This document shows positions 1-64,000 of a DNA stretch of 64,000 bases, in pieces. Positions within the stretch are counted from its first letter, which is position 1, and the number at the start of each line of letters is the position of its first letter. The position numbers were made by a program, and so were the translations under genes. Under the pieces are notes generated by a model. It had not been told where the DNA came from and ran no database searches. It saw only the letters and a list, made by a program, of their open reading frames with translations. The DNA comes from Sinotaia quadrata (lineage: Eukaryota > Mollusca > Gastropoda > Architaenioglossa > Viviparidae): contig CM054184.1 of the NCBI GenBank assembly GCA_028829895.1, positions 53,055,201 to 53,119,200 of the forward strand, written 5' to 3'.

Positions 1-370
1 TTACTTTTGCTACAGTTCTTTCTGCTACAACTGCTGTTGTTTTATAGTGGTTACTTTTGCTACTGTTCTTTCTTCTACAACTGCTGTTGTTTTATAGTGG
101 TTACTTTTGCTACAGTTACTTCTGCTACTCCTGCTGCTATTTCATATTGTGGTTACTTTTGCTACAGTTATTTCTGCTACTATTTAGTCTATTTACTATT
201 TTATTTTACTTATGCTATTTATTTTAGTTCCGCTACTCCTGGTGCTATTTGTTCATATTGTGGTTATTTTTGCTACAGTTACTTCTACTACTATTTTATT
301 TTGTTTCTGCTGTTATTTTGTATTGTGGTTATTTTTGCTACAGTTACTACTGCTACTCTTGCTGCTATTA
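1..370. repeat. degenerate 50-bp tandem repeat
   Basis: Units start at 1, 51 and 101, each opening with TTACTTTTGCTAC and ending in TTTTATAGTGG. After about 150 the array decays into loose TTTTGCTACAGTTA and CTGCTATT words. The ORFs through it are rich in Cys, Tyr and Phe only because of the repeat, so no gene is called. The array runs off the left edge. Confidence 0.85.
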
Positions 371-574
371 CCGTTATGTTTGTGGCCCACGCCCGCTTCT
401 GTTGTGATTATTATATTCTAATTAATATTTCAGAACTGGATACAAGTGTCTGGAATCTTAATTCATATATTAATATATTCATAATAATAAAGCCCAATTG
501 ACTTCCAACTTGTCTCCACTTAGTGGATCACCTGGCACTGCAGAACTCTACTTTTTACTCACATTTAGATAGAC

Positions 575-650
575 GTTCTTCTGACACATAATTTCTTCGC
601 AGGTGAAATTTCTTACTTAAGGAGTAATTAGATCCAACTTTTAAGTTATT
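575..650. repeat. dispersed repeat fragment (copy 1)
   Basis: The words CACATAATTTCTTCGCAGGT and TTCTTACTTAAGGAGTAAT recur at 44843-44900 with small changes, and more weakly near 34978-35017. The copies are far apart and otherwise unrelated, so this is a dispersed element, family unknown. A SINE or MITE end is possible. Confidence 0.5.
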
Positions 651-767
651 TTAATGAGCCCCCTCAACTCACTATTACTCCAAACATATATTTAAATAGT
701 ATGCATAAGAAGGATAAATAAGAAACAATAATACATTTACTAAACAACACCAAAACATACAATCGAA

Positions 768-985
768 TTACAATTGATAAAGACACAAGAACAATTGATA
801 AAGAACACAAGAACAATTGATAAAGAACACAAGAACAATTGATAAAGAACACAAGAACAATTGATAAAAAACACAAGAACAATTGATAAAGAACACAAGA
901 ACAATTGATAAAGAACACAAGAACAATTGAAAAAGAACACAAGAACAATTGATAAAAAACACAAGAACAATTGATAAAGAACATA
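768..985. repeat. 22-bp minisatellite, about 10 copies
   Basis: The unit is AACAATTGATAAAGAACACA plus AG, with only a few substitutions. A 22-bp unit shifts frame each copy, so all minus-strand frames read as the same Cys/Phe/Leu peptide. These are not genes. Confidence 0.92.
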
Positions 986-1648
986 AGACACTTATACTGC
1001 TACTAAGGTTAAATGTTCAAATAATGTCCAACAATTGTCCAGTCTCTATCCTAACAATAAAAGAACCAAGTTAGTAATCAAATTGTGAGTCTATTTCTTT
1101 CCCTAGAATCAGAGTAGGAGTGAAAAGAACAATAGTTAATGTTACATGACCTTCATATGATAAAAGCGATTTTCTTATCAATGCCACATGCTTCTTGAAC
1201 TGTTCCAAAAATTCTGCATGGGATCTCTCCACCAAAGCTAGACCCAATTTCTACGGTTCTGGAATGGAGATTCATTTAACCAATTTCTAGCAAACTTGTT
1301 GCCAGCAAGTGTAACAATAGTGTTGGACATACACGTTCTGACGTAGTTCAAGTAGAGTGGCACTTCTTATCAGATCATGATCGACCTTTTATGACTGGAC
1401 TTGATGATAACAAAATTTGATTTGAATAAGGAATTTTTTAACGGATTACTTTCTGTTCAATTCTAATTGGTTAAATTTGTTATTGGTCAGTATAAGATCA
1501 TTGGTCTCTTATAAGTGTCCAGCGCCTAGAACATTGATTAGTGCCTACAACACTGGTCAGCATCACTGGGTGAGTTGTGAGTTGAAATCTGACTTCCCTA
1601 CACATTATCTTAACGTGCGGTGCACGAAGTTTGCTGTCATTCTTGCTT
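986..1648. other. AT-rich DNA, no feature seen
   Basis: No coding ORF, repeat or RNA gene is visible between the 22-bp and 31-bp arrays. Confidence 0.6.
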
Positions 1649-1858
1649 CATTAAATATTAGCAGCATAAATATAATAATTATTAAATATTAGCAGCATAA
1701 ATATAATAACCATTAAATATTAACAGCATAAATATAATAATTATTAAATATTAGCAGCATAAATATAATAATTATTAAATATTAGCAGCATAAATATAAT
1801 AATTATTAAATATTGGCAGCATAAATATAATAATTATTAAATATTATCAGCATAAATA
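1649..1858. repeat. 31-bp minisatellite, about 6.5 copies
   Basis: The unit contains ATTAAATATTAGCAGCATAA followed by ATATAATAATT. Copies differ at single sites (AGCAG, AACAG, GGCAG, ATCAG). Very AT-rich. Confidence 0.92.
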
Positions 1859-2058
1859 CGAATATGTACAGGCAACTTTGCCCTGACACACTATTATTAC
1901 TATTATTCCTATGACTAGCAGCAGAACTTTCACAATTACCAATACTTTTTAATACTGCTATTATTAATACTCCTAATTCATTTAAGTTGTTCATACTATT
2001 ACAACGTCTATTACTAATAAAAATTGCGTGTGTGTGGTGTAATACTAATTGTAAATCA

Positions 2059-2215
2059 TTACGTTCGTAAGGTTAATACTAAGAATAACTCATTGCAGTT
2101 TTTGTAGGGTTAATACTAATAATAACTAATTGCGGTTTTTGTAGGGTTAATACTAAAAATAACTCGTTGCGGTTGTAGGTGTAATACTGATAATTATAAT
2201 AACTCATTACGATTG
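2059..2215. repeat. degenerate ~44-bp repeat
   Basis: Three to four imperfect copies built on GGTTAATACTAATAATAACT and TTGCGGTTTTTGTAGG. Confidence 0.75.
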
Positions 2216-2652
2216 TAGTGGTATTTCTGTTCCAGCAAAAGATTGTTTTGTGGGCGTGAATGAAACAAGCTTTGTCTCTTGTCTGGATATCCATGCCAAA
2301 TTCACTTGATGGTGTCATAGGATGGAGAAGATGCATACAACACAAATGCGTAATAATTAAGTCATCAAAACACCAGATACAGCAATAGGATTTGTAGTGG
2401 CAGGGAGAGGTGGTGAACAAGGCGGAGTGTACACTACAAAAATGAAACAACTACGCCAACAACTACGCCTGAGTTGTAAAGTCTGAGATGATGTGAGTAC
2501 ATAATAATTGTTTAACATCTACATCAGATACATACAACACGGACACAGTCAGTTTCGGAACAGGACAATCCATCGGAAATGGCGGATATCGAACTAAAAA
2601 TAGATCGTAAACTTCTCTAATGGCTGAAGAACAGACACTGAAGCTTTCAGCA
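2216..2652. other. unique DNA, no feature seen
   Basis: Stop codons are frequent in all frames. The minus-strand reading frame here lacks any domain or splice context that would support a gene. Confidence 0.5.
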
Positions 2653-3010
2653 ACAAGCAAGACAGCAACAATCTCCAATGTTGCTATAAAGGAATACATC
2701 TGAACTAGACAATATAGCCGTCAACAAGGAAGAACAAGACAGCAACAATCTCCAATGTTGCTATAAAGGAATACATCTGAACTAGACAATATAGCCGTCA
2801 ACAAGGAAGAACAAGACAGCAACAATCTCCAATGTTGCTATAAAGGAATACATCTGAACAAGACAATATAGCTGTCAACAAGGAAGAACAAGAGAGTAAC
2901 AATCTCTTATGTTGTTATAAACAAATATTTCTGAACAAGGCAATATAGCCGTCAACATTGAAGAAAAAATAACAATCGCAGTTGATGTAAAAGCAAATGT
3001 TGAATCAAAC
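2653..3010. repeat. 77-bp tandem repeat decaying rightward
   Basis: ATCTCCAATGTTGCTATAAA starts at 2671, 2748 and 2825, an exact 77-bp period. A fourth and a partial fifth copy are increasingly diverged. One plus-strand frame in each unit reads S-T-R-K-N-K-T-A before hitting TGA, and the same peptide opens the longer frame at 3061-3318. Confidence 0.88.
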
Positions 3011-3060
3011 AGTTTAGTCGTCAAAATGGGAGTAAAGGACAACAACAATCACAACCGCTG

Positions 3061-3318
3061 TTGAAGCAGCCATTGTCAACAAGGAAGAACAAGACAGCAG
3101 CAGCAGTCGTAATTGCTGTGAAAATAAAAGTTACTGAACCATATCGCACAAACATCAAAAGAGCGGAAGAAAGTGCCGACAAGTACTCGAATCTTAAATT
3201 GGAATTCCAGGAACTGAGGAACGAGATAGCAACAGCACTGGGGAACTTCACCAGTGAGCTGGAATGTGTTTCTGTAGAACTACAGATCTGCATTGTTAGT
3301 GGCTATGACGTTTCTTAG
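3061..3318 (+). CDS. coding-like segment with coiled-coil character (doubtful exon)
   Basis: This frame begins inside the last degraded 77-bp unit, then leaves the repeat and reads as a charged helical peptide. Residues about 36-70 alternate Lys/Glu with Leu, Ile and Phe (for example SADKYSNLKLEFQELRNEIA), the pattern of a short coiled coil. I recognise no family. The last 12 codons lie in the 57-bp repeat that follows, and no good donor is visible after the helical part. It may be an exon of an unseen gene, a decayed exon duplicated into the 77-bp array, or chance. The displayed start is only the first ATG. Confidence 0.22.
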   Translation: MKQPLSTRKNKTAAAVVIAVKIKVTEPYRTNIKRAEESADKYSNLKLEFQELRNEIATALGNFTSELECVSVELQICIVSGYDVS

Positions 3319-3451
3319 TATTACAAACATCGACCGTTACAGATCTGCATTGTTAGTGGCTATGACGTTTTTTAGTATTACAAACATCGACCGTTACAGA
3401 TCTGCATTGTTAGTGGCTATGACGTTTTTTAGTATTACAAACATCGACCGT
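3281..3451. repeat. 57-bp direct repeat, 3 copies
   Basis: TACAGATCTGCATTGTTAGT starts at 3281, 3338 and 3395. The copies are almost identical, differing at one C/T, so the duplication is recent. Confidence 0.95.
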
Positions 3452-4263
3452 CCAATGAATTCCCGATAGTTCTCCTAAGAAAATGTCACAATCATTTTAC
3501 CGACAAAAACACATGCCGTAAAATAGTTCCACTTAATAATAATGATGGTGATGATAACGATGATAGTAACACTAATGACAGTGATACAATAATTCAAATA
3601 TACGGTATGACAAGTAATTAATATATATTGCATTCATTTATATATTCTTCATTAGCTGTATAAGCTCTTTACTTCCAGGATATAGAGTTTGCAGACTGCG
3701 AACGATTTATGGAATGGCAAGTGTGTTATCTTCTATGAGGACAGGCGAGGCCAAAGATTTTGTTCAAGAGGTTCCTGGTTTGGTTCCGGTTCGGTTGAAA
3801 AACATTTTGGCTCTTCTCATCCCTTCCCTAGGTCAAGGTTGTAAACCCGCATGGTGAGGTGATAATGCCCACACAAGAGCATTGGGCAGTCGAAAATTTG
3901 AGCCCATTAAAAGTGATTAGGAAAATATTCAACAAAACCCCTTTAGAGGTCCATTTCTAACCACGTCACACCCATCACCACACAGGTCCATTTCTAACCA
4001 CGTCACGCCCATTCATCACGCCATCGGCACACCTTAACACCCAAGAACGTTACTGTCTTTTTGTGCGCTTACTATCGTCTGCAAAAATCAGTAAATCATG
4101 GGGAAGAGAGTGATCTCAATAAAAAAAATAAATATATCATTATATGCCTGAATCGTCAGAGTATTCAGATTCTGATGTTTTGCTTTAGTTTAACGCTTTA
4201 CCTATCAGCACCCTGCATCTTCAAACTACATATTTTGTTTATATTGACTAGGAGTAATATGTG
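3452..4263. other. unique DNA; possible dispersed element near 3760-4030
   Basis: Mostly featureless. Two short direct copies of a GGTCCATTTCTAACCACGTCAC stretch lie near 3949-4010. Around 3800-3910 there is moderately GC-rich DNA that may be a relic of a short interspersed element, but no clear Pol III boxes are seen. Confidence 0.4.
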
Positions 4264-4409
4264 CGTGCGTTAGTGTGTGTTGTGTGCGTGCGTGCGTGCG
4301 TGCGTGTGATGTTAAATTGCTTAGATGGCTGTAAATAATGCGAATGGGTTAGCGAGAACTAGTGACGAAACTCGGAAATGCCGGGTTGTCACCTCTGTCC
4401 ATTTAAGTG

Positions 4410-4477
<68 letters not shown>

Positions 4478-4516
4478 ATCACTGTTAAAGTATTACAGTG
4501 GGAAGTTTGTGTGTGT

Positions 4517-4581
<65 letters not shown>
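4264..4581. repeat. compound microsatellite (TGCG)n, (GT)n, (GA)n
   Basis: TGCG repeats lie near 4264-4310, a pure (GT)n run at 4411-4472 and a pure (GA)n run at about 4518-4581. The long Val-Cys and Arg-Glu ORFs here are artefacts. Confidence 0.97.
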
Positions 4582-4583
<2 letters not shown>

Positions 4584-5000
4584 TGTGTTGTGTTACTTTC
4601 CATTTAAGTGTGCATTTTTTTTCTTTTCAGTAATGTTTATTATATTAATGTCCTCTTTTGTTTTTTCTGTTTTGTGTGTGTTTTTTCTTCTCGAGTGTAG
4701 AGGTCAAAGTGTCAAATGTCAACGGGATCTCAGTTAATTTGCCCAAATGGATGGACTCAAACTGCATAATTACCGTTATTTGTTCAAGCTTTCTTTCTCC
4801 CTCTTTTCTCTCTTTCTCTCCCATCTTCTCTGCCTCTCCTTCGTGCGCACGCATAACTTGTGCGATGGGTAATACCAACATTCCAATATTCAAGATCATA
4901 ATACATGCATACAATAATATACAATAATAACACGCATGTCCAAACTAAACATACTTGATAAAGCAGAATAACAAACACACTTTCGAAACGTCTATGGTTA
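4582..5000. other. unique DNA, no feature seen
   Basis: Pyrimidine-rich around 4790-4840 on the plus strand. No gene is supported. Confidence 0.5.
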
Positions 5001-5225
5001 AGTCAAAATAGCAAATACACATTCATTAACAGCCACACAGTCAAAATAGCAAATACACATTCATTAACAGCCACACAGTCAAAATAGCAAATACACATTC
5101 ATTAACAGCCACACAGTCAAAATAGTAAATACACATTCATTAACAGCCACACAGTCAAAATAGCAAATACACATTCATTAACAGTCACACAGTCAAAATA
5201 GCAAATACACATTCATTAACAGCCA
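5001..5225. repeat. 38-bp minisatellite, 6 copies
   Basis: AGTCAAAATAGCAAATACAC recurs every 38 bp from 5001. The copies are nearly identical. The unit is unrelated to the 38-bp satellite at 61487. Confidence 0.94.
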
Positions 5226-6345
5226 ACCAAACACTCAAACAGCGCAAACGCATTCAATAATAACAAGCATGAAAATAATTATCTTGCACTCTCGTGTGAC
5301 CCCTTAGTGACTGACCTCATTTCCATGATCGTCTGCTGTTTTCACGTTATTTTCCAGGAATTTGGTTTCCTGGGTGAATTTCTCTGTTTGCATTCCTGTC
5401 CGACGTACGTTGCCAAGAAACCCTGTTGAAAGACTAAGCTCCGTAGACTTAGTTGTGAATGGACAAGTGGAAAACGAGATTTCCGCAAGCTCGGGGGAAC
5501 TTTTGAAACGAAGTTACTAAACGACAGACACGGAGCAAGTTACGACACAAGTGGGACAGAGCGCGTGCGTGCATGCGAAGATATGTGTTTACGGGCTGCC
5601 ATCAGGAGTGTGGCGAGTATTTATAGATTCATCTCCCCACACGGTTGGTTGGGGGTTTCCCGCTAATTCGAACGCCGGCACGCGGCCCTGACTGGGCCTT
5701 GGATGAAGAGAGTTGGTGATGGTTTGGCATTTCAGCCATTTGACTGGAAAGATGGTCGTTTAAGCCAGGCATCGGGACCGACATTGTGCGAGAGTTGTAC
5801 TCGGGTCGTCATCACCACTGAACAGTTTTGAAGGGAGACAGCTAAAAATATTGAGACAAGGGGTTACATTTCGCCACAAACACAGGGTACATAATTTTGG
5901 TTATTAGAATCTTCTCATCACTGCAGAGTCAAGCTACACATTTAAGTCTACATCATTTACGCATCATAAATGGACTTCACAGAATATATGTCGCTGCAAG
6001 GGTCAATCAATTCATCTATAAATGTTCGACACATGTATTGCGTCAGATTACACGTCATTGCACGGTAATTCTGCTCACTAATGCATCGTCAGTTCACACT
6101 CGTACTGGACGGTGGTTATATATATACATCTACAAAGCAAATTCACACCACACTACACATTTACACTGCAGAATCACACCACTCGTCTACATCACAGAAT
6201 CGTTATAACGTATTTACTGCACCTATACACTGAACACTAAGAGTTTCACTGAATCGAGTTACAGATCGGCATAGAGCGAGACAGTACATAATACACATAT
6301 GACCGGTAGTACTAGAAACCAGTATAGTTGAAACTGCTAGAGCTA
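5226..6345. other. unique DNA, higher GC at 5300-5850
   Basis: About 5400-5850 is richer in GC and CpG than its surroundings, but all frames are broken by stops. It could be an untranslated exon or promoter area; nothing decides this. Confidence 0.4.
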
Positions 6346-6349
6346 GAGC

Positions 6350-6380
6350 TGACGTCACGACCAAGTGACACCTATATAAG
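6350..6380 (+). promoter_or_regulatory. CRE octamer plus TATA-like box
   Basis: A perfect palindromic CRE, TGACGTCA, lies at 6350-6357 and TATATAAG at 6373-6380. The arms CTAGAGCTAGAG (just before) and CTAGCTCTAGTCTAG (near 6476) form a loose inverted pair around them. CREB/ATF proteins bind this octamer in animals. No coding exon follows, so promoter activity is a guess. Confidence 0.3.
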
Positions 6381-6385
6381 TGACA

Positions 6386-7639
6386 CTACATCTAGAATGA
6401 GGCCGAGGTCAAATAGCAGGCTAACAGGACTTAAGCTAGAAATGATGTCACGACTGAATGACGTTGTCGTTCGTCTAGCTCTAGTCTAGAACTTCATATG
6501 CACGTTACTCTTGCTGTACTCGCTCAGACCGGTTGTTTTGATTGCAGTGTCACTAAGGTCACACTTACAGTCAGCACGCTACCCACCCACATGTGCGTAG
6601 TTACCCATACACTTGTACACACACACACACACACACATGCATGGTCACTGACAAGACTGATGAACAACATTGACAGAAGTACTTAATCAGAGAGTAGTAG
6701 TAACGGGGCCGTCCTCAGTACTTATGGAACCCTAAGTAGAACTGCTTGAACTGGAAAAGTGACCGCGAGCAAAAAATAAAAATTAAATAATATGCTGAAT
6801 TAAATTAAACACTGCTTATAGATTCGATGGGCTATTCTTGCAGCGAAGGTATACAACAGATGCCATTTTACTGGGGGGGGGGGGAGTCTAAGTGAAATAA
6901 ACATATTTTTTTAAATCACAAAACTGCCTTTCACGAGTCCTTAGTAACACAGGACACTAATAGACTGTACGGGCGGCTTCGGACAGAAAGGGACTAATTA
7001 GGTCAATGCGGGTCCGCTTGAATAAAAATAGCAGTATTGTCTGATTCGTCATGAATCACACTTCTCCCTTCAAAAATTTACTTCCTCCCCTGGGCACTTG
7101 CATTTTTACGCCAAAAAAAAAAAAAAAAAAATATCAGCGAAGGTTGGATGGAAGATGTTGTCACTCTCATTTCCTTTTTGACTCTTCCACCCGGTCCTTC
7201 TCAGGGAGAGACTAAAGGCTCAGGGAAGACAAAAAGACCCTTCAGGAAATGAGGTGAAGACAAGGAGAGAAGCTGGATTTCAAGTTTGGCTGATTTTGGC
7301 CTAGGGTCATTTCTGGAGTGTGTGGAATTATAGGCAGAAGTGTGATTATTAAATACACACTGATAATTAATAGAACTTTAATTACGTTAACCTTCGTGGA
7401 AAATGTGTTTGAGTTCTCGTCCAAATCAAGATGCCAATATTTTAAAACGCCGACATAACAGCAAATGATTATTGATAAAGTTCCAGTCGGCTGAGCATAA
7501 GCCGGATGGGCTATTTTTAGTTCTCTTATATATGTATGGCAACAGACAGATGTCTGCATTGCGGAATCTCTTCCTTACCCCAAAACCGCTCTTCTGCATT
7601 ACAAAGTTAAACAATTGAACCTGTCAAATGTTCCTCACA
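6386..7639. other. unique DNA with short homopolymer runs
   Basis: Holds a short (AC)n near 6617, a G run near 6870 and an A run near 7111-7129. No gene or RNA is supported. Confidence 0.5.
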
Positions 7640-9075
7640 GTAAAACCGACTTTACTTGACAAATACACCTCACAATAAGACAGATTTTACCTGAAAATAC
7701 ACGTCATAGTAAGGCATACTTTACCTGACAAATACACGTCACAGTAAAACAGACTTTACCTGACAAATACACCTCACAGTAAGACATATTTTACCTGATA
7801 AATACACCTCACAGTAAGACATTTTTACTTGAAAAATACACGTCACAATAAGACAGACTTGACCTGATAAATGAACCTCACAGTAAGACAGACTTTACCC
7901 ATCTATTTGATGTTTTGATATGCATTTTGTTGTGAGACTTTACATGATAAATACACCCCAATGTAAGACAGATTTTCCCTGACAAATACATCTCCCAGTA
8001 AAACAGACTTTACCTGAAAATCCGCTATTAAAACATACCTGACAATCCTTCTTTAAAATGCAAGTCATGACTAGGCACACTATACATAACAATTCGCTGT
8101 TTAAGAAAGCACTTCTCAGTAAGAAAGATGTTATTACCTCTCAGTCTGCAATTAAAACATACACCTAAGGTTAAGACATACTTTACCCGACAATCCGTTA
8201 CAACAGCAAGCCCCTCACAGTAAGACACATTTTGCCAGACAATTATATCTATTAAAATATACACCTCAAAGTAAGATAAACTTTACTTGACAATCCGCTA
8301 TTTAAAAAAAAGTCATCTCATAGTAAGATAGATTTTATCTGATGACAGAGACTGTACAAGATAGCAGATTGTATGTTTACTTGTTATTTTGTTTCTGCAC
8401 TTTGCTGTTGGAAGTGTTCGCTTTCTGTTCAACTTTTGATCGATAAAAAAAAAACCGGTGACAGCTAAATACTTTTAGTGTTGACGCAGGCAGATGGCAC
8501 CTACACATTTCAATGATACGAAAGATCTTGAAATACAAACTGCTTCCGTTGCAGTTTTACAGGTGATTATATCATACACAAAAGCCCTCTCTTGCTAAAA
8601 TGAAAATAGTTCTGTAATAGTGAAACGGTAAAGGGGAAAAATTCTTGCTTTGCCGCCGAAGGTCAGGTGACATAATAAAGGCCGCTGGCGATAAAATGTA
8701 AATAAGCGTGCTTCAAGAATAAATTTGCAAAATGTCACGTGAATGGCAATAACGTTAAATACGTATTTAATACACACGTCGCACTCAGAACGAATTTGCA
8801 AGAGTACCTAACGTGATAATTCATTAATTACAAATTAAAAGTAAACATTATCTAACAATTAGCTGTTTAAAAAAATAGTAACATCTTCTTAGTAAAATAT
8901 CCTTTACATAACAATCTGCTAGTCAAAAAATAAATGTATCTCATGAAAAGCAGATTTACCTGACAATCCACTGTTTAAAAATGCACCTCATAATAATTAG
9001 ATTTACCTGGCAACCCGCCATTAAAAAATGCACTACATAGATAGTAAAGTTACGTGCCAAACAGCTGTTTAAAAT
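7640..9075. repeat. strongly degenerate ~35-bp repeat field
   Basis: The motif CACCTCACAGTAAGACAGA followed by CTTTACCTGACAAATA recurs about 15 times at irregular spacing up to about 8345. A more diverged version (TTTACATAACAATCTGCT) is seen from 8820 to 9075. This is an old array broken by substitutions and an insertion of unique DNA at about 8350-8820. Confidence 0.7.
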
Positions 9076-9400
9076 AATGAGGAAGCATTTTCACCCACAA
9101 ACCAATAATACACTTCTAAAAATAGAGGTCCCATTGCGTAAAAACACTTGTGATATCATTCTTTTCAAAGTGTAAAATTGTGAGAATTTAATCTTTTGGT
9201 ATTTCTATTATTTAACTTCTTTCTGCTATTTACCATTAAAAATGTCCCACTACGGAGCACATTGGGGGGGGGGGAGAAGAAAAAACGGTGATAAACAAAG
9301 TGAGAGAGAGAGAGAGAAATAGAGAGAAGGAAAGAGCGAGCGTACGGGCAGATCGTTTAGAACTGACTCTAAACACTGTATACAGCTTATACTCCGCAAC

Positions 9401-9545
9401 ATAGAGTTTAATTTACAACATTTTATAGAGCTTAATGTACAACACAGAGCTTAATTTACAACATTTTATAGAGCTTAATGTACAACACAGAGCTTAATTT
9501 ACAACATTTTATAGAGCTTAATGTACAACATAGAGCTTAATTTAT
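9401..9545. repeat. 43-bp minisatellite, about 3 copies
   Basis: CAGAGCTTAATTTACAACAT starts at 9445 and 9488. Partial copies flank them. Confidence 0.9.
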
Positions 9546-11039
9546 AAATCAAGTCTTTTTTAGTGCGGAAGGTGAATAATTATTGAGTGTAAAAGTACTT
9601 ATGATATTTGTGTTTCTTGGGTTACAGCGTTTTTTTTGCAACCACTCAAACACGTAATGTGCACTTTCCCTTAAACAGAATATTACATCGTAATTTAACA
9701 ACCATAGGAAAGGCCTGGAACGAGATAAATGGAATCAGTTTTCTGTATTATGCAGATGAAAATGTTTTCTAGTACAGGAATATATCCGATCACTTTTTGA
9801 AATGTGTTTCATAAGTCCCGAAATGTCAAACACGCGATCGTATACATGTATAAATATCGATATCACTCTCTGCACATAAACACGCACAGACACATAACAG
9901 ACAAAAGCTTCAGTTAATTGGAGAAATTATTCACTTACCGGACGGTGTTTAGCGCTGGTGACGATAATCGAGGAAACAATAAATTTACATCAAGACTGGT
10001 TAACTGATTAAATACATCCACTTTCACTGATTTTGAAAGTGACAACGCCTCTTTCTAACGTGACCATCTATAACGCTTTTAATCACGAGTATTTTTGTTG
10101 TCATTTTCCCGTTGCATTTCTGACGTAACCAGTAAACTGTCATCACCGTTCGACGACACTTTTGAAGACTTAAGATGATTTCGGGGAATCCCACGTTACT
10201 TACGACTTGCCCAAATATAGATTGCTTTATAAGACAATTAAAAATGTAATTACATGTAATTTCATTTAAATTAAGATTTACAGAAAAATTAGCAATTACT
10301 ATTTTTGCAAGGTAGTGAATCACTGTAAAGAATTTCACATAAACTGAGTATAAAATGAAAATCTATGAAGATTCTGTAAGTCGCGCTCAACTCTATAAGT
10401 GTATGTGTAGAACTGTAAGTCGTGCACAACTGTGTAAGTCGTATACATTTTGCTTTGGCTCCGAATCTCTCTTCGTCATTTGTAGTGTTGTTATCAATAG
10501 CCAGCATATTAAGTATTCAACGGAATCGACACATCTACATATGAAAATCAAAACTGATACGATCTAGCTACATATCAGCGCTACAATTGACAGGACATAA
10601 ACAGATATACCAACACATACATACACTTCTGCAGAGAGGTAGTATCCAAAAAATATCAAACAGATAACAGCTTTTCATCACTTTTAGCTAAATGATGTGA
10701 TTTTTTTAGATGCAAATTTGCTCATTCTAGATCAAGGTCGGGGACATTTTATTGCTCAGCCATGACCTTTGACCACTTGTGTTATGCATGTTCTTGCACA
10801 GAAAAGAAACAGACTAACATTTTTTATTTACCAAGCTAAGATACCCTTCTCAGTATCCAGCACCCTCACCCCTTCTCATAAATTCAGCAAGTTAGGGAGA
10901 CGGGGTTGGGGGAGCAACTGTCCCCCCTCTCCGTGTGCACGACAGCACACAAATGACTCACAACAGCAGTCTTTACAATCAAACAATACACGAAAGAGTG
11001 ATTAATAAAGACTAGGCTTAGAGTACGGACTTTTTAAAA
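9546..11039. other. unique DNA, no feature seen
   Basis: Short ORFs here lack splice context or any recognised domain. Confidence 0.5.
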
Positions 11040-11172
11040 TTCATCTTGTTCAAGAGTAATTCCATTCATATTTTATTTATAAGGCTTTGTTTCAGTTTAA
11101 ATAAAATCATCTTGTTCAAGAGTAATTCCATTCATATTTTATTTATAAGGCTTTGTTTCAGTTTAAATAAAA
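11040..11172. repeat. 66-bp direct duplication
   Basis: CATCTTGTTCAAGAGTAATT occurs at 11042 and 11108. The two copies are essentially identical. Confidence 0.95.
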
Positions 11173-11525
11173 TACGATCGACATGATTAGGCTGTAATAA
11201 TACTCTGCATCATTTTATGTCAACAGACATTTTTCTTCAATTTATAACAATGTTCTGCTACGTCATCATTTCCTGAATGAAGTCAGCTGCACCATCAGCA
11301 GACATGCATTGACGCCTATTTATTTATAGTTCACTCCTTGCGCGATTATTGACTTGTCATGGTGATGACGTAATCAAGCCCTCGTGAAGAGTACAATTGT
11401 CAACAAAACAACGTCAGCTGGTACCCACAGAGCGCGTAGTTTCCAGTTGAATTTAGTAACAAGGGAGAGAAGCAGAATTGAACACGTAGAGAAAAAAAAC
11501 CTGTATATTGAAACTAATGTGGCTC

Positions 11526-11593
11526 TCTGTCTATCCATCCATCCATCCATCCAAAACCTGTATAGTGAAACTGTATTAATTAAAAGGAAAGGA

Positions 11594-11657
<64 letters not shown>

Positions 11658-11707
11658 CACCCACCCATCCAAAACCTGTATATTGAAACTCTGTAGTGGC
11701 GGAAAGG

Positions 11708-11772
<65 letters not shown>

Positions 11773-11950
11773 CAAAACCTGTATATTGAAATTATAGTGG
11801 CTCTTGGTCTATCCATCCATCCAAAACCTGTATAGTGAAACTGTATTAATAAAAAGAAAAGGATATCTATCTATCTATCCAACCAACCATCCAAAACCTG
11901 TATATTGAAACTGTATTGGCGAAAAGGCTATTATCTATCTATCTATGTGG
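11526..11950. repeat. compound satellite: (CTAT)n blocks split by a ~30-bp spacer
   Basis: Runs of CTAT (longest about 11597-11655 and 11709-11772) and ATCC alternate with CCAAAACCTGTATATTGAAA. The spacer is seen five to six times. The layout looks like repeats and spacers, but here the conserved parts are the repeats and the variable parts are microsatellites. Confidence 0.93.
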
Positions 11951-12737
11951 AATCCTATCAGGATTTTGGGATGTACTCATGCTGACTAAGTCTTTGGGCA
12001 TTACCAGTCATCGACACTTTCAGCACGAAGGTATCTGCCTTTACTTCAGGAACCGTTGTAGTTCCGTGACGTTTCCTGAGTCTCCTATTACTAATGATGT
12101 CACTTCTGTCTCCACATTGCACAGCATGCGTAATTGTAAACTGAGTTCCTTCTATCTGTCTCTCTTAAACTCTTTTGATATACAGCCTTTTAAATATTTT
12201 AGTGTTTCTACAACGATGACTGTTGCTGTTTTGTTGGTCACGTGTCTGGTCTGATCCGGAGATAATACGATCCTTTCTTATCTGGAACCCCAACAGGTAT
12301 TTTGGCTTGATCTGTTTCAGACTGGGGTATCCATGTTCTCGGGATAAAGTCTTGACGCCAGAGTTCTCAAGCCAGATTCCCATTCAGGATTTGTGCCGCC
12401 ACATCACTGTTTTTGGATACGTTCCTTTCCAGATATAGACTGATATCAGAATAAAGAGTGACATCCGCATAAAGTGAAGTGTGCATAAATCTGTTGTTTC
12501 ATCCTTGCTTCTGATATATTCCTTTCCAGATATAGACTGATATCAGGTCAGAGATTGACATCCGAATAGAGGATGAAATGTAGATAGTATGTTTCATTGT
12601 TTCATCCATACACTTTCTGGTGTATTTTATGCCAGAGAATGGCATCCGGTTAGTTTAAGTTATAATATTTTATTCATTCTCTATTTTTTTCGTGATGGCT
12701 TTTGTGTTCAGTGATAAAGCTTGTTCAGCAAAATGTC
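11951..12737. other. unique DNA, possible old mobile-element relic
   Basis: Open frames exist on both strands near 11951-12430, but they contain stops and shifts and match no family I recognise. The word TTCCTTTCCAGATATAGACT occurs twice (near 12423 and 12520). Confidence 0.3.
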
Positions 12738-12748
12738 TCACACACACA

Positions 12749-12808
<60 letters not shown>
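12738..12808. repeat. (CA)n microsatellite
   Basis: Nearly pure CA with three TA interruptions. Confidence 0.97.
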
Positions 12809-12812
<4 letters not shown>

Positions 12813-13059
12813 CCGTTGCTACTGATGTATTCTTACAAGACCTATGGCATCTTTTTCAATAGTCCTTGATTTATCTGGAATCATTGTCTTCCAATTTCTG
12901 AAACAGAGCTTTCTACAGTTGTCTTTGGTTAATATAACGTGCAATATAAGAGCTTTTGTATTTCCTTTTTGTCCAGTTTTTTTTAATATAATTCCTGTCA
13001 AGTTTATTTATGTAATTTCCGGACCCTTCATTTATGTCATACCTGTCCAGGTCATGGAC

Positions 13060-13490
13060 ATAACTCATGTCCAGGTAATTGATATCATTTCATGCCCACG
13101 TCATTGATCTCATCCAGTCCAGGTCATTGATGTAATTCCTGTCAGTTCATTGATCACATTCCTGTCCAGATCATTGATGTCATTTTTGTCAGTTTATTGA
13201 TCACATTCCTGTCCAGGTTATTGACATCACTCCTGTCCAGGCAATTGATATCATTTCATGCCCACGTCATTGATCTCATCCAGTCCAGGTCATTGATGTA
13301 ATTCCTGTCAGTTCATTGATCACATTCCTGTCCAGATCATTGATGTCATTTTTGTCAGTTTATTGATCACATTCCTGTCCAGGTTATTGACATCACTCCT
13401 GTCCAGGCAATTGATATCATTTCCTGCCCACGTCATTAATGTAATTCCTACCCACTTCATTGATCTCATTCCTGCCCACTTCAATAATGT
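13060..13490. repeat. degenerate ~24-bp repeat with a 166-bp higher-order copy
   Basis: The basic motif is CATTGATGTAATTCCTGTCC. A block starting at 13101 (TCATTGATCTCATCCAGTCC) is repeated almost unchanged at 13267. The array was therefore lengthened by block duplication after the basic unit had diverged. Confidence 0.88.
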
Positions 13491-13832
13491 CATTATGTCA
13501 TGTATCTGCCCACCTTCTCACGCTTTTTAAATTAATTAAAAGATAAAATTATCTTACTTCATAATATTATTTAAAATATAATAATAATAATTTAAAATAG
13601 TAATAATAGTTGTTACTATTACTATTATTATATTATTACTATTGTGACATTGTCACTATACATCTTTATAAAAGTGTTTCAATCTTTCATTAGACTTAGC
13701 TTCAAACTAGTTATGCAATTCCTAGTCCAGCACATTGTTCTGGCCATTACAAGTTTACATTAAATCTTATCGTCTGTACGAGGGGACTGATTTTGGACAT
13801 GATGTGGTCTTGGTGTTGTCATTTGATTTCAC

Positions 13833-14706
13833 GAGAGAGAGAGCAAAGGAAAGCAAAAGAGAGCTAGAGAGAAAGAGAGATATATAGGGATAAAGAGAGA
13901 GCAAAGGAAAGCAAGAGAGAGAGAGAGAGATAGGGATAAAGAGAGAGCAAAAGAAACGAAAGCAAGAGAAAGAGAGCGAACGAGAAAGAGGAAGAATGAG
14001 CTAGAGAGAAAGAAAGAGCAAAAGAAAGGAAACCAAGAGAAAGCATAATAGAGCGAGATAGAGAAAGAGAGAGCTTAAGAGAGCAAGACATAAAGAGAGA
14101 GCAAGAGAGTAAGCTAGAGAGCAGGTGTAGAGAGAGCAAGAGAGTAAGCTAGAGAGCAAGAGTGGTAGAGAGAGCAAGCGAATTGAAAGAAAGAGAAAGC
14201 AGGAGAGGTAGAGAGAAAAAGAAAGATAGAAAGAAAGAGAGCGAAAGAACGGAAAGCAAAGAGAAAAAGAGAAAGAAAAACCAAGATAGAGAGACAGGTG
14301 GAGAGAAAGAGAGAGCAAGAGAGAGAGCTAGAGAGAGCAAAAGAATAGAGAGCAAGAGAGAGCTAGAGAAAGAGAAAGATAGAAAGTCGAGCACGAGAGT
14401 TAGCAAGAGAGAGCTAGAGAGAAAGAGAGAATAAAAGAAAAGAAAGCAACAGAAAGAGAGAGCAAGAGCGTGAGCAGGAGAGAGCAAGAGAAAGAGATAG
14501 TAACAGAGAGCTAGACAGAAAGAGTGAGCAAGAGAAAGAGATAGTAACAGAGAGCTAGACAGAAAGAGTGAGCAAGAGAAAGAGATAGTAACAGAGAGCT
14601 AGACAGAAAGAGTGAGCAAGAAAAAGGAAAGCAATATATAGCAAGAGAAAAGAAAAGGTAAACAGAGGAAGAGAATGGAAAGCAAAAGAGAGATAGAAAG
14701 ATAGAT
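13833..14706. repeat. 870-bp purine-only tract built on AGAGAGCAAAAGA words
   Basis: Almost no pyrimidines occur on the plus strand except C and T in AGAGAGC and GATAG words. Three 44-bp copies of GAGCAAGAGAAAGAGATAGT sit at about 14483-14615. The Ser/Leu and Arg/Glu ORFs are composition artefacts. Confidence 0.93.
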
Positions 14707-16244
14707 GAATAACAAAAACTTCCAACCTAAGCTCTGTTCGCCTCGTTAAGAATTCGGTTTTTGTTGTTTTTATTGTTTTGAAAGATTTTTTTGTTCAAGG
14801 GTTGTATAACTACCAGTAACGGTTCCACGTAAGGAAGGCTAGTGATTATGGCGATGACTACAGAGAGATTGTTGTCCATGGTGTGTGTCAGGTGCCTGCT
14901 GTGTTGAAGATTACCTTATGGTCTGTCGGTAAGCCCATGCGCTCTACTAGCAGACCCGGAAGATAATTCTTCCACTTTCTGAAGGAGTGAATTGGAAGTC
15001 GACTGTAACACATGATTCTAGTTAGGATCCATCACCCCCTCCTAAATTAGTGACATTGCAATTTTAAGTACAGTCACTAGAAAAATCTACAATATTACTG
15101 ACATGTTAAGTACGCTAAGTGTCAAATACATTATCAATATCTAAAGAAAAAAGAGAATCAGATTTTAAAAAATATCAATAAAAATAAAACATTAACAAAA
15201 ATGAAAACCACAACATTGATATAAGCAACCGCAACCAATACGAATAAAACATGTAAATTATACATAAACGACTCACACCTTAACCGAATATAACTGAAAA
15301 TAAATTACTCGTACCAAATATACAGAAATGTAATTAACATTTTACATAGTAGAAAATGACTGGTAACAAAAATACGTAAACGTAATTAACACTTTGACAT
15401 TATAAGTAAACCGTCACAAAACACTTGGGGTTAAAATATTAATGTCTCCATGCTGACATTTTCGGCAAATACAGGTATTTAAAAACCGTTTTAAGACTAA
15501 AACATTTTACACAAGCGATATACAAGACAAAATAACTAAATACTGACATTGAATGGAAACCATACAGAACTAGGAAAATGTGTCATTACTTAAGCAAACC
15601 GCGGAAAAGCCCCACTTTCATGTAACATACAGAAACAAAATCACAATATAACGTGAAGAACATTTCCACTACAAATAAAAAAAACACAACTTGATAACAA
15701 TACAAATATTGACATGACTGGTGTAACTTATGACTGACTCTAACAGGTCATATTTCAGCCGTTGAACAATTATTGTGTGCAGATTGATAATGCAATTGTC
15801 TCGGATGACAGACTCTAACAGGTCATATTTCAGCCATTGGCCAAGCGCTGAGTGCAGCTGATCAATAACTTCGATCATAAAAGTGCATACTTCAACGAAA
15901 TTGTTTGCACAAGCTGTTAGAATTAATAAACACTAACTCTAAATAAACACCTAGCTAATATAAAAAATATAGTTTTATGATTCACACATACACACACACG
16001 TACGCAAACATGCACGCAGGCATGTACATCTAAACACGTGACATAGCTTATGGGACATTGCGTGTCTTAAGTGATTGATTCAAAGCTGTCCACACGACAC
16101 TGATGTTGTTTGAGGCCTTCTTCGTGTTGACGTAATTAACATTTCTCTGTGTACTTATGTTGTACTGCAGGTTTTTGCCCAGTAACGCTGTGATTACAGT
16201 TTGATTCTTTGCCAGATTTTGTACACTAGCCCTTTACCCAGGCC
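14707..16244. other. AT-rich DNA, no gene seen
   Basis: A short duplication around 15733-15850 (GACTCTAACAGGTCATATTT twice) is the only structure noticed. Confidence 0.5.
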
Positions 16245-16420
16245 GACGTAATTAACATTTCAATATGAATTAATGACTGTGCATTAGCTTTCCACGCATC
16301 AATGTCGTAATTAACATTTCACTATGAATTAATGACTGTCCATTAGCTTTTCATTCATTAATGACGTAATTAACATTTCACTATGAATTAATGACTGAGC
16401 ATTAGCTTTTTGATTTCTTA
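16245..16420. repeat. 59-bp tandem repeat, 3 copies
   Basis: GACGTAATTAACATTTC starts at 16245, 16304 (one change) and 16363. A lone relative, TTGACGTAATTAACATTTC, is at about 16127. Confidence 0.9.
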
Positions 16421-17294
16421 AAATATTGTATTGTATTTCATTAAGATTTCATTGTGTGAATTTGTCTATCTATTATTACAGAAATTGTATTTATTGCATT
16501 TCTCCAAACATGTGGTTTGATGAACAGTCTGGCTAAACTAAAATATTTGCATTTCTAAAATTGATTGTTAAATTGAGAAACAATAATTTTATTAAACTAA
16601 ATTAACTGAATTGTAATTGCAGAATGTCTGTGCAAGTTCATTGTAAATTTTTCATGTGAGAATTTTAATTCGCTTTGCATGTATGAATTTGCTATAATTG
16701 TAACATGCATGTGTGTGATTTAAATTGTATTTGATTTTTCCTTTTATCTACTTTTTCATTGAAAAATATAATTGTTTTCTTTGAAATGTTAAATCTTCTG
16801 CGTGCTTTATGCTATATTTACTTGTAACATGCATGAGCGAAATTGACTTGTATCTTTATTATGTAAATTTAAATATTGATGTAAAGATACTGTGATGGTC
16901 ATGAAATAAGTTGTGCTATTGTCACACCAAATGTTAGGATTGCCAGACTATAGGACTGTCGCTCATAGGAATTTATTATATTTCCAGAGCGGGTTTTCTT
17001 GTTCCTGGTTTTTCGTTCTTCATTGGGACTCAGGTTTATGTTCAACCTGATTTTTTATGACTTGGGGTGTTTCCTTGGCGTATCATTGTACAGAGGGTCT
17101 GATAACATGAACTATAAAGTGACTTTTTTTATTTAGCAATCCAAGCGCGAAAGCGGCGGAAGCCGGAAGCGCCCCCTACACTCAATCAAAAGCAATCCAA
17201 CACAAATCGGACAGTAGCATAGATAAGACCGAAATCACGTAATCTCTGATTATCTTGTTATTGTGGGGGCTGAGAGTCGTGAATGAGATATTGA
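16421..17294. other. AT-rich DNA ending in a short CpG-rich patch
   Basis: AT-rich until about 17140. Positions 17147-17180 then hold a GC- and CpG-rich patch (GCGAAAGCGGCGGAAGCCGG) just before the dispersed element at 17295. Confidence 0.45.
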
Positions 17295-18085
17295 TAGTAT
17301 AATTAGTGGAAATTGTTTAATGTTTCCCAGTTTTTGCTTTGTCTACACAAGTTTACCTCTCTTTAAATTCATTGGCTTAAACTACGAGTGTGGAATTTAA
17401 CTAGACTGAAGGGTGAATTTGGGCAACCGGTCTGTTGTCAGAATAAGTGGAAAGGAATTTAATTAGACTGAAGGGTGAATTTGGGCAACCGGTCAGAATA
17501 AGTGGAAAGGAATTTAATTAGACTGAAGGGTGAATTTGGGCAACCGGTCAGAATAAGTGGAAAGGAATTTAATTAGACTGAAGGGTGAATTTGGGCAACC
17601 GGTCAGAATAAGTGGAAAGGACTTTAATTAGACTGAAGGGTGAATTTGGGCAACCGGTCAGAATAAGTGGAAAGGAATTTAATTAGACTGAAGGGTGAAT
17701 TTGGGCAACCGGTCAGAATAAGTGGAAAGGACTTTAATTAGACTGAAGGGTGAATTTGGGCAACCGGTCAGAATAAGTGGAAAGGAATTTAACTAGACTG
17801 AAGGGTGAATTTTGGGCAACCGGTCTGTTGTCAGAATAAGTGGAAAGGAATTTAACTAGACTGAAGGGTGAATTTGGGCAACCGGTCAGAATAAGTGGAA
17901 AGGAATTTAATTGGACTGAAGGGTGAATTTGGGCAACCGGTCAGAGTAAGTGGAAAGGAATTTAATTGGACTGAAGGGTGAATTTGGGCAACCGGTCAGA
18001 GTAAGTGGAAAGGAATTTAATTAATAAAAATTCTCATTCTGAAACAGGGTCTTTAAATAAATACCTGGTGAATGTAACACAGTGT
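17295..18085. repeat. dispersed element, copy with internal expansion
   Basis: The left part (GTTTAATGTTTCCCAG, GGCTTAAACTACGAG) and the right part (GAAACAGGGTCTTTAAATAA) match 28100-28320. At 28 kb the middle is one unit, while here the same segment is amplified into 11 units. No ORF, terminal repeat or Pol III box is seen. Confidence 0.75.
17404..18020. repeat. 55-bp minisatellite, 11 units
   Basis: GACTGAAGGGTGAATTTGGG starts at 17404, 17466, 17521, 17576, 17631, 17686, 17741, 17796, 17859, 17914 and 17969. The two units starting at 17404 and 17796 keep an extra TGTTGTC and the flank AACTAGACTG, as the single copy at 28 kb nearly does. The others share a 7-bp deletion, which points to block duplication. 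Confidence 0.95.
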
Positions 18086-18399
18086 GTGGTTGTTGTATGT
18101 TGTGAGTGTTTGCTATTGTAGATGGATTGTTGTTGCAGGCTTCGTTTGTTCTAGGTCATGAGTTCTTACTGTTACAGTTGCGATAAAGCTGTTACCTGCT
18201 TACTCCAATTGTTATTGACTCTCATACAACTGGAATTGCAGCCAATACAGCAACATGTATTGCTTTACAATAACTTCCAATGACTGATTACTGATGTAAA
18301 ATAGATCTTAGAAAGATTTTATGGATGATAAATATGACTTATAATAATAACTGACTGGCGATGTCAGATAAGACATATTTAATAAATGATTATGGATGA

Positions 18400-18845
18400 A
18401 AAGTAAGACATTTAACAACTGAATGTAGTTAATGAGTGACTAGGGAACAAAATTAGACCTCTTTATCCAATGATTGTAGATTACGAAGAAGACATTTAAT
18501 AATTGAATGTAGTTAATGAGTGATTAGAGAACAAATTAGACCTCTTTATCCAATGATTGTGGATTACGAAGAAGACATTTAATAATTGAATGTAGTTAAT
18601 GAGTCACTAGGGAACAAATTAGACCTCTTTATCCAATGATTGTGGATTACGAAGAAGACATTTAATAATTGAATGTAGTTAATGAGTCACTAGGGAACAA
18701 ATTAGACCTCTTTATCCAATGATTGTGGATTACGAAGAAGACATTTAATAATTGAATGTAGTTAATGAGTCACTAGGGAACAAATTAGACCTCTTTATCC
18801 AATGATTGTGGATTACGAAGAAGACATTTAATAATTGAATATAGA
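18400..18845. repeat. 83-bp tandem repeat, about 5 copies
   Basis: TTTAATAATTGAATGTAGTT starts at 18495, 18578, 18661, 18744 and 18827. A diverged copy starts near 18411. Confidence 0.95.
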
Positions 18846-19499
18846 TGTGGATTACTATATTGTTAGAAACGACACATTCCAAATGGCATGTGAAACATCA
18901 CTAATGGCTCAATGTGAATATGAAATGAAAAAATATAATAGTCTACTCCCAAAGCTGCCTGAAATGCCTATAATAATCGATTACATATTGAATAAGATAC
19001 ATTAAAAGCTGACCGCAATGTCAAATAACTGGTAAATATTGGTGACTGTAGATGGTGAATGAGGGAACAACATGGGATAAGGTAGGACTTTAATGGCTAT
19101 CTGTTAATGATGTCTAACTGACTTTTCTTTTTAACTGACAGTGGCTGACATACGGCTGATCTTGGCTGGCCGGGATTGAGGTATGTATGTTTACTGGCTG
19201 ACAGGTGTTGAGGTATGAGTGATATTTATTGACTGACACTGATTGAAGTATGAATGATGTTGAGTGGCTCAAAGGTATTGAAGTGTGACGTATGTTGATT
19301 GACTGTCACTGCATTTGATTGGCGCTCATTATACATGTCTGTGAGTAACGTGTCAAAGAATTTTAATTGCTGACTGTGGAAACTTTATATGGCTGACTGC
19401 GGTTTCATTATTTCATGACTGATTGTCGTATATTTACTGTATGTCTATGGATATTGTGTGAAGATATTTAATTTTATGTAGATGTGATATAACGCAGCA

Positions 19500-19502
<3 letters not shown>
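18846..19502. other. unique DNA with loose GGCTGAC/TATTGA words
   Basis: A very old tandem array is possible at 19140-19440. No gene is seen. Confidence 0.4.
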
Positions 19503-19537
<35 letters not shown>

Positions 19538-19576
19538 CTGCGCCTATATATATATAAAACCACACGCAGATGCGCG

Positions 19577-19632
<56 letters not shown>
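19503..19632. repeat. interrupted (CA)n microsatellite
   Basis: Two CA runs are separated by about 45 bp that include TATATATATA. Confidence 0.96.
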
Positions 19633-19633
<1 letters not shown>

Positions 19634-20375
19634 GTTGTAGATGTAGAATAACACACGCACACTCGAACATACATATGTACATACAGCGCGTAGATGTAGA
19701 GTAACTCACGCATGCACGCACACTCGTAGTGTAGACGTGGAATGCTAAGCCTACATCAATTACAGACTTGCAGGCGTCGACAAAAGCAGATTTTAAGGGA
19801 TGATTGTTAAGAGTTATTGTCAACAAAACTTGTTTTCAGTGGTGCTAAAGGGTACTGGCTGCAGTTTGAGATTATTCAGCGCAGGTCACGGTGACCGTTT
19901 ATTTAGATTAATACCAAGAGTCACTGCCGAGATTGGAAGGGCAACGATAGGAAGTCAAGTGTTCCTTAGGCCACGAGAAAAAAAACCCTTTCCTCAGGCG
20001 TCGTTCGCATTTCTGACTGAACTACAAAGCCAGTTTAATGTTTATGTGTGCCTAACTGTGCATGACTTCATTTCTCTCACAAACACCTGGCTATAACACC
20101 TGGATGCTATTTAGAAAAAAAAAAAGATTGCTCAAGTGTTTCAGTGATTGTTGAATGCTACGTTCAATCCTCAGTAGAGAGAATTACTGTTATATTTAAA
20201 TTTTTTCTTTGATTGTGTGATACCGGCAGAACTATTTACTTCGTTTAAAAATAAAAGAAGGAAAGATTATGAGTCAAATTTACAGAATGAAGCCACTTGA
20301 CTCTTCAAGTACATCCAGAGTTGGAGACCACTTATAGAGGAAGCCAGTTAACTCTTTAGCCACGTACATCCAGAG
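19633..20375. other. unique DNA, no gene seen
   Basis: The open frame at 19800-20096 has no homology I recognise and no splice or poly(A) context. It is not called. Confidence 0.45.
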
Positions 20376-20418
<43 letters not shown>

Positions 20419-20481
20419 AAATGGTGAACACTTACAGGGAAAGTCAACTCTCAAACCATGTACATCTAAAGTTGTGAGTGT

Positions 20482-20561
<80 letters not shown>

Positions 20562-20585
20562 GTGTGTGTGTGTTGTGTGTGTGTG
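20376..20585. repeat. two (GT)n runs within a duplicated ~100-bp segment
   Basis: TACATCCAGAGTTGTG plus (GT)n plus GAAATGGTGA is followed by a second copy of the same order. The (GT)n lies at about 20376-20415 and 20480-20585. Confidence 0.92.
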
Positions 20586-20905
20586 ATGAAATGGTGAGCA
20601 CTTACAGGGGAACATAAATGTTACCTATGATGCGTTTAAAAGTTCGAAACTATGACAAATAAAATCGTATTGCCGATTCCTAAGGATGCAAGTAAACCTG
20701 AAAACAACTGATGACTTTCACAAATATCGCATGCTGGATTAAAAGAAAATAGAGTGTGCATGCGTGTGGTGTGTAAGTGTGTGCATGTATGTATGGTGCG
20801 TAAATATGTGTGGTGTGTAAATATGTATGTGTGTATGGTATGTGTGTGGTGCATGCGTGTGTCTCTGTGTAGCGTGTAAGTATATAAGTAATAATAATAA
20901 CATGT

Positions 20906-21083
<178 letters not shown>

Positions 21084-21229
21084 ATTAATGGACGTGATAA
21101 AATATTCTCAAAATAACCTAAGATATACAACTCCAAATTTGGTCAAGACAAACATGCAGGCAGTATTTGTGTTGGCATCGCTCTAGTACAATTATATGAT
21201 TTTCTAATCAGCAAAGCAGACAAGTAGTG

Positions 21230-21655
21230 CACATAACTCATTTTTAGCAAACATACATACAATCATGTTATAATTGTTTGCATGTAAAAGCATACAATCT
21301 TATTATAATTATGTGCGTGTAAAGGCATACATTTATTTAATCATTGTTTGCGTGTAAATCATACAATCATTTAATAATTGTTTGCGTGTACTTGCAACAA
21401 AGTCATAAAATCATATAATAACTATTTGTGTGCAAACAGACATATAGTCATATGAAAACTATATGCGGGTACTTTCAACAGTCATAGAATCATGTAATAA
21501 ATATCTGCGGGTTCTACTAACAAAGTAATACAATCAGTAATAACCATTTACAGGTAAGCAGACATACAATCAGTAATAACCATTTACAGGTAAGCAGACA
21601 TACAATCAGTAATAACCATTTACAGGTAAGCAGACATACAGTCAAGGAATAACTA
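21230..21655. repeat. degenerate ~50-bp repeat ending in a 36-bp array
   Basis: Diverged CATACAATCATTTAATAATT units lead into three good copies of CAGTAATAACCATTTACAGG starting at 21535, 21571 and 21607. Confidence 0.85.
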
Positions 21656-22186
21656 TTTGCAGAAACTGCAAACAGAGAAAACTGATATAACAGCTGACAC
21701 ACGTGTTCACTAAATGTGGATAAAACACAACGTGGAAAAGTCCATAAATTATTTTCAATAATGTTACCAAAGAATTGTAGCTTTGTATCCACGTGACGGA
21801 TTGCGCGAGCCACCGGAAAGATTACGACTGCACCGTATGAGGGGATCATTGTCCAAATTGTAAAGCCGTGCAAACATATTTTCACAAACTATTTAATACA
21901 TTCCAAACAATGGCTACACAGAAATATATCTTTCTTCTACAGCTTAAGCAGTCACAGCACAGAAGAAAACAAAACTACACAAAACAAAATATGTTAGTAG
22001 ATCTATGCAGAGCAAATATCTGGAGACTTAATAGATGGACACTGTTAATAGATCATACATATTAGTGGAAAGAATTCTTTTTATGATGGAAAAATAGTGG
22101 GCATAAGTCCTTACATATTTGTTTTAAAGAGTTAACATTTATCGAACATTTGTTCATTTGATAGTTCGTTCGTTCACGTGAAAGAG
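21656..22186. other. unique DNA, no feature seen
   Basis: No coding or RNA feature is supported. Confidence 0.5.
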
Positions 22187-22234
22187 AGAAAGTAAGAAAG
22201 AAAGAAAGAAAGAGAGAGAAAAAGAAAGAAAGAG

Positions 22235-22325
<91 letters not shown>

Positions 22326-22326
22326 G
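22187..22326. repeat. (GAAA)n microsatellite
   Basis: About 30 tetramers, the left part interrupted by GAGAGAAAAA. Confidence 0.97.
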
Positions 22327-22407
22327 ATTGAGGAGATGCTTGTATTTTGTATAAAACACTGTATAACTGGACAAGAAATGCCTCCCTACCAATGGCTACA
22401 ATGTAAA

Positions 22408-22730
22408 AAGCAATGATAGAGAAAAAGGAATACGAGAACTACGATGTCGAACTGATATGAGAACAAAGGTCAAAGGCTACTGTATATGAATGATAGAGAA
22501 CAAGGAATACGAGAACTACGATGTCGAACTGATATGAGAACAAAGGTCAAAGGCTACTGTATATGAATAATAGAGAACAAGGAATACGAGAACTACGATG
22601 TCGAACTGATATGAGAACAAAGGTCAAAGGCTACTGTATATGAATAATAGAGAACAAGGAATACGAGAACTACGATGTCGAACTGATATGAGAACAAAGG
22701 TCAAAGGCTACTGTATATGAATGATAGAGA
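22408..22730. repeat. 77-bp tandem repeat, 4 copies
   Basis: TACGAGAACTACGATGTCGA starts at 22431, 22508, 22585 and 22662. Copies are nearly identical. The unit shares its length with the array at 2653 but not its sequence. Confidence 0.96.
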
Positions 22731-23394
22731 AAACAAACATTTCGAATAGGGAAAGTAAAGCACATCTACAACTCTTTTGTTCTTTCGCCTGTCGTTTACA
22801 AAGTGAAACAAATGTTCGCCTTTAAAGTGCAGTGAATTAAAACGCCCCTTTGTTGAGCTGTTTACAAATTATACACCAGTACATTCACTGTACATTTTCC
22901 CCCATTCTTATAGTAATACTCACAGTCCTTGTGCATAATCTAGATACATTTTCCCTTTTATAAAAGTCTACTGATTTTGTGAGACAGCTGTACAATGTAG
23001 GGAACATGAGTCAGCCAGTCACTGCCGCTGGAATCATTGTTGTAGCACTGTAACTCATCATACCACTCAATTTCCGAACAGCCTCCACGTGTTCAGTGTT
23101 CACAGTGGAATCAGAGACATAATCTCTTCCTTTGTTACATTTCACTACAGGGTTCTGGTCCTAAATATATGTCTTCTTCCACCTCTGCAGCAAGTTTTCA
23201 CTCATCATCTGACACAGGCATATTCAGCTTTGTGCTGGTATGATCTCAGTCTTAAGGTCAACCGTCATATGCCGTCTGCTCGGAGCAAATTGCCTCTTAA
23301 GCTCGGACACAAAGACCGCGATCACATTCAAGAGGGCTCTCAAGGCAGTTTTAAGTCAGCAAGAATATCGTTTCTTTGTATTCATCATCATTAT
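22731..23394. other. unique DNA, no confirmed gene
   Basis: A pyrimidine-rich stretch ending in CTCTGCAG near 23190 precedes about 150 bp without stops. No donor or domain supports an exon. Confidence 0.35.
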
Positions 23395-24110
23395 AGTAAG
23401 TATAGTAGCAGTATAATATTATAGTATAGTAGCAGTATAATATTATAGTAATAGTAGTAATATATTATAGTATAATAGCAGTATGATATTATTTATAATA
23501 GCAGTATAATATTATAATAGCAGTCTAATATTATAATAAGTATAGCACCAGTATAATATTATAGTAAGTATAGTAGCAGTATAATATTATAGTATAGTAA
23601 CAGTTTAATATTATATAGTAGCAGTATAATATTATAGTATAGTAGCAGTATAATATTATAGTAAGTATAGTAGCAGTACAATATTATAGTAAGTGTAGTA
23701 GCAGTATAATATTATAGTAAATATAGTAGCAGTATATAATAAGTATAGTAGCAGTATAATATTATAGTAAGTAAAGTAGCAGTATAATATTATAGTAAGA
23801 TAGTAGAAGTATTACTATTGTAGGATCTATAGTAGCAGTATTAGTATTTTAGGACCTAGAGAGGCAGTATTATTAGTATGGGACATATATAATAGCAGTA
23901 GAAGTATTTTATAGGACATATAAGTATTATAGTACATAGAGTAGCACTATTATTATTAAAGTTCATATAGCAGCAGTAGAAATATTATAGAATAATAAAT
24001 AGCAGTAATAATGTTGTAACATATATAGAGTAGCAGTGTATTAATGGACACATAGTAGCAGTGGTAGTGTTACAGGACATAGGTGCAATACTAGTATTAA
24101 CACTAGCAGG
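23395..24110. repeat. degenerate AGTAGCAGTATAATATTAT array
   Basis: Some 20 variable-length copies of the word, with insertions. The right half is increasingly diverged. Confidence 0.88.
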
Positions 24111-24121
24111 AAAGTACTTAT

Positions 24122-24395
24122 ACATATAGAAGTTGTGGTAGTAATGGAGAAAATACATATAGCGGTTGTAGTAGTAATGGAGAAAATACATATAGCGGTT
24201 GTAGTAGTAATGGAGAAAATACATATAGCGGTTGTAGTAGTAATGGAGAAAATACATATAGCGGTTGTAGTAGTAATGGAGAAAATACATATAGCGGTTG
24301 TAGTAGTAATGGAGAAAATACATATAGCGGTTGTACTAGTAATGGAGAAAATACATATATCGGTTATAGTAGTAATCGAGAAAATGTGGTTGCAA
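24122..24395. repeat. 33-bp minisatellite, about 8 copies
   Basis: The unit contains ATATAGCGGTTGTAGTAGTA followed by ATGGAGAAAATAC. It is a multiple of three with no stop in several frames, so both strands show an 11-residue repeat peptide. Composition and context do not suggest a gene. Confidence 0.95.
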
Positions 24396-24519
24396 CAGTA
24401 GCACTAATAGCGTAGAAAATACAATATTAGCAGCAATAATAGTATAATAAATATAGAAGTAGCAGGATGAATACTACAGTATAGTACATATAACACAGCA
24501 GTAATAAAGCCACTCGTAG

Positions 24520-25070
24520 TCTGGTTACTCTAGTAGGTATAGAGACAGTAGTAGAAGTTCTAGCAAAACAGTGCATAAAATGGTGGTGGTATTACCAGTG
24601 TTCGACACATAGAAGCCATAATATAATACACAAAGCAGCAATATTAGTATTGATAGCAGTATAGTGCCTAAAGTAACAGCAGTAGTAAGCAGAAATAGTA
24701 GTATTGATAGCAGTATAGTGCCTATATTACAGCAGTAGTAATATACTTGTAATATAGTATGTACAGACACATAGTAACAGTAGTAGTATATTATATACAG
24801 ACAAATAGTAACAGTAGTAGTATATTATATACAGACAAATAGTAACAGTAGTAATATACTTGTAATATAGTATGTACAGACAAATAGTAACAATAGTAAG
24901 ATACTTACATTATATACAGACAAATAGTAACAGTTGTAAGATACTTACATTATATACAGACAAATAGTAACAGTAGTAATATACTTGTAATATAGTATGT
25001 ACAGACAAATAGTAACAGTAGTAAGATACTTACATTATATACAGACAAATAGTAACAGTAGTAATATATT
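24520..25070. repeat. degenerate ~45-bp array
   Basis: GACAAATAGTAACAGTAGTA recurs about eight times, alternating two following variants (ATATACTTGTAATATAG and AGATACTTACATTATA). Confidence 0.88.
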
Positions 25071-25480
25071 TATATATTTTTAACACGACAAACACAATGC
25101 AAAAACAACAAGCACAAAGCACATTTGGTGCACAAAACGCAATGTATGCAACAGAGATAACATTCTCCAGAGCACGCAGTGATCTAGTGCATTACAACCC
25201 TGACATGTTCCCTCCTTCCGCAATGAATAATATCCTGTCAGTGTTTGAGAATTAAGTGCAGGTAGCCGATTTTATAGCTTTTTTTATTTAGTAGTGTTAG
25301 CGTACAATTTAAAGCAGACGAATTAACAAAATTCACAGCCTTGACCTTTTCCCAGTTTACGATTTTGAAGATCTCTAGTTGTTTAGCTTCCTCATCCTAC
25401 GTCACTAGCCTTGATATTCGGACTTTCACTTTTGAACGGTGATGGCTGGAGTTATTGAATGCATTGTTTTGCTACAACAT
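25071..25480. other. unique DNA, no feature seen
   Basis: Flanks the possible promoter that follows. Confidence 0.5.
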
Positions 25481-25483
25481 TGC

Positions 25484-25801
25484 TGACGTCATAGACCAGG
25501 AACTGTGACGTCACAACAGAGCTTTCTCTGCTACGTCCTTAGGTAGACTATACAAAGACTCTGCAACCTCTAGTACACATAGTCACTCAGGCGTTATTCA
25601 TTAATTTTTGTTTGGAAAGAATTTAGTTGTGTTCAGTGTTGGTACAGGAGTTAAAAACGCTTTTGTCAATTATAGTTTTGTTTATCATCTCAAATGGTCA
25701 ATGAGTTAGGAATTTAGAGCGAACAGTGTTTGTGGATGGATATCATCTCACTGAACGAGTTAAGTGGACGAATGAAGCAGCTGCATACATTCACCTAAAA
25801 G
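25484..25801 (+). promoter_or_regulatory. possible promoter with two CREs and a 5' exon ending in a donor
   Basis: Perfect TGACGTCA octamers at 25484-25491 and 25506-25513 are 22 bp apart, about two helical turns. TATACAAAG at about 25549-25557 could act as a weak TATA box, and AAAAG|GTAAAG gives a good 5' splice site at 25801/25802. Between them a 20-codon ORF starts at 25736 and stops 6 bp before the donor, so the exon would be noncoding. No downstream exon has been identified. Confidence 0.3.
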
Positions 25802-26337
25802 GTAAAGAACTTTATTGCGTGAAGGAATAAGGGAGAGAATATTTTGATCATTGATTAAGATCGTGCGCGTGAGTGAGAAGCAGACACAACATTTAAATTT
25901 TAAAGGCTGAGAAATAATTCAAAATGATGACAGAAAAAGAGAAAAATTTTGCGACGGCTTCATGGGCTGTAATGATGATGGATGTACGAGAATTGTTCCG
26001 ATTACTCTTCCCTCATTCAGGAAAAGAGTCAAACTCATTGACAAGTTTGTATGTCAATCCGAGTAACTGCACACAGCAAACCCAAATACCACATACATTT
26101 TGAGCACTTGAATAATCGTGTTGTTTTACGGCGAGTCGTTTTGAGTGTGTTCAAATTTTGTCGAAAGACCAGTTGTGCGTGACGAGCCCTAATTATATTA
26201 TCAGTATGAATACCTGACCGTTAAATTTCTAATTAACAAGACTCAATAATTGCATTAATATCGACAGGTGAGTTAGTGCAGCAGACGTTTCAGATAGCAA
26301 AGGGAACTGCATAAATACAAATTACCCCGGATACACT
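25802..26337. other. unique DNA, no feature seen
   Basis: No repeats or coding ORFs are visible. Confidence 0.5.
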
Positions 26338-26463
26338 GTCGGCTATCTCACTGCTTGAATTGTTTAACAGATCTCACGTGGCGTGAGATCCACTGATACT
26401 GTCGGCCATCTCACTGCTTGAATTGTTTAACAGATCTCACGTGGCGTGAGATTCACTGATACT
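26338..26463. repeat. 63-bp duplication carrying an E-box hairpin
   Basis: Each copy contains GATCTCACG-TGG-CGTGAGATC, a perfect 9-bp stem in the first copy (26370-26390), with CACGTG inside. The second starts at 26433 and has lost one base pair at the stem end. Confidence 0.9.
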
Positions 26464-26594
26464 ACGATAGTTATTTCTGAGCTCAAGAAGTGCTCCTTAA
26501 AACTGAGGATTATGTTATCTTCCATCCACAATATACTTCACTTCTTGGTACGGTTTGGGTCAACAATAGTGCGTTCTCTCCACACTCTGGACAT

Positions 26595-26845
26595 TCTTAA
26601 ATTCACTATTATGAGGTGAGCATTCTTAAACTCACATGAGATGGGTATTATTAAACTCACTATTATGAGGTAAGCATTTTTTAAACTCACTAGTATGAGG
26701 TGGGTATACTTAAGCCCACAATCTTCTTCGGGTAGAAGTTAAGACTCTCTTGTGTCCAGTTCCCTTCACCCTAGAATCACGACACAAGTAATTTGTTCGA
26801 AATGATGTCTTAAATCTCTCACTCACTCACTCACTCACTCACTCA

Positions 26846-26876
<31 letters not shown>
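26595..26876. repeat. degenerate ~30-bp repeat and (ACTC)n(AC)n
   Basis: Four copies of ATTCTTAAACTCACTATTAT-like sequence precede about 90 bp of unique DNA. A pure ACTC run and then AC run follow at 26817-26876. Confidence 0.85.
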
Positions 26877-26879
<3 letters not shown>

Positions 26880-28099
26880 TTGTCTCCTTAAAGACACCTA
26901 TTCGTCGTTTGCTCTTTTATTTTTTAACTTCTGTAGATCTCCGGTCTCTAGGACATAGACCGAATCTTTTCACATAAAAAGCTGAATTTACCAACAGAGG
27001 ATTCGACTTCTATCTATCTAACTATCTATCTATCTATGTACCATACTTGAATATATGATTAGCCTAGGCAGAGAATTACTGTTAATCTACTTTACACATA
27101 GCCGTAAGAACCGACCGGCTTCATTTTTGTAGGAGATGGACAAGGTAGCTAACTCTAAGTATTTAAATTCCTCGTGTTACTCTGCACGAGTATAGTCCCT
27201 TCTGACACTCCCAGTTGGACAGAATTCCAGCCGTGGAGTTTTGGATATCTTTAAATCTCGGAAAACCCGGCTGTCAGGATCAATAAGATTAAGAACGTCC
27301 CCCTCCTAAAACAGAATCAGAGAGTAAAGAGGAGAGTGAAAAAGAAGAAAAGATAGTCAGACAGAAAAACACGAACAGGAAGGCAGAGGAAAATTAAAAA
27401 CAAGATGAAAGTATATTTTTCTTTCATAGAACATTGCCATAAGATAAATCCTGCACTTAAAAGTAGAATATATTTTTTAAAACTTTTAATTCTGCACTTC
27501 AACATAGCAATTAATTCTGGGAGATCTAGAGCAGACTTGATCAGCACAATAAAAGTGGATCCCTCTCCAAAAGAAATATATACTTGTCAGTAGAAAAGCG
27601 ATCCACTGTCCTGTACAAGTAGAACAAAGAAGATAGCTCACCGAAAGAAAGTAGAAGACCAATCAAATATCGTGTAACAATAGAAAGTGTAAAGTCCATC
27701 CGTAATTCCACGTCTTTAAAACAAAATTCTTATTCTCAGAACGAAATGTAATTTTTTTCATCTTCAGCAGAGTTATGCTACTACAATAAATTGCTTCTGA
27801 GGAATTTCGTTGGGGACCACGTAATGTCGCTATTTGGATAACCAGCTAAGTGCAAGGACTGGTGTACTTGAACTAATTAAACTCTATCTGCAATCTATTC
27901 GAACACTTCATGTGTTAGACAAATAGCATAGTATTAGGAGACTTAATATTGTCTGAATCTTGAATATCTTTTGTTATTTGTTAAATTTTATTAAATTCAT
28001 TTTTATCTTGTTAATCAATTATTGTAGTTGGTTCTTTATGCAAATAGACCGATAGGATTGGGTGGGGGCAAATGAGTTGAGAAAAAGGAGATTGAATGC
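26877..28099. other. AT-rich DNA holding one dispersed repeat copy
   Basis: Apart from the element at 27170-27315 and a short CTAT run near 27012-27035 nothing is seen. Confidence 0.5.
27170..27315. repeat. dispersed repeat, copy A
   Basis: ACGAGTATAGTCCCTTCTGA, a CCAGCYGTG word and CTAAAACAGAAT near the right edge are matched in the same order at 36105-36250. A short CTAT run lies about 150 bp to the left of both copies. Confidence 0.6.
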
Positions 28100-28320
28100 A
28101 TAATTAACTATACTTGTTTAACGTTTCCCAGTCCGTGCTTTGTACACAAGTTTGCCTGTCTATAAATTTGTTGGCTTAAACTACGAGCGTTAAATTTGAT
28201 CAGACTGAAGGGTGAATTTGAGCAGCCAGTCTGTTTTCAGAATAGGGGAACGAATTTTAATTAACATAAATTCTAAATTCCGAAACAGGGTCTATAAATA
28301 AATACTGGACACGTAACACA
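28100..28320. repeat. dispersed element, single-unit copy
   Basis: Matches the flanks of 17295-18085 (GTTTAACGTTTCCCAG, GGCTTAAACTACGAG, GAAACAGGGTCTATAAATAA), with one ACTGAAGGGTGAATTTGAGC unit in the middle instead of 11. Confidence 0.75.
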
Positions 28321-28754
28321 CTCGCTGTCAGTACTGTGGGTGTGTTTGTGAGTGTGTCTCTGTGTGTAAATGTTGTGGTAGGGGTAATGGAAGGAGTAAT
28401 AAATGAGTCATTAGGTTACAACGCTAGTACAAAGAGTAATAAACGAGTTATTAGGTTACAACGCTAGTACAAAGAGTAATAAATGAGATACATAGGTTAT
28501 GACATTAAATTAATACATTTAAGGCAGCTTTATGAAACATAGTTCCAACTTACCTCAATAGCTGTTCTACTGAAATTTAAATATTTAAATATTATATATA
28601 TATATCTTATTAAACTCCAAATCTCAATTCTCGGTGACATTTATGTATTTTGCTTACTATACTTTTATTTCTTTTTAGCAGAATTATATTCGACCTCGCT
28701 TGAAATTCCACTGTATACGTGTGTGTGATTGTGTTTGTGTCTGTGTGTATGTAT

Positions 28755-28787
<33 letters not shown>

Positions 28788-29286
28788 AAATTCAACCCTC
28801 ATTTTATTTGCTTCATTTACTTGACACGTCATTAAAATTCATAAACATCCTTGATTGCTTTATCTCTGGTTCCATAAACATCAACAGCCGAAATGTGGCA
28901 TGTGGGATTCTGAAATTGTGATCCAACCCTAGGACTAAAATATAAAACGTAAAATAGATTTTGAAACTGTAAATTCTTCAAAGCATACATGTTTATGGAA
29001 ACTTCACTTTAAAGTTGAAAATATACTATTACTCCAGCACTTGAGGTACAAAAATATAACTAGGAGATCCAAATAGAGTCAAAGTTGGAGTACAAAAGAG
29101 ATTTTTCATAGCATAATTTGATCTATGAAATACAACTTTGTTTAATTATACCTGATGGTGTATGGACATGTACACAAAAAATGTATAATTTCATTGTTTA
29201 TTGATAGTGATCGGTAAATAGGGAGACCAGGAACCAAATAATTGAATCTCGTGATTATTATTAAAAATAGATCTGATGGGTTATTG

Positions 29287-29288
<2 letters not shown>
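28321..29288. other. unique DNA with a short duplication
   Basis: A ~39-bp unit (GGTTACAACGCTAGTACAAA) occurs twice near 28413-28470. TA and GT runs lie near 28593 and 28755. No gene is supported. Confidence 0.5.
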
Positions 29289-29385
<97 letters not shown>

Positions 29386-29386
29386 G
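29289..29386. repeat. (GA)n microsatellite
   Basis: Pure GA with one AA interruption. The poly Glu-Arg ORF is an artefact. Confidence 0.98.
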
Positions 29387-30614
29387 GCTCAGTGAGAATT
29401 GTTACACAGGACTATTTTTTCAGGATTCGGCAGTGCTTCAGTGCTTCTTGGTTTCTTGGTTTTATTTGTATTCCTTGAAAATTCCCTGTGTTGCATTTGA
29501 TTGGTAGTGAGCAGTTATCATACTGACATCTCACTTGTATGACGCTGAAGTGAACGTGTAGCCGCGTCTGACGTCATTCATCGTATTTCATCTCAGGCGA
29601 AGTTCCACAACTCATGTTAAATTGACTTTGTAAGAAAACAAAATCCCTATCTTTCTCAATTCCTTGTGATGTCATAATATCGTTGTATACGTTTACCTGT
29701 CACTTGATAGTGAATATTTCAGGACGAATTGATTTACATTTATTTTGTTAATATATATATGTGTGTACATTTCACGTGTATTCTTGCTCTATGTTTGGTT
29801 AAATGCTGAATTGTGATGTGTAGTATATATACAAATTCATTTACATATCATTAATGTATGAGTAATACATTGGACATATTCTAACAGTCATCATTTGTTT
29901 GAAGCAGTCAGCATTTCCCACTCATTGGGATACCGAGCTATAGTAAACAACGCCTGAAAAGTTAGCAGCAGATGATCTAGGTTGGTGACAATGATGTTAA
30001 GCTGCCATGTAATCTAAAATAACCAGACACATAGGCGCCATGATTGGTGAGCACAGTAGCTCGGTACTTGCACACTTTATCTGGTCAAGGCCGGTCATCA
30101 AGGCGGATCGAGAGCAGTGGTAAGCAGATGTCTAATTTATGAAAGAAAGAATGGGCTTAGAAATGTTTTGTATATTACAACTATTGAATTTTATGGCTTA
30201 TAATTAGTGAGATTCCATATATTATATATTGTGGAATATGTCATTGTTCCAATGAAATGTTAATCTGAATTTAATTATGATTAAGTCTTTTTATGCCATG
30301 TGTACGAATGAAGCGCTAATGATTTTATTTGCAAAAATGTAAGTTGAGAATGCTTGCAGGCAAGGATGTGAGTATAGAAATACTGTAGGTCTAAATCTTA
30401 GCACTGTGCCTTGAATTGACTCAAAAGTTTCTTATATTGCTACATCTTATATAAACGGGTATGTAATTTTACAAACAAACACGTCTAATGATTTGTGCAC
30501 ACTATGCTATTATAATTATAAATGTAGCTAATATACTTAATTTCCATATCTTGTATCACCCAAAACGTCTGAATTTTCTGTCATTATGCACAAATACCAT
30601 TATGTCAGCAGTGT
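29387..30614. other. unique DNA, one CRE octamer
   Basis: TGACGTCA at 29569-29576. A possible short first exon at 30040-30119 is listed separately. Confidence 0.45.
30040..30119 (+). CDS. possible short first coding exon
   Basis: GCGCCATGA gives an acceptable start context at 30040. The frame runs 26 codons to a good donor (CAGTG|GTAAGC, intron from 30120) and would stop at once if unspliced. GC is higher than the flanks. No partner exon or family is recognised, so chance remains likely. Confidence 0.18.
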
Positions 30615-30790
30615 TTATATTGCCTTTTAAATGTATTTCTTATGTCAATCGGTCAATGATGTTTATATTGCCTTTAAATGTATTTCTTATGTCAATCGGT
30701 CAATGATATTTATATTGCCTTTAAATGTATTTCTTATGTCAATCGGTCAATGATATTTATATTGCCTTTAAATGTATTTCTTGCATCATT
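30615..30790. repeat. 47-bp minisatellite, 4 copies
   Basis: ATGTATTTCTTATGTCAATC starts at 30631, 30678 and 30725, with a diverged copy at 30772. Confidence 0.94.
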
Positions 30791-32464
30791 ATGCGCAAAT
30801 GTCTATCTGTCAATGGTGCTTTATTGCCTTTGTAATGCAGTTCTACTGTACTTAAGCATATCAAATTGTCCACGTGAGAAACACGCATTTTCTATTGTAT
30901 TAAAATAGACTTTCAACAAGAGATCACATAACTCCACTTTCTTTCACGTAATAATGAAAACACACAAACAAACGCGCTATATACTATTTCTTTATCATAT
31001 TTCTTACTGTCATATCATTGTTTTGTAAATGCATTGCTGATATCAAGCACAACAAAGCCTTGAATTATCAGTATATTATCTAAGACTAATGCCAAGTATC
31101 ATCATATATGTAGTGTTTTTTTAAAAAAATTATCTGACGTCACATATCAAATTTGGTACCAATCTCTACTTGCCCACAAACATGACTTACGTTACTTTTA
31201 ACCAAGGTGTCTGACGTCAGACACTAAACTTAGAATCCACTACAGGCCCACAAATATGACTTACGAACTTTAAAGAGGTGTGTAGACACTAGACTTAAAA
31301 TCCAGTATAGGCCTACAAACATCTTGATATATTAAACTAATATCTATTAACAATAATCTGACTTTTCACGCCTGTCTTCAAAAGACGGACAAACTAATCA
31401 AGCAGTTAGTATTTCAACAGATACTCTACTGCATCAGTCCAGTGTTTGTCAAAACACAACTTGAATATCAGTATCAACTCTCAGCACAACTGACAATTGA
31501 ATGCCAGCAGGCTAATCGCTAGCCTTGCTTACCAAACTAATGAAGGCAACGATATAATTTAAGTGCACCAAGGGACAAATTAACGCTTCGAGAAAAGTGT
31601 CATTCAACGAATAATCCAACTTGTCAAATTAACCAACATGTATACCTACTTGATAAATTTAACCAAGCTTAACTAACAATAATCAACTTGTCAAATCTAC
31701 CAACATATATACTTACTTTATAAACTTAACCAAACTTAATCAAATAATGATAATCAAACTTGAAATCAATGACTATCATTCGATAACATAGTTTGTGAAA
31801 AGATTAGATAGTCTGGCTTAGAACCATTGTCTACTGTCAGAAGTTACTAATTTAACTTGCAAACCATTGTGTACCAACATTAACTTTAAGTTGTCAAACA
31901 AGTAAACAATATAACGAAATATTTCATTTTATACCAATCGATAACATAATGAATACCAGCAGAAAATCTGGCTTAAATAGTCTACCTATACAGGGCATAT
32001 GTTGTCAAAACACTAGATATTCTAGCGTTTAAAAAAAAATGTCTGCAAACTGATAGCATAATGTGTTACAACAATACAAAATCTCACTTGAACACATTTG
32101 AACACCAAACGATAATCAAACTTGTCAAAACCAATATATAACCTAACTTGTTAATCGTGTCTGCGAACAGATAATCTTACTAAATAACAAGAAAATTGCA
32201 ATTTCCATGTAGCAAGATGAGTGCACCCAAAGGAATGAATGAAAAGGATTATTTATACATTTTAAAAATAAAACAACTTAATACTGCTTAATCATACATC
32301 AGGGTTTTCGCGGACATTAAACATTAGTATCAAGATTCCAGTTCATTAAATGTCGTTAATGACTTACAATAAACAGAGATCTTGTAATGCAGTGTTGTCA
32401 TCAGAATAAATACAAGCATTATGTCCATGTTTCTTTATGGTACTAATGGCCTTTGAGACATGTA
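30791..32464. other. AT-rich DNA with old ~75-bp repeat at 31135-31330
   Basis: Three diverged copies containing ACAAACATGACTTACG-like words span 31135-31330; two carry a TGACGTCA (31135, 31212). From 31500 to 32150 loose AACTTGTCAAA words suggest another eroded array. No gene is seen. Confidence 0.5.
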
Positions 32465-32954
32465 ACAAGTTTTAATTATCCATGTTGCTCTTTACTTTTC
32501 CTGTTACAGTCAGTCAAGCATGGACTTATACAGTATGTCTCTTTATCCTAGGGCGCACACACATAAATTACAGAGACAGACACGCACACACATAAATTAC
32601 AGACAGACAAGTTTTAATTATCCATGTTGCTCTTTAGTTTTCCTGTTACAGTCAGTCAAGCATGGACTTATACAGTATGTCTCTTTATTCTAGGGCGCAC
32701 ACACATAAATTACAGAGACAGACACGCACACACTAACTTTCTCACATTTACATACATATAAATTATACTTATACAAACTCCCACACACATAATACAGAGA
32801 CAGACAAGCACACACTAACTTTCTCACATTTACATACATATAAATTATACTTATACAAACTCCCACACACATAAATACAGAGACAGACAAGCACACACTA
32901 ACTTTCTCACATTTACATACAAATATACTTACACAAACTCGCACACACACTCAT

Positions 32955-32958
<4 letters not shown>
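32465..32958. repeat. 142-bp duplication followed by an 83-bp array
   Basis: ACAAGTTTTAATTATCCATG occurs at 32465 and 32607. CTAACTTTCTCACATTTACA starts at 32732, 32815 and 32898. On the minus strand this is the likely 3' UTR of the receptor gene, so the duplication may have copied its poly(A) region. Confidence 0.92.
32684..32689 (-). terminator. poly(A) signal AATAAA of the receptor gene
   Basis: TTTATT on the plus strand reads AATAAA on the minus strand about 320 bp after the stop at 33011. The upstream duplicate copy (near 32542) has TTTATC, so only this copy keeps the hexamer. Confidence 0.4.

Positions 32959-33009
<51 letters not shown>
32959..33009. repeat. (CA)n microsatellite touching the receptor stop codon
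   Basis: On the coding strand a (TG)n run begins within a few bases of the stop codon at 33011. Confidence 0.97.
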
Positions 33010-33010
<1 letters not shown>

Positions 33011-34305
33011 TCATTGTATGTTTTTTGTAGATTCTTCGTTTTGAACTGTCTGATTTTCATTATTAATATGTTGTGAAACCTGGAAATTGTTACAGACTTC
33101 AGAATTGTTCAAAATGTCATTGGCAATCAATGAACTCCATTGACCACTTTCTTCTGTGTCTGCGATGCTATGGTAACTGGGAGGCCTACTTCTGGGCTGT
33201 ACGTCACATGTCGACGAACAACCATCCTGCAATGATGACGTCACAAGCAATTGGTCTCCTGGATCTGAAAGTGTGTCTATACACAATGGGACAGAAGAAG
33301 TCACAACTGGATTTACACTTCGGGCTACAGCTGCCACTTGAAGCGACGACCGTGGTAATGTTCGTGGTGGTGGCGGTCGCGGAGGTGGCACTCGTAGTTG
33401 TGGAAATGGCAGAAGCTGCTGCTGTAGTATATCCGGTTGCCGTGGTAATATAGCTTGACTTTCTGAATGTAACTCTGACTGATTCGGTGTCGTTTGCACC
33501 ACTGGTAGCGACTTGCCATACTGCTGTTGACTGCGCTGGTTGGGAGTTGTGACGTCAGTCCGTATTTCCGCCACTGCGTCCTCGTATGAAGGCAGCGTGC
33601 GTGCTGGGACGTAAATAAGCTGCGACCCATCCGACAGGTGTTGTAGAATAATCCCGCCGTAATCTAAGCTCGGAGGGGAGCGCACTCCAGGTGTCGACAA
33701 AGGACACAACTGAGGGGAGCGCACTCCTGATGTCGACAAGGGACTCCACTGAGGGGAGCGCACTCCTGATGTCGACAAGGGACTCCACTGAGGGGAGCGC
33801 ACTCCTGATGTCGACAAGGGACTCCACTGAGGGGAGCGCACTCCTGATGTCCACTGAGGAGAGCGTATTGGATGAACACGGTCGACTGGCCGAGAGTTGT
33901 TTGCCTCAGAGCTTACTGGAGTGGTCAGCAATTCTCGTGTGATACCTGACACCTGGTGGTGTGCATAACGGTTCCGATGACGACGACGACGGCGCTGCTG
34001 AGGTTCGGTGTCTTGTGAAGACGTCGTCTGCCTGACGGGTCTCCACTGAAAAGTCTTGGTCGTCAAGCTCTTCTTCATAAAACAACGGAGAAGAATGAGA
34101 ACGACGACAACGGCAGTGATGACGCCAACAACAGCAAAAACTTTCCGATCTGTTGTATCTAGGGGTCCGACTGCAGTGCTTGTCGGCGGTACTGAGGAAC
34201 TTTTGTTCTCCACGTGATCGATGTCGTCTGATTTATTAGGAAAGAATTTTGATTTATTTTCAGCGCTCAGGGGGTACGTCTTCTCAGAACATTTCAGACT
34301 TCGAT
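33011..34305 (-). CDS. last exon of a single-pass membrane receptor with a PY-motif tail
   Basis: The reading frame stays open upstream past the GTG at 34213 to a strong 3' splice site (TTTTTACTGCAG|ATCGAAG, exon start 34305, phase 1). The exon therefore encodes about 430 C-terminal residues. In order these are: a stalk with one Cys and N-glycosylation sequons (ENKS, PNKS), a hydrophobic span VFAVVGVITAVVVVLILL, stop-transfer residues RCFMKK, a QQRRRRRHRNR basic patch, about four 13-residue repeats (SGVRSPQWSPLST), then LPSYEDAV, a Pro-rich RVPPPRPPPPRTLP stretch and PPSYHS. PPxY and LPxY motifs usually bind WW domains of Nedd4-type ubiquitin ligases, and the Pro-rich part resembles SH3 ligands. 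No kinase or death domain is present. I do not recognise the family. Plus-strand frames here are shadows. Confidence 0.8.
33672..33855 (-). repeat. 39-bp in-frame repeat inside the receptor tail
   Basis: GAGCGCACTCC recurs at 33678, 33717, 33756, 33795 and 33834. At 39 bp it adds exactly 13 residues per copy, so copy-number change would lengthen or shorten the cytoplasmic tail without breaking frame. The middle copies are nearly identical at DNA level. Confidence 0.95.
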
Positions 34306-35744
34306 CTGCAGTAAAAACACATTTTCATCTGTTTTGTGTCTCTCACGTTTTCAAAAGTTTTATTAGCATACAACGTTAATTTCACTATTTTAAGAATTAT
34401 CTGTCTGTCTTTCTGTCTGTATGCTGTGTTGACAGCCAAATGGAAGGAATACTGAACCCTTTAGAAAGTAGCATACATATAAACTACAGTTAATTAACAG
34501 ATGACCACACGGATTGTGGTTCTTTAAGAGTAGTTTAAAATCCTTTAACAAGGAAAACTAGTTTATGCCAGAAAAAAAGTAATGTAATGTTTACATGCTC
34601 ATGCAAAGAAATCAAAGTAGTTTATTCCAGAAATAGTATTACAAGCATACTCCTCTACAAAAAAAAGTTTATTCCAGAAATAATAAAACTAGCATACTTC
34701 TGCAAAGTAAAGTAAACTAGTTTATTCCATAAATAATAATAATAATAGTGGTGACACCAACGCTACCTAGTTAATGGTTATGATTATTATTATTTAATTA
34801 ATCATCAATAACAAATTACAAGTGAAGAGAATCTTAATTTATATTATTAATAATTCTCCAGCAGACACTACTCGTCTCTCTCATTTGGCAAATGTGCGGG
34901 CACTGTAAACGGTTTTCTTCTTGCACATCATTTAAAATCAAACATTTATCATCATGCAATATTTCCAAAGATGGAAAACTTCTTACTAAAGGAGAAGATA
35001 AATCCACCTTTTAATCTATATTTAACGTGTCGGGTCACATTAACAATGGCAAAAAATATATAATTATTAAATTTAGAAGTAAGGATAAATGCAAAGGAAC
35101 CCAGGATAGCAACCGACTTTACATGGATAACAGGAGTATTTACATAGGAAAACAAAAATCTTTACTTTCGATAACAAGGTTATTTCCATACCATAACAAG
35201 AGTCTGCGCAATGGTGGTGGCTTTATACAATTTTACAAGCCTTTAATATTGCATGATCATGCATACATTTTAAAAAGTGTAGCATTTCTAAAGCTTATTG
35301 GGGCTTCGTCTCATCTAAATAATGTAGCAAAAGAATTATTATAAAAATTGTACCTTCGAAACCTGTGCTTAGACATGATTCATTAATTACACGGTTCTTT
35401 GTAATAGCAACTTTCACAATGGCTAGTCTCCGAAACAATACAACTGTTACTATGATGATCATAAATCCTTTAGAGCACTATTCGCAATAGCACATTGATG
35501 CTGCTGCAACCTTTAACCCTTTAACACACGAATAATTATGTCGGTTTTTTTAAATAAAAATATGAATATACAATACATGAATTTGTAAAGCAGGTTTCAG
35601 ATTAGGAGAAGATAATATTATGTCTAATTCTTGGATTATACACATATTTATCTTCTTTATTGTGTGACAGTAATTTTTGAAAGAAGAGGGGAGATAACCT
35701 AATGCTATGGTCAGGACGGTGTGCAATTTAAAGGCCATATCTTT

Positions 35745-35860
35745 TTCTGCTGGGGAGGAAGTCAGAGACTGTTATGTTTTGCACTCTAAACTGGATTCGA
35801 ACCCTAGACCTCTTGATACTGTTGTCATATCTGTGCCACGCCGTCTCCACCCCCATATAC
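35745..35860 (-). mobile_element. possible tRNA-derived SINE
   Basis: On the minus strand GTGGCACAGATATG resembles a Pol III A box and GGGTTCGAATCC, about 30 bp later, matches the B-box consensus. A complete tRNA cloverleaf is not seen, so this is more likely a SINE head or tRNA pseudogene than a tRNA gene. The 3' limit is not defined. Confidence 0.45.
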
Positions 35861-36104
35861 AGTATCTTAGAAAGCGATAAGTAAATACAAAACTTATCTA
35901 TTTATCTATCTATTTGTCTATCTATCTATCTCATAAGACTGTTTATTATGTTCACTATATTTTGGTGAAATATGGTCTGTAGAGTCTTTACATTATTTTT
36001 AAAAATTTCTTTGGATCTTGAGTTCTACTCTTCAAATTATATAATTATTATGTACTTACTGTGTTGTACAAAGTCACTAACAAGGCAAGCAACCGAGTAT
36101 AACT

Positions 36105-36250
36105 GTGTCCCACAAGCTAAAGTACACGAGTATTGTCCCTTTTGACTCTCCCCTGTTTGAAGAATATCCAGCTGTGAAAATGACTTGGAAATCTCTGACT
36201 GTACTTGGTATATCTCTCTGTTAGTGTCAATAATAATTTCTCCCTAAAAC
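36105..36250. repeat. dispersed repeat, copy B
   Basis: Diverged match to 27170-27315 (ACGAGTATTGTCCCTTTTGA, CCAGCTGTG, CTAAAACAGAAT). Confidence 0.6.
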
Positions 36251-36386
36251 AGAATTTAAATTTTATATCAATGTCAATAATGACTTTGCTCTAAATAAGT
36301 CTTTAGTTTTAAATCTAAAGATATGCGCAAATCAAAATTAGACTCAAATTAACTTCAGTTTTAAATCAAACTTAGTTTCAAAATAA

Positions 36387-36545
36387 GTGGATTTAAATCA
36401 TACATATTCAATTGAAACTTAATTGTAAATAAAAAAGAAGTGGATTTAAATCAAACATATTCAATTGAAACTTAATTGTAAATAAAAAAGAAGTGGATTT
36501 AAATCATACATGTTCAATTGAAACTTAATTGTAAATAAAACATCT
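36387..36545. repeat. 53-bp tandem repeat, 3 copies
   Basis: GTGGATTTAAATCA starts at 36387, 36440 and 36493. Confidence 0.93.
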
Positions 36546-36669
36546 TTAAATCAAACTAAGATTTATTCAGAATTAGAGGAATACTCAACAGCACAAGAAA
36601 AGCTAGTGAGTATGGATGAAAGCGAGTGATCAGTGAGATAGATTTATAGTATAAATCTATACTACATAT

Positions 36670-37045
36670 ATCTCTGCCTTGAAGTCTGAAAGATAGCATA
36701 AATATTTGCCTTGAAGTCTGAAAGATAGCATAAATACTTGCCTTGAAGTCTGAAAGATAGCATAAATACTTGCCTTGAAGCCTGAAAGATAGTATAAATA
36801 TTTGCCTTGAAGTCTGAAATATAGCATAAATACTTGCCTTGAAGTCTGAAAGATAGCATAAATATTTGCCTTGAAGTCTAAAAGATAGCATAAATATTTG
36901 CCTTGAAGTCTGAAAGATAGCATAAATATTTGCCTTGAAGTCTGAAAGATAGCATAAATATTTGCCTTAAAGATTGAAAGCATAAATATTTGCCTTGAAG
37001 ATTGAAAGATAGCATAAATATTTGCCTTGAAGATTGAAAGATAGT
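36670..37045. repeat. 32-bp minisatellite, about 12 copies
   Basis: GCCTTGAAGTCTGAAAGATA recurs every 32 bp from 36676, with A/C and T/A variants. One copy near 36965 is shortened. Confidence 0.95.
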
Positions 37046-37159
37046 ATAAACCTTTACTACGCAAGTCCATGCTACGAAATCTAAAATTTAATTACTATTT
37101 AAACGGAATTTGTTTTATATTGTGTGTGGTAAGTTTGCTACACGCCACCTCTAATTTTG

Positions 37160-37310
37160 CGCGCGCACACACACACACAAACAAACACACACACAAACAC
37201 ACACATATAAATACACACATACACACATACACACACACAAACACACACTCACATAAATACACATATGTACATATTTGCACATACGCATATATATTTATAC
37301 ACACACGCAC
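37160..37310. repeat. (CA)-rich compound microsatellite
   Basis: AC runs interrupted by AAAC and TAAAT words. The plus-strand His/Thr ORF is an artefact. Confidence 0.9.
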
Positions 37311-37390
37311 ACTATTGACTAAGACCTTAAGTTCTTGGTGTATATATATGATTCATTATCTTAACCAAGTGGCAATATTTGGTGTATTAC

Positions 37391-37618
37391 AAACCTGTCG
37401 TGGATGCGTGTCATTTGACGCTGTATTATGAAGCCGCTGAACATCCTCAATGAAGTCAGATTGACTGTAATTTATGTGTGACCACGTGACCTTGGAGCAG
37501 TTTTGGGTGGCGACAGGCTGAATATCAAACAGGCAGCGAAGGGTGGCTTTCCAACTGTTTAAACGTGTACTGACGTCATCCTTGTAAATACGTATCATTA
37601 CCTCTGAAATCACGTCAC
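37391..37618 (-). CDS. exon 2 of the membrane receptor, possible Ig-like region
   Basis: The 3' splice site is probably TGTACAG|GTGACG (start 37618, phase 1); GATTTCAG|AGGTAA at 37603 is an in-phase alternative. The peptide has an ectodomain look, with two sequons (NCS, NYS) and Cys residues. KATLRC followed 17 residues later by VTW is what Ig B and C strands look like. If it ends at TTT|GTAATA (37391) the phase is 1, and it joins the 34305 exon in frame, placing the next Cys 53 residues after the first. The better-looking CAG|GTTTGT site (37395) would give phase 0 and break the join. The assignment to Ig is a guess from spacing. Confidence 0.5.
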
Positions 37619-37936
37619 CTGTACATTTATGCATAGCCATCGGTTTAAAACAAAACAAAAACAAAAACATTACAATGTAAACGAAGTTTTATCCTTGTAA
37701 ACATGATGACAAGTAATGTCTCCTGAAAACACGTCAAATGCCTGAATTATTTTGTGTAGAATAAAAATCTTTAAAACATATTCAGCTCATCATGTTTGCT
37801 ATTCCGGAATTCTTAGATAGGGGGGTGCATTTAAAATTGTAAAAAATATATTTCTGGGGAAAAAATTGGGGAGGGGGTGACAAAGGCTGAAAGAGCCACA
37901 TTATGTAGGTTTATGGCTGTGTTTGAATATTTAACT

Positions 37937-38160
37937 TTACAAACGGCATTTTATTTTCGATTTTTTAAAGGGATCAATATCATCTATAGCATGCAGCATA
38001 TGGGGCAGACTACTCTTTCCACATGATGAACTAAACGTAGATCGCTGTTTTGATTTAAGGGAGCAGGATGCAAATACGTTTTTCGTCCTAACATCGAAAT
38101 CTACGGATAGACTGAGATTATGGGTGACGCTTCCAGTCGAAACCGATTTCACGTTGATAT
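37937..38160 (-). CDS. coding-like segment in receptor intron 1
   Basis: The minus frame reads an extracellular-type peptide (SLSVDFDVRTKNVFASCSLK, later four Cys in all) up to a good donor, GCCGTTT|GTAAAG. Possible acceptors are GGAAG|CGTC and CTCAG|TCTA. All of these are phase 2, while its neighbours splice in phase 1, so it cannot simply be inserted into the receptor. It may be a decayed or alternative exon, or chance. Confidence 0.22.
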
Positions 38161-38178
38161 AGTATTCCAAATAAAGTA

Positions 38179-38538
38179 TGTTGAAAGAGAGGCTAGCACC
38201 ATGTCCCTATGCGTGTTGAAAGAGAGGCTAGCATCATGTCCATATGCATGTTGAAAGAGAGGCTAGCATCATGTCCATATGCATGTTGAAAGAGAGGCTA
38301 GTATCATGTCCATATGCATGTTGAAAGAGAGGCTAGCATCACGACCCTATGCGTGTTGAAAGAGAGGCTAGCACCATGTCCCTATGCGTTTTGAAAGAGA
38401 GGCTAGCATCATGACCCTATGCGTGTTGAAAGAGAGGCTAGCTGCTAGCATCATGACCCTATGCGTGTTGAAAGAGAGGCTAGCATCATGACCCTATGCG
38501 TGTTGAAAGAGAGGCTAGCATCATGACCCTATGCGTCC
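38179..38538. repeat. 35-bp minisatellite, about 10 copies
   Basis: TGTTGAAAGAGAGGCTAGCA recurs from 38179 with a 35-bp period. One copy near 38440 carries a 7-bp internal duplication. Confidence 0.95.
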
Positions 38539-38582
38539 AAGCTACTGCAAAAGGAAAGGTAGCGGTTGTATTGATTTCATCT

Positions 38583-38945
38583 ACTTGCGAGACAAAGAGT
38601 AATCCTGAAGTACATTCAATCAGTACTTTTTGCGAGACAAAGAGTAATCCTGAAGTACATTCAATCAGTACTTTTTGCGAGACAAAGAGTAATCCTGAAG
38701 TACATTCAATCAGTACTTTTTGCGAGACAAAGAGTAATCCTGAAGTACATTCAATCAGTAGTTTTTGCGAGACAAAGAGTAATCCTGAAATACATTCAAT
38801 CAGTACTTTTTGCGTGACAAAGAGTAATCCTGAAATACATTCAATCAGTACTTTTTGCGAGACAAAGAGTAATCCTGAAATACATTCAATCAGTACTTTT
38901 TGCGAGACAAAGAGTAATCCTGAAGTACATTCAATCAGTACTGAT
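38583..38945. repeat. 45-bp minisatellite, 8 copies
   Basis: GCGAGACAAAGAGTAATCCT starts at 38587 and then every 45 bp. Being a multiple of three, it gives an open 15-residue repeat frame on the plus strand whose ATG lies in the preceding 35-bp array. It lies in an intron of a minus-strand gene and has no other gene sign. Confidence 0.95.
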
Positions 38946-38999
38946 GCAGGATTTTAACAAACATATACTCTAGCAAGTAAATACTGCAGAAAACCTATA

Positions 39000-40490
39000 A
39001 ATAAACATATACTCTAGCAAGTAAAATACCGCAGAAAACGTATAAATAAACATATAGTGAAGCAAACGAGTAATGTAGGAAACAAATAAACATATAGTGA
39101 AGCAAACGAGTAATGTAGGAAACAAATAAACATATCAGAAAAAGTAAACACATAAATGCAAACATGTACGTAAGCAAACAAAGAAATAAGGAAACATTAC
39201 GCATGCAAACTAGTAACTAAGCAAACAAAGAAATAAGGAAACATTACGCATGCAAACTAGTAACTAAGCAAACAAAGAAATAAGGAAACATTACGCATGC
39301 AAACTAGTAACTAAGCAAACAAAGAAATAAGGAAACATTACGCATGCAAACTAGTAACTAAGCAAACAAAGAAATAAGGAAACATTACGCATGCAAACTA
39401 GTAACTAAGCAAACAAAGAAATAAGGAAACATTACGCATGCAAACTAGTAACTAAGCAAACAAAGAAATAAGGAAACATTACGCATGCAAACTAGTAACT
39501 AAGCAAACAAAGAAATAAGGAAACATTACGCATGCAAACTAGTAACTAAGCAAACAAAGAAATAAGGAAACATTACGCATGCAAACTAGTAACTAAGCAA
39601 ACAAAGAAATAAGGAAACATTACGCATGCAAACTAGTAACTAAGCAAACAAAGAAATAAGGAAACATTACGCATGCAAACTAGTAACTAAGCAAACAAAG
39701 AAATAAGGAAACATTACGCATGCAAACTAGTAACTAAGCAAACAAAGAAATAAGGAAACATTACGCATGCAAACTAGTAACTAAGCAAACAAAGAAATAA
39801 GGAAACATTACGCATGCAAACTAGTAACTAAGCAAACAAAGAAATAAGGAAACATTACGCATGCAAACTAGTAACTAAGCAAACAAAGAAATAAGGAAAC
39901 ATTACGCATGCAAACTAGTAACTAAGCAAACAAAGAAATAAGGAAACATTACGCATGCAAACTAGTAACTAAGCAAACAAAGAAATAAGGAAACATTACG
40001 CATGCAAACTAGTAACTAAGCAAACAAAGAAATAAGGAAACATTACGCATGCAAACTAGTAACTAAGCAAACAAAGAAATAAGGAAACATTACGCATGCA
40101 AACTAGTAACTAAGCAAACAAAGAAATAAGGAAACATTACGCATGCAAACTAGTAACTAAGCAAACAAAGAAATAAGGAAACATTACGCATGCAAACTAG
40201 TAACTAAGCAAACAAAGAAATAAGGAAACATTACGCATGCAAACTAGTAACTAAGCAAACAAAGAAATAAGGAAACATTACGCATGCAAACTAGTAACTA
40301 AGCAAACAAAGAAATAAGGAAACATTACGCATGCAAACTAGTAACTAAGCAAACAAAGAAATAAGGAAACATTACGCATGCAAACTAGTAACTAAGCAAA
40401 CAAAGAAATAAGGAAACATTACGCATGCAAACTAGTAACTAAGCAAACAAAGAAATAAGGAAACATTACGCATGCAAAATAGTAACTGAG
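39000..40490. repeat. 47-bp satellite, about 28 nearly identical units
   Basis: After a short degenerate lead-in (39000-39165), AACTAAGCAAACAAAGAAAT repeats every 47 bp with virtually no differences until the last unit (near 40480), which changes to ATAGTAACTGAGC. The unit contains the palindrome GCATGC. The homogeneity implies recent amplification. Confidence 0.97.
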
Positions 40491-42050
40491 CAACGAAGTA
40501 AGCAAGCAATCGTATCAGCAAGCAAGTGTATAATTAAGTAAACATGTAGGGCAATCTAAAAAAAAACACAAACACCCCAACAAATAAAATAGTGTAATGA
40601 GCACAACGACAAGGCGGAGAGGTAATTTTTACAATGATGTATTTTCCCTTCTTTTCCATATCAAATATTGAAAATGCGTGTTAGGTTTTTTTCGTTTACA
40701 GTACAATTTTAAATGTTTTGCGCTGTAAGAAAATCCTTGATATTTCGCAGTTGTTTAACAAGATTAGATCTTTTGCTATCGCAGTAACTTTTCACTGCCA
40801 GCAGTGCATATATCAGTGATGGAAACCGCTCACCAGCTTACAGCATAATCAAAAGAAATCTATCAATAAAAAAAATCAAATAGCCAATATATGTGTAAAT
40901 GTACACAACACATAGTGCATTTACACAATACTCACTACACAGTACACAGTACACAGTGCACTAGTATTGTGCAATGTAATACGAGTAATGCTGCAATATT
41001 TCTTTCCCCCATTATAAATCGCATTATATAATTAGTATTGTATATGGATATTGTTTTTTTATGATATAAATATAATAGTTTATAAATCGTATCACTGCTA
41101 TAGTTAGTATTTATTAATAGGTTCGATATAAGGAGGTGTACATAACATTATATGATCAAATATTTCATAAGTTTATATATATTACTATGTAATCAATTAT
41201 TAATTATGTTAATAATTACTAAATCATAATTGTTAAATATTTATAAAATAAATAATTATTAGGCGACTATTAAATCACTGTTTTAAACGTACGTAGATGT
41301 CATAAGTGTTGTTAGTGACATCTTAATTACTCATAGCGATATGAAATTTAAGGACAAATTTATAATAAATTCAATGCGGTTTTCAATATAATATTCACAT
41401 GTAGTTAATCATTAATTTACATTTGAACTTACTTTAATTCCATTTAGCTCATGACACACCATTTAAAATTTATAATCAGCATAATTTTGTATCACTTTGA
41501 TGAATGATTTTCTAAAATATCACATAATATATTCTTTATTACTCTCACTAATTCATAAACAACATTCTTAGCAAATCTCAGGGTTTGTTAAATACACCAA
41601 TATTCTGTGCAAGACGGTTCACTCAGGGCTTGTTAATTGCACCAATATTCAAAACTAACTTTCTCTAGAACTCGCCTACACTCATTCCATCATCCATTCA
41701 ACAATCTAACCATCCACCCGTCCGTCCGTTTGTTTGTCTATTTAACTATCTATCCATCTGTCTGTCCATACTTCTAGCTATATATTAATCCACATATATG
41801 AATGTACGTATTTATGTGTGTATGTCTGTGTGTGTCTGTGTGTATGTATGTATGTGTGTGTACGTATGTATATATATGTGTGCATAACGTACAGTAAAGA
41901 TTTATCAGTGAAAGGTGTACACGTCAGATATCACGTACTACAGTGTTGCGACGCGAGGTGACTGCATGCTACAACAACGACATCTATACTTATTGCAATA
42001 CTTGACTTACATATTGAATAAATGCAATGTCACCTTAATTTTATACTTAC
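40491..42050 (-). other. intron 1 of the receptor gene, right part
   Basis: Very AT-rich at 40980-41560, with short TATG and GTGT runs near 41800-41880. The 5' splice site CAAGACC|GTAAGTATA is at 42051/42050. No other exon is visible. Confidence 0.55.
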
Positions 42051-42144
42051 GGTCTTGGACGGCTGTAAGACTGTGAGGACAGAAGGGAAGTAATAAGAAG
42101 AGTATAAATGTTGTTCCCCTTGTATTCTCATGGGCACCCATCAT
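42051..42144 (-). CDS. exon 1 of the membrane receptor: signal peptide
   Basis: ATG at 42144 (a second ATG follows at once) opens a 31-codon peptide, MMGAHENTRG then TTFILFLLLPFC then PHSLTAVQD. This is a classical secretory signal, with cleavage expected near the end of the exon. It ends in a near-perfect donor, GTAAGTATA, in phase 1. Phase 1 also fits the 3' sites of the exons at 37618 and 34305. With lengths 94, 228 and 1295 the spliced frame is 1617 nt, exactly 538 codons plus stop. The upstream frame is open for some 40 codons, so an earlier start is not excluded. Confidence 0.55.
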
Positions 42145-42689
42145 GCTCCAGTCATAAATGTGCGAAAAGACCAGAATGAAACTGACCAGATATTTTAGCA
42201 AAAGAGAAACTGACAGATATCTCATGAGGACTCCATGATATATGCAGTGGTCACGCCTCACTAAACACCCCACACGTTCGCTTTCATCAATGATACAGAG
42301 TTTGACTTTGGTTTTATCAGGTCAACACCGAGGGCGGGATTTTAGTACATGAAATGCAAATACAAAAAAAAAATGTTTTATTATATTTTGTCTACATTGT
42401 TTTGTGTCAGCGAGATAATAAAATTTAGTAGTAAAAAAATTGTAAAACATTATGTAAATATATTTTACTTGAAACCATTCTCGCACACGAACACATAGTT
42501 ATGCAATTTCGTAATGAGCAATGACACAATCTCACGTATAAATTCAGACAAGTACACATGCACACAGGCACATACGCACACATTCGTGCACACTAAACAT
42601 AGAATTTTGACGAGCATACACCTAAATTCTGGCAAATACAGATGTGAAGATATATTAAAACAAATTATGTATTTCTGATATTTTAATGC
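42145..42689. other. AT-rich DNA upstream of the receptor
   Basis: Would hold the receptor promoter. No TATA or CRE octamer was found in the first 300 bp. Confidence 0.45.
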
Positions 42690-42875
42690 ACAAATACATT
42701 GACAAATATACAACGTCAGGTAAAATGATATGGTGACACACAGTAACACACATACAATGACAAATATACAACATCAGGTAAAATGACATGGTGACACACA
42801 GTAACACACATACATTGACAAATATACAACATCAGGTAAAATGACATGGTGACACACAGTAACACGTACATAGGA
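42690..42875. repeat. 58-bp tandem repeat, 3 copies
   Basis: GACAAATATACAACRTCAGG starts at 42701, 42759 and 42817. Confidence 0.95.
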
Positions 42876-43545
42876 ATGCAAACGGATACTCATTTTCGTA
42901 TATTAATACATTTTCACACCGACACACATATATATCCAATTATTTAAAATGCTTATTTCCATGTCCAAATCAAAATAAGTTATGTCTTATTTTCCAAACA
43001 TTACAAATATAACATTACTACCTATTCGGTTCTTTTATTAACTGTTGCAATTTTCCACTTAGTATTTTTTTAAAAATCTGTTATAATAAAGAACAGTTCG
43101 GTTTTCACAACAAGAATACCTGATTACAATGTCGCCCACACATGGGAAAGCATTAAAGTTTCCCTACTGTGACATTACACGCTGCTAGATTTAAGTGAAA
43201 TCAGACACTCTAATAAAGGGACGCAATTACGATTGATGCGCAGTTTGAGTCTCCGAGTCCTTGACGCATAGTATTTTTAGCTAGAGTTATCTACCGAAAT
43301 ACTCTGTCGCGTGAGGGTTTATTTATAGTTGTACACAAGGTGTGCACAGTCACTATACAGACATTGCAATATTATGTCTGCACATGGAATTCATTATGCC
43401 AACAGTCTTCTCTTGAGTGCAAGATCAGCACACTGCTTTTCATTCAAGAACAAAATTACGTCTATATTTGTGGATTACCAATTCATCATTTTATTCAAAG
43501 AGAACATAATTACGTGTGTACTGAAAGACAACACGTCATTTTATT
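42876..43545. other. unique DNA, no feature seen
   Basis: Overlapping short plus-strand frames at 43329-43582 have no supporting context. Confidence 0.5.
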
Positions 43546-43550
43546 CAGAG

Positions 43551-43790
43551 AAAAAACAGTTGTAGTCCCAGTGAAATACTAAAACAGTTGTAGTCCCAAT
43601 GAAATACTAAAACAGTTGTAGTCCCAATGAAATACTAAAACAGTTGTAGTCCCAATGAAATACTAAAACAGTTGTAGTCCCAATGAAATACTAAAACAGT
43701 TGTAGTCCCAGTGAAATACTAAAACAGTTGTAGTCCCAATGAAATACTAAAACAGTTGTAGTCCCAATGAAATACTAAAACAGCTCAAGG
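43551..43790. repeat. 28-bp minisatellite, about 8.5 copies
   Basis: AAACAGTTGTAGTCCCAATG recurs every 28 bp. Two copies have CAGTG instead of CAATG. Confidence 0.96.
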
Positions 43791-44837
43791 CTTACTATTA
43801 TCATAAAATGTTATCTGTATTTATGCTCTAACATCACATGACATACCAATGAATATATTTCTGGACTATCATTTTTGTTATTTCTGTTTACCGCACTTAA
43901 AATAAAAATGACGTTGGATTGATCTCTGCTTGAATCACGAAGCTTGAGACACGCATTTCAGGAATTTTAAAAACAAACAGCTTTTGGCACGTTGTGACGT
44001 TTCACTATGATGACTTGACGAAGCAACCATGGTGATAACCGAGAGAAAATGCAGTTTAGTGTTGATTACGTTTCTGTTTTATCAAACATATACCTAATTT
44101 AAATGAGCAGTGTACACAGAGTGACATGCAATTTGCTGAATATTTTAGAAAGCGAAAATATCTAATACATCCCGAACCACTATTTTTCGGGGGAGGGAGG
44201 GCAGAGTCTCGGTATTGAGGTATTGTTTGGTCAGTACCCCAAAATACAGTGAGAATCTAGAATTTGAATTTAAGATTTGAATCTTCATATATTCGTTATT
44301 AATTTGTGGATAAGCCAAATAACTCTATTTTGACATTTCAAATAAATTTGTGTCCTTCCTTAGTTTCTTTTCATAGTGGTAATTGTCGTGATTATGTAAT
44401 TTTATATATTTTTTATTTTTACTTTTCGTCTTTCTTATTTTCATCATCAATTGCTTTAGAAATTGTTCCCCTTATTTCCAGAGAGTGTATGATTTATGAA
44501 TAACTATAGCTTATGACATGAGTGTGATTAACATTTTCTGTTATTTACCGCATGAAAGAGAATTTGTAGGACAATAAATTTAAATCATAATCATCAAAAC
44601 AAAAGTAAAATTGCCTACTTTTGTTTCAAAAGGGTGGTTGTGATATTCATGTCGTAGAGTCGTGTATCATTTACATTTTTCATTCTCTGGCGCTATAATA
44701 CGTTCTGCCGCTGTTATGATTATTATTTTGCATACCGTATCATTTAATAATGCGTAATCACTTATCAGTGGTTAAATCTTAATTTAGGGTCGGTTTTCCC
44801 ATATGAATTCTACATCCATACACCAATGTAAGTAACA
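43791..44837. other. AT-rich DNA, no feature seen
   Basis: No gene, RNA or repeat is supported. Confidence 0.5.
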
Positions 44838-44905
44838 TACTATCGACACATAATTTATCTCTTCGCAGGTGGAACTTCTTACTTAATTAAGGAGTAATGT
44901 AATTT
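44838..44905. repeat. dispersed repeat fragment (copy 2)
   Basis: Matches 575-650: CACATAATTTATCTCTTCGCAGGT and CTTCTTACTTAATTAAGGAG. The 4-bp differences look like small duplications. Confidence 0.5.
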
Positions 44906-44984
44906 ATCAACTTACTAACATTCATCCAATCATTGACTCATCACGCCCCCATCTACTCACTGACTACTCCAGACTCTCTCTTTC

Positions 44985-45999
44985 TTTCTCTCTCTCTCTC
45001 TCCCTTAGTCTTGTCGACCGTTGGGGCACCACATATGACCTGATAACCAGTTTCCTCCATTCCATTCTGTTCTCTGCAAATCTCACTGTATTGCTCAGTT
45101 TCAGTCACGTCCACTCTGAGATGCAAAATCCCATCTTTTCCTTTCTTCCTCTCCTTCGCCCTCCTTGCACAGTACCTTGCGTGATTGTCTTGGCAAGACC
45201 TATTGATCATGTGACATGTCCATACCATTTCACTTTGCGTTTTTCGCAATGGCCAATAGCTCTTCATATGGCCCAACATGTTTTGCCTAATTCTGTTTCT
45301 CATTTCGTCATTCTTGACATGATCTCTATACGAAATGCCAAGCAACCTTCGAAAGCATCTCATTTCAGTAGCTTGTATCCTCCTTTCAAGATCTGCTGTG
45401 AGGGTCCATGACACAAAGGCATATAAAGACAAAAGACACAGATACAACCAAGGAGTGCATCACTCTGATCTTTGAGCTGACTGAGATGTTTCTGTCTTTC
45501 CAAACTATCTTCAGCCTTACCATTGCTGTTTGTCAGCGCAATTCTGGACAATATTTCTGGTTTTGATCCCTCGTCTGTCAGGAAGCCTCATAAGTACTTG
45601 AATTTATTAACTGTTTCCAATTTCTATCACCATTCATGATGTCATTGCTAATGCCACTGGTGTTGTTGGTCATCAGTCTGGCTTCTCTGCACTGATTTCC
45701 ATACCAAAAGCAGTAGCTGTCCTGTCCAGTTTTTCCTGAGCTAGCTCCTCCTCATTTCCTGCAACGCCATCAATGTCATCGGCAAAACGTAAGTTCGTTA
45801 TTGTTCTGTCTCCAATACTGACAGTTCCTTCATGGTCTTCCAGAGCATCTGTCATGATGTTGAAAAGGATAGGCGAGAATAAGCAGCAATGTCTGACTCC
45901 CACCGTTGTCCTGAAGCAGTCTCCTAATTGGCCATTGAAGCAGACTGCGCTGGTGGCCTTACTGTAAAGGCTTCTATGACTTTGATTAAGTTGTCATTG
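44985..45999 (-). mobile_element. decayed non-LTR retrotransposon (LINE), 5'-truncated
   Basis: Minus-strand frames carry the C-terminal half of a LINE reverse transcriptase. VEAFYSKATSAV-like residues come first, then GVRHCCLFSPILFNIM (a worn GVRQGCLLSP motif), then LRFADDID, the catalytic F/YADD box, at about 45780-45800. MEISAEKPD follows, then further on SWTLTADLERRIQATEMRCF and RRLLGISYRDHV of the region after the RT. Stops and frameshifts separate these pieces, and a few residues after LFNI are missing, so the copy is dead. It begins abruptly near 45999 and ends in a GA-rich tail near 44985. Clade not assigned. Confidence 0.88.
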
Positions 46000-46075
46000 A
46001 GCATATTAATTAAAAGTTAAAAGTTAAAACAATTTACAACTCTGAATTTTATTCACTGGTATTCACCCCGCACAT

Positions 46076-46147
<72 letters not shown>

Positions 46148-46186
46148 GCACGCATGCACGCACACACACACATACACACACACAAA
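46076..46186. repeat. (CA)n/(CT)n microsatellite
   Basis: CA, then CT, then CA again with GCATGCACG interruptions. Confidence 0.96.
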
Positions 46187-47079
46187 AGCAGGGTCCTCTG
46201 AAAAACTTCTTTATGTTGGGGTGACGCGAAATGAGGAATATTTCCTACGAGTTGCTTGTTCTCTACACTTCCCTAACCCCTAACCTCTAACCCCTATTGG
46301 TCACTTATGGTTGGCCAGTATTAGTTATGATGCATCACTTGATCTGTCTGCTGACTACAGTCAGTCAACATCATTCTCCATTATAACTAATGTGGTTATC
46401 GATAACAATGCCTAATGTGGAGGCCCCGTTGCTTCAGTAGAACTCTAGCTGCAGAATTTGTAAAGGTAAATGTGCTATTACATCAGGTATGTTAAAACAT
46501 TGAAGGGCAGTGCAATACTGAGTAAGAGAATTTCGGAAACGTATATGATATTGACAGAGAAATCTGGGGTTGGCTGAATTCTCACCATTCTAGTACATCA
46601 GTAATACAACAGCGCGTGACAAGCGCCATCCCTTGCTAGACACAAAGAAAAGAATCATCCGTGTTAAGGTTAAAGAGAATGCTAATACATGACGTCATCA
46701 AACCCGCGAAGTCAAAATATTGCGCAACAGTTGTTTTAGTACACAAGATGGAAGCCACAGGTTTTGCATGGATTACTGGTTCTTACATTGCATTACTGAA
46801 CCATTTGTAGAAGTAAAATATTTTTCAAGTTCGAATTTGTGCAAGCGATGTTGACAGTTCTGTGGACAAGCGTATAATTTTTATTTGAATTGAAAGCATA
46901 TAATAAAAGTTACTTTACAGCAACATTTCACCTCTGCTTAATACTTAAAACGTATAAAGACCATGCAGTAATTCAGCCAAAGATTTCATATTTACCAACT
47001 TTGTGTCAGTAATCTATCAACACGTCCGTTACAGTTATGCAAGTGCCTCTCTTCAGTCGTCAGAGCGATGACTAATCTC
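46187..47079. other. unique DNA, one CRE octamer
   Basis: TGACGTCA at 46690-46697. No coding exon is recognised. Confidence 0.5.
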
Positions 47080-47375
47080 TCACATTATCTACGGATGACT
47101 TAACGAGACATTACACTATCTACGGATGACTTAACGAGACATCACACTATTTACGAATGACTTAACGAGACATTACACTATCTACGGATGACTAAATGAG
47201 ACATTACACTATCTACGGATGACTTAACGAGACATTACACTATCTACGGATGACTTAACGAGACATCACATTATCTACGGATGACTTAACGAGACATCAC
47301 ACTATCTACGGATGACTTAACGAGACATTACACAATCTACGGATGACTTAACGAGACATTACACTATCTACCACT
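47080..47375. repeat. 31-bp minisatellite, about 9 copies
   Basis: TACGGATGACTTAACGAGAC starts at 47090 and 47121 and then every 31 bp. One copy has TAAATGAG. Confidence 0.95.
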
Positions 47376-48160
47376 TTAAATCAATATTGTTACTCGTAAA
47401 GCTGTTGAAAAGAAATATTGTCTTTTGTCCCTTCCCGTCCTCCCGTTCCCATACACATGTGTAAATGGATGACACAAATAAAACAAGTATGTCATTGTAT
47501 TATATATTCAAATTGCACAAGCTTACGTGCATCCCTGTTTATATATATGCTGTATGTAATCGAAAATTCTAGAGGTCAGCGATCCGATCGTGGTAGTTAA
47601 TGATGTCACACTGTCAACAGTGTCAATAAGCAGCAGTTAGTATTTAGAATTTTGATCAAATTATAGAAGTAATATCCATGTACCATTAATGCTGCCCTTT
47701 AGCGATTAATTTGCAAAGCGAGACAAGTTTTCTAATACTGCTTTACTGTACAGTACTCTCCCTTAGTGTTTGTAATTTGTTATCGTTAACCGTTACTTCA
47801 AGTGTTGGTTCTATCTGGGACGCACTCAAGGCGCTCCGTGAATAAAATCTGTAGTGATGAGCTGTTAACACAGTAAACTCAGTGAAAAGATATGTCATCT
47901 TGAGACTGTAAGACGGCTGAAGGACGACCTGAAAAGGTCACGTGACTGAGATAAGAAAATGAACACACTTTTGAAGCGAATTTTACACTTTAGAATAACT
48001 GATTATGACTATGTTCATAAATACCCCGCCCTCTTTCTCTCTAAGCTGCAGAGGTCACTGGAATGTCGTATTTTGTTACAAATCTAAAATCATTATTATT
48101 ATATTCTGAAATAGATTCCTTCGACACCTGTGCAAATTAACATGACAAATCTACAACAAC
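47376..48160. other. unique DNA downstream of the Cys-rich gene
   Basis: No gene or repeat is seen. Confidence 0.5.
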
Positions 48161-48164
48161 GATG

Positions 48165-48170
48165 TTTATT
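48165..48170 (-). terminator. poly(A) signal AATAAA of the Cys-rich gene
   Basis: AATAAA on the minus strand lies 31-36 bp after the TGA at 48201. It is followed by a T/G-rich stretch (CGTTGTTGTAGATTTGTC), as expected of a real poly(A) site. Confidence 0.6.
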
Positions 48171-48200
48171 GCAAACAAAACTCACCTGAGAAAGCAGCCC

Positions 48201-48504
48201 TCACTTCTCAATCAATATAAGTTTATCTATTGGGCCACACTCACCTCTAATGCAACGTTTTCCTGCTGAAGCATACTTGACACTACTGTGGTTTGTACCA
48301 TTTGTTGTAAAAGTTAGACAGGGTGACCCAGCCTTAATTTGTGTTGATCTCTTTAGCGATGTAAACGGCTCTAGTACAATATGCACGTACTGAATGAACG
48401 CTCTCTTATTAGAGACAGGCTGGTAGTGTGTTGCTATTCTCAACGTGGTTAGTGTGCAAGTGCAATCGTCGGTATTACCCAATGTAGCGTCACAGAACTC
48501 GAAA
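48201..48504 (-). CDS. terminal exon of a secreted-type Cys-rich protein
   Basis: The frame opens after a T-rich 3' splice site, either CTTAAG|TTTCGAG (48504, phase 2) or TTTCGAG|TTCTG (48497, phase 0). It encodes about 100 residues: CDATLGNTDDCTCTL near the start, a sequon-bearing middle (NGTNHSS), and AGSPCLTF...GKRCIRGECGP at the end. The PC...GKRCxxGxC pattern resembles the small Cys-rich units at the ends of many secreted invertebrate proteins and metalloprotease ancillary regions. I cannot name the family. GTGAGT at 48244 looks like a donor, but splicing there would remove the last Cys of the motif. The stop and poly(A) site just after argue that the frame is read through. Minus-strand upstream exons are expected to the right. 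Confidence 0.6.
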
Positions 48505-49177
48505 CTTAAGATTTAAGCCGGTGATCTCTTGAGAGGCACTCGGTAATGGAAAGCTGTTTTCAGCATTTTCTTGAATTGTTGTGGTCACACGTTTCAGGCC
48601 ATCTGCTGTTTTCACTGAATAACTTCATAAAAATATTTCTGTTAAACATTTTGGCAATGGAGACCTTATCACGTCATAGATGAATCAGCAGTCAATGCAG
48701 CAGAGGTTCTGAGTAAGCCAGGTGTGGCGGACTGAAGTTAAACTATTGACGAAGTCCAACAAAAAATAAAATAGCGTGACTGCGTAGATTTATATCAACC
48801 AGACAGGAGTTGGGAGAAGTACACCAGATGATCTTGTCAGAGAATAAAGGTGATCGATTTGTAAGTAACTGTAAACCAATCGATTTAAGACACGTAACTG
48901 TACCACAATACTTTAAAATACCTTTTTGTTAATTTTCTTTGGTGTCTTGTGTTAACTTAAAATATGACTGTTATTTTATACTGTAATAACAATGCTTTAA
49001 CAATGTATAATTCTTATGAATACCATATGTAGGTGTAGCACATAATATAGTAGAATAATTTGTGGTTCAGTAGTAAAAATGACTATGCTTAAAACTGATA
49101 GCCATTTTTTTGTTGTAGTTTAGCATAGATGTCACTAAAAGCTAGTAACCAAGGACTCCTTAAGGCGACACTTTGAC
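48505..49177 (-). other. probable intron of the Cys-rich gene
   Basis: No coding ORF. It separates the terminal exon from the candidate exon at 49178. Confidence 0.35.
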
Positions 49178-49340
49178 CTTCTTCTCCTCTGTATTCAAAC
49201 TTGGTCTCTGAACTGTCTTGACGCCTGTTATTGTGATGCACGTAACCTGACCTACTTCATGCTTGCGTATTCCGGAAAGTTTGCCTACCGTATTTACTGA
49301 TATAAACGCCCATCGAGGAGTGCGTGCACGCTGCCTTCGT
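49178..49340 (-). CDS. candidate upstream exon of the Cys-rich gene
   Basis: Following GTGTACAG (3' splice site, phase 2) the minus frame reads RRQRARTPRWAFISVNTVGK and continues VGQVTCITITGVKTVQRPSL. It is about half GC in DNA that is otherwise near one-third, which is typical of an exon here. A weak donor, GAAG|GTCAAAG at 49178, ends in phase 0 and would match the 48497 acceptor. Alternatives are a decayed retroelement piece or chance. Confidence 0.28.
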
Positions 49341-50267
49341 CTGTACACTATAAGTATCGCTTCCAGAATGATTGTAAAATTTATTTTTTAGAAGTCATCC
49401 CACTTCACTATTTTTCTGTTACTTACTTAAAACACGTTCTTGTATTTGTACCGACAAAATGAATTCACACAATTCTTACTTGTCAGTTAAGTCCGGACAA
49501 CAATCTTCTGTCAATTGTTCGTGTATTGTGGAAAAAAAAATGTTGATTATGTCTAATTTGCGTGTTCAGAAATGATATTCTGCATATGTTCATTTTGCAC
49601 TGTTTAAATGTTTATTTAGCCGAGGACAACGTTTCACATTAAAACTGTCAGTTTGGGTGTGACCACTTTCAGTACCAGGCAGTTGGTCAAGTATTTACTG
49701 TGGGACATTTCTATCTATATTTTATTGTTTGTCTGAACATCATGAAACTTTGTCACGTTTTTGCAATGACAGTGCCAATTCATGTAATGCTGTTCCTATT
49801 ACTGCTTCTAAGCTTTGGATTTTTGTTTAGTACTAATACTTAGTATTTGTGTCTGTACTTAGAAATGGTGTCTTGCTTAGTACTTGTGTCATTCTTAAGT
49901 ACTAGCAATCTTATCTAGTTTTGATTTCTGGATTTATTACTTTCATTATATTCTAATCCTGGCACTTTTCTGCAGAATTGGCTCTCATATATATTGATAA
50001 TAAAAATTGTGTTTCTTAAAGTGTGTATAAAGATTTCAAACAACAACCTAACAGTCTTCAAATTAATCTTATTTTATAATCATCTCTCCATGATTATTGT
50101 AATGATACATAAGATGACTTTTATTTTAATCATGTCCTATTTACATGGAAATGTGTTCATATTATATATGATGCGGAATGGGAAATAGGCTCACCTGAAA
50201 TATTTTAAAATTTATTACTGTGATCATCCGGGCAAGCCTGCCCGACTTTCATGTAACTACGGTCAAT

Positions 50268-50269
<2 letters not shown>
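49341..50269. other. AT-rich DNA, no feature seen
   Basis: No gene supported. Confidence 0.5.

Positions 50270-50306
<37 letters not shown>
50270..50306. repeat. poly(T) run of about 37 bp
   Basis: Pure T. It could be the poly(A) tail of an inserted retrosequence on the minus strand, but no such sequence is recognised to its right. Confidence 0.9.
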
Positions 50307-50308
<2 letters not shown>

Positions 50309-50527
50309 TAAACACTAGTCTAAAAGCACAATTGTAAATCCGTCTTACATTTCAACATAGCAGTTCAAGATTAAACTTGTTTACATGCCTGAGATGTAGG
50401 AAGTGAATTGAAATTCTCATGAAATAAAGCTTCGTGCTAGCAAAGAGAAACGTGAACTTTCAAGGACACATGCATTATGTGTTGGGATAAAGCTAACTAG
50501 CAGAATTTGTAGAGGACTTGAAGTAGG

Positions 50528-51161
50528 TATAAAAAGAGAGAGAGAACAGAGACAAGCATAGACATGCACAGTTTTATGGAGAAGGGGAGAGACCTCTTTT
50601 TAATGCATCTCTCGCTTCCATTTTGAGTGCCCTTCAGTTAAACTTCAGTTAAATGAACTGGACACCTTAAACACAGTGGAAGTTCGCTGGAATCAAGAAG
50701 TCTTCACTATTTTGGCGAGATACACAGGCCGTTATAGTGTGAGGATAGAGAGGTCAGCCAGGACACCTTACCCTGGGACAGCCAGAAGCCTCTAAAAGAT
50801 TCCTATTATATATTTGAAGCGATTGCACTCAGGCAGACGAACTGATGAAGGGAAATACTACACCACGACGACACACCACTGATGACAAAATGCGATATCA
50901 ACTCGTTGCAGAGTAGCGGTAGTAAATCTACTCAATCTAACCTACAGACAGGCAGGTCAACCTTGTGAATCCAAAGCGTGACATCAACTCATCACCAAAT
51001 ACTGGTAGTTGAAACATTCGACCCAGCCTACAGACAGGCAGTCAATTCGTGAATTAAGTTGATCCTTTCACACTAGGATCTGTGTCAAGAAACAGTTGCT
51101 TTCTTCATTACTTTCTTCAGCTCTTCCAATCGTAACAACATTTTCATCAGACTTATCCTAT
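50528..51161 (+). promoter_or_regulatory. possible dapF promoter and noncoding first exon
   Basis: TATAAAAAG at 50528-50536 is a good TATA box and would place transcription start near 50560. The sequence has many short frames and no long one, as in a 5' UTR, and CCTAT|GTGAGTAG at 51161/51162 is a good 5' splice site. The intron would end at the acceptor 52240-52241 just before dapF. An imperfect ~100-bp duplication lies at 50850-51050 (CTACAGACAGGCAG twice). Only RNA data can settle this model. Confidence 0.35.
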
Positions 51162-51469
51162 GTGAGTAGTCAAAATTTAAATTATCTAAAAGAACCTCAG
51201 TGCACTCAAGTTATCTTTGGTTACGTAGGCTTTATTAAGAACTTAGAACTTAAACTATTTATTTATTTGCTTTGATTACGTAAGTTGCATTAAGGACTTG
51301 GAATTTAAATCATTTCCTTTAACCATTGGACTCAAAATTTGAAGTTATTATTTGTTACGCAGCTGATAGTTCCTGGACTTTTGTTGACAATTTTAAAAGT
51401 CTGTTAGTGTCGAAAACGTATTTCGCAACATTTTCATAAGAATAGATACATTTCTTTCACTTTACTGAT

Positions 51470-51655
51470 TAAGTGAAACATTTGCATCAGCCATTGCTCT
51501 GAATATTAAATTTGTTTACTGAGCTACAGTACTAATGTCTACAGCTCACAATCCTTAAGGCTAAGTGGAACATTTGCATCAGCCATTGCTCTGAATATTA
51601 AATTTGTTTACTGTGCTACAGTAGTAATGTCTACAGCTCACAATTCTTAAGGCTG
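51470..51655. repeat. 92-bp direct duplication
   Basis: TTTGCATCAGCCATTGCTCT occurs at 51481 and 51573. It lies within the putative dapF 5' intron. Confidence 0.94.
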
Positions 51656-52230
51656 CTTTACAAAACCTATCTAGATAACATGCTGGCTAGTTGGAATTCT
51701 TAACATTAGCTTCTATTAATCCAATTGTTCTACATCACACACCCTTAGATTAAACCATGTGACTTTACAGACTTCCAAGACTATGGATCTCTACACAATG
51801 AATGCTATGGTTTTACACACTAATACCAGCAAGCGCAGCTATAACTACTGCTAACTCTGTGATGTTTCCAGCACATCATTGAGTGTATAGGCCTTTCCTA
51901 ACACACTATTAGTAGTTTTGATTTATATTTGGCTCTGTATGTTTACAACGCCTTGATATTCTTGTAAACAAACCATTTGGTTTGCACATGACTAGCCCCT
52001 TTGCTTTCCTTCACAACCATACAGCTCTACTAAGCCGTTGATTAGTTTGCTTTACTTGCAGTCACGTGATTTTCAACAGGACTCAACAGTGAAGAAGAAG
52101 ACGTTTGTCGATAACTCTGTGAAACCTGAATAATACTCTAATGAACAGTTCATGAAATGTATTTTAAAAAAATATATTTGAACTTTGTTAATATTCCAAG
52201 TAGATTTACGAATTTAATATTATTCTGATT

Positions 52231-52277
52231 ATTGGTTTCAGAACCCTCTGCATGAGATGAGCCATGGATCACGATAA
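52231..52277 (+). promoter_or_regulatory. 3' splice site and two upstream start codons before dapF
   Basis: ATTGGTTTCAG ends at 52241, a good 3' splice site 22 bp before the dapF ATG. Between them lie ATG-AGA-TGA (52252-52260), a two-codon uORF, and ATGAGC at 52257, a six-codon frame that overlaps the dapF start and ends at 52277. The TGA of the first uORF is also the in-frame stop upstream of dapF, which fixes the ATG at 52264 as the first in-frame start. Its context GAGCCATGG is close to the animal optimum. Confidence 0.6.
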
Positions 52278-53214
52278 AATTAGGCAAACCGGAAGTAACA
52301 TTCGATTCTCAAAGTTTGAAGGAACAGGAAATGATTTCATAGCTATTAATAATATATCTACGGACATCAAACTATCAATCAGACAACTTTTGCATATGTG
52401 TAACCGGAAGACGGGCGTGGGTGCTGATGGAGTACTCGAACTCCAGAAGAGCATCCTTCCAGGCTGTGCTTATAAACTGGTGTACTACAACGCCGACGGC
52501 AAGGAGGGGTCGCTGTGTGGAAACGGGTCTCGCTGCAGCATTGCCTTCGCTCAGAAAATGGGCGTCATCAATTGCCAAGCCGGTCAAAGGGAGATCACTT
52601 TTGAAGCCTGTGACGGAGTTCACACTGGTGGTTTTTTGGGGGGAGATAGGTATTTCGTAGACATGAGTGATGTTTCAGTTGCCGATGTAGATGTGATTGA
52701 CGATGACAATTATTTCCTTGACACTGGTTCCCCACATCACGTGAAGTTTGTGAGCGGATTACAAAACACGGACATCTCGACAGAAGGGAAGGAATTGCGA
52801 TGGACACTGCACCAACCAGCCGGAGCAAATATTAATTTTGTGGAAAAGAATACCCTCCACCAGGTAAACAAATTGCTTGAATGGAATGCTTCAGGTACCG
52901 CAAAACCATCAGTTGCTGCAGATGACGTCAGAATCACAGTTCGTACATTTGAACGAGGGGTAGAGAACGAAACTTTGTCATGTGGCACAGGGGCTGTTGC
53001 ATCAGCAATAGCTGCGTACATACGTCATAGCAAGAAAGGAAAGGAGCGTGCATACAGTGACGTCAGGAAACAAATGACGAAAACGCAGGTCTCCATGCCA
53101 GGTGGTGTTCTTGAAGTATCATTTTCGTTTGATGGAGTTGTCTTCTCCAATATTCGTTTGAGCGGGCCTGCAAATCACGTGTTTGATGGGGTCATTGAGA
53201 TCAGAGAAGCTTAA
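52264..53214 (+). CDS. dapF: diaminopimelate epimerase, bacterial type, in an animal genome
   Basis: Interconverts LL- and meso-diaminopimelate, the penultimate step of bacterial and plant lysine synthesis and the source of peptidoglycan DAP; PLP-independent, two-base mechanism. Motifs in order: FEGTGNDF (18-25), GVGADG (51-56), YYNADG (74-79), CGNGSRC with first catalytic Cys85, DTGSPHHV (153-160), GANINFV (187-193), RTFERGVENETLSCGTGA with Glu230, Arg231 and second catalytic Cys240, and RLSGPANHVFDG near the end. All residues known to bind substrate in the family that I can place are kept. TGSPHxV and the GPAxxVFxG end resemble Bacteroidota DapF, by eye only. At 316 residues it exceeds the usual ~275, mainly by a ~23-residue insert (about 197-221). 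One uninterrupted exon; animals have no DAP pathway, so capture from a bacterium is inferred. Confidence 0.93.
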   Translation: MDHDKIRQTGSNIRFSKFEGTGNDFIAINNISTDIKLSIRQLLHMCNRKTGVGADGVLELQKSILPGCAYKLVYYNADGKEGSLCGNGSRCSIAFAQKMGVINCQAGQREITFEACDGVHTGGFLGGDRYFVDMSDVSVADVDVIDDDNYFLDTGSPHHVKFVSGLQNTDISTEGKELRWTLHQPAGANINFVEKNTLHQVNKLLEWNASGTAKPSVAADDVRITVRTFERGVENETLSCGTGAVASAIAAYIRHSKKGKERAYSDVRKQMTKTQVSMPGGVLEVSFSFDGVVFSNIRLSGPANHVFDGVIEIREA

Positions 53215-53619
53215 TGAATAATGGCTGCATGTAATCCCTCTCAAGTTTATCCGTTTATTTTAAAATAATATTGCGTTTGATCTAGTCACCACGGCCGATA
53301 TGTATACGTGGAAATGAATTGTAAATGTTGACAGACGTAAAGCCTAAATGCCATGGAAATTCTAACTTTTACATTTGTAATTGCACTTGTGTGTATCTAA
53401 ATGAGTGCTTTAACTGCTTTAAAGTTTTTGAATGTGTGCTTTAGGTTTTGAGTTGTGATGTGTGTCAGTAGTAGTTGTCTATCGTTTGTGTTGTCTTGTG
53501 TATTAGTAGTAGTTGTCTATAGTTTGCGTTGTGATGTGTAAAAATATTATTTACGTATAGTTGTCACATAATGAGAAAGTAAATACGAGACTGAGTGACT
53601 GAAATGAGGAAGAAGAAAA

Positions 53620-53625
53620 ATAAAG
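53620..53625 (+). terminator. poly(A) signal AATAAA of dapF
   Basis: First canonical hexamer noticed after the stop at 53214, giving a 3' UTR of about 430 bp. A T/G-rich stretch (GTTGTCAAGGTTTACTTTC) follows. Confidence 0.5.
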
Positions 53626-55848
53626 AAACTGCGAGTTGTCAAGGTTTACTTTCAATAATGTGTTTGTAAACACTTAATATTTTACATTATAAATGTGTTT
53701 GTAACACTTCAGATTACATTATTAATGCTTTGCACTGCTAGCATATAACAATAATTGGTAGTTTGTACTACTTACACCTTCATTATACATTTAAACTTTT
53801 AATTATTCGGTCATTTCATTGTTTGTTCGTTTCATTATATGCTCTTTGCTCAAAGTACAGTTATCGCTATTGGCTCATTTTACTAAGTACTTTTGTCATT
53901 ATTTAATTATCACATTATTTACACTTTTCATTCGTAACTCATTACATTGTTTAAAACTTTATTTACCCATTATACATTTTACAGTTTGCACTATTTACTT
54001 TTACACTGAATCAGTGTTGCCGTACACTTGCACATTGCATTACAGTTTACACCATCCACACCTTACATTAAACACACTTCATGCAATCCATGTTTTACAT
54101 TAAATGCACTTTATTCCTAATTTTACATTTGGTCAATGCAAAGGTCGCTTTCTGTACCTTACACTCTCCACATTTTACATTAAAAGCACGTTAGACTGAC
54201 TATCCACACCTTATATTATATAGGCTTTATTGTCGGCAAGAAAAAATATTTCTGACATTTTATTTTAATTTAAATATTACTGTACATCACATCTTTCACG
54301 TTTTACATTACTTGATCTGTACACTTTATACTTTACATTACACTTGTACATTTTACACTTTCACCTTACAATATTAACAAGCTTCACACCAGTCACATTC
54401 ACACTGTTGACATAATACAGTAGTTACGCTTGTTACTGATTAAGACGTACACTAAATATATTCTTCACACCTTACACTATAGTCGTCATTAACTGTTTAA
54501 GACATACACTAAATATATATTTCACACCTTACACTATAGCCGTCGTTAAACTATTTTCTCATTTTAGTACTGACAGAGGACACTATACAAGACCAAACAG
54601 TAATAACAATAATATTGAGGAGGAGGAATTAGCGAAATTAAAATATAAACTTGTAATCTGTCAACAGAAACATGTCACTTTAAAATTGCTGTCCAGTATG
54701 AACCCGTTTGGAAAGAGCCATTGAAAGAATGTCAGAAATAAGGAATAATCATATTGCAAAGTTTCTTCACTGGCTACTGGAGTAAACTTCGTCTGCAAAC
54801 CTTAACATGGACTTTAAGTATAAATAGTACCGTCCAGTAGTAGAACTAGATAGCTATAATTATAGTGAATTTACTAAGATAGGGCAAATCTGAGTACAGG
54901 AGTGATAGCAATAAATCTGTTGAAAACAATATTTGTATTTACCATCTCGCTTTTCATTACTCACTCGCTGCACAGCTGCTAGACGACATGGGCTAACTAT
55001 AAATCAGCCAGACAGAAGAGTTATTTTTCTTTTTGTCACGAGTTGTTGCCACTTCACACAGCTCCTCTTACTACTGGACAGCTCGATGGTGAAAAGCCTC
55101 TGAAGAAAACGACAATTCCTTGAAGAAAAGACAACTCTGAAAGAATCCGGAAGCAAGTCCAAGTCTCGTACGTGCGCATGAAGCTCTCCTTAGCTGACAG
55201 GCAGTTTCAGATTCCAGTAGTTCTGGAATCACTTAAAAGACACCTCCAAAAAACCCCAGAAAATAATAAAATAAACCAACAACAACAGGCAACGGAGTCG
55301 GAAGGGTAACTCTAGCTCTTCGTCAATATGTATTAATACGATCCAAAGGGTTCAATGCTTATAATTGTCAAAGCGTTATTTTATATTGCGAGCAACTTTA
55401 ATTTCTTACGATAATAGGTTATTATTATTTCCTAATATGTTCATACTGACTTAGTCACAATATTATTTCATACTTTTTTGAAAGCCAAAGCATTTGTATT
55501 TTTCAATTATTTAATGTATTTTTTATTTATTTTTATTTGTATTGTATTTACATCACAGCCACACTTTTCTGGGGTTGAACAGTATAGGGAGAGCAAAGAT
55601 AAAAATAAAAATTGAAAGAAAAGTGTCCAGTCAAAAGAGTGATATAGCTAAAGTTTCAATAGAGATGGTATAATATTGTACATCATAAATAACAGCGAAA
55701 CAAAATCATCAAGCCAATATACAGATGAGATATAGTCATAATTTCTAATATTCGCCAGCACCACAAAACATGTATAAGCACTTCATGCAGGCTTCATTCA
55801 ACAGCACTTTCACGTTCACTTAGATTTATAACTTTAACAATGTTAACA
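53626..55848. other. AT-rich DNA with loose TTTACATTA words
   Basis: TTTACATTA-like words recur about ten times between 53880 and 54370 without a fixed period. A ~65-bp near-duplicate (CACCTTACACTATAG) occurs at about 54470 and 54535. No gene is seen. Confidence 0.5.
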
Positions 55849-55998
55849 AGAACATCTTAATTCAGCCAGATACACAAAGTTAGGGATTCACACATTTACT
55901 ATAAAGATGACTTTCATAGGTTAATAAGAACATCTTAATTCAGCCAGATACACAAAGTTAGGGATTCACACATTTACTATAAAGATGACTTTCATAGT
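55849..55998. repeat. 78-bp direct duplication
   Basis: AACATCTTAATTCAGCCAGA occurs at 55851 and 55929. Confidence 0.95.
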
Positions 55999-57368
55999 TT
56001 CGTTTACGTTAATCGATAAAACCAAACTAATCCTACACCAGCTATGAACTACCACAATACTCACTAGACAGAACTAAATTACAATATCTACATAACTACA
56101 CCTACATTATGTTACCACAGTAACACTATTTAAACACTTTCACACTGTCTGAGTTTGCCTTAAGAATAAGATAAGAATGAATCAAAAAGTGATCTCTGGT
56201 AGAAGATGTTTCAACACATTTAGAATATGGTTGAGGTATTAAATTTCAATTATTTATAATTATGTCTACATCAAATATTTTTAAAAATTTACTTCTATTT
56301 ACACAAATATCGTTCTTTTACAAAATTGCTTCTATTTACACAAATATCGTTCTTTTACAAAATTGCTTCTATTTACACAAATATCGTTCTTTTACAAAAT
56401 TACTTCTATTTACACATATGCATTCCAGGAAAAGATTTCATGAAGAATTTCTCTAATTACTAGATATATGCATACTTATGAAAACTTCTATTTCTATCGA
56501 CTTTGTAATTGAAAAGCTCCTCTATGATATTTTAAGAACGAATACTTCCAGTCAGAGAAAGGAGTGAAAAGATTTATTAGCAGCCTTTTGTCAAGAATAC
56601 AGTAACGAATTACAGTAACAGCAAGAAATCATTATTTGCTTACCGTTATGAATTAAGTATGAAATATTTTGCATAATAAAGAATCATGTGAAGATGGCTG
56701 AATACACCGTATGAACCCAAAACGGGGATAACCTCATTGTCTGTGAAGCGTAAAAATACATTCCGTACATTCAGAATTTATAATAAATTATTTTACTCAC
56801 TGTGGCCTGCACAGAATTCCAACAAAATCCCCAAAGTCTGTAGAAACGTGTCATGCCATTTCAAGACATTTTTTTAAAATAAACGGTTGTTAACAGACAT
56901 GCCTTATAATTGTGATCTAATCTAAATAAACACAAAGGTGTGCAAAAGTGTACCTCTTGATATTTAACAAGAATGATAATGAAAAAGTAGAATCATTTAT
57001 TCTTATTTCAGTTCCAAACAAAGTCTGAATGATCAGGTTTACTCGATCAGTAGTATTAAATGCATACTTGGAAAGGGTAATCTCAAAGTGAGGTCAGTGA
57101 TTGAATCGTCAGACATACTACTACAAAAGTCATACTCAATTTCCCAATGGATTTCAGTATCCATTAATGCCGTCTGCCTTGTGTTGATTATAATGCAAAT
57201 GTCCTGGGCATTGTGTAAATGTCGTGGTCATATTGTAAATCCTCTGGTCATAATGTAATTGTACGCGATACAAAAGTAAGGTCAGAAGTGGTGGCAATGA
57301 TATGATATACAGTATTTTACCACTAACTTTTGTAATCATTGAAAAACGGCAGAAGTAATTTACGGAGC

Positions 57369-57370
<2 letters not shown>
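55999..57370. other. AT-rich DNA, no gene seen
   Basis: Contains the 37-bp array listed separately. Confidence 0.5.
56290..56420. repeat. 37-bp minisatellite, about 3.5 copies
   Basis: CTTCTATTTACACAAATATC starts at 56292 and 56329 and continues. Confidence 0.94.
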
Positions 57371-57428
<58 letters not shown>

Positions 57429-57463
57429 TACACACACACACACATACACACACACAAACACAC
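57371..57463. repeat. (CA)n microsatellite
   Basis: Pure CA then CATA-interrupted CA. A C run of about 12 lies near 57508. Confidence 0.97.
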
Positions 57464-57715
57464 CTTTTATATTCAGCACAAAATATTCGTACCTCTTTCT
57501 CTTAACCCCCCCCCCCCCCGAGATTTGCCTAGAGCTAACGTAAGAAGTAAGAATGTCCATTATGAGAGGTCAAGAGGCTCTTAAAATCAGAAATGTGTTC
57601 ACTATAAAGAAAATCCCATATGCTTTCATGCTTTCAGAAGCACTCAATAATTCAACAAGACCAAGTACTAAACACGAAATCACACAAAACACAAGTCATG
57701 TAAATCTCAAATAAT

Positions 57716-58346
57716 TCCAATTGCAGCTTTTGCAAATTCTTGGATAAAACAACAGAGCATATACTATCTGGATATCAGGTTCTGGCTAAAACACTATATA
57801 CAAGAGACAGAATGAAATGGCAAAACTCATACATAGAAATCTATGTAAGAACTATGGAAGAAAGAGCATTGATACTCCTCCCCACCCCACCAGAAGCAGC
57901 CACCGAAACAGAAGAAGTCAAAATGCTGTGGGACAGATCGGGGGATTCCTGCATAAAGACCAGACATTGTAGTTCTGAATAAGACCAACAGAATAGCAAC
58001 ATTATTGGTGTCGCTGTTCCAAGTGATAGAAACATAAATACTAAAGAAACAGAAAAAGTGGAAAAAATAATAGCATCTCAGATTAAAAATCCAGAGACTG
58101 TAGAACGCAAAAGCAAGACTGATACCTATAGTGATTGGGGCCTTGAGAAACATAACATCTGAGTTGGAAAGCTATCTGAATAACTTCCTGGAAATCACAG
58201 TCTTGCTTCACTACTCAAAGCAGCACTCATCGGAAGTGCCCACATCTTCCGTAAAACCTTGGATCTGCCAGAATCTTGGTGAGATCCGAGACTTTGGATC
58301 ACTACCGACAGTCAAACAGAAGTCGAGGAGAAAGGTTTAATAACAA

Positions 58347-58385
<39 letters not shown>

Positions 58386-58400
58386 ATGATGATGATGATT
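57716..58400 (+). mobile_element. decayed LINE 3' end with (TTG)n tail
   Basis: DKTTEHILSGYQVLAKTLYT matches the post-RT region of LINEs that read DETVDHILSGCPVLAKTLY. Further on, after stops and frame changes, come a worn VPSDRN segment, then IPIVIGALRNI and an LDLPESW-like end. These are all parts of the same LINE C-terminus in the right order. The copy ends near 58345, followed by (TTG)n and (GAT)n at 58348-58400, which looks like the microsatellite-like 3' tail of such elements. 5' part missing. Confidence 0.75.
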
Positions 58401-58699
58401 CTTATAAAAGCCTTGAAGCTTTACAATAATTTTATAATTTATTTCTAGCACCGAACGAAGTGCCTATAAACAACTTAATTACGTTTAAAAACGAACACTA
58501 ATATTGAACGTTTTATAAAACAAAATGGCAATCCATTTTATAAAACAAAATCCGTTTCATAAAACAAAATAGCAATGCATACGAACATGATAATGTGAAC
58601 ACAAATGCATTTTCAGAAACAAAAATAAATCGATTTACATACATATAGTATGAATAAAAATGACAAAGGAAACAAATGTTTTTATTCTGTTGTAAGAAA

Positions 58700-59330
58700 T
58701 GGTCTTAAGACTGTTTAAAATTTTCGTGGGCATTGGCATTTTGGTTCAAAGGGCAGTTCAATCAATGTATGTGGGTCCTGAAAAGGCAAATAATCATTAA
58801 CCAAGCGACTAAGATTTTGTTTATGGAATGTTGGAAATACATCTGTCAGTTGATGAGTGTCATCGTCTGGCGTGAGTGTCTGGAACTTGCCATTGAAACA
58901 TAACAAAGACTAAGGATCTAGAGTTGATTTATTCTACATTCCATGCCTTTGGATTGCTAATCTGAGGCTATGATAATTTAAATCTCTCTCTTTTATTTTG
59001 CTTTTATGTTTCTGTCGTTTGGTAAATCGCAACCTCTAATATTATATCAGCTTGTATGTGGGACTGATCGACACCTACAAAGGTTAATTTTAGTAGGAAT
59101 TAGGTAGCTTGTTCCTTTGAAATCCGACCAAACATTTCACCTTTGGGATTGCTTCTGGTGAATTTATTTCATATTTCGTACATATATTCCTGTGTAGAAT
59201 ACGCAAATTCATTATGTCTTCTGATGTTTTCTGGTCCAGTAAGAAATGGACATTCGGATAGTAAATAATCAGCTGTTATAATCATGTTCTTCCATAGTCG
59301 GTATTTGTGATCTTTTGAATTATATATTAT
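58700..59330 (-). mobile_element. probable second LINE relic
   Basis: Minus-strand pieces in shifting frames include DLPNDRNIKAK and KERDLNYHSLRLAIQRH, similar in style to the C-terminal region of the LINE at 57716 but in opposite orientation. The open stretch at 58906-58715 (FQTLTPDDDTHQLTDVFP and on to a stop) reads like protein. It may be the element's end or an unrelated old exon. Confidence 0.4.
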
Positions 59331-59401
59331 GATTCTTGCCTGGAGGGACTGTGCATTTAATGGTTGATTTAATGAGTTTATTTATTCTGATTTTTCCACC
59401 C

Positions 59402-59402
<1 letters not shown>

Positions 59403-59470
<68 letters not shown>
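59403..59470. repeat. (CT)n microsatellite
   Basis: Pure CT followed by a short CA run. Confidence 0.97.
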
Positions 59471-59471
<1 letters not shown>

Positions 59472-60318
59472 GACTCAAACACGCGCGCGCACCACCCTCT
59501 GTTTCTCATTTTCTCTAGTTCTCTTTCTCCAAAGTCTCTCAGCTTTGCTGTTCAACTGTCCATCTCAGCCAACACTCTCACCAGCCTCACTCAGCTTTAC
59601 ATAAGTAGATATTTCTACGTAGTAGGCCCTCTACGTTTTTGCTCCAGCTGTTTGCCGATGTCCCTTTTGCTGTACTCATCGTCTCTCTTTTCTCAGTGGA
59701 TTGTAGTTTGCTGTTGTTTCAATTGTATTCGACATGACCTATGACCTTTCCTTCAATATTAGTCTTGATATGACTGATTTTGTGCATCGGATTTATCATT
59801 TGTTTACATCAGCTTATGGGTTATGCATTGTGAACGCTTCTTTAGATCTCCTGTCGATTTACTGGCGTCCTTTGCAATGCAAATTATGGCCCCTATTGCG
59901 AAGCTGGTTCAGGTTTTGCGTATGCACATTTTTTGCTTTGCGCAAGACTACCCGTGCTATGCGTGTGTGACTGTCAGCGTGCATGAGACTTGATGATGTG
60001 ATGTCTTGGCGACCTTCGAGGAACTCTGAACCGAACGTAGTTCCCTGACGGCTAATTAAGTCCCCTTAGGCAACGCCCTAACTAAGCGGTCGATAAAGTT
60101 TCATTCAGAAATGGAAAAGAGGAGCTAACCCAAATCAGGTTATGTAATTCTGGAGGCAAGCACGCATGGCGATTGGAAGATTCCAGGAAACACTTACATC
60201 TCAGTCCGCCACAAGTTTTTAATATGAGATATCAGTTCTCCACCACTTGTAGCAAGAAGTGATTCCTCACTTAAACCGCACTCCAGTCTTCTCTAGGGAC
60301 AGATAACTCCATGGAATA
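59471..60318. other. moderately GC-rich unique DNA
   Basis: 59560-60260 is richer in GC than its surroundings and has an open frame of 78 codons (59734-59970) without recognisable domains. It could be an untranslated exon or an old element. Confidence 0.35.
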
Positions 60319-60320
60319 CA

Positions 60321-60362
<42 letters not shown>

Positions 60363-60435
60363 CACACAACACACACACACAAACACACACACAACACACA
60401 ACACACAACACACAACACACAACACACACACACAT
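60319..60435. repeat. (CA)n with AACAC interruptions
   Basis: Simple repeat; the right half repeats ACACAAC. Confidence 0.95.
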
Positions 60436-61020
60436 TCAAAGTTTTATTTTATGCATCTAGGTATAAAGTAAATTCACAACATTTTGATAATCACACATTA
60501 CATTACTCTTTTTTTTATAGAGAACATTATATGTAAAATACACATTTTCATGTATGTACGGGAAAGCAATTTTACATTGTTTACAAAAGCGATTCTAATA
60601 AATTACGATTTAATGATTGTTCATTTACAAGTAAATAATTTCGTCATTTTAGAACTCAAAACTACAGGAAGAAATACTTAAATTAAAAGAACCCAAAAAC
60701 TACAGGAAGAAAAGAGCACAACTCTATTCTTATGAAATTACAAAGAAAATATCTTATGTGCTATGACTGAATAAATATTGAAAGCAACATATTACGTGGA
60801 AAATGTCTAAGTGTAAATAAATAAATAAACATCTATCTAAATAAACTGGTAAACTGAAAGAATACAAATGCGATAAAACATTATCCTTTGTTGATCACTC
60901 ATCACAAGTTGCGAGAGACAATCAATCTTTACAAAACACAGGAACAACCCGAAGAAAATATTGCTGAAATTTAATTCAATAGAAATATGCAACAATATAG
61001 ATATTAAAGGTATCACTGTA
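60436..61020. other. AT-rich DNA, no feature seen
   Basis: No gene supported. Confidence 0.5.
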
Positions 61021-61023
61021 AAT

Positions 61024-61250
61024 GCTTGCAAGAAGAAAGATTAAGGCAAGATCACATCTACTGCTTGCAAGAAGAAAGATTAAGGCAAGATCACATCTAC
61101 TGCTTGCAAGAAGAAAGATTAAGGCAAGATCACATCTACTGCTTGCAAGAAGAAAGATCAAGGCTAGATCACATCTACTGCTTGCAAGAAAAAAGATTAA
61201 GGCAAGATCACATCTACTGCTTGCAAGAAGAAAGATTAAGGAAAACTCAG
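61024..61250. repeat. 39-bp minisatellite, about 6 copies
   Basis: GCTTGCAAGAAGAAAGATTA starts at 61024, 61063 and every 39 bp. It is a multiple of three, so 13-residue repeat peptides are open in three frames. No sign of a gene otherwise. Confidence 0.95.
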
Positions 61251-61486
61251 TTATTGTTCGAAAGGTGAGAGCTCAAAGCAATATCATAGGAACTGATAGC
61301 CAGGAGAGAACAAAAGATAAAGATACGTGAAGCTCTCATAGGAATTGCTCAGAATGGGGAGAGATGATAGCAGTCGTGGGAACTATTAACGAGACTACAG
61401 CAAAAGGCAAAGTGACAGGAAATCCTGATTGAGGTGTAAGTCAGCGTGAGAAGCATTGTCAACAGAATGGAGAGAAAATATAAGGT

Positions 61487-63893
61487 GTTGGTACAAGAAT
61501 GGCGTTGGAGAGAGAAATAAAGGCATTGTCACAAGAATGGCGTTGGAGAGAGAAATAAAGGCATTGTCACAAGAATGGCGTTGGAGAGAGAAATAAAGGC
61601 ATTGTCACAAGAATGGCGTTGGAGAGAGAAATAAAGGCATTGTCACAAGAATGGCGTTGGAGAGAGAAATAAAGGCATTGTCACAAGAATGGCGTTGGAG
61701 AGAGAACTGAAAGCATTGTCACAAGAATGGCGTTGGAGAGAGAAATAAAGGCATTGTCACAAGAATGGCGTTGGAGAGAGAAATAAAGGCATTGTCACAA
61801 GAATGGCGTTGGAGAGAGAACTAAAGGCATTGTCACAAGAATGGCGTTGGAGAGAGAAATAAAGGCATTGTCACAAGAATGGCGTTGGAGAGAGAACTAA
61901 AGGCATTGTCACAAGAATGGCGTTGGAGAGAGAAATAAAGGCATTGTCACAAGAATGGCGTTGGAGAGAGAAATAAAGGCATTGTCACAGGAATGGCGTT
62001 GGAGAGAGAACTGAAAGCATTGTCACAAGAATGGCGTTGGAGAGAGAACTGAAAGCATTGTCACAAGAATGGCGTTGGAGAGAGAACTGAAAGCATTGTC
62101 ACAAGAATGGCGTTGGAGAGAGAACTGAAAGCATTGTCACAAGAATGGCGTTGGAGAGAGAACTGAAAGCATTGTCACAAGAATGGCGTTGGAGAGAGAA
62201 ATAAAGGCATTGTCACAAGAATGGCGTTGGAGAGAGAAATAAAGGCATTGTCACAAGAATGGCGTTGGAGAGAGAACTGAAAGCATTGTCACAAGAATGG
62301 CGTTGGAGAGAGAAATAAAGGCATTGTCACAAGAATGGCGTTGGAGAGAGAAATAAAGGCATTGTCACAAGAATGGCGTTGGAGAGAGAACTAAAGGCAT
62401 TGTCACAAGAATGGCGTTGGAGAGAGAAATAAAGGCATTGTCACAAGAATGGCGTTGGAGAGAGAACTAAAGGCATTGTCACAAGAATGGCGTTGGAGAG
62501 AGAAATAAAGGCATTGTCACAAGAATGGCGTTGGAGAGAGAAATAAAGGCATTGTCACAGGAATGGCGTTGGAGAGAGAACTGAAAGCATTGTCACAAGA
62601 ATGGCGTTGGAGAGAACTGAAGGCATTGTCACAAGAATGGCGTTGGAGAGAGAAATAAAGGCATTGTCACAAGAATGGCGTTGGAGAGAGAACTGAAAGC
62701 ATTGTCACAAGAATGGCGTTGGAGAGAACTGAAGGCATTGTCACAAGAATGGCGTTGGAGAGAGAAATAAAGGCATTGTCACAAGAATGGCGTTGGAGAG
62801 AGAACTGAAAGCATTGTCACAAGAATGGCGTTGGAGAGAACTGAAGGCATTGTCACAAGAATGGCGTTGGAGAGAGAACTGAAAGCATTGTCACAAGAAT
62901 GGCGTTGGAGAGAACTGAAGGCATTGTCACAAGAATGGCGTTGGAGAGAGAAATAAAGGCATTGTCACAAGAATGGCGTTGGAGAGAGAAATAAAGGCAT
63001 TGTCACAAGAATGGCGTTGGAGAGAGAAATAAAGGCATTGTCACAAGAATGGCGTTGGAGAGAGAACTAAAGGCATTGTCACAAGAATGGCGTTGGAGAG
63101 AGAAATAAAGGCATTGTCACAAGAATGGCGTTGGAGAGAGAAATAAAGGCATTGTCACAGGAATGGCGTTGGAGAGAGAACTAAAGGCATTGTCACAGGA
63201 ATGGCGTTGGAGAGAGAAATAAAGGCATTGTCACAAGAATGGCGTTGGAGAGAGAAATAAAGGCATTGTCACAAGAATGGCGTTGGAGAGAGAAATAAAG
63301 GCATTGTCACAAGAATGGCGTTGGAGAGAGAAATAAAGGCATTGTCACAAGAATGGCGTTGGAGAGAGAAATAAAGGCATTGTCACAAGAATGGCGTTGG
63401 AGAGAGAACTAAAGGCATTGTCACAAGAATGGCGTTGGAGAGAGAAATAAAGGCATTGTCACAAGAATGGCGTTGGAGAGAGAAATAAAGGCATTGTCAC
63501 AGGAATGGCGTTGGAGAGAGAACTAAAGGCATTGTCACAAGAATGGCGTTGGAGAGAGAAATAAAGGCATTGTCACAAGAATGGCGTTGGAGAGAAAAAT
63601 AAAGGCATTGTCACAAGAATGGCGTTGGAGAGAAAAATAAAGGCATTGTCACAAGAATGGCGTTGGAGAGAGAAATAAAGGCATTGTCACAAGAATGGCG
63701 TTGGAGAGAGAAATAAAGGCATTGTCACAAGAATGGCGTTGGAGAGAGAACTAAAGGCATTGTCACAAGAATGGCGTTGGAGAGAGAAATAAATGCATTG
63801 TCACAAGAATGGCGTTGGAGAGAGAACTAAAGGCATTGGCACAAGAATGGCGTTGGAGAGAGAACTAAAGGCATTGGCACAAGAATGGCGTTG
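61487..63893. repeat. 38-bp satellite, about 63 units, with higher-order structure
   Basis: The unit is GGCATTGTCACAAGAATGGC plus GTTGGAGAGAGAAATAAA. Variants at the end of the unit are AATAAAGG (A), ACTAAAGG (B), ACTGAAAG (C) and a 36-bp form lacking GA with ACTGAAGG (D). The variant order A-A-C-A-A-B-A-B-A-A-C is found twice, 570 bp (15 units) apart, and C-D-A is repeated three times near 62580-62830. The array ends at GTTGAGTGGCACG. Confidence 0.97.
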
Positions 63894-64000
63894 AGTGGCA
63901 CGATTCGTATTATTGTGCTTTGAATAAATGCAGAAAATGCGAGGGCTGTGGATTTCACGGAGAGCAATAATAACGAAACATCTTATAGTTTATGGTTTTG
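63894..64000. other. unique DNA at the right edge
   Basis: Too short to judge; no feature seen. Confidence 0.5.

What the first reader, a model, noticed from the sequence alone, without database searches (positions are those of the whole stretch)
52264..53214. Intact bacterial-type DAP epimerase gene embedded in an animal chromosome
The sequence directly shows a complete 316-codon DapF with both catalytic Cys regions (Cys85, Cys240) and the substrate-binding motifs, flanked on both sides by eukaryotic repeats. Established knowledge: animals lack the DAP/lysine pathway, and transferred dapF genes are known in some sap-feeding insects with nutritional symbionts. Inference: an old, functional transfer, with a TGSPHxV and C-terminal pattern like Bacteroidota. 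As the only visible pathway gene it could act on DAP from symbionts, food bacteria or peptidoglycan breakdown rather than in a full lysine pathway.
Basis: partly seen in the sequence, partly recalled or inferred. Interest (0 to 1): 0.88.

Follow-up and report, generated by a model that had tools for sequence, protein, structure and literature searches.

The report
Ancient bacterial DAP epimerase in snails
A snail chromosome carries an intact bacterial-type gene for making meso-diaminopimelate, apparently taken from a Bacteroidota-type bacterium before the main gastropod lineages split, and the same genome also holds the next enzyme, which turns that compound into lysine, so snails may be able to recover lysine from bacterial cell-wall or algal material.

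Summary
In detail: window 52264-53214 (+) is one intact 316-codon dapF with both catalytic cysteines (C85, C240), in a 54-Mb contig of a 984-Mb, 26-contig animal assembly. It is not a one-off: the same gene occurs in gastropods of four subclasses, on 43- to 80-Mb contigs of several species. The 24 gastropod sequences form one clade (100/99) with sub-groups that match subclasses. The clade falls with Bacteroidota-type bacteria; joining it to plant DapF is rejected (AU p = 0.0004). So this is an old bacterium-to-gastropod transfer, then vertical descent, not contamination. New here: chromosome C1 carries a complete 10-exon lysA (DAP decarboxylase, 532 aa) that groups with lysA of other bilaterians. 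dapB gave no match, and the one dapA-type match looks like the animal aldolase HOGA1. Best explanation: a host-encoded two-step salvage route, LL-DAP to meso-DAP (DapF) to L-lysine (LysA), fed by diet or microbes. The transfer is well shown; enzyme activity and role are inferred. It is a known kind (whitefly, mealybug dapF/lysA), but far older, class-wide and with a bilaterian lysA as partner. No paper in the listings of ten library searches describes gastropod DapF.

The parts
52264..53214 (+). dapF CDS, 316 codons, single exon, intact
52516..52518 (+). codon of catalytic Cys85 (E. coli C73)
   Evidence: alignment; coordinate computed from the CDS start
52981..52983 (+). codon of catalytic Cys240 (E. 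coli C217)
   Evidence: alignment; coordinate computed from the CDS start
52258..52267 (+). in-frame TGA followed by gccATGG (strong eukaryotic start context)
   Evidence: by eye
52232..52241 (+). candidate 3' splice site (ttggtttcag) of a 5' UTR intron; inferred, no transcript mapped
53619..53624 (+). candidate polyadenylation signal AATAAA
51470..51654 (.). 92-bp tandem duplication upstream
53447..53540 (.). 38-bp tandem repeat downstream
54435..54549 (.). 57-bp tandem duplication downstream
45673..45993 (-). reverse-transcriptase-like fragment about 6 kb upstream of dapF
   Evidence: RVT_1, below cut-off

Best explanation
The gene is a gastropod-wide dapF acquired once from a Bacteroidota-type bacterium before the sampled gastropod subclasses diverged, and kept since. 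It most likely still encodes a diaminopimelate epimerase. In this animal it works with a host lysA on another chromosome, a gene shared with other bilaterians, as a two-step salvage route: LL-DAP is epimerised to meso-DAP (DapF, two-cysteine, cofactor-independent), and meso-DAP is decarboxylated to L-lysine (LysA, PLP). The DAP would come from outside: digested bacterial peptidoglycan, gut microbes, or free LL-DAP in grazed algae and cyanobacteria. Shown: gene, integration, distribution, origin, conserved catalytic residues, intact lysA. Inferred: expression in this species, substrate, direction, DAP source, benefit.
For: Equivalog-level DapF. Of 12 E. coli catalytic or DAP-contact positions checked, the window keeps 11 (the twelfth, N157, is Ser as in the Flavobacteriia-type rows); 10 of the 12 are identical in 24 of 24 gastropod rows, and N64 in 21 of 24. 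In one search all 15 named proteins among the 25 ranked above the first bacterium-like row are gastropods, of 4 subclasses (genus placement recalled). Gastropods one clade 100/99; with 62 bacterial rows of Bacteroidota type 100/99, Caenogastropoda-type 100/98, Heterobranchia-type 97/89, limpets 100/96, Haliotis group 100/99; gastropods+Arabidopsis as one clade rejected, p-AU 0.00045. Contigs of 52.9 Mb in Haliotis asinina, 43.0 in Babylonia, 79.7 in Patella caerulea, 75.1 in P. vulgata, 65.7 in Bradybaena. A lysA of 10 exons, 9 of 9 introns GT-AG, 532 aa; TIGR01048 394.8 bits over cut-off 297.9 for the first, 8-exon version; best solved relative a plant DAP decarboxylase at 354 bits, best ornithine decarboxylase 41. 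AlphaFold model pLDDT 83.9; the first six Foldseek rows in PDB are DapF.
Confidence: 0.65

Rival explanations
1. The gene is an old bacterial transfer but now serves another reaction: a racemase or epimerase for a different amino acid, as O-ureidoserine racemase and histidine racemase did within the same fold.
For: O-ureidoserine racemase is structurally tied with DapF; N64 is changed in 3 of 24 gastropod rows; loop inserts differ strongly between gastropods.
Against: 10 of 12 checked positions are identical in 24 of 24 gastropod rows and the window keeps N64; Ser at N157 is shared with the Flavobacteriia-type rows; score above the DapF equivalog cut-off; a lysA is present in the same genome.
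Confidence: 0.2
2. Detoxification or signalling control: DapF and LysA remove DAP released from bacteria, tuning peptidoglycan sensing, with lysine only a by-product.
For: No direct evidence here; DAP is a hallmark of many bacterial walls and animals sense it (established knowledge).
Against: Both enzymes act on free DAP, whereas sensors see muropeptides (established knowledge).
Confidence: 0.1
3. Assembly contamination by a bacterial contig.
For: Intronless bacterial-type ORF.
Against: Inside a 54-Mb contig with animal-type repeats on both sides; protein 54% identical to the nearest named snail against 38-43% for the bacterium-like rows; gastropod clade in independent assemblies.
Confidence: 0.01
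4. Vertically inherited eukaryotic (plastid- or choanoflagellate-type) dapF.
For: [quoted passage not shown]
Against: Gastropods with Arabidopsis as one clade rejected (p-AU 0.00045); 100/99 with Bacteroidota-type bacteria. Choanoflagellate, sponge and cnidarian DapF were not in the tree.
Confidence: 0.04

Closest known systems
[quoted passage not shown]
   Same: Bacterial dapF in an animal chromosome, intronless, with a lysA that bears introns in the same genome; last two steps of lysine synthesis (PMC8659303, PMC4607527; passages seen).
   Different: Whitefly genes are assigned to Enterobacteriales, Rickettsiales and Planctomycetes, are reported from Bemisia but not Trialeurodes, and act in bacteriocytes beside symbionts. 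The gastropod gene is Bacteroidota-type and class-wide, dapB was not found, and its lysA partner groups with other bilaterian lysA.
Bacteroidota (Flavobacteriia, Cytophagia and kin) DapF
   Same: Closest bacterial sequences: 37-43% identity to the window protein for the bacterium-like rows-41% for the 80 loci; TGSPH and ERGVExETxxCGTG patterns.
   Different: Gastropod proteins carry extra loops and lie on their own 0.39-long stem branch.
Choanoflagellate dapF (Salpingoeca rosetta)
   Same: Opisthokont dapF called a prokaryotic transfer (PMC7971027; passages seen).
   Different: asd and lysAC were also flagged there (not passing a second filter); relation to the gastropod gene could not be tested.

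Membership tests
Diaminopimelate epimerase (DapF, TIGR00652) | Score over the equivalog cut-off | tested here: met
   155.2 bits, cut-off 114.65
Diaminopimelate epimerase (DapF, TIGR00652) | Two catalytic cysteines in CGNG and CGTG/CGSG contexts | tested here: met
   C85, C240; both Cys in 24 of 24 gastropod rows
Diaminopimelate epimerase (DapF, TIGR00652) | DAP-contact residues (E. coli N11, N64, N190, E208, R209; roles recalled) | tested here: met
   N23, N76, N189, E230, R231 in the window protein; across gastropods N64 is kept in 21 of 24, the other four in 24 of 24
Diaminopimelate epimerase (DapF, TIGR00652) | DapF fold | tested here: met
Diaminopimelate epimerase (DapF, TIGR00652) | LL-/meso-DAP epimerase activity | not testable with these tools
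   needs enzyme assay
Animal dapF/lysA transfers of the whitefly kind | dapF of bacterial origin in the nuclear genome | tested here: met
Animal dapF/lysA transfers of the whitefly kind | lysA also a separate, lineage-specific bacterial transfer | tested here: not met
   snail LysA lies in a 33-row set with 20 other named bilaterians and 12 unnamed rows, 100/100 (relatives from the list); how bilaterians got lysA was not tested
Animal dapF/lysA transfers of the whitefly kind | host dapB present | tested here: not met
   0 matches to TIGR00036 in the own genome, searched exon by exon; control rings in 11 of 14
Animal dapF/lysA transfers of the whitefly kind | partnership with a lysine-making intracellular symbiont | not tested
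   no tissue or symbiont data
Diaminopimelate decarboxylase (LysA, TIGR01048), the partner gene | Score over the equivalog cut-off | tested here: met
   394.8 bits, cut-off 297.9, for the 443-aa 8-exon version; two more exons added later, not rescanned
Plant/plastid-type DapF | Groups with Arabidopsis DapF | tested here: not met
   p-AU 0.00045

The most novel reading that the evidence does not exclude
Gastropods have run, since their common ancestor, a host-encoded route from diaminopimelate to lysine, made by adding a captured bacterial dapF to a lysA that bilaterians had kept all along. For these animals, and for other bilaterians with lysA, lysine would not be strictly essential when DAP is available from microbes or algae.
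Probability: 0.45. Interest if true: 0.85.

Novelty: new variant of a known kind. Interest (0 to 1): 0.72.

Why it matters
Lysine is taught as essential for animals. If the pair DapF plus LysA works, a whole animal class can recover lysine from bacterial wall material or algal DAP without a symbiont. It would also be an unusually old bacterium-to-animal gene capture with a clear metabolic role (age recalled from gastropod history, not computed), and the question can be tested directly in ordinary snails by expression, complementation and isotope feeding.

Tried and rejected
Own-genome searches answered: PF01678, TIGR01048, TIGR00036, TIGR00674. The single dapA-type match (48 bits, cut-off 206.15) reads by eye like 4-hydroxy-2-oxoglutarate aldolase (HOGA1; recalled), not dapA. 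The C2 lysA match reads by eye as ornithine decarboxylase.

Donor inside Bacteroidota: the drawn tree nests gastropods among the 62 bacterial rows, next to P0255 and P0262 (91/89), but the alternative that the bacteria form a clade without gastropods is not rejected (p-AU 0.114). So the donor is placed within or beside the Bacteroidota type, no closer. Some outgroups have long branches, and the bootstrap of the careful tree had not fully settled. The bacterial rows were picked by me from the lists, not at random.

Selection by nucleotide comparison was not possible: the 98% relative P0001 is held as protein only. Its 6 differences are not informative (1 of 6 in a column at least 90% conserved, against 77 of 316 columns). 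Gastropod names come from the source labels of the listed proteins; 10 of the 25 top proteins carry none. That this dapF is confined to gastropods rests on the 120-row lists; an unrelated dapF in other animals is not excluded. The first regex check of motifs was loose (it allowed CGNA, as in P0241); one search checked columns instead.

Paper searches (10 of 10 used): no title or abstract in the listings is on gastropod DapF; three listings were cut (25 of 121, 25 of 42, 20 of 190). 'diaminopimelate' with 'gastropod' gave 1 paper, on corals. The library holds open-licence papers only. Of six papers I saw passages only.

Full report
What is there. Window 52264-53214 (+) holds a 316-codon ORF that passes the NCBIfam DapF equivalog cut-off. 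The window is part of a 54.4-Mb contig of a 984-Mb, 26-contig assembly. No other DAP_epimerase match was found in that genome. GC of the CDS is 0.456 against 0.360 for the window and 0.498 for the host's own lysA CDS, so the gene's composition sits between them. Microsatellites and tandem repeats lie on both sides, and a weak reverse-transcriptase match, below Pfam's cut-off, lies about 6 kb upstream.

What it is related to. The nearest protein (P0001, 98%, 6 differences) is a full-length copy on a 1,087-base public contig without a name. Named relatives are Batillaria 54%, Babylonia 45%, Haliotis 41-42%, Physella 42%, Aplysia 39%, Biomphalaria 36% and two land snails 33-35%; the bacterium-like rows have 38-43%, and those with names are Flavobacteriia (class recalled). 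A profile search put 25 proteins ahead of the first bacterium-like row; all 15 that carry names are gastropods: Patella, Lottia, Haliotis, Batillaria, Babylonia, Aplysia, Physella, Biomphalaria, Lymnaea, Candidula, Bradybaena, Arion. Several lie on contigs of 43 to 80 Mb. Contamination cannot explain this.

Tree. 93 rows (recount): the window, 23 of the 25 top proteins (P0006 and P0013 left out as near-copies), 29 further listed proteins, 32 of 80 named loci, 7 DapF and Arabidopsis. Gastropods form one clade, 100/99. Within it limpets (3 rows, 100/96), the Haliotis group (4 rows, 2 unnamed, 100/99), the Heterobranchia-type group (8 rows, 1 unnamed, 97/89) and the Caenogastropoda-type group with the window (9 rows, 6 unnamed besides the window, 100/98) each hold together. 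Gastropods plus 62 bacterial rows form one side of a branch, 100/99. Of the 33 of those rows that come from loci with a taxon label, 32 are Bacteroidota and 1 Chlorobiota; of the 29 listed proteins some are unnamed and one (P0263) is labelled a deltaproteobacterial MAG. E. coli, Actinomycetota, Fusobacteriota, two Bacteroidales of another type and Arabidopsis lie outside. Joining gastropods to Arabidopsis is rejected (p-AU 0.00045). Whether the gastropods lie inside or beside the Bacteroidota type is open (p-AU 0.114). One transfer before the split of the four sampled subclasses, then vertical descent, is the simplest reading; the split is Palaeozoic (recalled).

The partner. A lysA profile search of the whole genome gave five exon matches in order on C1 and one ornithine-decarboxylase-like match on C2. 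Reading the DNA gave ten exons, 85203768-85217004, all nine introns GT-AG, 532 aa, no stop. An 8-exon version scored 394.8 bits against TIGR01048, cut-off 297.9, and was used for the relatives search; the 10-exon protein's best solved relatives are plant DAP decarboxylases. The 120 relatives listed include 20 named bilaterians (snails, a chiton, bivalves, amphioxus, acorn worms, Owenia, Lingula). In a tree of 74 rows (73 of those 120 plus the snail) they form, with 12 unnamed rows, one set at 100/100. The sponge-like rows do not join them in one branch. So lysA looks old in bilaterians, its earlier origin is open, and dapF was added in gastropods. Named genera with both in the lists: Batillaria, Haliotis, Patella, Lottia and Biomphalaria, plus the window snail; the lists are cut at 120 rows, so absence from them proves nothing.

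What is missing. dapB: no match. dapA: one HOGA1-like exon. So a complete biosynthetic route from aspartate is unlikely; lysC was asked for without an answer, and asd, dapE, dapL and ddh were not tried.

How it may work. The window keeps 11 of 12 checked E. coli positions; 10 of 12 are identical in 24 of 24 gastropods. The model is confident (pLDDT 83.9), with two low-confidence stretches (207-217, 260-266) that fall in loops absent from the 6 bacterium-like rows. The chemistry is therefore most likely LL-DAP to meso-DAP, and LysA would finish with L-lysine. The source of DAP is inferred. Why an epimerase should pay is open: LL-DAP is typical of some Actinomycetota walls and is the first DAP made by the aminotransferase route of plants, algae and cyanobacteria (established knowledge), so grazers would meet it. 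The fold alone does not exclude another substrate.

Known or new. Whitefly and mealybug dapF and lysA are the known kind, with whitefly genes shown to rescue E. coli mutants (PMC8659303, PMC4607527; passages). Salpingoeca rosetta dapF has been called a transfer (PMC7971027; passages), and a coral DAP decarboxylase appears in a table of genes sorted by bacterial or algal source (PMC4878875; row seen). The gastropod case differs in age, breadth, donor type and partner. Databases already name some of these proteins 'diaminopimelate epimerase-like', so the genes are annotated; a description of them was not found in the searches listed.

The column check added P0007 to the gastropods with a changed N64 and gave firmer counts for the conserved positions.

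Noticed in passing
G000:C1:85203768-85217004: Complete 10-exon lysA in the same genome; part of a bilaterian lysA group that the papers listed in my searches do not describe.
   Followed up: yes
window 61468-63893: 38-bp satellite, about 64 copies at 96% match.
   Followed up: no
window 33011-34213 (-): 400-aa ORF with one hydrophobic stretch, PPxY-like motifs and tandem GVRSPQWSPLSTS repeats (by eye); no Pfam match for the longer stop-to-stop frame.
   Followed up: partly
window 38484-38957: Coding-length repeat (CETKSNPEVHSIST units) open on both strands; the only Pfam match is below cut-off.
   Followed up: partly
window 44953-45459 (-): 168-aa open frame next to the reverse-transcriptase-like fragment; LINE-like by eye, no Pfam match.
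   Followed up: partly
P0009, P0011, P0243, P0245, P0248: DapF of land and pond snails (P0245 unnamed) carries long inserts (lengths 425-461), in the two aligned at loops; some may be annotation errors.
   Followed up: no
P0007 (unnamed), P0008 (Babylonia), P0029 (Aplysia): The position of E. coli N64 is Thr, Ser or Lys: possible change of specificity or loss of function in these lineages.
   Followed up: partly
P0121 (Pomacea), P0124 (Nucella): LysA listed but no DapF listed: possible loss of dapF, or a gap in the lists.
   Followed up: no
snail LysA residues about 270-361: Middle insert (exons 5-6) with a counterpart in Pomacea LysA (by eye) but unaligned to plant LysA.
   Followed up: no
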